Shown one piece after another: positions 1 to 33,198 of a stretch of 33,198 nt of DNA (the first letter of the stretch is position 1; each line of letters starts with the position of its first letter). The notes under the pieces were generated by a model. It searched no databases. It worked only from the letters and a program-made list of their open reading frames with translations, and had not been told where the DNA came from. Source of the DNA: Candidatus Aminicenantota bacterium (GTDB taxonomy: Bacteria; Acidobacteriota; Aminicenantia; Aminicenantales; Aminicenantaceae); the NCBI GenBank assembly GCA_030603565.1, contig JAUVXM010000026.1, forward strand, positions 1-33,198, in the 5' to 3' direction. The position numbers and the translations under genes are program-made.

Positions 1-117
1 TGGCGGTGTTTTTATTATTAATTTTTTTTCAGTGATATGCAAGATTCTTTTGAGAATGATTACTTTAACTATTTTCTCGTTTTTGTTTTTAATTTTAATC
101 GCCATTTTTTTACCATT

Positions 118-232
118 CAGGCGAGCCGATCTTACCGCATCTGCTTCGTTACAGGGCACTTGCGGTGAAGGACCACAGCTACACACCCTGTGCCTTGCAT
201 CTGCAGCAACCTCGACTCGTGAATAATCCAGG
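118..232 (-). repeat. B-module repeat, copy 1 (reverse orientation)
   Basis: This stretch is nearly identical to 316-430 and is related to 12042-12167, 20649-20932 and 26623-26740. Read on the minus strand it begins CCTGGATTATTCACGAGT, runs through a conserved hairpin-forming core and ends at GCTCGCCTGAA. The arms at 183-191 and 151-159 pair over nine positions on the minus strand if G-T pairs are allowed. Bases 1-117 look like the divergent A-type half of the same unit, cut by the window edge. No credible gene lies in 1-584; short open frames here are made of repeat sequence. Confidence 0.85.
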
Positions 233-237
233 TCCTC

Positions 238-430
238 CTGAATCATTCATAAAAATTGCCGCTGCTGTCTTCATAAAAACAAAAACTAATTTTATCAGCG
301 GTACTTTTTACCTTTCAGGCGAGCCGATCTTACCGCATCTGCTTCGTTACAGGGCACTTGCGGTGAAGGACCACAGCTACACACCCTGTGCCTCGTATCT
401 GCGGCAACCTCGACTCGTGAATAATCCAGG
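238..430 (-). repeat. A/B composite repeat, tandem to copy 1
   Basis: The unit starts with an A-type end at 238 (CCTGAATCATTCATAAAAAT) and finishes with a B-type end at 430 (GTGAATAATCCAGG). Bases 314-430 repeat 116-232 with only a few changes. The short gap 233-237 between the B end of copy 1 and the A end of this unit is the same B|A junction that recurs at 19221-19261, 20635-20675 and about 26607-26647. The units are therefore arranged head to tail. Confidence 0.8.
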
Positions 431-534
431 CTAGTAAATTGAAAATGGAAAATAGAAAATAGTTTTGTCTATATTTATGACAACTGACATATAAAGAGGA
501 CAAAAAATTCCTATTTTAATAATAAATTTATCTG

Positions 535-563
535 TTAAGATTTGGTACGAAGTTTGCTATAAT
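535..563 (+). promoter_or_regulatory. Candidate sigma-70 promoter of the Tyr/Gly-rich lipoprotein
   Basis: TTAAGA (4 of 6 to the -35 consensus) at 535-540 is followed after 17 bases by a perfect TATAAT at 558-563. A ribosome site (AGAGGAG) and the ATG at 585 follow closely, which predicts a very short leader. Confidence 0.45.
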
Positions 564-584
564 AATTATTAGAGGAGCAGGAAA

Positions 585-1142
585 ATGAAAAAACTATTAA
601 TTATACTTCCTTTAATCGTATTAATTGCCGGATGTGCGGTTATTGATAAGCGGTATGCGGGGCCGAGAGTCAGAGTTGAACCGGATAACTATTATTATGA
701 TTATTCTCCCGGTTATTATAACGATTATTATCCATATTATAGTAATTACGGTCCTTATTCCTTTTCTCCCTACTCGTGGTTCGGGCTTAGCATGTGGAAT
801 CCCTTTTATTACTATGGTCTCTATAATTCTTACTGGGGTTACTATGGTGGCTACTATGGCGGTTATTATGGTGGTTACTATGGCGGTTATTATGGTGGTT
901 ATTACCCGAGTCGTTATGGGCGGAGTGTGGTCACCAGGCGTCAGCTGAAAGATTGGCGAAAATATGGGGGTACTTCCGGGCGTAAGATCAGAGCTTCATC
1001 CGGAACGAGTGGAAGATCAAGCGGACGCAGCACTTCAGTTTCTCGTGTTTCTCGTGGAACTGTTTCAAGGTCAAGCGGAACTAGGGTCAGAAGCACTTCT
1101 TCCAGCCGGGGTTCAAGCGGCACCAAGATAAGGAAAAAATAA
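585..1142 (+). CDS. Tyr/Gly-rich lipoprotein with Ser/Arg/Gly-rich basic tail
   Basis: The 185-residue product starts with a hydrophobic signal and a clear lipobox ending IAGC (Cys17), so it should be lipid-anchored in the envelope. The middle (about residues 32-105) is packed with Tyr, Asn, Pro and Gly and contains a run of YYGG units encoded by a 24-base tandem repeat. The last ~65 residues are low-complexity Ser/Gly/Thr/Arg and strongly basic. No enzymatic domain is visible. A strong AGAGGAG site sits before the ATG. The gene converges on the M23 peptidase gene with only two bases between the two stop codons. A surface or cell-wall role is possible but is only an inference from composition; I do not recognise a named family. 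Confidence 0.75.
   Translation: MKKLLIILPLIVLIAGCAVIDKRYAGPRVRVEPDNYYYDYSPGYYNDYYPYYSNYGPYSFSPYSWFGLSMWNPFYYYGLYNSYWGYYGGYYGGYYGGYYGGYYGGYYPSRYGRSVVTRRQLKDWRKYGGTSGRKIRASSGTSGRSSGRSTSVSRVSRGTVSRSSGTRVRSTSSSRGSSGTKIRKK
836..905 (+). repeat. 24-base tandem repeat encoding YYGG units
   Basis: About three 24-base units (ggttactatggcggttattatggt and close variants), each encoding two YYGG tetrapeptides, lie in tandem within the lipoprotein gene. Third-position differences between units show that the array is not brand new. The unit length is a multiple of three, so copy-number change would keep the frame. Confidence 0.8.
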
Positions 1143-1144
1143 GT

Positions 1145-2473
1145 TCACTGGCTTGCCAATTCCGATTGGTTTGGAGAGAGAGCATATCCGCTGAAATATT
1201 TAAATACAAGATAGGGGGCATCCAGAGCCAGCTTTAGATAATCGGCTTTTTGTTGGAAATCTGATAAAAAATCCTCTCTTAAAGGAGCTACCGGTTTAAA
1301 TTTATGGGCTAGGGGATTTACGTATTTTCCGTGGTATTTGATTCTATAATCCAGGTGAGGACCGGTTGATAAGCCGGAAGAGCCCACGTAGCCGACAGTC
1401 TGGCTGCTGATTACTTTGGCTCCTTTACGGATTCCTTTTCCATAGCGGCTTAAATGAAGATACATGGTTTCATAAGCATTCTTGTGCCGTATCCGGACCA
1501 TGCGGCCTGAACCTCCGCTGCGGCCGGCAAAGATGACAGTCCCGTCTGCAGTGGCCTGGGCCGGGGTGCCAATGGGAGCGCCGTAATCGACTCCATAGTG
1601 AGGGCGGTAGACTTTCCGGATAGGATGAAGGCGGCTGTAGCTAAAACGGGAGGTTATCCGGGCTCCGTTTATGGGGGATTTAAGAAATTCTTTTCTTAAT
1701 GATTTGCCGTTATAAGTAAAATAGTCCCATTTTTTTGTGTCCGGGTAAGTATAAAAAAAAGCTTTAAAGGTCTTGCCCTGATTAGTAAATTCGGCTGTAA
1801 GGATTTTTCCATAACCTGTGAATTTACCGTCAAGATATTTTTTCTCGACTAAGACTTTGAAGTTATCACCGGAACGTATGTCAGCGTAAAAATCAATATC
1901 CCAGGCGAAGATATCGGCTATATTAATGGCTAACTGGTCTGTCTCGCCAGCCTGGTCAATGGCGGTAATAAGCATATCTTCGATCACTCCCCAGATAAGA
2001 GCGGTCTTTATCCTATAGGGATATTTTTTTATCTTAGCATAATAAAAGTTGTCATTTTTTTCGATCCGGAGGTAGGATTCGGAGTCAATTCCATATTCTA
2101 GAGTAACAACTGTTCTATCCTCAAAGGAAAATAGTTTTAATTTCTGTCCTGCTTTGATTTTGGCCAGATCATAAACAGGCTTGACTTCTTCTCTTAGCTT
2201 ATAGATCTCTGCCGGAGAAAAATTATATGTCTCTAGAATATCCGACAGGGTCTTGCCTTTTTTTATTGTTTCAATATTTTCTTGAAGGGGAGGAAGGATT
2301 ATGTCTTGTGACGGAAAAGATTTCTGGATTGTAGCTTTATTTGTGGTACTGGATCCGGCTTTGGGAATAAAACCGAGAATAAAATAAATTATTAATGTAA
2401 GGGCAAAGAACAGGAGAAATGAGACCCGGTTTAAATACCTGTTCTTTTTCGTTACCCTAATATTGATTCTCAT
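1145..2473 (-). CDS. M23-family murein endopeptidase, membrane-anchored
   Basis: The product is about 442 residues. One N-terminal membrane segment (about 18-36) is followed by a LysM/OapA-like stretch (KKGKTLSDILETYNFSP) and then a C-terminal LytM/M23 domain. Zinc/active-site residues are visible: H-x-x-x-D in HYGVD (His292, Asp296), the central His of MYLHL (His340) and GPHLD (His373). The usual final HxH is HxD here, so one expected zinc ligand is Asp instead of His. M23 enzymes cut peptide cross-links in peptidoglycan, and this architecture (anchor, LysM-like region, M23) matches MepM-type endopeptidases. Start: GTG at 2476 and ATG at 2473 are adjacent; I chose ATG. The upstream side is bounded by the RAYT element at 2515. 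Confidence 0.88.
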   Translation of the reverse strand: MRINIRVTKKNRYLNRVSFLLFFALTLIIYFILGFIPKAGSSTTNKATIQKSFPSQDIILPPLQENIETIKKGKTLSDILETYNFSPAEIYKLREEVKPVYDLAKIKAGQKLKLFSFEDRTVVTLEYGIDSESYLRIEKNDNFYYAKIKKYPYRIKTALIWGVIEDMLITAIDQAGETDQLAINIADIFAWDIDFYADIRSGDNFKVLVEKKYLDGKFTGYGKILTAEFTNQGKTFKAFFYTYPDTKKWDYFTYNGKSLRKEFLKSPINGARITSRFSYSRLHPIRKVYRPHYGVDYGAPIGTPAQATADGTVIFAGRSGGSGRMVRIRHKNAYETMYLHLSRYGKGIRKGAKVISSQTVGYVGSSGLSTGPHLDYRIKYHGKYVNPLAHKFKPVAPLREDFLSDFQQKADYLKLALDAPYLVFKYFSGYALSPNQSELASQ

Positions 2474-2479
2474 CACCTT

Positions 2480-2508
2480 ATTAAACGACCAAGAATAAAA
2501 AAAGTCAA
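2480..2508 (-). promoter_or_regulatory. Candidate promoter of the M23 gene, near-leaderless
   Basis: On the minus strand TTGACT (2508-2503) is followed after 17 bases by TTTAAT (2485-2480, 5 of 6 to consensus). The -10 box ends only about six bases before the start codons, so transcription would begin at or next to the start codon. The -35 lies just six bases from the end of the transposon at 2515. Confidence 0.4.
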
Positions 2509-2514
2509 TAAGAA

Positions 2515-3536
2515 TGGGGTCAGGTCTTGTTTTTTGCTTTTTTCAAGCTTTAGCGCTATTTTACGGCATGCTGATAAAAACATAATGTCCTTCTTGTCGA
2601 GAATTATTTAATAGTATTTCCAAATATTGAGAAAATATTTCTTTTTAAAACGTTATTAAATTAGATCAAAAATATTTGATATTATTTTCTGATGGTAAGA
2701 CCTTTAAGAATTCAATATAGAGGAGCATTTTATCACGTTACTTCAAGAGGAAATGAAAAGAAAGACTTATATAGGGATGATTGTGACAGAAGAAGATTCC
2801 TGAAAATATTGAAATCTGTTGTTGATAAATATAAATGGAATATCTATGCATATTGTTTAATGAACAATCATTATCATTTATTAATTGAAACACCTTTGAA
2901 AAACTTGTCGTTTGGAATGAGGCAGCTGAATGGGGTTTATGGACAATATTTTAATCGCAGACATACAAGAGTAGGCCATCTTTTCCAAGGAAGGTTTAAA
3001 TCATTATTAATTGAAAAAGAATCTTATCTTTTAGAAGTAAGTAGATATATTATTCTTAATCCTGTTAGGGCTGGTTTAATTGATGAACCGGTAGATTGGA
3101 AATGGTCGTCTTACAGAGGGATGGTTGCTTTCAGGAAGAAGAGCTTCTTACAGTCAAATATAATTTTGGGCTTTTTTTCTAATTATTTACCAGAAGCACA
3201 AAAGAAATATATTGAGTATATTAATGAAGGTATTGGCAGAGAAAGTCCATTAAAAAAGGCAAAAGGTGGATTTATTTTGGGGGGAAATATATTTGTAGCT
3301 CAATCAATGAAAAAAGTTGAAAGAATAAGGAGTGAGGAGATAAGAAAACAAGAAAAATATGTTTCCAGGCCTAAGTTAAATGAAATTTTTTATGAAGTTA
3401 ATAGGGATGAGGGGATAAATATAGCTATTAATAAATGGGGATATAGCTTAAAGGCTGTTGGGGACTTCCTTGACCTTCATTATTCTTGGATTAGTAGAAT
3501 TGCTAATGGGAAAGCAAAAAACAAGACCTGACCCCA
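2515..3536 (+). mobile_element. RAYT-type transposase element with 23-bp perfect inverted repeats
   Basis: Left end 2515-2537 begins TGGGGTCAGGTCTTG and right end 3514-3536 is its exact reverse complement over 23 bases. The element contains a single gene, the HUH transposase at 2692. About 155 bases of AT-rich non-coding DNA precede the gene. No clear target duplication is visible (flanks AGAA and AAGG). The boundaries are defined by the repeats only. Confidence 0.8.
2692..3531 (+). CDS. REP-associated tyrosine (HUH, Y1-type) transposase
   Basis: The 279-residue protein has the Y1_Tnp/RAYT hallmarks: N-terminal YRGAFYHVTSRGN, the HUH metal site in MNNHYHLLIE, candidate catalytic tyrosines in VYGQYFNRRH, and the conserved GHLFQGRFK ... 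YIILNPVRAGL block. The C-terminal ~50 residues (INIAINKWGYSLKAVGDFL, then SWISRIANG) look like a helix-turn-helix similar to the DnaA C-terminal type found in some family members. These enzymes nick and join single-stranded DNA at hairpin ends. The TGA stop (3529-3531) lies inside the right inverted repeat, so the transposon end encodes the last residues (KNKT). The start is the ATG at 2692; a good ribosome site is not evident. The frame is intact, so the enzyme is potentially active. Confidence 0.9.
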   Translation: MVRPLRIQYRGAFYHVTSRGNEKKDLYRDDCDRRRFLKILKSVVDKYKWNIYAYCLMNNHYHLLIETPLKNLSFGMRQLNGVYGQYFNRRHTRVGHLFQGRFKSLLIEKESYLLEVSRYIILNPVRAGLIDEPVDWKWSSYRGMVAFRKKSFLQSNIILGFFSNYLPEAQKKYIEYINEGIGRESPLKKAKGGFILGGNIFVAQSMKKVERIRSEEIRKQEKYVSRPKLNEIFYEVNRDEGINIAINKWGYSLKAVGDFLDLHYSWISRIANGKAKNKT

Positions 3537-3568
3537 AAGGTTAACATTTTTGTGAGAAAGAAGGTATA

Positions 3569-3722
3569 TTAACCTGAACTATTCATAAAAAATGTCGATT
3601 ATAAATATAGATTACATCAAAAACAAAATGGTCAATTGTTATGCCTTATGAATCATTGTAAAATGTTGATTTGAAAAGAGGTATCATACATATCGACATT
3701 TTTTATGAATAGTTCAGGTTAA
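3569..3722. repeat. Complete A-module repeat (154 bp, MITE-like)
   Basis: The left arm starting TTAACCTGAACTATTCATAA and the right arm ending TATGAATAGTTCAGGTTAA are perfect reverse complements over 31 bases. An AT-rich interior related to 20938-21066, 26335-26482 and 26745-26877 lies between them. TA is found directly outside ACCTG/CAGGT at both ends, fitting a TA target duplication. The repeat ends 12 bases before the ECF sigma gene start. Confidence 0.85.
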
Positions 3723-3723
3723 T

Positions 3724-3744
3724 AAGGATGAAGGATGAAGGATG
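3724..3744 (+). repeat. Triple AAGGATG heptamer at sigma factor start
   Basis: Three exact copies of AAGGATG lie in a row, each with a minimal Shine-Dalgarno (AAGG) and an ATG. A seven-base unit is not a multiple of three, so the three ATGs are in three different frames. Only the second opens the sigma factor. Confidence 0.75.
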
Positions 3745-4295
3745 CACTTGTGGATAAGGCTCTGGGTGGTGATGAGTCTGCCTTCGAACAACTGCTGCAT
3801 CCTTATCGGCAGGGAATGTTAAATCTAGCGTATCAAATGACAGGAAATACAGAAGAGGCCAGAGATATCTGTCAGACAGCCATGATCAAAATTTTTAAAC
3901 ACTTGAAAAGATTCCGGCCGGGCAAAAATTTAAAAAACTGGCTCTATAAAATAGTTAAGAATGCGGCCAATGATTTTTATCGAAAGAAAAAGAGGGATGA
4001 GGGGCTGAAGGAAGAACATAAAAAGATGAGGGTATCTACCGGATATTCTCCTGAAAAAGATTTTTTAAATCGCGAAATAAGAGAAAAGATTGAGGCATGT
4101 TTGAAGTATTTGAGCCCCAGGGAGAAGATGGTTTTTCTGCTGCGGGATGCAGAAGGGTTTTCCATTAAGGAAACAGCCAGGGTTATGGGAAGCTCTTCCC
4201 AGAGTGTGCGGACCCATCTTTGCCGGGCCCGGCATAAGCTTAGGCTGGAGTTTGAAAAAATCTATCCCAAAGGGAGGGGGAGTAATGAAGTGTAA
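3735..4295 (+). CDS. ECF (sigma-70 family) RNA polymerase sigma factor
   Basis: The 186-residue product has the two-domain ECF layout. Sigma region 2 (about 10-95) includes ARDICQTAMIKIFKHLKRF and NWLYKIVKNAANDFYR. A linker rich in charged residues follows, then sigma region 4 (about 120-178) with LSPREKMVFLLRDAEGFS and a helix-turn-helix ending VRTHLCRARHKLR. It should direct RNA polymerase to a dedicated promoter set. The start lies in three tandem AAGGATG heptamers; only the middle ATG (3735) is in frame, and the first heptamer gives its ribosome site. The gene overlaps the next (anti-sigma) gene by 11 bases, so the pair is probably translationally coupled. Signal and regulon cannot be read from sequence. 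Confidence 0.93.
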   Translation: MKDALVDKALGGDESAFEQLLHPYRQGMLNLAYQMTGNTEEARDICQTAMIKIFKHLKRFRPGKNLKNWLYKIVKNAANDFYRKKKRDEGLKEEHKKMRVSTGYSPEKDFLNREIREKIEACLKYLSPREKMVFLLRDAEGFSIKETARVMGSSSQSVRTHLCRARHKLRLEFEKIYPKGRGSNEV

Positions 4296-4782
4296 GAAGG
4301 TTAAGCGCTTGCTGCCCCTCTATGCAGGGAATGATTTGAGTTTGAGAATGGCTTCAGTAGTGAAATCTCATCTCAGCGGTTGTCCGGAATGCCGACGGGA
4401 ATACAAGGTTTACATCCAATCGCTGCAGGAAATTAAAGGATGGCTGAAATCTGAGAGAATAGATTGGGATGAGGCAGAATGGCAGCAGTCAGTGAAGAGA
4501 GCAGCTGCCGGAAAAATTACTCAAAAGAAGACACTTGCTCCCTGGCCGTTCAAACCGGCTTGGGCACTTGGCTTTATGATGGTAATATCAATTATAATTT
4601 CTTTTTTCTGGCTCCGGCCTTCTTTGCTTAGAGAAAGGCCGGGCCTGCAGCCTGATGCGGTTGCAATAAAACAAACATCACCCCAGGAGGTTGTAGAAAT
4701 GACTCTGGTATCAAGAGAAACCGGCCTTAAGGTCAAATGGTTTTTAAATAAAAATTTTAATTTAGAGGAGGAACCCGAATGA
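4285..4782 (+). CDS. Zinc-finger (ZAS/zf-HC2) anti-sigma factor, single membrane pass
   Basis: The 165-residue protein starts at the ATG at 4285, behind GGGAGGGGG. A longer upstream reading in this frame would only duplicate sigma-gene DNA. The N-terminus carries the ZAS signature: Cys3, then His29-x3-Cys33-x2-Cys36 (SHLSGCPEC). This cytosolic domain binds ECF sigma factors. A membrane segment (WALGFMMVISIIISFFW, about residues 92-108) follows, then a ~55-residue outer part with no known domain. Gene order sigma, anti-sigma, with overlap, is the classic arrangement. The ATG of the next gene overlaps its TGA stop (ATGA), making a three-gene operon. It probably holds the upstream sigma factor inactive until an envelope signal arrives. 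Confidence 0.9.
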   Translation: MKCKKVKRLLPLYAGNDLSLRMASVVKSHLSGCPECRREYKVYIQSLQEIKGWLKSERIDWDEAEWQQSVKRAAAGKITQKKTLAPWPFKPAWALGFMMVISIIISFFWLRPSLLRERPGLQPDAVAIKQTSPQEVVEMTLVSRETGLKVKWFLNKNFNLEEEPE

Positions 4783-5498
4783 AAAAATCGATCATAGGTC
4801 TTTTAATTATTTTTTTATTTTTAGGATTTAGCACAAACCTTTATGCTTCCCAGCAGAAAAAAGAGCGGCCCGAACTAAAAAAGGAAATAGTGAAGGTCAA
4901 GTATATTGAGGCTAATTGGGCTATGAGTGTATTAAGAAAGTTTATGAGTCCTCAAGGAGTGATAACTCAGCTTCCCGGTGACAATCGTCTTATTATCCAG
5001 GATACTCCCGAAATGGTAGATAAGCTAGTTTCCATACTCAAGGAGTTGGATGTAAAAAAGCAAGACCTCCAATTTGAGATTGAGCTGGTTTTAGGGACTA
5101 TGAAAGAGAGCAACACATCAAAGGAATTAATGTCTGATTCTTTGATAAAAGAACTTCGAAGCCTCTTGAAATACAAATATTTTAAAAGATTAGATTTATC
5201 CTTGATCAAAGTTCAGGATAACAGCGTTTCACATCAAAGGTTAGGTGGAGAAGGGATGAGCTTTTCTTTAAGCCTGAATCCCACTTATATCCAGGAGGGA
5301 AACAAGGATAATTTTAAAGTTGAGCTGCAATTATCTCAGTCGAGAGGTTATAATTCTGAAGGAGAAGAAAAATTTATTCGGTTAATAAGCACTGTTTTGA
5401 CTATAAAGAGCGGAGATAAATCTGTAGTGGGCGTATCCAAGCTCAACGGAGGCGATAAAGCTCTGATCCTGATCATACAGGGCAAGGTAATAAAGTAA
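4779..5498 (+). CDS. Secreted protein with secretin-N-like domain
   Basis: The 239-residue protein has a signal peptide (about 1-24, ending LYASQQ). Residues about 38-92 (EIVKVKYIEANWAMSVLRKF through IIQDTPEMVDKLVSILKELD) have the beta-alpha-beta pattern of the secretin/TonB short N-domain, typically seen in PilQ/GspD N-modules. No secretin channel domain follows; the C-terminal half is beta-strand-like and unassigned. It is the third gene of the sigma/anti-sigma operon through an ATGA overlap, so it may be a periplasmic input or output partner of that system. That partnership is inferred from position. The 198 bases downstream, to the convergent M28 gene, hold no gene and only weak hairpins. 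Confidence 0.7.
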   Translation: MKKSIIGLLIIFLFLGFSTNLYASQQKKERPELKKEIVKVKYIEANWAMSVLRKFMSPQGVITQLPGDNRLIIQDTPEMVDKLVSILKELDVKKQDLQFEIELVLGTMKESNTSKELMSDSLIKELRSLLKYKYFKRLDLSLIKVQDNSVSHQRLGGEGMSFSLSLNPTYIQEGNKDNFKVELQLSQSRGYNSEGEEKFIRLISTVLTIKSGDKSVVGVSKLNGGDKALILIIQGKVIK

Positions 5499-5696
5499 TA
5501 TAATTAATTACAGGAATCCCCCCATTTTTTCTAAGCTTCTGAGCCTTAAGCAAGAATCAGGTCAGTTGATACGAAAACACGCGTATTTTCCCCAGCTTGG
5601 AAAATCCCTGTCTTTCGAAGGGACTTACCCGTATCCATGCCAAATCTTAGCCTGCTCAGCTCTCAATTAGCAATAAGTACAAGCCACACTAGAATT

Positions 5697-7142
5697 TTAT
5701 CTATTCGCCAGAGTGTGTCCGGTTAAAAATGCCAGCCTGGCGATATCTGCCATGATGTCAGGATTTATGCGGTAGATGGTATCTCCACTTCTGTGGTATT
5801 CAAGATGCGGTCCGTTGGAAGAAAAGGAATAACAAGGAATACTCTTTTGTAAAAACGGGGCATAGTCAGAGCCGCCGGATGTGCCTTTAAAAAAGCTCAT
5901 ATGCTTTAGAGTATTGATTGTCTCATCAGATTTTTTCAGGACGTCTTCTAATATTTTTAGTTCCGGACTGACACTGCATCTGGCTCCGTCACCTTCCCCT
6001 ACCATGTCAAAGTTGAACATAGTAGCGACCTTTTTAAACTGAGAAGGAATGTGATCGACAAAATAAGAGGAGCCCAGAAGCCCCATTTCTTCTCCTGCGA
6101 AAAGCACAAATACTACAGACCTTTTCGGACGCTGCTTTAATTTGGAAAATGCTTCTGCGATTTCCATAACCACTGCACTCCCACTGGCATTGTCATTTGC
6201 CCCGGGAAAAAGAATGCCGACATGTTCTCCACAGTGGTCAAAATGCCCCCCAAAGACCAGGCATTCCTGCTTGAGTACAGGGTCTGAGCCTTCAACATAG
6301 CCTATAATATTGTATCCTGTTCCCTGCGGAAAATACTTTGCCTCTACCTGGTAATGCATTTTTGAAACAAGGGAGAAGGAAAGCGGTTTTTCATATATCA
6401 GCAGGTCTTTTTTAAGCTCTGTTGCCTTAAAACCTTTTTCTTCGAATATCTTATCTGCAACTTTTTCACTGATAATGGCATTGGTGAACCCTTTGATAAA
6501 ATCCATGTTGGGATTGGCGATGGGCCTGGAATAGATATAAAAAAGGCCTTTGGCGCCTTTATCTTTGGCCGTCTGCATGCGAAAGCGGTGTTCATCGTGT
6601 TTCTGGAAGCCGGGATCGCTTCTATCGGGAACACCCCGGAAGCAGAGAACGAATTTTCCCTTAACATCCAGGCCGGCGTAATCATCATATCCCAGCTCCG
6701 GCGCACTGACTCCCCATCCGGCAAAAACAAGTTCAGCCGTATTATCACCCCTGTCGGTTGCCAGTAAAGGGAGAAACTCATCTTCAGCTTTAAGCTCCAC
6801 TTTTTCCTGTTTTTTCCCCTTAAGCAGGGTCATCTTAGCCTGAGGAATTATGGCATAGGGCCTGGGAAAGGCCTGAAGGTAGCCTTCGTTATTACTGATG
6901 GGTTTAAGCCCCCAATTTTTAAATTTAGCTGCTGCCCATTTAGCGGCAGCGGTATAGCCTTCGTGCCCTGTGTACCGGCCGGCGAATTTAGGCAGGGCCA
7001 TCGTTTTAACATAATTGTAAGCATCCATAGGCCTTATTGAGTCGAAGCCCCGGGCCAGGTCCTTATCCAGTTTTCCGGCGGAAAGCGATAAAGAAAAGCT
7101 TAATACTAAAGATAAAATAAAAAGCCGTTTGATATTTCTCAT
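5697..7142 (-). CDS. Secreted M28-family zinc aminopeptidase with PA-like insertion
   Basis: The 481-residue protein has a signal peptide (about 1-22) and an M28 catalytic domain. Metal and catalytic residues visible: GGHFDH (His, Asp), GANDNASG (bridging Asp), FAGEEMGLLGS (catalytic Glu and Glu ligand), NFDMVGEG (Asp) and the late His in GPHLEYHRSGD. Residues about 130-260 resemble a protease-associated (PA) insertion (AELVFAGWGVSAPELGYDDY). Such enzymes release N-terminal amino acids from peptides. Start ATG at 7142 has AGGAGG before it, located within the last codons of the symporter gene, whose stop is one base away. The pair is therefore translationally coupled, suggesting peptide cleavage linked to amino-acid uptake. 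It is a paralogue of the protein at 10531. Confidence 0.93.
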   Translation of the reverse strand: MRNIKRLFILSLVLSFSLSLSAGKLDKDLARGFDSIRPMDAYNYVKTMALPKFAGRYTGHEGYTAAAKWAAAKFKNWGLKPISNNEGYLQAFPRPYAIIPQAKMTLLKGKKQEKVELKAEDEFLPLLATDRGDNTAELVFAGWGVSAPELGYDDYAGLDVKGKFVLCFRGVPDRSDPGFQKHDEHRFRMQTAKDKGAKGLFYIYSRPIANPNMDFIKGFTNAIISEKVADKIFEEKGFKATELKKDLLIYEKPLSFSLVSKMHYQVEAKYFPQGTGYNIIGYVEGSDPVLKQECLVFGGHFDHCGEHVGILFPGANDNASGSAVVMEIAEAFSKLKQRPKRSVVFVLFAGEEMGLLGSSYFVDHIPSQFKKVATMFNFDMVGEGDGARCSVSPELKILEDVLKKSDETINTLKHMSFFKGTSGGSDYAPFLQKSIPCYSFSSNGPHLEYHRSGDTIYRINPDIMADIARLAFLTGHTLANR

Positions 7143-7143
7143 A

Positions 7144-8520
7144 TTATCCTCCTGATAGGTAATTTGATTTTTCTGACAAGTCCAAATTTTTTAAATAAGT
7201 CTTTACTGCAGCCACGGCAATCCCTGAGAGTCCAAGTACTCCGATCAGGTTAGTAACAGCCATTAAGCCGTTGACCATATCGCCTATAGACCAGGCCACT
7301 TCCACTTCCAGAGTCGCTCCAATATAAATAAAAAGACAGAATATCCAGTTATAAGGGCGTTTTATCCAGGGACCGAAAAGATAGTTCAAAGCGATCTTGC
7401 CGTAATATGATACTGAGATTAGACTTGAATACCCGAAAAGAAATGAACTTGCGACAACGATAAGACCTCCGATCTGTGGCATAGCGGAATTGAAAGCATT
7501 GGCGGTCATCTCAGTGCTGGTTCCCTGGGTCCAGGCTCCGGATGTAAGGACTGCCAGAGCGGTTAGAGTACAGATCACCAGTGTATCAATAAATACATCC
7601 AAAGACCCCAGAAATCCCTGCCGGGTCGGTTCGCTTGTTCGGGCTGCAGCATGAAGTACGGCTGCTGTCCCGGTGCCGGCTTCATTGGAGTAGGTCCCCC
7701 GCGCCATGCCATAGCGGATAGCCCTTGCTATAGTAACGCCTGCTATTCCCCCTCCTACGGCAGAGGGATTAAAAGCTCCTGTAAAGATCATGGCTAAAGC
7801 CTCCGGCAGCTGGGAGGCAAAAGTAATTATGGTAAAGAAGGCTCCAAATACATATAGAGCGACCATGAAAGGGCTTAAAAATTCTGTTACTTTTCCTATA
7901 GTTTTTATGCCCCCGACAATGACCAACCAGGTACAAAAAGCCAGTCCCAGCCCGGACATCCAGGGTTTTATCCCTAATTCAGAAGTCATAGCTACTGCAA
8001 TTGAATTGGATTGAACAATAGGGATGGAAAAAAGCGCCTTACACCCCATAAAGAGGGCATATGCTCCTGCCAGCCAGGTTAGTTTTAAACCTTCCCGGAT
8101 GTAATACATGGGCCCCCCGGCAATCGATCCGTCGGGCATGATTTTCCTAAACTTCTGGCCCAGCACTGTTTCCACCAGTTTGGTGCCCATCCCCAGTGTG
8201 GCTGAAAGCCACATCCAGAAAACAGAACCCGGGCCTCCCATGGCAATAGCTGTACATACCCCGGCTATATTTCCGTTGCCGATTATGGCTGCTAGAGATG
8301 TTGTCAATGTCTGGAAAGGAGATATGTCTCCTTTGATTTTTTTATCACTTTCGCCGTATTCTTTTTTGGTTAGGAGGCGGAAAGAAAATCCCAGCCGCCT
8401 TAGTTGAACGAAGCGGATACGGATAGAAAGATACAGCCCTGCCCCTAAAAGCAGGATTAGAGTTTGTGGCCCCCAGACAATGTCTGCAATAAAACGTATC
8501 AGCCGGTTTATTGCCTCTAT
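7144..8520 (-). CDS. AGCS-family sodium:amino-acid (alanine/glycine) symporter, probable ATA start
   Basis: The multi-pass membrane protein contains AGCS signatures: the stretch around IGNGNIAGVCTAIAMGGPG near the N-terminus, the YGMARGTYSNEAGTG motif, and a further AAARTSEPTRQG block. The family imports alanine or glycine with Na+. The only recognised start codon in frame is TTG at 8307, which would lose about 71 residues. The frame, however, is open and strongly family-like up to 8520 (ata-EAINRLIRFIADIVWGPQT), giving 458 residues, the usual length. Homologues commonly start MEAIN, and here the first codon is ATA. I therefore set 8520 as the true N-terminus. ATA overlaps the TAG stop of the upstream 69-residue gene, with GGGAG before it. 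Possible readings are a rare start codon, a start-codon mutation or a sequencing error. Confidence 0.85.
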   Translation of the reverse strand: MEAINRLIRFIADIVWGPQTLILLLGAGLYLSIRIRFVQLRRLGFSFRLLTKKEYGESDKKIKGDISPFQTLTTSLAAIIGNGNIAGVCTAIAMGGPGSVFWMWLSATLGMGTKLVETVLGQKFRKIMPDGSIAGGPMYYIREGLKLTWLAGAYALFMGCKALFSIPIVQSNSIAVAMTSELGIKPWMSGLGLAFCTWLVIVGGIKTIGKVTEFLSPFMVALYVFGAFFTIITFASQLPEALAMIFTGAFNPSAVGGGIAGVTIARAIRYGMARGTYSNEAGTGTAAVLHAAARTSEPTRQGFLGSLDVFIDTLVICTLTALAVLTSGAWTQGTSTEMTANAFNSAMPQIGGLIVVASSFLFGYSSLISVSYYGKIALNYLFGPWIKRPYNWIFCLFIYIGATLEVEVAWSIGDMVNGLMAVTNLIGVLGLSGIAVAAVKTYLKNLDLSEKSNYLSGG

Positions 8521-8726
8521 TTTTTTTCTCCCTGGCTTTTCATTTTACGCCGGCGTTCGATTTCTTTGCGTACCGGTTTATGCAGCACGAAAAAGTAATA
8601 AACTATTAGAAGGATAGAAATTATCCAAAACCGGTGAGTATTGCCTTGAAAAAGAGAAACAACTGCATAGCCAGCTACTCCAATTAGCAGAAACAGGTGA
8701 AAAAAAGCGAATATCCAGTCACCCAT
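8517..8726 (-). CDS. Small two-pass membrane protein, unknown function
   Basis: The 69-residue protein has two hydrophobic segments (about 5-25 and 31-48) and a highly basic tail (KPVRKEIERRRKMKSQGEKK), so the positive end should stay in the cytoplasm. It is the first gene of the operon with the AGCS symporter and M28 peptidase, and its stop overlaps the symporter start. The bases before its ATG (CAGGATAATT) belong to the end of the A/B repeat at 8732-8939, which seems to supply the ribosome site. I do not recognise a named family. Confidence 0.65.
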   Translation of the reverse strand: MGDWIFAFFHLFLLIGVAGYAVVSLFQGNTHRFWIISILLIVYYFFVLHKPVRKEIERRRKMKSQGEKK

Positions 8727-8731
8727 AATTA

Positions 8732-8939
8732 TCCTGAACTATTCATAAAAAATGTCAATATGAATGAAATTCAGGTGCGGCTTGCGCTCGCTTCAGCCAC
8801 ATCAGAATTTCATTAGATAAGTCTTTTACCATAACATTTCACATTTTACAATTCACGTTTTACGGTTTTTCCCATTTTCCATTTACTATTTTCCGCTTTT
8901 CCTCATCTACGGCAACCTCGACTCGTGAATAATTCAGGA
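8732..8939. repeat. A/B hybrid repeat between divergent-context genes
   Basis: The left end is type A (TCCTGAACTATTCATAAAAA) and the right end is type B (CAACCTCGACTCGTGAATAA then TTCAGGA), with TA directly outside both ends (8730-8731 and 8940-8941). The interior has an inverted pair AATGAAATTC/GAATTTCATT and a pyrimidine-rich CATTTTAC-like tract. The outer bases are TCCTG here versus ACCTG elsewhere, changed at both ends so that pairing is kept. Confidence 0.8.
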
Positions 8940-8949
8940 TAGGTGTGCT

Positions 8950-9528
8950 TTATTTTCTCTGCACAGATATGATCTCTACTGTTTCCCGGGGGACATCTTG
9001 CATTCCCTGTCTGGTCATAGTCCGCATGTTTCCGATGGTGTCAACAACTTCTTGGCCGGATATCACCCTGCCGAATACACAATATCCGTAACCCTCGTCA
9101 GTTGTATTCTGATGGTCTAAATGGGAATTATGTTTCAGGTTAATATAAAATTGAGCGGCAGCACTGTGAGGTTCCATGGTTCTGCCCAGAGCAAGGGTGT
9201 ATTTTTTATTACTCAAACCATTGGCAGCTTCGTTTGTAATGGGGTCGTGTGTCGGTTTTTTTGCGAAATCAGCAGTCCATCCTCCTCCCTGGATCATAAA
9301 ATTGCTGATCACCCGGTGGAAGATAGTGCCATCGTAGAACTTTTCGTCTACATAAGAGAGAAAATTTTCCACTGTAATCGGAGCCTTGTCAGGGAAAAGT
9401 TCTATAGTCATGTCTCCATGCGTGGTTTTCATAATGACTTCGATAGTATTCTCTTCAGCCTGAGTATTAGGTGAAAAAGCAAAGAGAATTCCGGCAACAG
9501 CCAGTCCGCATATAACTGTTTTAAGCAT
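8950..9528 (-). CDS. Periplasmic cyclophilin-type peptidyl-prolyl cis-trans isomerase
   Basis: The 192-residue protein has a signal peptide (about 1-24, ending NTQAEE) and a single cyclophilin domain. Recognisable blocks are GDMTIELFPDKAPITVENFL, GTIFHRVISNFMIQGGG (catalytic Arg in FHRV), TLALGRTMEPHSAAAQFYIN and YCVFGRVISGQEVVDTI. It catalyses proline isomerisation and should help fold exported proteins. The tryptophan that gives cyclosporin sensitivity in many eukaryotic members is not apparent, as usual in bacteria. Start: ATG at 9528 behind AGGAGG. Single gene on its strand; the A/B repeat begins eleven bases past its stop. Confidence 0.95.
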   Translation of the reverse strand: MLKTVICGLAVAGILFAFSPNTQAEENTIEVIMKTTHGDMTIELFPDKAPITVENFLSYVDEKFYDGTIFHRVISNFMIQGGGWTADFAKKPTHDPITNEAANGLSNKKYTLALGRTMEPHSAAAQFYINLKHNSHLDHQNTTDEGYGYCVFGRVISGQEVVDTIGNMRTMTRQGMQDVPRETVEIISVQRK

Positions 9529-9616
9529 GTAAACCTCCTGAATGATTTGAATTTATATTCAGAATTATCAAGATATCAGAATAGAGCTTTAATGGCAATT
9601 TAAATCCCAGCAGAGG

Positions 9617-9645
9617 TTTACTATTGAAAATAGATTTATTATAAT
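9617..9645 (+). promoter_or_regulatory. Candidate sigma-70 promoter for barrel/M28 operon
   Basis: TTTACT (4 of 6) at 9617-9622 is separated by 17 bases from a perfect TATAAT at 9640-9645. The ATG at 9690 follows after an AGGAGG ribosome site. This is the only good candidate in the 161-base divergent gap. Confidence 0.45.
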
Positions 9646-9689
9646 CTTAATAAGCATGAATAATAGCATGAGAGAATCAGGAGGGAAAA

Positions 9690-10508
9690 ATGAAGTACTG
9701 TAAGACAATAAGACTTGTGATTGTTTTAAGTATGCTTCTTTTCTTTTTTGCCCCTAGGCTTCAAGGGCAGGGAAAGTTCGAATTTGGATTCCATTATTCC
9801 AGGTGGAGTCTAAATATTATTAAAGGATTTGTCGAAGATGCTTTAGGCGATAGCATGGAATCAACTTTTCGTGATGATTTTTTAGCAGACATTCAGCAGG
9901 ATTATCCTGGCCTTAGCGAAGAAAGTTATGAACAGGATGTCAGTTTTGACTCATCCGGGAGTAATTTTGGGTTTGAAGCCAGGTGGTACCCGGCTGGCCG
10001 GCATGGTTCTTTCAGCCTGGGACTTTCGGTTGAAAAAACATCCATGGAGATTTCTATACCTGAACTTTCAGCTCGAATGGATATGGATGATGGTTCTTAC
10101 TATGAGGCAGACGCCAATGCTTCCTTTATTATTAATCCGCTCTCTTTTCATTTAAGCTTCCGTTGGGATATTATTCCTTCATCACCGGTACATCCCTATT
10201 TGACCTTTGGTCTGGGGGCGGCCACAGGAACCGCGCTGGATGAGGCTGAGTTTTCCTATGCATACTCAGGCACCTACTATATAGGAGGGGATAGCGAATC
10301 TTATGCGGATAGCGAGACTAAGACGTTAGCAGAACTTAAAGAAGAGATGGAGGATGATGGAGAGGATTTTTTCCTTCCCGGATTTATCCCGTTTATCCAG
10401 ATAAATCTCGGGCTAAAAGCGGAGATTACCGACAACCTGCACCTGCTGGTCGATGCCGGTATATGGGATGGCTTACTACTGCGGGGAGGAATAGCCTTCA
10501 GGTTTTAA
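9690..10508 (+). CDS. Probable outer-membrane beta-barrel protein
   Basis: The 272-residue protein has a signal peptide (about 1-26, cleavage near LQGQG). Its many alternating hydrophobic/aromatic strands (FEFGFHYSRWSLN, SFSLGLSVEKTS, PLSFHLSFRWDII, PYLTFGLGAATG, LHLLVDAGIWDGLLLRGGIA) end in a terminal Phe (FRF), the usual C-terminal signal for barrel assembly. Two acidic loops are visible. No specific family is recognised, so the substrate is unknown. A 22-base gap with AGGAGG leads to the M28 gene, so the two are likely one operon and the barrel may serve uptake or display next to the peptidase. Confidence 0.7.
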   Translation: MKYCKTIRLVIVLSMLLFFFAPRLQGQGKFEFGFHYSRWSLNIIKGFVEDALGDSMESTFRDDFLADIQQDYPGLSEESYEQDVSFDSSGSNFGFEARWYPAGRHGSFSLGLSVEKTSMEISIPELSARMDMDDGSYYEADANASFIINPLSFHLSFRWDIIPSSPVHPYLTFGLGAATGTALDEAEFSYAYSGTYYIGGDSESYADSETKTLAELKEEMEDDGEDFFLPGFIPFIQINLGLKAEITDNLHLLVDAGIWDGLLLRGGIAFRF

Positions 10509-10530
10509 AAGATGAAAGAAGGAGGAATTT

Positions 10531-12042
10531 ATGCGAAATAAACGGCTTATACTTATTTTATTTTTTTTCACTTATTTATTTACTTCGACTTTTGGATTAT
10601 CACAGCGCCGATCCCAGGAGCTTTCAGATGAACAAAAGCTTCTCCAGATTGTGCATTCCATCCATAGTCAGACCCTATATGAATATGTAGATGAACTGGC
10701 TTCGGATAAATACTGGGGACGTTTGACAGGTACAGAAGGTTTCAACAAAGCAGCCGCATGGGTAATAAGTCATTTTAAAAAATGGGGAGTTGCTCCTGCA
10801 GACGAGAATAATACCTATCTTCAGTCCTTTTCCAATCCATACACTCTTGTCTTTAAAGACTGCTATGCCTATCTTCATGTTCCCTATAAGAATGGTACAA
10901 TAAAAAAAAATTATCGCTACGTAGATGAATTTATTCCCGGTTCGACATCAGGTTCAGGTGAGATTACGGCCGAGGTTATTTATATCGGTTATGGTATTAC
11001 AGCCCCGGAACTCGGCTTTGATGAATACAGCGGGCTGGATGTAGCCGGGAAAATAGTTTTAATGGAAAGAGAAGCGCCGGTTCCTTCCGGGAAAGCAGAG
11101 CTTTTTAAAAAGTGGCGCCCCTATTCTTTCCACCAGTACAAACTGGAAAATGCAGTCAAGCATGGAGCAAAAGGCATGCTTTATAATTATCCCATTACTA
11201 ATCCGAATAATTCCTATAGCAAAGGCTTCATATATTCTCATGTTGGACAGAGTGTGGTAGATGATCTTTTTACCGGAACCGGGAAAACCCATAAAGATGT
11301 GGTGGCAGATATCAGGAAAAATCTTAAACCCCGGTCTTTTTCAACCGGCAAGGTTTTTACTATCAAAAATACAACCGAACACTATCCAGACGGTACTGCT
11401 TATAATGTGGTTGGTAAAATAGAAGGCTCGGACCCGCAGCTTAAGGATGAGGTTATAATAATCGGCGGCCATCTCGACCACCTCGGCCGCTGTTATGAGA
11501 TCATGCCCGGGGCTAATGATAATGCCTCAGCAGTTGCGGTCATTATGGGCGTGGCTGAAGCACTTTCCAAAAGTCCGGTAAAGCCCCGCCGCACTATCCT
11601 GTTTATTTGTTTTGGGGCAGAAGAACAGGGAGTTGTGGGCTCAAAAATATATGTAGAAGATCCGCTTTTTCCCCTGGACAAGACAGTTTGCCTGATAAAC
11701 ATGGATGGAGTAGGTGCTGGGGATAAATTATCCGCTCTTGCTGCAGAAAACCATCCTGAGTTCTGGGAATTTTTCCGCAAGGCAAATGAAAAATATATTC
11801 ATAGGATCATACGTACATCTAAGTTTGTTAATAATGCCCGGCCTCGTCTGGATGCTGCCCGGTTTATGTGGGCTGGAGTCCCTTCCATCTCCTGGAGTGC
11901 CTTTGGTTCGACTTCATATTATCATGTCCCCCAGGACAATATTGAGATTATTACTCCTGAGATTATGGAGGACCTGGCCCAGCTTATGTTTTTAGCTGTT
12001 CTGGATATGGCAAATCAGGAATCTCTTGATTTTAGAAATTAA
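10531..12042 (+). CDS. Secreted M28-family zinc peptidase, paralogue 2
   Basis: The 503-residue protein has a signal peptide (about 1-24) and the same architecture as the M28 protein at 5697: a short N-lobe with YVDELASDKYWGRLTG, a PA-like insertion (TAEVIYIGYGITAPELGFDE) and the catalytic part. Metal and catalytic residues: GGHLDH, GANDNASA, FGAEEQGVVGS, INMDGVGAG and a late His in TSYYHVPQDN. All are intact, so activity is expected. It follows the barrel protein closely. The stop TAA (12040-12042) coincides with the TA target and first base of the B-type repeat, so the repeat lies exactly at the gene's end. Confidence 0.92.
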   Translation: MRNKRLILILFFFTYLFTSTFGLSQRRSQELSDEQKLLQIVHSIHSQTLYEYVDELASDKYWGRLTGTEGFNKAAAWVISHFKKWGVAPADENNTYLQSFSNPYTLVFKDCYAYLHVPYKNGTIKKNYRYVDEFIPGSTSGSGEITAEVIYIGYGITAPELGFDEYSGLDVAGKIVLMEREAPVPSGKAELFKKWRPYSFHQYKLENAVKHGAKGMLYNYPITNPNNSYSKGFIYSHVGQSVVDDLFTGTGKTHKDVVADIRKNLKPRSFSTGKVFTIKNTTEHYPDGTAYNVVGKIEGSDPQLKDEVIIIGGHLDHLGRCYEIMPGANDNASAVAVIMGVAEALSKSPVKPRRTILFICFGAEEQGVVGSKIYVEDPLFPLDKTVCLINMDGVGAGDKLSALAAENHPEFWEFFRKANEKYIHRIIRTSKFVNNARPRLDAARFMWAGVPSISWSAFGSTSYYHVPQDNIEIITPEIMEDLAQLMFLAVLDMANQESLDFRN

Positions 12043-12167
12043 CCTGGATTATTCACGAGTCGAGGTTGCCGTAGATGCTTTGTTGCAGCGGATTTGCGGT
12101 GAATTATCAAAGCTTCATCCCCTGCGCCTTGCATCGACGGCAACCTCGACTCGTGAATAGCTCAGGT
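12042..12167. repeat. Complete B-module repeat (126 bp) between convergent genes
   Basis: Both ends are type B: ACCTGGATTATTCACGAGTC at the left and CTCGTGAATAGCTCAGGT at the right, forming ~36-base imperfect inverted arms through GTAGATGC/GCATCGAC. An inner stem GCAGCGGAT (12085-12093) / ATCCCCTGC (12117-12125) pairs in 8 of 9 positions. It lies between convergent stops of the M28 and M48 genes and could act as a bidirectional terminator if transcribed; there is no U-run, so this is speculative. Confidence 0.85.
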
Positions 12168-12180
12168 TGAATTTATAGGG

Positions 12181-13767
12181 TTAGTGATTTTCAATAAGCA
12201 GCTGCAGGATCTCCAGTTCATCTGTATCGAACCAGGTCTTGTGGCATGAAAAACATTTATCTACTGGTATAATATACTGATATGTGAAAGGGCGGGGCTG
12301 CATTTTTGAGCCGCATATAGGACAGAATATATCCTGAGATTTTTCCATATTGATCTTCCGGGTGCTGACCGGATTCTGTAAAAAATTTTCTCTAAATTTG
12401 GCTGCTTTTTTGACTAGATAGTCAGAGAAGGCTACTTCCCTGCGGGCAATGATCCGATCAATTACAGATGAGTCAACAAGCTTACCTTTGCAGGAAGGGC
12501 AGGTCTTTAAAGCTACTCCTTCATAGAAGGTGTCTTTAAGGCTAATCCGGCAGCGCGGGCACTTATTGTATTTGTCAGGATTTACTGGGCTAAAAGGCCC
12601 CAGCCATTTACCTTTAGGGCTGCGGACAGACCAAATGCCCTCCTCTCCGGGCTGAATGTTATCTAATAAGGCTGTGGATTTCGGCCCTCCTGTGGATATC
12701 TCTTCTCTGGAATGAAGAATTGACCGGGCTTGCGCCCTCCTTTTTCTAATTTCCAAGACCTCATCGATAATTCTTGCCGGAGATGTAGGGACCATTTCCG
12801 CCAACTGCCGGATTCTTTTCATAAGCGGTGGGTGTGAATTGAAGATCCGGCTGAACAACCGATCCGAGATGCCTTTTGATTCGGGAGGCACAATAAAAAG
12901 CGGGCTGTAGGAAAGATTAAAGTCTCCTATAAAAGAGTTTTTAACATGGGCTTTATATATAGCCCGGGCTAGAGCAGCAGGGTTGCGGTTGAGTTCAACT
13001 GCTGTGGCATCTGCCAGAAGTTCTCTCTGCCGGCTGATAAGAGTGCTTAAAAGATGCATTAAAAGAGATGATATTGAAGCCGCCAGATATACTAGAGGAT
13101 TGCCTCCTCCAGTATCCTGAGCCACTCCGATTTGGCCCTGGGGCATATCATGCGGTTCGGCCATTTCACGCAGCCGCTCAAAAAAATTAGCAAGCGAGCA
13201 CACCAGAGTTATATAAAAGGTGTCACCCCGGATGATATGGGCCAGTTCGTGGGCGATTACAGCTTGAAGTTCGTCCCGGGTAAATTCAGCCAATAGCCCC
13301 TCAGTGATGATAATAATCGGACTTTTATCAGCTTCTATAAGGGCCATAGAATTGATTGCGAAAGCAGGAATAATGTAGGGAGTAACCCTGGGAAGGCCGG
13401 CCGCGATACGCATCTCATCTATGGTATTGATGAATTTTTTGTGATACCGGTCATTTGTATCCGGGGCCGCAGCCTGCAGCCGTTTTCGGATAAACTTAGC
13501 GCCATTGAAACGAGCATCGTAAAATTGGAAAGCAGCCACAACTATGGATAGAATAAGGTTTATAAGAAAAAAATATTGTAAGCTGTTTCCGGCAAAGAGA
13601 GAGATTCCCGGCATAAATAGCCCTAAACTTATAATAAAAATAAATGACACGAATCCTACCAGGAAAAAATAGAATATAAAAAGGATTAGGAATAATAAGA
13701 GGCTTTTTTGCCATTGCTTGCGCTGGATCTCATAAAAATCTCTGGCAAATTTCTTTTTAGAGTTCAT
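12181..13767 (-). CDS. M48-family membrane metallopeptidase with C-terminal zinc ribbons
   Basis: The 528-residue protein has two N-terminal membrane segments (about 22-55 and 60-85). The M48 domain has VIAHELAHIIRGD (HExxH) and RQRELLADATAVEL (third zinc ligand Glu). Residues from about 385 form two separate zinc-ribbon units: CPRCRISL...CPSCKGKLV, and CPICGSKM...CFSCHKTWFDTDELE, the latter like zf-TFIIB. M48/HtpX enzymes degrade damaged membrane proteins; the ribbon extension may bind substrates or partners. The start ATG at 13767 lacks an obvious Shine-Dalgarno, so the exact start is less certain. A degenerate A repeat lies just upstream. Confidence 0.9.
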   Translation of the reverse strand: MNSKKKFARDFYEIQRKQWQKSLLLFLILFIFYFFLVGFVSFIFIISLGLFMPGISLFAGNSLQYFFLINLILSIVVAAFQFYDARFNGAKFIRKRLQAAAPDTNDRYHKKFINTIDEMRIAAGLPRVTPYIIPAFAINSMALIEADKSPIIIITEGLLAEFTRDELQAVIAHELAHIIRGDTFYITLVCSLANFFERLREMAEPHDMPQGQIGVAQDTGGGNPLVYLAASISSLLMHLLSTLISRQRELLADATAVELNRNPAALARAIYKAHVKNSFIGDFNLSYSPLFIVPPESKGISDRLFSRIFNSHPPLMKRIRQLAEMVPTSPARIIDEVLEIRKRRAQARSILHSREEISTGGPKSTALLDNIQPGEEGIWSVRSPKGKWLGPFSPVNPDKYNKCPRCRISLKDTFYEGVALKTCPSCKGKLVDSSVIDRIIARREVAFSDYLVKKAAKFRENFLQNPVSTRKINMEKSQDIFCPICGSKMQPRPFTYQYIIPVDKCFSCHKTWFDTDELEILQLLIENH

Positions 13768-13779
13768 TTTGATTAATCC

Positions 13780-13909
13780 AAAATTAATAATATTATAAAA
13801 AATGTAAAACGTGAAGAAAAAGAATTGGACACGGATTTCATTTTTTCATTTACTATTTATCATTTTCTAAGTATCATTTGTATTAATATTTTTTATGAAT
13901 AGTCCAGGT
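13780..13909. repeat. Degenerate A-module repeat
   Basis: The right end (TTTTTTATGAATAGTCCAGGT) matches type A closely. The left end is eroded (TTATAAAAAATGTAAAACG). The interior has the CATTTACTATTT-type tract also seen in 8732-8939. The region lies between the divergent starts of the M48 and S9 genes, so any promoters for both genes must lie in or beside it. Confidence 0.6.
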
Positions 13910-13924
13910 GAGGGAGGGATCAAT

Positions 13925-16711
13925 ATGTATAGAAAAAAAGTTTCAAGGATTCTTATAGCCTGCTTCCTGATTTTGGCCGCGGGTTTGGTTTATACTGTGG
14001 CAGATCAGAAAAAGGCTCTTACTTATCAGGATATTATGCGTTTTAAAGAGGTCCGTAATCCAGTGATCTCTGAAAACGGGCTCTGGGTCGCCTATGCTGC
14101 CCAGCCTGACCGGGGTGATGGCAGAGTAATTGTCCGCGCAGTAAAAAACGGTAAGGAATATCTGGTTGAAAGAGGAAGCCGGCCTGTGATTTCTAAAAAT
14201 GAAAACTGGGTGGCGATGATAATAAAACCCCTGGCAGCCGAACTTGCAGCTGCAGAAAAGGACAAGCCAAAACAGGGGATGGCGCTCTTAGATACTCGTT
14301 CTGGTAGAGTAAAGGAGTTAGAAAAAGTTAAAGATTTTGCATTTTCAGATGATTCCCGTTGGCTGGCATATCATCTTTACAAGGAAAATGATGAAGTAAA
14401 AAAACAAGAGGAGGAGCCTAAAGAAAAGAAAGAAGATAAAAAGAAACTTGAGATAGGCAGTACTCTGGTGCTTTATAACCTGAATTCAGGAGAAGAGGTG
14501 CGCATCCCTTTTGCCCTCAGTTATGCTTTTGATGCAACTTCCCGTTTCTTGGTTTATGCAATCGGCGATGATCCAGGTGAAGAAAACGGATTGTTTTATC
14601 TTAAATTAAGCAAGCAAGGCTGGTTAGGCAAGGCCTTGCTTCAGAAGCCTAAGGCCAAATGCTCTCAACTTGTCTGGTCAAAAACAGGCAGCAGTTTAGC
14701 ATTCCTGGCTATAGAGATGTCGGGGGAAAAAGATACTGACTTGGATGCTTCAGTCTGGGTGTGGGAAGCAGAAGGTCATAAATTGACTCAGGTGGTTACT
14801 CCGGAGGATGCCCCTGAAGGTTGGTTTCTGCCGGCAAAAAACCAGCTCAAGTGGAGCAGGGATGGCAGGAGGCTCTTTTTCGGCTTCAAGCCGGAAGAAT
14901 TTCGTCAGGTTGAGGAGGAGAAAAAAGAAAAGGAAAAAGATATTGATCTTTTCGACCTTGAGGGTATCCTGAAAAAAAGTGAGGTCGATGTCTGGCACTG
15001 GAATGACCCGCTTATTAATAGCAATCAAAAAAATATATGGCCGCGTATTAAAGACCAGACCTATACAGCAGTCTTTTTTATTGATTCCGGGCGCTTGGTC
15101 CAGCTGGCAGATAGAGATGTCCCAGAAGTCAGGATCACAGAAAATCCTGAGTATGTTTTAGCTGTTTCCAGTATTCCCTATCAAAAGGAAATCACCTGGT
15201 ATGGAAGGCTCAGTGATATCTATATAGTGAATTTAAGCAATGGTTCCCGCAAAAAAGTCGCCTCCCGCCTTGAAGACCGGTTTTCTCTGTCTCCTGGAGG
15301 AGGCTATGTGGTTTATTATCAGGATAAAAATTGGCATCTTTTTGCGAGGAAGTCAGGCCGTGTTCGCAACCTGACCAAAGATATCGGGGTTCCCTTTTAT
15401 AATGAAGACCATGATTACCCCAGCAAGGTTCCAGGTTATGGTATTGCCGGCTGGGTAAAAGAAGACCAGGCTGTCCTTCTCTATGATAAATATGATGTCT
15501 GGAAGTTTCCTCTCGAATCAGGCAAGCCGGTTAATATTACCGGCGGAAAAGGGCGCAAAGAGCTTTACACTTTCCGCGCCTTACCTTTGGATCCGGACAA
15601 AGAGTTTTATGATTTTAGCGAAAAAATATTGCTTTCAGCCTTTTATCACCGCGAAAAAAACTGGGGTTTTTATTCCTGTGATCTGAATGGAGCAGGCGTG
15701 AAAAAACTGCTGGAGGAGAGGAAAAAATTCAAATTCCTGGCTAAAGCAAAAAAAGCGGATAAAGTACTCTTTTCCAGGGAAGATTATGCTGAATTTCCTG
15801 ACCTTTGGGTAAGCGGTATGGAATTTAAAAAGCCTGAAAAAATTTCTAATGTAAATCCTCAGATAAGTGAATTTGCTTGGGGTAGTGCTGAACTGGTTGA
15901 GTGGAACAGTATGGATGGAATCCCACTTCAGGGTGTTCTTATTAAGCCCGGAAATTATGAGCCCGGTAAAAAATACCCTGTAATTGTATATTATTATCGA
16001 TTTTTCTCCCAGCGGCTCTATGAATTCAACCAGACAGTCATCAACCACCGCCCCTGTTTTCCCTTTTATGCCAGTAATGGTTATGTAGTTTTTCTGCCGG
16101 ATATACGTTTTGATGTTGGCCTCCCCGGTCCTGCGGCAACAAAGTGCCTGGTGCCGGGAGTGCAAAAAATAATAGACATGGGCATAGCAGATCCTGATGC
16201 TATCGGCCTGCACGGCCACTCCTGGAGCGGGTATCAGACTGCATTTGTCATCACTCAGACCAATCTTTTCACCTGTGCAGTAGCTGGGGCTCCTGTATCC
16301 AATATGACCAGTGCCTACAGCGGTATCCGCTGGGGTTCCGGTTTGGCCCGGCAGTTCCAGTATGAGAAGTCTCAAAGCCGTATCGGCGGTAGTCTCTGGG
16401 AGAAACTCGAGCTTTATATAGAGAATTCTCCGGTATTTTTTGCCGACCGGATAGAAACGCCCTTATTGATATTATTTGGTGATAAAGATGGGGCTGTTCC
16501 CTGGTATCAGGGGATTGAGCTTTACCTGGCTATGCGCCGGTTAGAAAAAGACTGTATCTTCCTGCAGTATCGGGATGAGCCGCATCATCCCCAGAAATAT
16601 CCCAACAAGCTGGACTGGTTTAAGAAGATGAAAGAATATTTTGACCATTATCTGAAAGGCAAACCAGGCCCGGCTTGGATAGTAGAAGGTATTCCATACC
16701 GGGGAAAATAG
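13925..16711 (+). CDS. Secreted S9-family prolyl-oligopeptidase-like serine peptidase
   Basis: The 928-residue protein has a signal peptide (about 1-27). A long beta-propeller-like region of WD/PD40-type strands follows (for example FSDDSRWLAYHLYKENDEVK) with Lys/Glu-rich insertions. The C-terminal ~270 residues are an alpha/beta-hydrolase with Ser in GLHGHSWSGYQTA, Asp in FGDKDGAVPW and His in DEPHHPQKYP. Family members remove or cut short peptides. The start was chosen at 13925 because GGGAGGG sits six bases upstream and the signal peptide starts there; the in-frame ATG at 13895 lies within repeat DNA. The next gene follows after 36 bases, so the two are probably co-transcribed. Confidence 0.9.
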   Translation: MYRKKVSRILIACFLILAAGLVYTVADQKKALTYQDIMRFKEVRNPVISENGLWVAYAAQPDRGDGRVIVRAVKNGKEYLVERGSRPVISKNENWVAMIIKPLAAELAAAEKDKPKQGMALLDTRSGRVKELEKVKDFAFSDDSRWLAYHLYKENDEVKKQEEEPKEKKEDKKKLEIGSTLVLYNLNSGEEVRIPFALSYAFDATSRFLVYAIGDDPGEENGLFYLKLSKQGWLGKALLQKPKAKCSQLVWSKTGSSLAFLAIEMSGEKDTDLDASVWVWEAEGHKLTQVVTPEDAPEGWFLPAKNQLKWSRDGRRLFFGFKPEEFRQVEEEKKEKEKDIDLFDLEGILKKSEVDVWHWNDPLINSNQKNIWPRIKDQTYTAVFFIDSGRLVQLADRDVPEVRITENPEYVLAVSSIPYQKEITWYGRLSDIYIVNLSNGSRKKVASRLEDRFSLSPGGGYVVYYQDKNWHLFARKSGRVRNLTKDIGVPFYNEDHDYPSKVPGYGIAGWVKEDQAVLLYDKYDVWKFPLESGKPVNITGGKGRKELYTFRALPLDPDKEFYDFSEKILLSAFYHREKNWGFYSCDLNGAGVKKLLEERKKFKFLAKAKKADKVLFSREDYAEFPDLWVSGMEFKKPEKISNVNPQISEFAWGSAELVEWNSMDGIPLQGVLIKPGNYEPGKKYPVIVYYYRFFSQRLYEFNQTVINHRPCFPFYASNGYVVFLPDIRFDVGLPGPAATKCLVPGVQKIIDMGIADPDAIGLHGHSWSGYQTAFVITQTNLFTCAVAGAPVSNMTSAYSGIRWGSGLARQFQYEKSQSRIGGSLWEKLELYIENSPVFFADRIETPLLILFGDKDGAVPWYQGIELYLAMRRLEKDCIFLQYRDEPHHPQKYPNKLDWFKKMKEYFDHYLKGKPGPAWIVEGIPYRGK

Positions 16712-16747
16712 AGGAGTATCAATAGGTTAATAGGTTAGGGGGATTGA

Positions 16748-17914
16748 TTGAAAAATAAACTCAGGCCCTTTCTGCTTAAGTTTACTCAGTGTTTTCTTGT
16801 TGTTTTATCTGTATTCAATCTTGCTCAGGCAGAGCGGAAAGTTACTGAAAAACCTGTAGGGCCGGGATGTACATTTATAGAGGTCTTTGATCCTGATCAG
16901 TGCCTGGGCATCTATATTCTAAAGGTCGACTTGAGTAATGAGTACATTATGATAGATTCAGTCCTGGCCCATGATTCCCTCACCGGCCGGGAAACTGTGC
17001 TTGATATGTCTCAACGAAAAACCGGGCTGGGCCACCAGGTTGTTGGAGCAGTCAATGCCGACTACTTCTATGTGACAGCTCCCAGCGGTTTGACTGTAAA
17101 TCGCGGTCATTTATCCAGATCTGCACGTGGCTGGGCAGGGATTGCATTTAGTGAAAATAATAAGCCCCTTATTGCTGTTTTTAGAGATAAAGTGACGGCC
17201 TCAGCGCCGGATGGCAGAGAAATTAGTGATTTATCGATTAATAAACCACGGAATAATGGCAATATTGTTCTCTATACAGGCCTTTACGGAGACACAACAG
17301 GGTCTATGACGGACGGAAAAGCAGTTTTGATCGACCCTAATGGTAATTCTTTTGTACCTCTGAAGGGTTTTAATATAATAGTTGGGAGAGTATGTTCTTT
17401 GCCGAGGCAGAATATAATTCCGCGCGGCAAATGGGTGCTGTCGTTCGGATGGGATTTTCTTAATATTATGAATAAGTTAAGCCCTGGATATAAATTAACT
17501 TTAGATATTTCGATTAAACCGGATTCTATGAACATCTATAATGCTGTAAGTGGGGGGCCGCGGATCTTACGCTCGGGGAAAGTATCTGTCGAATCTAACA
17601 AAGAAGGTCAGCGGGAGGGATTTGATAGAGAAAAGCATCCCCGTACTGCGGTTGGATATTCACAAGATAAACGTTTTTTGGTCATAGCTGTGATCGACGG
17701 TCGCCAGCCTGGATACAGCCGGGGAGTCGATCTTTATGAATTGGCTGGGCTTATGCTGGAGTTTGGCTGTTATGAAGCCCTCAATCTTGATGGCGGTGGT
17801 TCCTCTACTCTAGTTATATGTAACAAGATTGTTAACAATCCTTCCGACCATACCGGGCCGCGGCCTGTCGCTAACGCACTGCTGGTGATCAGTACCGCTC
17901 CTGATTGTATTTGA
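16748..17914 (+). CDS. Exported phosphodiester-glycosidase (NAGPA-domain) family protein
   Basis: The 388-residue protein has a signal peptide (about 1-28, ending LAQAE) and a NAGPA-type domain. Visible motifs are GAVNADYFYV, the SGGPRILRSGK stretch, RTAVGYSQDKRFLVIAVIDG and the signature NLDGGGSSTLV near the C-terminus. Family members cleave N-acetylglucosamine phosphodiesters or act on wall or exopolysaccharide; the substrate here is unknown. The start is a TTG at 16748 (no suitable ATG nearby) behind GGGGGAT. It sits between the S9 peptidase and an RTX-like lipoprotein, all on the same strand with short gaps. Confidence 0.85.
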   Translation: MKNKLRPFLLKFTQCFLVVLSVFNLAQAERKVTEKPVGPGCTFIEVFDPDQCLGIYILKVDLSNEYIMIDSVLAHDSLTGRETVLDMSQRKTGLGHQVVGAVNADYFYVTAPSGLTVNRGHLSRSARGWAGIAFSENNKPLIAVFRDKVTASAPDGREISDLSINKPRNNGNIVLYTGLYGDTTGSMTDGKAVLIDPNGNSFVPLKGFNIIVGRVCSLPRQNIIPRGKWVLSFGWDFLNIMNKLSPGYKLTLDISIKPDSMNIYNAVSGGPRILRSGKVSVESNKEGQREGFDREKHPRTAVGYSQDKRFLVIAVIDGRQPGYSRGVDLYELAGLMLEFGCYEALNLDGGGSSTLVICNKIVNNPSDHTGPRPVANALLVISTAPDCI

Positions 17915-17969
17915 AAAAGAAAAAAATCTCCTGTAAGATAATTTTCATACGATATATAAAGGAGAAGTT

Positions 17970-19235
17970 ATGAGAAAAATAGGTGTTTTTAGTTTAATAC
18001 TTGTATTGATGGCCTTTTTTGCTTGCACAAAGCAGGAAAAATCTGCTGGAGAAGTAGAGGCTGTTACCCTGCCGGAGATCGATATATCAGGCTCTCCCAA
18101 TGGGATAGTAACGCTTCCGGACAATGTTCCTTCTGCAATTTCTGATATTTTTGTTAAATATACTAAGATCCTAGCCCCAAATGGAAAGCCTATCCATTTT
18201 CTGGCCCAGGAAGCCTGGACTGATGTTCAGATAGCCCATGCCCGCAATGTCCTGAGGTATTTGCTTGAAGATTTCCCAGGTTCTGAATACGGCAGCGATA
18301 AATCTATTATAGCGAATAATATGGCAGACAGAAAAGCTACTATGGTATTGTTTAACACTCCCGAAGAGTTGGAAAAAGCTTTTGACACGCCGTTGCGGGA
18401 GGTAGATCTCAGCATGCAGGACCTGCGAGCCAATGAATGCCCGGCAGAAGGTAATGAAGATTATATGAACCATATAACCCGGGATGCTGCTTATGAAGAG
18501 ATCTGGCATCTGGTCCATGATAATGGTGTTAAGCTCTTGCTTCCTGATATGGTAGCTGAGATGCGGCAAGCCAATGATACGGCTGCTGAGAAAGGGTGGA
18601 AGGCCTGGCCGGAAGATGAGCCCCAGGAGCATCCCAATGAATATGTCGGAGTGCTTATAGACAATTATCTTGACCTGTGGACTGTAAGGCCGAAAAAATA
18701 TGAAGGCAGAGATATCGGCCCTGAAGACGTTCCTGATAATACATCTCATTTCGGCCGTTATTTTGCCAACAGCCGTGAAAAACTTAAAAACCAGGATCCT
18801 TTAGGATATGCTTTGTTTAACAAATTCTTTCACCCTTACCTGACCTATACGCCCATTCTTCCTGAGGATTTTGAAGGTACTTTTTCCCTTGCCTTTGATG
18901 AGTCATTGGTTTATACCTACAAATCCCAGCATCTTATTAATGTAACTTTGGCTGGAAACAATAATGCTGAGCTTATCGGTAATGCCTATGGCAATAGACT
19001 GACGGGGAACAAAGGCAATAATGTTCTGACAGGCGGAGTTGGAAATGATACTCTTGACGGAGGAGAGGGGAAAGATACAGCTGTTTTCTTCGGAGCTTAC
19101 TCTGAATATGCGATTACAAAAAAAGAAGGATATTACACTATTACAGATAACAAAGAAGACCGGGACGGAGCTGATGTCCTTAAAAATATTGAAGAGCTTA
19201 AGTTCAGCGACCGGGCTTTAAACCTCGACTTGTGA
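17970..19235 (+). CDS. Lipoprotein with C-terminal RTX-like calcium-binding repeats
   Basis: The 421-residue protein has a signal peptide with a lipobox-like FFAC (Cys19). Residues ~45-300 form an unrecognised domain with AHARNVLRYLLEDFPGSEYG and EEIWHLVHDNGVKLL. Residues ~330-375 contain glycine/aspartate nonapeptide-like repeats (GNAYGNRLTG, GNKGNNVLTG, GVGNDTLDGGEGKD), typical of RTX calcium-binding rolls, followed by a closing IEELKFSDRALNL segment. A lipid anchor with an RTX tail is unusual, since RTX tails normally go with type I secretion. The strong AAGGAG site supports the ATG. The last codons (LDL and TGA) lie in a B-type repeat end (AACCTCGACTTGTGA), so an old repeat insertion apparently set the stop. 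Confidence 0.78.
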   Translation: MRKIGVFSLILVLMAFFACTKQEKSAGEVEAVTLPEIDISGSPNGIVTLPDNVPSAISDIFVKYTKILAPNGKPIHFLAQEAWTDVQIAHARNVLRYLLEDFPGSEYGSDKSIIANNMADRKATMVLFNTPEELEKAFDTPLREVDLSMQDLRANECPAEGNEDYMNHITRDAAYEEIWHLVHDNGVKLLLPDMVAEMRQANDTAAEKGWKAWPEDEPQEHPNEYVGVLIDNYLDLWTVRPKKYEGRDIGPEDVPDNTSHFGRYFANSREKLKNQDPLGYALFNKFFHPYLTYTPILPEDFEGTFSLAFDESLVYTYKSQHLINVTLAGNNNAELIGNAYGNRLTGNKGNNVLTGGVGNDTLDGGEGKDTAVFFGAYSEYAITKKEGYYTITDNKEDRDGADVLKNIEELKFSDRALNLDL

Positions 19236-19261
19236 ATAACCCAAGTCCACCTGAGTCATTC
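19221..19261 (-). repeat. B|A repeat junction, left bracket of the ATPase gene
   Basis: AACCTCGACTTGTGAATAAC, then CCAAGTCCACCTGAGTCATTC, matches the reverse complement of 20635-20675 in 35 of 41 positions, and also resembles the junction at 214-255. No complete module follows, so this is a relic or the end of a larger unit. Confidence 0.75.
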
Positions 19262-19403
19262 CTAGCTTGACTATACGCTGGAAGCAGGAACAAACAGATA
19301 CAGCACGTTAAGAGGTTTTCATGGAAAAGATTTAAATTTTTTCTTGCATGTTATGAAAGTATAGTTTACAATTAGTCGACTGAATGAAAAGTAAGGTTAT
19401 TTT

Positions 19404-20549
19404 ATGAAAAGGCGACCGTTTTGGATAGGGCAGATTAATCGAGCCTGGAAGAAACGCCCTATTGTTTGGCTTTCAGGTGTAAGAAGAGTTGGAAAAACAA
19501 CTCTTGCAAATATGTTCAGGGATGCAATTTATCTAAATTGTGATTTACCATCAACTGTCCGTTTGCTAAATGATCCTGAAGCGTTATATGATACTCTGGA
19601 TAAAAATGCTATTGTGATTTTTGATGAGATACATCGTGCTACGGATCCAAGTCGTCTCTTAAAAATTGCTGCAGATGTATATCCTCATCTAAGGATTTTA
19701 GCTACAGGTTCATCTACTTTAGCAGCAACGCAAAAATTTAAAGACAGCCTAACTGGTCGTAAATGCTTAATATATTTACCTCCTGTTATCTGGGATGAAT
19801 GTTTAGGAATATTCGGTATTAAAAATCTTGACCACCGCTTGTTACGGGGGGGGTTACCAGAACCTCTGCTTGCAAAAGAAAAAGATGCATCTTTTTTTTC
19901 AGAATGGGTGGACAGTTTTTATGCCCGTGATATCCAAGAGCTTTTTAACATTCGAAATCGAATCGGATTTATAAAATTGCTTCACTTATTATTGAGGCAG
20001 AGTGGTGGTCTTGTTGATTATTCAAATTTGGCTAAATTAAGCGACCTTAGCCGGCCTACTGTAAAGGCTCATATTGAAGCAATGTGTATAGCGCATGCGG
20101 TATTCCTTGTTCCTCCATTTCATGGCGGAGGGCGACGTGAGTTGACTCGCAGACCGAAATGTTATGGCTTTGATACTGGGTTTGTCACTTTTATTAAGGG
20201 GTGGAATAGTATTCGAGAGGATGATCGCGGAATTTTGTGGGAACACCTTGTACTTGATACATTGCGAACCTATAAGGACGAATCAAGCCTCTATTATTGG
20301 CGGGACAAATCCAGGAGAGAAATTGATTTTGTTATTAAAGAACAAGGAGAGCAAATACATGCTATTGAATGTAAAATCAATCCCGATCAATTCAGTCCGA
20401 ATTCTCTTTTTGCTTTCCGTTCATTATATCCCAAAGGAGACAATTATATCATCAGCCCTAGAGTAAAGATGACTTACAAACGAAAATATAAAGACTTAAC
20501 GCTTCAATATTCTTCCCTTATCAACTGTCCCCTTCTTCAACAGAATTAA
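19404..20549 (+). CDS. DUF4143-type AAA ATPase (AAA_14)
   Basis: The 381-residue protein has Walker A GVRRVGKTT (25-33) near the N-terminus and Walker B IVIFDEIHRA (about 70-80), a sensor-like ILATGSSTLAA, and the C-terminal DUF4143 part with SLYYWRDKSRREIDFVIKEQ, a nuclease-like D...E/K pattern followed by AIECK. The cellular role of this ATPase family is unclear; members are common, often lone genes near mobile or toxin-like DNA. The gene stands alone, with weak TAAGG before its ATG, and is bracketed by inverted B|A repeat junctions (19221-19261 and 20635-20675), which suggests transfer as a unit or repeated insertion around it. It lacks a signal peptide, so it is cytosolic. Confidence 0.9.
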   Translation: MKRRPFWIGQINRAWKKRPIVWLSGVRRVGKTTLANMFRDAIYLNCDLPSTVRLLNDPEALYDTLDKNAIVIFDEIHRATDPSRLLKIAADVYPHLRILATGSSTLAATQKFKDSLTGRKCLIYLPPVIWDECLGIFGIKNLDHRLLRGGLPEPLLAKEKDASFFSEWVDSFYARDIQELFNIRNRIGFIKLLHLLLRQSGGLVDYSNLAKLSDLSRPTVKAHIEAMCIAHAVFLVPPFHGGGRRELTRRPKCYGFDTGFVTFIKGWNSIREDDRGILWEHLVLDTLRTYKDESSLYYWRDKSRREIDFVIKEQGEQIHAIECKINPDQFSPNSLFAFRSLYPKGDNYIISPRVKMTYKRKYKDLTLQYSSLINCPLLQQN

Positions 20550-20594
20550 GAACAAAAATTGTGCTTGATTTTTATCCTGTTTGATTAAAGTTTA

Positions 20595-20647
20595 TGATTT
20601 AAAAAGAGATATCATCTGTATCGACATTTTTTGTAAATAGTTCAGGT
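20595..20647 (+). repeat. Right end of an A module
   Basis: AAAAGAGATATCATCTGTAT, then CGACATTTTTTGTAAATAGTTCAGGT, matches the right third of the A repeat at 3569-3722. The left part is missing. It joins directly to the next B-A unit. Confidence 0.75.
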
Positions 20648-20648
20648 G

Positions 20649-21066
20649 GACCTGGGTTATTCACGAGTCGAGGTTGCCGCAGATACGAGGCGCAGGGGGT
20701 GAAGCTGTGGTCCTTCACCGCGAATCCGCTGCAACAAAGTAGATCAGGCTGTGTCACAATTAATAAAATGGGAAATATTCAATAAAAATATCCCATTTTA
20801 TGGCAATATTGGAGTGAAATTAACATGTTTTGCCCTAGATTCTTCTGTTTTTTTGCCTGTTTATCCCGTTTTGAAATCTGACCGTGAATTATGACACAGC
20901 CTGAGATGCGGTAAGATCGGCTCGCCTGAAAGGTAAAAAATGTCGATTACAAATAGAGATTACATTGTAAACGAAATGGTAAATTGTCTAGCGGCAGCAA
21001 TCAATGTAGCATACTGATTTAAAAGGAAGCAACATAGATATCGACATTTTTTATGAATAATTCTGT
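20649..21066 (+). repeat. B-A composite repeat, interrupted by a MITE
   Basis: Type B starts at 20649 (ACCTGGGTTATTCACGAGTC), is interrupted at 20745-20903, resumes with GCGGTAAGATCGGCTCGCCT, and passes at GGTAAAAAATGTCGATT into a type-A half ending TTTTTTATGAATAATTCTG. The same B-to-A transition occurs at 26740-26760. Together with 20595-20647 it fills most of the 587-base gap between the ATPase and the next gene. I see no other gene there. Confidence 0.82.
20745..20903. mobile_element. 159-bp MITE with 17-bp inverted ends and AGAT target duplication
   Basis: Ends CAGGCTGTGTCACAATT and AATTATGACACAGCCTG are inverted repeats with one mismatch in 17. AGAT occurs directly on both sides (20741-20744 and 20904-20907). 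The uninterrupted repeat copies have a single AGAT at this place, which proves insertion. A subterminal hairpin TAAAATGGGA/TCCCATTTTA lies at about 20764-20800. It has no coding capacity, so it must be moved in trans by an IS not seen here. Confidence 0.85.
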
Positions 21067-21136
21067 GTAACATTTTAACAGTTACTGCGTATAAGAGAGT
21101 GAATAAAGAAAAACATGTTTTAAAAGGAGAAATCAG

Positions 21137-22054
21137 ATGAAAAAAGCAGTTGTTTTATTTTTAACGGTCTTGCTGGTTTTTATCTTTTGTTCTGAACTAA
21201 AAGCTTCTTCTCTGCAAAAATCGATTGTTCCGGCTGAAGCATTGTGGGTAGTTCATGTTGATCTAATAAAGTTTAAAGCTTCTCGTTTGGGCGATATAGT
21301 TTTAAACGAGATCGATGCTCTGGGACTAAAGGATAAGATCGGCCGGTTTCAGAAACAATTCAAAATGGATCTCTTAAATGATATCGATGGAGTCACAGCA
21401 ATCGGATTAGGGAAAGATGAAAATGATATAGTTGTATGTCTTAAGGGGAATTTCAACAAGGACTACCTGCTTGGCCTTTTAGGAAAGGAAGATTCTCACC
21501 AGGAAATTCCTTATGGTAAATACACCCTCCATAATTGGGATAGTGATGAATTTGGTGCTTTTGTGGATGATGATCTTGTCCTTATCGCCCAGAATAAAAA
21601 TACTTTAATAAGAGTATTGGATGTCATTTCAGGAAAAAAAGCTGATATCTCTTCTTCTTCTCTTATGGAATACCTGAAAAAGGTTCCCTCTAATGCCTAT
21701 GTTTCAGCTATGGTAAAAGATATTTCCGCTATATCAGAAGAAGAAACTGATGTATTTGTCTTTAAAAAAATGAAATCTGCCCTCCTTACCCTCGCAGAGG
21801 TGAAGGAAAATCTTGACTTAAAACTCGATTTTATGGTTGATACTATAGAGGATGCGAACAATATTGAGAATGCTATCAAAGGGCTGATCGCATTAGCAAA
21901 CATGCATCTGTCAGATGAAGATTCAGAGTTGAGGATTCCAAAAGATATAGTAATATCAACCAAAAAAAACAAAGTCCAAATCGAATTGGTCTATCCAACT
22001 GATGATCTGGTTAATATCCTCTTAGGAAAGGTAAAAGGGAATTTATTTTTTTGA
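21137..22054 (+). CDS. Secreted protein of unknown function
   Basis: The 305-residue protein has a signal peptide (about 1-23, ending LKASS) and an all alpha/beta pattern with no catalytic motif. The N-terminal PAEALWVVHVDLIKFKASRL resembles proteins that sense or scaffold in the envelope, but I cannot name a family. AAGGAG before the ATG is good. It is 15 bases upstream of an ECF sigma gene and is followed by an anti-sigma gene, the mirror of the 3735-5498 operon where an unknown exported protein is last. It could be a signal partner of that sigma system. Confidence 0.7.
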   Translation: MKKAVVLFLTVLLVFIFCSELKASSLQKSIVPAEALWVVHVDLIKFKASRLGDIVLNEIDALGLKDKIGRFQKQFKMDLLNDIDGVTAIGLGKDENDIVVCLKGNFNKDYLLGLLGKEDSHQEIPYGKYTLHNWDSDEFGAFVDDDLVLIAQNKNTLIRVLDVISGKKADISSSSLMEYLKKVPSNAYVSAMVKDISAISEEETDVFVFKKMKSALLTLAEVKENLDLKLDFMVDTIEDANNIENAIKGLIALANMHLSDEDSELRIPKDIVISTKKNKVQIELVYPTDDLVNILLGKVKGNLFF

Positions 22055-22069
22055 GTTCTTTTTAATCAA

Positions 22070-22687
22070 ATGGATAAGGTCATAATACTTAAAGACTTAT
22101 CAGATGAAGAGCTCGCAGCAGATACTGCTGCGGGCTCTCGTTCTTCATTCGAAGAACTTATCTCCAGATATAGCCCCAGGCTGTTTTATTTTCTCCGGTA
22201 TAAAACCGCATCAGATCAAAATGTTGAAGACCTTATCCAGGAAACCTTTCTCAAAGCCTTCCGGAATATAGGCCGTTTCGATCCAAAACGAAAATTTTCT
22301 ACCTGGCTGTATACGATCGCAGCCCGGCAGGCTGTAAGCCTTTACCGGGCAAATAAAACAAAAAAACCTTCTTTGGTTCCAATGGCATCCTCCCAGGATC
22401 CGCAGGAAATTGTCATCCAGAAGCAAGAATCCCAAAATCTGTGGATATTGGCAGGAAAACTCTCTCAGAAGGAATATAAGGCGCTCTGGCTGTATTATGC
22501 AGAAGACATGCCTGTCAAAAATATTGCTGAGATTATGAAGAAGAAAAAGGTGACGGTACGTGTTCTCCTTCACAGAGCCAGAATAAACCTTGCTAAAAAA
22601 TTGGATAAATCTGTTTATTCTGAATCATTTGTAGGGGAAAATCCTGCAGAACATAAATTTTCATTTTCAGAGATAGGAGAAATATAA
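22070..22687 (+). CDS. ECF (sigma-70 family) RNA polymerase sigma factor, second
   Basis: The 205-residue protein has sigma region 2 (EDLIQETFLKAFRNIGRF, then FSTWLYTIAARQAVSLYR) and sigma region 4 (LSQKEYKALWLYYAEDMPVK, then a helix-turn-helix ending RVLLHRARINLAKKL). It should recruit RNA polymerase to an alternative promoter set. The stop TAA overlaps the next ATG (TAATG), so the anti-sigma factor is coupled. No good Shine-Dalgarno precedes the ATG at 22070, so translation may depend on the gene upstream, whose stop is 15 bases away. Confidence 0.92.
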   Translation: MDKVIILKDLSDEELAADTAAGSRSSFEELISRYSPRLFYFLRYKTASDQNVEDLIQETFLKAFRNIGRFDPKRKFSTWLYTIAARQAVSLYRANKTKKPSLVPMASSQDPQEIVIQKQESQNLWILAGKLSQKEYKALWLYYAEDMPVKNIAEIMKKKKVTVRVLLHRARINLAKKLDKSVYSESFVGENPAEHKFSFSEIGEI

Positions 22688-23226
22688 TGTTTTGTTCTAT
22701 TCATAAATGGTTGATATCCCGGGCAGTGGATTCAAAAAAACAGATACCTGCTTTTACCAAGCGCCACCTGGGGCGGTGTGACTCGTGTCGAGAATTTGCT
22801 CAGCTCTGCGGATCTCTTAAGCAAAGATTTACTCATGATACATCCGCCATTCTTGAAGGATATAATAAAGCAATCGATCAAAAGGTCATATCAGCCCTGC
22901 CTGAAATAAAAGAGTCCAGGTCAACCCTATCTCGCCCTGGACTGGTCCCTAATCTTTTCTCTAAAAGGACTTTCCTGGTTCCATCTCTTGTTGCTGCATC
23001 CCTAGTGCTGGTTATCTCTATAAGTATCCTGTTTCTGACTCTTCCCCGCTCAAAAGAGGTAAATTCTCTGGCCAATATATCTGATTTATTTAACAGGATT
23101 TATCCAGCACGTATACTGGAAAAGGCTGAATCTCCTCTTGAAAAGGAATACACAGAGCTGAAAGAGACTATAAAATCAACCGCAGAATTTCTCATCTCCC
23201 GTTTAGATGTACGTCTTGGCCAGTAA
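22687..23226 (+). CDS. Zinc-finger anti-sigma factor, single membrane pass
   Basis: The 179-residue protein has a ZAS-type site KRHLGRCDSCREF (His-x3-Cys-x2-Cys, about residues 26-33) with Cys3 in front. A membrane segment (FLVPSLVAASLVLVISISIL, about 98-117) and a ~60-residue outer tail follow. It should bind the upstream sigma factor on the cytoplasmic side. The TAATG overlap with that gene and gene order support the pairing. The tail has no known domain. Confidence 0.88.
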   Translation: MFCSIHKWLISRAVDSKKQIPAFTKRHLGRCDSCREFAQLCGSLKQRFTHDTSAILEGYNKAIDQKVISALPEIKESRSTLSRPGLVPNLFSKRTFLVPSLVAASLVLVISISILFLTLPRSKEVNSLANISDLFNRIYPARILEKAESPLEKEYTELKETIKSTAEFLISRLDVRLGQ

Positions 23227-23285
23227 ACTGCAACGGGGGGACATTTCAAAGCAAATTTAAGCAGGAAAATCGCCCCGCTTTCATT

Positions 23286-23304
23286 ATCCCGGTATCCCCG
23301 GGAT
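23286..23304. terminator. Weak hairpin between convergent operons
   Basis: ATCCCGG and CCGGGAT form a seven-pair stem with a five-base loop in the 146-base convergent gap. There is no T-run, so intrinsic termination is uncertain. Confidence 0.25.
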
Positions 23305-23372
23305 CGCGTCTTCCCAGGATTCCAAAACAAGTCGTGCTAGCCCTGGAGCCGAACCCGCTGTAGGATCTAGGC

Positions 23373-24695
23373 TTAAAGACCGGAGACGACGATGTCCTCG
23401 AAAACCATGCTGGGGAAGCGCAGGCTCGAGTAGGGATATGGGTCGTTGGCGACCTCGATTAGCTTGTTCCAGAGTTTCAGATGGTTATCCGAGATGTTCA
23501 TCTCAGAGATGGCCTGCACCGGCTTTCCTCCTTCGAAAAGTTGCCCGATTATTCCGATGGATGTATCACCCGTGGTCGGGTTAGAATTTCCGCCGATAAA
23601 TCCTGTGATGAAAATGCCTCTACCCAAATCCTTCATGATCTCTTTGAGAGAACGCTTCCCAGGAGGAACGATTAGATTGGTCGGTCCGCCCGTGGTCGGT
23701 TCCCTTTCCAACTTCCGGCTGTAATACCAATCCACGTAATAGTCCTTTAACACGCCCTTGTCGATCATTACCCTTTTTTTTGTGGCGAATCCATCGGCGT
23801 CGAACAATCGGCTTCCCAAACCTGCCTTTACGAACGGATTGTCGATGAGGGTGAAGTGTTCGCTTCCGACCTTTTCCCCCTTTTTGTTGGCCAGGAAGGA
23901 TTGCTTCTGCTGGATACTCCGTCCTCTCATAGCTTGAAGAAAGCCCCCGAAAATCCTCCCAACTCCCTGGTTCTGGATAATGATTGGCAGGGTTTCGGTC
24001 TTGATTTTATTTGCGCCGAGTAAATTCATGGTTCGCCTGGCACACTCCGCCCCGATCTCCTCAGGGGAGGGCATATCTTTTTTATTCAATGTCACCACGT
24101 AGTGGTAGCCATTCGGCCTGCGATCGCCCTCATCCTGGACCGTCATTTGCGCTCCGGCTACATAAAAAGTGCCTTCTATATAACCCTCGAAGCCATTGCT
24201 GGTCATGGTGATTGATTCAGAATAACCGTCATTCTCATTTGCTGTCACCGAGATCACCTTGTCGCCGCCTTTTTTCAAGGCAGCGTTCTCAATAGCTTTG
24301 ACCAGGTTGTGTCTGTCTTCAGGCGTGAATTTTGCATATTGAGGATCGACCGCTCCCAGGTCTATTTCTTTCCGGCCCTTGTAGTATTTGGGGTCAGGCA
24401 GACTCCTGAAGGGATCTTCAGCCAGAAGTTTTGTCGTAATTATTGCATTTCCGATGAAGTCTTTCAAAGCGTCTTTCCTCAGGTCTGACGTCGACTGACT
24501 GGAATAGCGCCCGTTTACGAAAACCTGGATGAAGAGTTGTTTTGTGGTCGCTTCTTTGATGGTTTCTGGCTTGTGCTGCCGATAGCTGATCTCCACATTC
24601 CGCTGGCTTCCGATGCTGACTTTACAGTCATTAGCTCCAGCAGATTTTGCGGTTTTTATCGCCCATACTGTCAAATCTTGCATTTCTTTGTTCAT
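23373..24695 (-). CDS. pmbA: TldE/PmbA-like subunit of a metalloprotease
   Basis: The 440-residue protein matches the TldD/PmbA family: N-terminal ANDCKVSIGSQRNVEISYRQ, a central beta-rich region, and a C-terminal SIGIIGQLFEGGKPVQAISEM block. It lacks the HExxxH zinc site, as expected of the TldE (PmbA) partner. TldD and TldE form a heterodimer that degrades unfolded or leader peptides in known cases. No signal peptide is visible. It follows TldD by 15 bases with a GGAGGA site, so both are in one operon. Its GC content and codon use look higher than those of the flanking repeat-rich DNA. Confidence 0.88.
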   Translation of the reverse strand: MNKEMQDLTVWAIKTAKSAGANDCKVSIGSQRNVEISYRQHKPETIKEATTKQLFIQVFVNGRYSSQSTSDLRKDALKDFIGNAIITTKLLAEDPFRSLPDPKYYKGRKEIDLGAVDPQYAKFTPEDRHNLVKAIENAALKKGGDKVISVTANENDGYSESITMTSNGFEGYIEGTFYVAGAQMTVQDEGDRRPNGYHYVVTLNKKDMPSPEEIGAECARRTMNLLGANKIKTETLPIIIQNQGVGRIFGGFLQAMRGRSIQQKQSFLANKKGEKVGSEHFTLIDNPFVKAGLGSRLFDADGFATKKRVMIDKGVLKDYYVDWYYSRKLEREPTTGGPTNLIVPPGKRSLKEIMKDLGRGIFITGFIGGNSNPTTGDTSIGIIGQLFEGGKPVQAISEMNISDNHLKLWNKLIEVANDPYPYSSLRFPSMVFEDIVVSGL

Positions 24696-24710
24696 CGCTG
24701 TCCTCCTCCC

Positions 24711-26243
24711 TTATCGCCTTCCACCGACTGTTAGTGATTTCACAAGGCATGTTGGTTGTCCGAAACCGACGGGCACTGATTGTCCGGCTTTGCCGCAAGC
24801 GCCGCCGCCGCCTGTATAGAATTTGAGGTCATTGCCCATCATGGAGATATTTGCGAGCATTTTCGGCCCGTTTCCCATGATATTGATATCCTTTATGGGA
24901 GCAGTGAGCTTGCCATTCTCGATCAATCGTCCTTGGGAAACGTAAAAGGCGAAATCGCCTTCACCGATTTTCACTTGTCCGTTAGCAACATCCTCGACAT
25001 AGATACCGTTCTTGGCTCCCTTGATAACATCCTCTATTGCTGTCGGTCCGGCCTCCATGTAGGTGTTCCGCATCCGGGGCACAACATAGTGCTGATAACT
25101 TTCCCGGCGGCCGTTTCCTGTGGGTTTGACCTTGTAGTATTTTGCAGATATTTTATCGTGTAAGTAGCTTTTCAGGATACCCTTTTCGACCAGGACGGTT
25201 TTTTGGCTCGGGGTGCTTTCATCGTCGAAATTGATCGAACCTGTAAGATTCGGGATTGTTCCGTCATCAACGATGGTCACGAACGGTTCGGCCACTTTTT
25301 TGCCGATCATTGTGGTAAAGGTGGAAATTTTCTTGCGGTTAAAGTCGGCTTCCATCCCATGCCCGATGGCTTCATGGAGAAGTATGCCGGTTAATCCTGG
25401 GCCCAATACTACCGGCATCTCGCCGGCGGGGGGCTGAACCGCGTCAAAAAGGACGACCGCGCTATTAACAGCCTTTTTTGCAACCTCAGTCACAGCTGCA
25501 TCTGTATAGGCGGCAAAACCCCTGCGGCCGCCAAAATTCCAGCCGGCTTGTTCGCGCTTTCCATTTTTTTCAGCCACGACAAATGCACTGAGGTAGTTTC
25601 TGGGGAGAAGGTCTTCGGCCTTCACACCGTCTGATGTTATGACCATGATCCTTTTCTGCTGGTCATGGAATTGGGCATTGACTTTGGTGACAAGGGAAGA
25701 GAGGGAAAAACATTTGTCGTTGACGGACTGAACAATGGGCAGCTTGGATTCCAGGGGGGCAGAGACGAGTTTGATATCAGTGGGATAGTGACTTTTTGTT
25801 TTGAGCCAGGTGAACTTGCCAGCGGGTTTTGTGGCTTTGGCATTGGCGATTGTAGCTGCTGTACCGGCGGCATTCAGCATGGATGCCTCGGTCATTTCCT
25901 GGGTGAATCCGTAGCCAACCTGGTCGCCTTTTACAGTGCGAATGCCAACACCCAGCGCCACATCGCTATAAGCTCTATTGACTTTTCCATCTTCGAGCAT
26001 GATGTAATTGCTGATGGTGTGCTCGAAGTAAAGGTCCGCATAGTCGCCGCCTTTGGCAAGCGCCTTAGTAAGGACTTTCTGGCATAAGTTGTCAGATGCG
26101 CCGAATTCTCTTTCGAAATACCCTCTTGGTGCCGGACTGGCAAAACTGTACCAACCTTCGGGCAAAACAACAGGGGCGGCTATCGTGACAGCTGCTGCCT
26201 GGGCAGCGGTATTCAGAAAAGACCGTCTGGTGATTTTTTTCAT
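24711..26243 (-). CDS. tldD: TldD-like zinc metalloprotease with Tat-type signal
   Basis: The 510-residue protein begins TRRSFLNTAAQAAAVTIAAP, a twin-arginine-like signal (R6-R7) with a hydrophobic stretch. The TldD domain contains HEAIGH (290-295), the HExxxH zinc site, and a C-terminal GGGGACGKAGQSVPVGFGQP, the family's metal/peptide-binding end. TldD cleaves peptides when bound to TldE. Start ATG at 26243 follows a strong AAGGAGG. Export of folded TldD, possibly dragging TldE along, is suggested but not shown; a false Tat call is possible. The operon is followed by convergent sigma/anti-sigma genes. Confidence 0.9.
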   Translation of the reverse strand: MKKITRRSFLNTAAQAAAVTIAAPVVLPEGWYSFASPAPRGYFEREFGASDNLCQKVLTKALAKGGDYADLYFEHTISNYIMLEDGKVNRAYSDVALGVGIRTVKGDQVGYGFTQEMTEASMLNAAGTAATIANAKATKPAGKFTWLKTKSHYPTDIKLVSAPLESKLPIVQSVNDKCFSLSSLVTKVNAQFHDQQKRIMVITSDGVKAEDLLPRNYLSAFVVAEKNGKREQAGWNFGGRRGFAAYTDAAVTEVAKKAVNSAVVLFDAVQPPAGEMPVVLGPGLTGILLHEAIGHGMEADFNRKKISTFTTMIGKKVAEPFVTIVDDGTIPNLTGSINFDDESTPSQKTVLVEKGILKSYLHDKISAKYYKVKPTGNGRRESYQHYVVPRMRNTYMEAGPTAIEDVIKGAKNGIYVEDVANGQVKIGEGDFAFYVSQGRLIENGKLTAPIKDINIMGNGPKMLANISMMGNDLKFYTGGGGACGKAGQSVPVGFGQPTCLVKSLTVGGRR

Positions 26244-26334
26244 AAAGCCCTCCTTTTCTTTTTTATACAGGGATAAGCTTGATAAGAATTTCCTTTTAAT
26301 CTACACGCCATTAGATTCACAATTAGCGATATTA

Positions 26335-26482
26335 ACCTGAACTATTAATAAAAAATGTCGATATGTATGATACATTTTTTTTAATCAGTATTTTACATTA
26401 ATTCCTATAGTAACTCAATTTAATATTTCGTTCACAATATAATCTCTATTGCTAATCAACATTTTTTATGAATAATCCAGGG
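26335..26482 (-). repeat. A-module repeat, reverse orientation
   Basis: The left end ACCTGAACTATTAATAAAAA, preceded by TA, and the right end TTTTTTATGAATAATCCAGG are inverted. The interior, read in reverse, follows the A copy at 3569-3722. The repeat lies ~90 bases upstream of the TldD start. Confidence 0.8.
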
Positions 26483-26504
26483 TGATAAATTACCATAACT
26501 TCTT

Positions 26505-26536
26505 ACAAACCTCCTTGTAGCAGGGTTGTGTTTTTT
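26505..26536 (+). terminator. Rho-independent-terminator-like hairpin
   Basis: ACAAACCT (26505-26512) pairs with AGGGTTGT (26522-26529) at 7 of 8 positions and is followed by a run of six T (26531-26536). On the plus strand this looks like a terminator, but no plus-strand gene ends just upstream. It may belong to a lost gene or element. Confidence 0.35.
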
Positions 26537-26557
26537 AGTTTATCTGTATTTTTTACT

Positions 26558-26620
26558 ATTTGTCAATTTACAATTTACTTAGTATTATTTGTATCGACAT
26601 TTTTTATGAATAGTTCAAAG
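26558..26620 (+). repeat. Right end of an A module
   Basis: CAATTTACAATTTACTTAGT, then the shared end TATCGACATTTTTTATGAAT plus AGTTCAAAG, matches the right half of type A. It joins the following B-A unit as at 20595-20649. The gap 26244-26882 (639 bases) is filled by repeats and the hairpin at 26505; I see no gene. Confidence 0.7.
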
Positions 26621-26622
26621 GG

Positions 26623-26877
26623 ATTTGGATTATTCACGAGTTGAGGTTGCCGTAGATGTGAGGCACAATGGATGCAGCTGTGGACTTCACCGCAAATCCA
26701 TTGTAACGAAGCAGATACGGTAAAATCGGCTCGCTCGGAGAGTAAAAAATGTCGATTATAAATAGAAATTACATCGTGAACGAAATGGTCAATTGTAATG
26801 CCTTAGGGATCAATGTAAAATATTGATTTGAAAAGAAGTATCATTTGTATCGACATTTTTTATGAATAGTTCAAAGG
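26623..26877 (+). repeat. B-A composite repeat upstream of dinB
   Basis: Type B begins ATTTGGATTATTCACGAG, contains a perfect nine-base inner stem (26665-26673 with 26696-26704), and passes at GAGTAAAAAATGTCGATT into type A, ending TTTTTTATGAATAGTTC, then AAAGGG. The end supplies the AAAGGG that serves as ribosome site for dinB, and its ATG (26862) is an in-frame but unlikely start. Confidence 0.82.
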
Positions 26878-26882
26878 GAAAA

Positions 26883-28043
26883 ATGCGGTTCATAGTCCAT
26901 ATTGATATGGATGCGTTTTTTGCTGCGGTGGAGCAGCGTGACAATCCCCTATATCGCGGTAAGCCTGTAGTAGTGGGAGCTGACCCTAAGGGGGGAACCG
27001 GACGGGGAGTGGTTGCAGCCTGTTCCTATGAGGCCCGGAAATTTGGCATTCATTCTGCCATGCCCATTTCTTTCGCCTTTAGGAGGTGCCCCCAGGCTGT
27101 CTATCTGCGTGGAAATATGAAAAAGTATGTCCGTGAATCGCATAAGATTTTTAAAATATTAGAGAGTTTTACTCCTGATATAGAACCCATCAGTATTGAT
27201 GAAGGTTTTCTGGATATAAGCAGCAGTTATCATCTCTTTGGAACCCCAGTAGAGACCTGCCGCAAGATCAAGGATACGATCAAGCAAAAGACAGGTCTAA
27301 CAGCCTCTATTGGCATGGCACCCAATAAGATGACAGCCAAGATCGCTTCAGACCTGGAAAAACCGGACGGGTTTGTGATTGTAAGCCAGGAGAAGATGCT
27401 GCACTTTCTCTATCCTCTGCCTGTGGAGAAACTCTGGGGAGTAGGGAAGAGGACTCTTGAGCTTCTGAAAAAGCGCGGAATAAAAACCATAGGTGACCTG
27501 GCCTGCTGCGATGTGAATGAATTAAGGCAGCTTTTAGGAAAAAACGGAGTTCATGTATGGAAGCTGGCCAATGGCATCGATCCCAGGGATGTGGATGCTG
27601 TAGAAATGGTCAAATCCATTGGGCATGAGCATACTTTTGAAAAAGATGCTTTAGACGTCCAGGCCATTGAAGATACGCTTATGTTATTAAGCGAAAAAAT
27701 CTCAAGGCGGATGAGAAAAAAAGGATATAAAGGCAGGACTATTTCATTAAAGATCCGGTTTTCCGATTTTAAAACCTTTACGCGGGCAGTTACCCTGGAC
27801 TATCCCACGAACTTTGTAGAAGACCTTTATAAAAACGCTTTAACAAAGGCAAAAAGTTTTAAGCTCGGAAAAGAACCGGTAAGGCTAATAGGAATCCAGG
27901 TTTCCAAATTGGAAAAAGAACCCCAGCAGCCTGACCTTTTTCAGCAAAATGGATCCTATTCCCCTAAAAAAGAAAAACTATACACTGCCCTGGATGAGAT
28001 CAAAGACAAGTACGGAGAAGACGCGATAAAGCACCGCAAGTAG
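26883..28043 (+). CDS. dinB: DNA polymerase IV (Y-family, translesion)
   Basis: The 386-residue protein starts FIVHIDMDAFFAAVEQRDNP and has the palm motif ISIDEGFLDIS with the catalytic Asp-Glu, the finger/palm YEARKFGIHSAMP, and two helix-hairpin-helix stretches (EKLWGVGKRTLELLKKRGIK). The C-terminal QQPDLF fits a beta-clamp-binding motif. It copies damaged DNA and adds mutations. The start was set at ATG 26883 because AAAGGG lies just upstream; a longer form from 26862 would read repeat sequence. Whether an SOS box controls it cannot be seen, as the upstream DNA is repeat. Confidence 0.95.
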   Translation: MRFIVHIDMDAFFAAVEQRDNPLYRGKPVVVGADPKGGTGRGVVAACSYEARKFGIHSAMPISFAFRRCPQAVYLRGNMKKYVRESHKIFKILESFTPDIEPISIDEGFLDISSSYHLFGTPVETCRKIKDTIKQKTGLTASIGMAPNKMTAKIASDLEKPDGFVIVSQEKMLHFLYPLPVEKLWGVGKRTLELLKKRGIKTIGDLACCDVNELRQLLGKNGVHVWKLANGIDPRDVDAVEMVKSIGHEHTFEKDALDVQAIEDTLMLLSEKISRRMRKKGYKGRTISLKIRFSDFKTFTRAVTLDYPTNFVEDLYKNALTKAKSFKLGKEPVRLIGIQVSKLEKEPQQPDLFQQNGSYSPKKEKLYTALDEIKDKYGEDAIKHRK

Positions 28044-28083
28044 AGGTCTTAAGGCACATGCCCGCCCCCTCCTATATCAACAG

Positions 28084-30420
28084 TTAGCGACGGGATGTAT
28101 TTACCTTGAATTTGTATTCCTGGGGCGGCTCCGCTCCCCTCAAATGCTCAACAAAATAGTCCCACCGGCGTCGCATCATGTAGGGCTCGTTACCAAAGCC
28201 GTGGCTCCGGTTCGGAAACAGGATAAGGTCAAAGTCCTTATTGGCTGCGATCAGTTCGTTTACCACAAGGAGGGTGTTGTACAGAGGCACATTGGTGTCC
28301 AGGGTGCCGTGAGCCAGCAGGAGTTTGCCCTTGAGGTTCTTTGCCAGAAGCTGGTTTGCCTGGTTGTCGTAATTGGTGGTGCCGTCTGGGCTTGTCTTAA
28401 GCAGCCCCTGCCACTTCTCGCCCCAGTCGTCCTCGTAGTTGCGGTTGTCGTGGTTACCAGCTCCGCTTACTGCTACCTTAAAGAATTCGGGGTAACGGAG
28501 GATAGCATCTGTGGATGCGAAACCGCCGCCAGAGTGTCCATAGATGCCTGCCCGCTCAATGTCGATCCACGCATACCGTTCTGCGAGTTGCTTCATGCCG
28601 GTGATCTGATCCGGGAGCCCGTTATCGCCCATATTCCCATATAAGGCGGCATGGAATGATTTTGACCGCATGGGTGTTCCCATGGCATCGATTGCCACTA
28701 CGATGAAACCCAGCTCTGCTAGGGATTGTTTATCCCCCCTGGATGCTGAAAAGCTGCGGCTTCCTATACTCCCTGTCTGGGGACCAGGATAGATGTAGTT
28801 TATGATAGGGTACTTCTTCTTAGGATCAAAGTTTGTGGGTTTAAAAATAAGTCCGTAAAGGTCTGTTTCCCCGTCCCGGGCTTTGACAGTAAAGGGGACC
28901 GGCGGTATCCAGCCTGCCTCAATGAGACGAGAGATGTCAGCTTCCTCAACCGTAAGGCGTTTCCGGCCCCGGACATCACGCAGCACAGTGACAGGAGGTG
29001 AAACTGGAGTCGAATAGCTGTCAATAAAGCAGGTGCCAGAAGGGGAGAGTGAGATCGAGTGGTTCGAATTCTCCGGGGTAAGGAGCTTAATATCCGATCC
29101 GTCCATGCGGACACTGTAAAAGTACTGGAAGTAGGGGTCACCAGGCTCCCGTCCGCACCCGGTAAAATAGAGAATGCGGTTTTTCCTATCCACTCTCCTG
29201 ACCTGAAGCACGTTCCAGTTGCCCTTTGTGATGCGGTTTTTAAGTTGACCGGTTTTCAGGTCATAGAGGTAGAGATGTCCCCAGTTATCCCGCTGGGAGA
29301 ACCAGATCACCTCATTTGACTCGGGAAGTGCGTGCCAATTTACCATGTTAAAACCTGACTCAAAGAAGGTATCCACTGTCTCCTCCAGAACGTCCCGGAC
29401 AGCTCCGGTTTCAGGATCAGCCATGCGGAGCACCTCATGTTTATGGTCACGTGAGGTAGAGACAAAAGCAAGCTGGGAAGAATCCGGGCTCCACTCTACG
29501 TCAGAGAATCCTGAGCCGCGACATACGATATGATCACAGATAGTGGAGCGGTGCTGGTCAGGGGGCATCTGGAGCCTTACGACGCGGGCACCATCGAGAT
29601 GAATTACAATCCTGTGGATGCGAAAGATCTCCTTGTCCTCAGGCAGGGGGTACTTCCAAGCCTGCAGTTTTGGATGGCCTACATTGGTCGAGACAAGATA
29701 CATCTCTCCCACACCCCGTCCGTCGTGCTGAAAGGTAGCGATCTTCTTTGAATCCGGTGACCAGAGCAGTACGGGCCGGTCGCTTTTAGTCCAGCCTGCG
29801 TTGTTTGTGGCATAACCGAAGTCTTTAATCCCATCTGTAGTAAGCTGGGTATCTTCTCCGGAGGTAAGATCCCGCACCCAGAGGTTATGATCGCGGATAA
29901 AAGCGGCCCAGGCGCCGTCTGGAGAGACAATAGCATTACGGTCTGTATCTTGCTTGGTTTTTACGGCTGTGCACTGGTTGCTCTGGATGTCGTATGAATA
30001 GCGCTGGGATTTGACGTTGAATAAAAGGGAATGTCCGTCATCGCTAAATTTAAAGGATGCGAAAGGTAAATCAAAGGGCTTGTAGGTGGTATCTGCTGCT
30101 TTTGAGAGGGCAGAAGCCAGTTTTTTATGGTCAAATGCCCGCTTGCGCGTCCTCTTGCCGGCATCTACGAGAACGAACTCGAATCCCTCAGCAAACCTGT
30201 TCCTATAATAGAAGCGATCTGCATCAAGCCAGGTGGGGCGTACGCTTGCTCCGAAAACGAGGGGAGCTGTATGAGCGCGCAAAAACTTTGCTGCCTGGTC
30301 GTAATCGGCAGCTGTAAGAGCCTGGCGGGGATTCTCCTGCTCCCCGGCTAAAATGGATGTAGAAGCGAGTATAGCAATAAATAAAAAAGTGAGAGAAAGC
30401 ATTGTTAATAATTTTTTCAA
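28084..30420 (-). CDS. S9B dipeptidyl-peptidase IV-like serine peptidase
   Basis: The 778-residue protein has a signal peptide (about 1-25, ending ILAGE). The N-terminal ~500 residues are the DPP-IV-type eight-bladed propeller (YNFSD-like strands such as FKFSDDGHSLLFNVKSQRYS, WSPDSKKIATFQHD and DVEWSPDSSQLAFVS). The alpha/beta-hydrolase has Ser in YGHSGGGFAS, Asp in HGTLDTNVP and His in NRSHGFG. Such enzymes release dipeptides (often X-Pro) from exported peptides. The start is TTG at 30420 behind GGAGG; no better ATG is near. An A-repeat end begins 18 bases upstream. Codon use is more GC-rich than in dinB, hinting at different histories for these neighbours. Confidence 0.92.
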   Translation of the reverse strand: MKKLLTMLSLTFLFIAILASTSILAGEQENPRQALTAADYDQAAKFLRAHTAPLVFGASVRPTWLDADRFYYRNRFAEGFEFVLVDAGKRTRKRAFDHKKLASALSKAADTTYKPFDLPFASFKFSDDGHSLLFNVKSQRYSYDIQSNQCTAVKTKQDTDRNAIVSPDGAWAAFIRDHNLWVRDLTSGEDTQLTTDGIKDFGYATNNAGWTKSDRPVLLWSPDSKKIATFQHDGRGVGEMYLVSTNVGHPKLQAWKYPLPEDKEIFRIHRIVIHLDGARVVRLQMPPDQHRSTICDHIVCRGSGFSDVEWSPDSSQLAFVSTSRDHKHEVLRMADPETGAVRDVLEETVDTFFESGFNMVNWHALPESNEVIWFSQRDNWGHLYLYDLKTGQLKNRITKGNWNVLQVRRVDRKNRILYFTGCGREPGDPYFQYFYSVRMDGSDIKLLTPENSNHSISLSPSGTCFIDSYSTPVSPPVTVLRDVRGRKRLTVEEADISRLIEAGWIPPVPFTVKARDGETDLYGLIFKPTNFDPKKKYPIINYIYPGPQTGSIGSRSFSASRGDKQSLAELGFIVVAIDAMGTPMRSKSFHAALYGNMGDNGLPDQITGMKQLAERYAWIDIERAGIYGHSGGGFASTDAILRYPEFFKVAVSGAGNHDNRNYEDDWGEKWQGLLKTSPDGTTNYDNQANQLLAKNLKGKLLLAHGTLDTNVPLYNTLLVVNELIAANKDFDLILFPNRSHGFGNEPYMMRRRWDYFVEHLRGAEPPQEYKFKVNTSRR

Positions 30421-30438
30421 TTTAATATCCTCCTTTTA

Positions 30439-30596
30439 ACCTGAAGTATTTATAAAAAATGTAGAGACACATAATACCAAGTAAATGGAAAATGGTAAAT
30501 GGCAAATGGGTAAAAGCAGTGAAATGTGAAATGTGAAACGTGGAGGAAAATCAGAAAATGGGAAATAGGAAATGGGAAGATGAATAGAGAAATAGC
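30439..30596 (-). repeat. A-module left end followed by purine-rich AAATGG tract
   Basis: ACCTGAAGTATTTATAAAAA (30439 on, preceded by TA) is the A-type end. No right end follows. Instead 30480-30590 is a run of GGAAAATGGTAAATGGCAAA-like units and GAAATGTGAAATGTGAAAC, almost purine-only plus T, the reverse of the pyrimidine tract in 8732-8939. Confidence 0.65.
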
Positions 30597-31670
30597 CTAA
30601 CTTCCCAGGGGGCCTTTGGTTTTAAACTTAAATCCCTTTTCTTTGAATACTTTTATACAAGCGTCAACTACGTTAGGGTCATATAGACTATCTTTATTCT
30701 TTTCGATTTCCTTAAGGGCAACTTCTATACCAAGAGCTGGACGATAGGGCCGGTGAGAAGCCATTGCCTCAACAACATCAGCAACAGCCAAAACTCTTGC
30801 CTCTAGACAAATATCTTCCCCGGATATCCCTTGAGGATATCCAGAGCCATCCATTCTTTCATGATGCTGATATATAATCCGAGCTATAGGCCAGGGAAAT
30901 TCTATGTCCTTTAGAATATCGTAAGCAACTCGGGGATGAGCCTTTATTAATTCGAATTCTGATTCATTTAATTTGCTAGGCTTGCTTAGAATTTCAGCCG
31001 GAATGCTTATTTTGCCTAAATCATGTATTACGCCTGCTGAACGAATGCTTTCAATTTTATCCTGGGAAATTCCCATTTCTGTAGCTATTGTTCGGGCAAG
31101 GTCAGCAACTCGACGTTGATGTCCGGATGTATAAGAATCCCTTACTTCCACAACTGAGGCTATAACGCTAATCACACCCCTAAGCAGTTTTCGTAGCGCT
31201 GCCATACTTTGTTGAATGTTTTTTTCTGATTGCTTACGCTCTGTGATATCCCATAAGTACGAGCGAGTCCCTACAATTTCTCTCCCCTTTTTTAGAGCTT
31301 CAGCATACACTTCAAGATATGTAATCGAACCATCTTTTCTAACTCCCCTGTACTCATATTTTGATGGAACATTTTTCCCATTAACGCGCCCATTATGATA
31401 TTTCGTGACGATTTCAACATCGTCAGGATAAACACGCGATTGGATTGATTGCTTTTTCATCTCTTCAATAGAGAATCCGAAAATTTCCGCATATCTTTTA
31501 TTAACATATTTAAAATTTCCTTCTTCGTCATCGATTAAAATAGCGATGCCTGTTTTTTCAACCAAGTCTTTATAACGGTTTTCAGAATCTTTTAAAGCCT
31601 GCTCTGCCTGTTTACGTAATTCTGTTGCTTTTTTAATATGTTGCTTTTGTGTTTTTATTATGTTTTCCAT
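30597..31670 (-). CDS. PAS-domain HD-GYP cyclic-di-GMP phosphodiesterase
   Basis: The 357-residue protein starts with a short coiled segment (~1-30), then a PAS domain (~31-155: NRYKDLVEKTGIAILIDDEE through VGTRSYLWDITERK), a linker, and an HD-GYP domain (~165-345). Catalytic and metal residues are in HQRRVADLA, VIHDLGKISIP (HD), AHPRVAYDIL and HHERMDGSGYPQG (the GYP motif). HD-GYP enzymes hydrolyse cyclic-di-GMP. The protein has no membrane segment, so PAS probably senses a cytosolic cue. The start has AAGGAG just upstream. It stands alone on its strand. Confidence 0.93.
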   Translation of the reverse strand: MENIIKTQKQHIKKATELRKQAEQALKDSENRYKDLVEKTGIAILIDDEEGNFKYVNKRYAEIFGFSIEEMKKQSIQSRVYPDDVEIVTKYHNGRVNGKNVPSKYEYRGVRKDGSITYLEVYAEALKKGREIVGTRSYLWDITERKQSEKNIQQSMAALRKLLRGVISVIASVVEVRDSYTSGHQRRVADLARTIATEMGISQDKIESIRSAGVIHDLGKISIPAEILSKPSKLNESEFELIKAHPRVAYDILKDIEFPWPIARIIYQHHERMDGSGYPQGISGEDICLEARVLAVADVVEAMASHRPYRPALGIEVALKEIEKNKDSLYDPNVVDACIKVFKEKGFKFKTKGPLGS

Positions 31671-31836
31671 TCCGGTCTCCTTAGAAAAGAGTAAAAAGAT
31701 AGATATTATGTAATTGTGCTGTAATAGTCGTGGATTTGATAAAATTCTCCTAACAAAGTTTGTCGAAGAGAAAGGAATAGAATTGAAAACTATTTCAATC
31801 CTCCCTGATGGGCGACAATAGTTTTTCCCGGTCGCA

Positions 31837-31866
31837 TTGACTCATTAGTTTTGTTACTGTAATAAT
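31837..31866 (+). promoter_or_regulatory. Candidate promoter of the transposase gene
   Basis: TTGACT (31837-31842) and an extended -10-like TGTAATAAT (TG at 31858, AATAAT 31861-31866) are 18 bases apart, 45 bases before the ATG at 31910. The 239-base gap from the HD-GYP start holds no gene; the IS left end is probably here but I cannot place it without its other end. Confidence 0.35.
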
Positions 31867-31909
31867 GTTGTTGCCTCATCAAAATGTTACCGAAAAAAGG
31901 AGCGCAACA

Positions 31910-33198
31910 ATGATAAGCAAGAACACAAAAAGAGAACTCATTGAAGTTCTGAGGAAGCGTTATCGAGTGTCAATGAAGAATGAAAAGACAAAAATCTTGG
32001 ATTACTTCATTTCTTTGACTGGATTCCACCGAAAGCATGCAGTTCGTGTACTTGGTGGAAATCCGGCAGATCAAAAGAGTAAACAAAGCTTTGATCGCCG
32101 TATTTACAATGAAGCCGTTGGAGAAGCTCTTGTTATAGTATGGGAAGCCGGAGACAGGATTTGCGGTAAAAGGTTGAAAGCCATTTTGCCTACCCTTGTG
32201 GATTCTCTGGAGCGGCACGGCCATATGAAACTTGATTCGGAAGTTCGCCGACGCTTGCTTCTGGCGAGTGCCGCAACCCTGGACAGACTCTTACGACCGA
32301 TAAGAAACGAAGCTAAACCAAAAAGAAGGCGACGGCGGAGACCTAAGAAGACAAGCACTATTGTCCGCGTCCGAACTTTCGCGGACTGGAATGATCCTTC
32401 ACCTGGGTATTTAGAAATTGATTTTGTAGATCACAATGGAGGCTCGACGGCGGGAGCGCATATCCACAGTTTGGTAGCGGTCGATATTTGCTCGGCATGG
32501 ATAGAATGTATTCCTCTTCTTGCGAAAAGCCAAGAACTGGTTGTAGAAGCCTTAGAGGTTGTGAGCCAACAACTCCCTTTCCCTGTTTTAGGGATTGACT
32601 CAGATAACGATAGCGCTTTCATTAACGATACATTATGGAACTATTGTGAAACTCACTCTATTGAGTTTACTAGATCAAGGGCCTATCGGAAAAACGATCA
32701 AGCCTGGATAGAGCAGAAAAACGGAGCAGTAATCCGAAGATTCGCCGGACACGATCGTTACTCAGGAGTTGTCGCTGGCCAAGCCCTGGCCCACCTCTAT
32801 CAAGCCGTTAGGCTGTATGTGAACCATTTCCAACCATCCTTCAAGTTGCGAGAGAAAGAAAAAAACGGCTCAAAAGTAAAAAGATATTATGAAAAGCCTC
32901 TGACACCCTCCGAGCGGCTCTTAAGGCATTCTACTGTTCCCGGTGACGTAAAAAAGATGCTTAAATTGCAAAGCAAGTCTCTCGATCCGATTGGTTTGTT
33001 TCATAGAATTAGGGATCAGCAATCCGCGCTGGCGTCCATTTCTCGCCGTGAAAATAACATAACAGGACCGGGCCAAGCTAATCTGAAGCAGTTCATGAAA
33101 CAGTTAGGAAACATGTGGCGACAGGGTGAAGTCCGCCCCACACATCGAACCCCTCCCAAAAATGCTCGATATTGGCGCACTCGTAAAGATCCTTTTGA
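31910..33198 (+). CDS. DDE (rve-type) transposase, cut by the window end
   Basis: The reading frame is open for 429 codons and still open at the last base. It starts MISKNTKRELIEVLRKRYRV behind AAAGGAG. The first ~160 residues are a DNA-binding region with a basic patch (KPKRRRRRRPKK). The core is the integrase fold: YLEIDFVDHNGG (first Asp), GIDSDNDSAF (second Asp) and QAWIEQKNGAV (Glu). It belongs to the IS481/ISNCY-like group with rve fold; the exact IS family cannot be fixed from here. No frame break is visible, so it is probably active. The 3' end and right inverted repeat lie outside the window. Confidence 0.88.
   Translation, partial: MISKNTKRELIEVLRKRYRVSMKNEKTKILDYFISLTGFHRKHAVRVLGGNPADQKSKQSFDRRIYNEAVGEALVIVWEAGDRICGKRLKAILPTLVDSLERHGHMKLDSEVRRRLLLASAATLDRLLRPIRNEAKPKRRRRRRPKKTSTIVRVRTFADWNDPSPGYLEIDFVDHNGGSTAGAHIHSLVAVDICSAWIECIPLLAKSQELVVEALEVVSQQLPFPVLGIDSDNDSAFINDTLWNYCETHSIEFTRSRAYRKNDQAWIEQKNGAVIRRFAGHDRYSGVVAGQALAHLYQAVRLYVNHFQPSFKLREKEKNGSKVKRYYEKPLTPSERLLRHSTVPGDVKKMLKLQSKSLDPIGLFHRIRDQQSALASISRRENNITGPGQANLKQFMKQLGNMWRQGEVRPTHRTPPKNARYWRTRKDPF

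What the first reader, a model, noticed from the sequence alone, without database searches (positions are those of the whole stretch)
20745..20903. A 159-bp MITE inserted into a B repeat, with perfect AGAT duplication
This is a nested insertion that can be proven from the window itself: other B copies run uninterrupted through AGAT, while here AGAT is doubled around CAGGCTGTGTCA...TGACACAGCCTG. It splits the two strands of the B outer stem, so this copy should be defective if the stem matters. It gives relative ages: B-A first, then the MITE.
Basis: seen in the sequence. Interest (0 to 1): 0.55.

Follow-up and report, generated by a model that had tools for sequence, protein, structure and literature searches.

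The report
IS1182-type mini-transposon inside a palindromic repeat
A 159-bp non-coding mini-transposon sits inside one copy of a bacterial DNA repeat, a sister genome has the same spot empty, and both this mini-transposon and its likely parent insertion sequence land at one exact position of that repeat.

Summary
Window 20745-20903 is a 159-bp element with CAGGCTGTGTCA ends and a perfect AGAT duplication inside a B repeat. The orthologous locus of a same-genus genome (G002) has the B repeat uninterrupted: a clean 163-base difference, 159 + 4. The own genome has two more full copies (96-98%), G002 one (92%); all four sit at the same AGAT of a B repeat. Three contig ends carrying an insertion sequence with the same terminus, in two of which an IS1182-family transposase begins, sit there too. 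The genome has 186 B right arms. So this is not a random hit: an IS1182-type IS/MITE pair uses B as a fixed landing site, in both orientations. MITE relatives in other genera lie at ATT of other palindromic repeats. B is a covarying hairpin; the AGAT faces a second AGAT in an internal loop. Palindrome-targeting IS1182 members, REP-targeting IS and an IS1182-related MITE are in print; the combination, without target loss, is a new variant of a known kind. The transposase here is only partly assembled and nothing was tested for activity.

The parts
20745..20903 (+). 159-bp MITE, non-coding
   Evidence: copies; absent from the G002 orthologue
20745..20761 (+). left terminal repeat CAGGCTGTGTCACAATT
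   Evidence: the first 12 bases occur 7 times in the genome, reversed control 0
20887..20903 (-). right terminal repeat (reads CAGGCTGTGTCATAATT on the - strand; one mismatch to the left one)
20741..20744 (.). left copy of the duplicated target AGAT
20904..20907 (.). right copy of the duplicated target AGAT
20662..20744 (+). B hairpin, part left of the insertion (outer left arm, inner hairpin, AGAT)
20904..20924 (+). B hairpin, right arm AGATGCGGTAAGATCGGCTCG
20651..21066 (+). whole B-A unit holding the MITE (416 bases; 253 without the insertion and one AGAT)

Best explanation
The 159 bases are a non-autonomous element (MITE) moved in trans by an IS1182-family DDE transposase whose IS has the same 12-16 terminal bases. 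The transposase joins the element to target strands cut 4 bases apart at the AGAT in the 3' arm of a B repeat, in either orientation, and gap repair duplicates AGAT. B is a dispersed, structured, itself mobile-looking repeat that offers many intergenic landing places. Shown: element, duplication, empty orthologous site, further copies, the same site each time, both orientations, an IS with the same ends at the same site, a partial IS1182 transposase. Inferred: that this IS moves the MITE, the 4-base staggered cut, and that the transposase makes the target choice by reading B's sequence and/or hairpin.
For: Empty site in G002 with exactly one AGAT. Four of four full MITE copies (three in G000, one in G002) have AGAT on both sides in a B repeat. 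Seven of seven exact CAGGCTGTGTCA ends in the genome abut that AGAT or its complement. C21 and C99 run from the end into a transposase start: IS1182 model 69.7 bits for 94 aa (cut-off 270 is for the whole protein), DUF772 52 bits; the 71% identical full relative in G003 scores 396.3 bits. C46 reads a matching transposase C-terminus of about 19 residues (compared by eye). B right arm: 186 places, control 0.
Against: The middle of the IS is not assembled, so no complete IS or transposase is known from this genome. MITE and IS share only their ends. C46 and C99 may be two sides of one insertion. The C99 context has only about 21 bases of B arm. The searches are capped (40 of 52 candidates scored), and diverged copies outside B could be missed.
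Confidence: 0.85

Rival explanations
1. The MITE landed in a B repeat once, and other occupied copies arose by spread of the occupied B-A unit.
For: B-A units look mobile: at the G002 C5 locus the whole unit with its MITE (418 bases) is absent from the own genome. The two C138 copies lie within 500 bases and share a terminal variant.
Against: The MITE is in the same orientation relative to B in C73, C138a and G002 C5 but opposite in C138b; the B copies around them differ; the IS, with other contents, is at the same site; at C73 the orthologous B unit is present and empty in G002.
Confidence: 0.06
2. The MITE is moved by another, unassembled or lost IS with closer ends, not by the IS seen in C21/C46/C99.
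For: MITE and IS share only 12-16 terminal bases; MITE relatives with similar ends exist in other genera.
Against: No other element with the exact 12-base end exists in the assembly, and the IS uses the same target position.
Confidence: 0.2
3. Insertion is random and only copies in harmless repeats survive.
For: The sites read in G000 and G002 lie in intergenic repeats.
Against: Selection cannot explain the same base position in B each time: 186 right arms in 3.14 Mb, yet at least five insertions of the own genome are there; the AGAT of the left arm is used in 0 of 7 contexts.
Confidence: 0.02
4. IS1272-type replacement: the element replaces a hairpin and AGAT on both sides is coincidence.
For: IS1272 belongs to the IS1182 family and replaces hairpins without duplication (PMC5678879).
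Against: The G002 orthologue shows that nothing of B was lost and one AGAT was added; four of four full copies have the duplication.
Confidence: 0.01

Closest known systems
MITEPye1 of Paracoccus yeei, IS1182-related MITE (PMC11578231; passages read)
   Same: Non-coding MITE with IS1182-like terminal repeats and 4-base direct repeats, in intergenic regions
   Different: The passages read mention no fixed repeat as target; 1-3 copies per chromosome
IS1272 / TnSha1, IS1182 family (PMC5678879, abstract and passages; PMC4923244, passages)
   Same: IS1182-family transposase, palindromic targets, several insertions in one target and in both orientations reported
   Different: No primary sequence preference, no duplication, hairpin deleted; here a fixed position in one repeat, 4 bases duplicated, nothing lost
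REP-targeting insertion sequences with every copy at the same REP position (PMC1525189; passages)
   Same: Each copy at one position of a dispersed palindromic repeat
   Different: Reported there for IS3, IS110, IS4, IS256 and IS5 families; the word IS1182 does not occur in its main text; no MITE counterpart
IS1111 in QMITE2 of Coxiella (review PMC10969869; passages)
   Same: A mobile element landing in the palindrome of a MITE
   Different: Other IS family, and the lander is a full IS, not a MITE

Membership tests
MITE (non-autonomous IS derivative) | short, with terminal inverted repeats and target duplication | tested here: met
   159 bases, 17-base ends with one mismatch, AGAT duplicated
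MITE (non-autonomous IS derivative) | no transposase; several near-identical copies | tested here: met
   159 bases cannot code a transposase; 3 full copies in G000, 1 in G002
MITE (non-autonomous IS derivative) | an autonomous IS with matching ends | tested here: inconclusive
   ends match the IS in C21, C46, C99 over 12-16 bases, but no complete IS is assembled
MITE (non-autonomous IS derivative) | mobility | tested here: met
   present/empty orthologous site G000 against G002; current activity not tested
IS1182 family (the likely parent) | transposase matches the IS1182 model | tested here: inconclusive
   own 94-aa fragment 69.7 bits, under the whole-protein cut-off of 270; 71% identical full relative in G003 396.3 bits
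IS1182 family (the likely parent) | 4-base target duplication (MITEPye1: 4 bp; a palindromic 4-mer is recalled from general knowledge) | tested here: met
   AGAT in 4 of 4 full MITE copies; it is not a palindrome; relatives show 0 to 4 bases
IS1272-type hairpin replacement | no duplication, target hairpin deleted | tested here: not met
   one AGAT gained, no base of B lost
Type 1 REP-associated IS (Tobes and Pareja) | each copy at the same position of the repeat | tested here: met
   7 of 7 exact ends in G000 and the G002 copy
Type 1 REP-associated IS (Tobes and Pareja) | the target is a REP (20-40 bp palindrome, often GTAG or CGTC tagged; abstract of PMC3733652, tag part) | tested here: not met
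   B hairpin is about 100 bases in a unit of about 194 or 253 bases with its own end repeats

The most novel reading that the evidence does not exclude
The transposase chooses its target by structure. In the B hairpin the duplicated AGAT lies opposite a second AGAT, an internal loop of two G-A mismatches between conserved stems. In two more distant IS1182 copies the duplicated bases coincide with or overlap the loop of a perfect hairpin (L020, TC; L092, CGTA around loop GTA). IS1182-type elements and their MITEs would then duplicate an unpaired loop of a cruciform, and each lineage would adopt whichever hairpin-forming repeat its genome offers as a safe landing site.
Probability: 0.2. Interest if true: 0.6.

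Novelty: new variant of a known kind. Interest (0 to 1): 0.42.

Why it matters
It is a clean natural case in which one transposon type repeatedly uses a single base position of another dispersed, structured and itself mobile-looking repeat, with a sister genome carrying the empty site. If it holds, it extends fixed-position repeat targeting to the IS1182 family and to a MITE, in an uncultured lineage (G003 of the same family is the record Candidatus Aminicenantes CSMAG_2626). Because related elements in other genera lie in other repeats, it makes testable whether such a transposase follows the sequence or the hairpin of its target.

Tried and rejected
Considered and rejected: chance end repeats (copies; empty orthologue); ancestral part of B (three full copies against 186 B right arms); IS1272-type replacement (AGAT gained, nothing lost); loss of B folding by the insertion (all pairs kept in the fold). 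Tested and dropped: that the natural site is chosen to spare B's fold. With RNA parameters 34 of 97 positions keep all pairs and 77 of 97 (itself included) give equal or lower energy; with DNA parameters 59 and 45 of 97. Tested and not borne out as a general rule: that all targets are strong local hairpins. Of 14 insertions with both flanks, 4 exceed 95% of 920 control positions (G019 C180, L092, L085, L020), none of the four B sites does; and not all have a clear duplication (L086 none, L085 one base). The L092 duplication depends on where its right end is set. One search's automatic end search failed for several loci; ends were then set with a motif. A first MAFFT alignment of L107 with L123 was in the wrong orientation and is not used; BLAST replaced it. 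Rfam: no match in the window at gathering thresholds. Papers: of the 6 with both IS1182 and MITE I read passages of one. In one search, none of the 10 listed (of 1,574) mentions Aminicenantes.

Full report
What is there. Window 20745-20903 is a 159-base element beginning CAGGCTGTGTCACAATT and ending AATTATGACACAGCCTG, with AGAT on both sides (20741-20744, 20904-20907), inside a B repeat, between a DUF4143/AAA_14 gene (19404-20549) and a gene without a Pfam match (21137-22054). The window is contig C73 of a 149-contig, 3.14-Mb genome, G000. Same-family genome G003 is the record Candidatus Aminicenantes bacterium CSMAG_2626: its contig C105 and the record's contig have the same length, 17,433, and the transposase match at the same place. 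So the window very probably belongs to that lineage.

Proof of insertion. The downstream gene finds orthologues in both same-genus genomes searched, and in none of three other genera (five genomes). In G002 the locus carries the same B-A repeat without the element: one clean gap of 163 bases, 159 plus one AGAT, in near-identical sequence. In G001 the stretch read upstream of the gene has no B. Precise loss in G002 is not formally excluded.

Copies and their places. A DNA search of G000 gives three full copies: C73 and two in C138 (98% and 96%, 40 of 52 first-look candidates scored). In 38 genomes of the family one more full copy is in G002 (92%), with weaker relatives in G004, G012 and G019 (up to 22 candidates scored per genome). 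All four full copies have AGAT on both sides in a B repeat. The exact end CAGGCTGTGTCA occurs seven times in G000, reversed control 0, and seven of seven abut the same AGAT or its complement. The C99 context has only about 21 bases of B arm. Relative to B the MITE has one orientation in C73, C138a and G002, the other in C138b; the IS left end is in one orientation in C21 and the other in C99; C46 is a right end. C46 and C99 may be two sides of one insertion. I therefore count at least five insertions in G000 (three MITE, at least two IS) and one in G002. C133 begins exactly at AGATGCGG, as a contig broken at such an insertion would.

The B target. The arm AGATGCGGTAAGATCGGCTCG occurs 186 times in G000 (up to 3 mismatches), 43 in G001, 117 in G002, 32 in G003, and 0 to 21 in the other six genomes asked; the reversed control gave 0 except 1 in G014. 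By my own rough arithmetic, 186 positions in 3.14 Mb make five random hits there practically impossible. An alignment of 53 distinct uninterrupted B copies (a subset of the 186) gives a 30-pair consensus hairpin; 10 of 30 pairs have at least one double change that keeps the pair, some many (columns 24/80: GC 25, AU 17; 31/72: GC 30, AU 19). The copies are related, so these are not independent events, and the covariation energy term is small (-1.83 of -29.85 kcal/mol). The AGAT used (columns 81-84) faces a second AGAT (columns 20-23): the outer A and T bases pair, the inner G and A bases form two G-A mismatches. 48 of 53 copies have both. Insertions are in the right one in 7 of 7 contexts (C73, C138a, C138b, C21, C46, C99, G002 C5), which speaks for sequence context as well as structure.

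Effect on B. Folding the occupied repeat keeps B's stems, with the MITE as an extra branch closed by its own ends (an empty copy). In a control with the MITE placed at 97 positions, 34 keep all pairs (RNA parameters). So 'this copy must be defective' is not supported, and the natural site is not special in this respect.

The parent. C21 and C99 continue from the shared end into a transposase start (94 aa on C99, 91% identical on C21). The fragment matches the IS1182 model (69.7 bits; the 270 cut-off is for the whole protein) and DUF772; a 71% identical full relative in G003 scores 396.3 bits. C46 ends in what reads as the last 19 or so residues of such a protein (compared by eye). The middle is not assembled.

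Relatives use other repeats. Two MITE relatives in G019 and one in G004, each 158 bases, and the 1.7-kb IS of G003 have ATT duplicated. The two G019 sites match the repeat ATTGCGAGGAGCGAAGCGACGTGGCAATC (0 and 3 mismatches, listed); those of G004 and G003 are shorter variants of it by eye, outside the pattern. That pattern has 14, 4 and 18 places in G019, G004 and G003, 33 in G011, 22 in G014, and none in G000, G001, G002, G012 or G025. In G012, of seven weak matches I read six flanks: four share one flank type and two another, by eye. Of 22 transposase relatives in named genomes, three contig-end copies in one Omnitrophica genome all follow ...ACATT, and two share 22 bases at 95%. In two more distant copies the duplicated bases coincide with or overlap the loop of a perfect hairpin (L020, L092), but by a simple hairpin score only 4 of 14 insertions exceed 95% of 920 control positions, none of them a B site, and two of the 14 have no clear duplication. 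So palindromic repeats are frequent targets, but no common structural rule is established.

Comparison. IS1272 and TnSha1 of the IS1182 family replace hairpins without duplication (PMC5678879, abstract and passages; PMC4923244, passages); both papers cite Siguier and colleagues for palindrome targeting by some IS1182 members, a review I did not read. REP-targeting IS with every copy at one position are reported for five other families (PMC1525189, passages). A MITE with IS1182-like ends and 4-bp repeats is MITEPye1 (PMC11578231, passages). An IS landing in a MITE's palindrome is reported for Coxiella (review PMC10969869, passages). No paper joining IS1182, a MITE and a fixed repeat target was evident in the listings of searches, which cover open-licence papers only and list a part of the hits.

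Verdict. It is an ordinary transposition product with an unusual regularity: one fixed landing position in a structured, itself mobile-looking repeat. New variant of a known kind.

Noticed in passing
L107:1338-1755 (G002) against L123:1365-1366 (own genome, C99): A whole A-B unit with its MITE (418 bases) is present in G002 and absent at the orthologous place of the own genome, with TTAG beside both ends by eye: the B-A unit itself looks mobile.
   Followed up: partly
B-A units in fetched loci of the own genome, e.g. window 20651-21066: Of 56 units found, most are about 194 or 253 bases, with end repeats CCTGRATTATTCA; 11 of 56 have identical 4-base flanks (TTAA, TTAG, CTAA, CTAT and others) against a mean of 2.2 and maximum of 7 in 2000 shuffles. 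What moves them is unknown.
   Followed up: partly
B hairpin, alignment A2 (53 copies): The B repeat forms a long hairpin with compensatory changes in 10 of 30 pairs and two facing conserved AGAT strands.
   Followed up: yes
window 12041-12166: A rearranged B copy whose two ends are both the left arm in inverted orientation (43 bases, 86% complementary).
   Followed up: no
window 107-430; also C120, C137, C46: B-A units in head-to-tail arrays with a spacing of about 197-198 bases.
   Followed up: no
L101, L102, L103 (Omnitrophica CG1_02_40_15): Three contigs end in IS1182-type copies, all preceded by ...ACATT, two sharing 22 bases: possibly another fixed repeat target.
   Followed up: partly
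G012 loci L108, L111, L114, L116, L118, L119: Partial MITE relatives with flanks of two recurring types, four and two of six: possibly again a repeat as target.
   Followed up: partly
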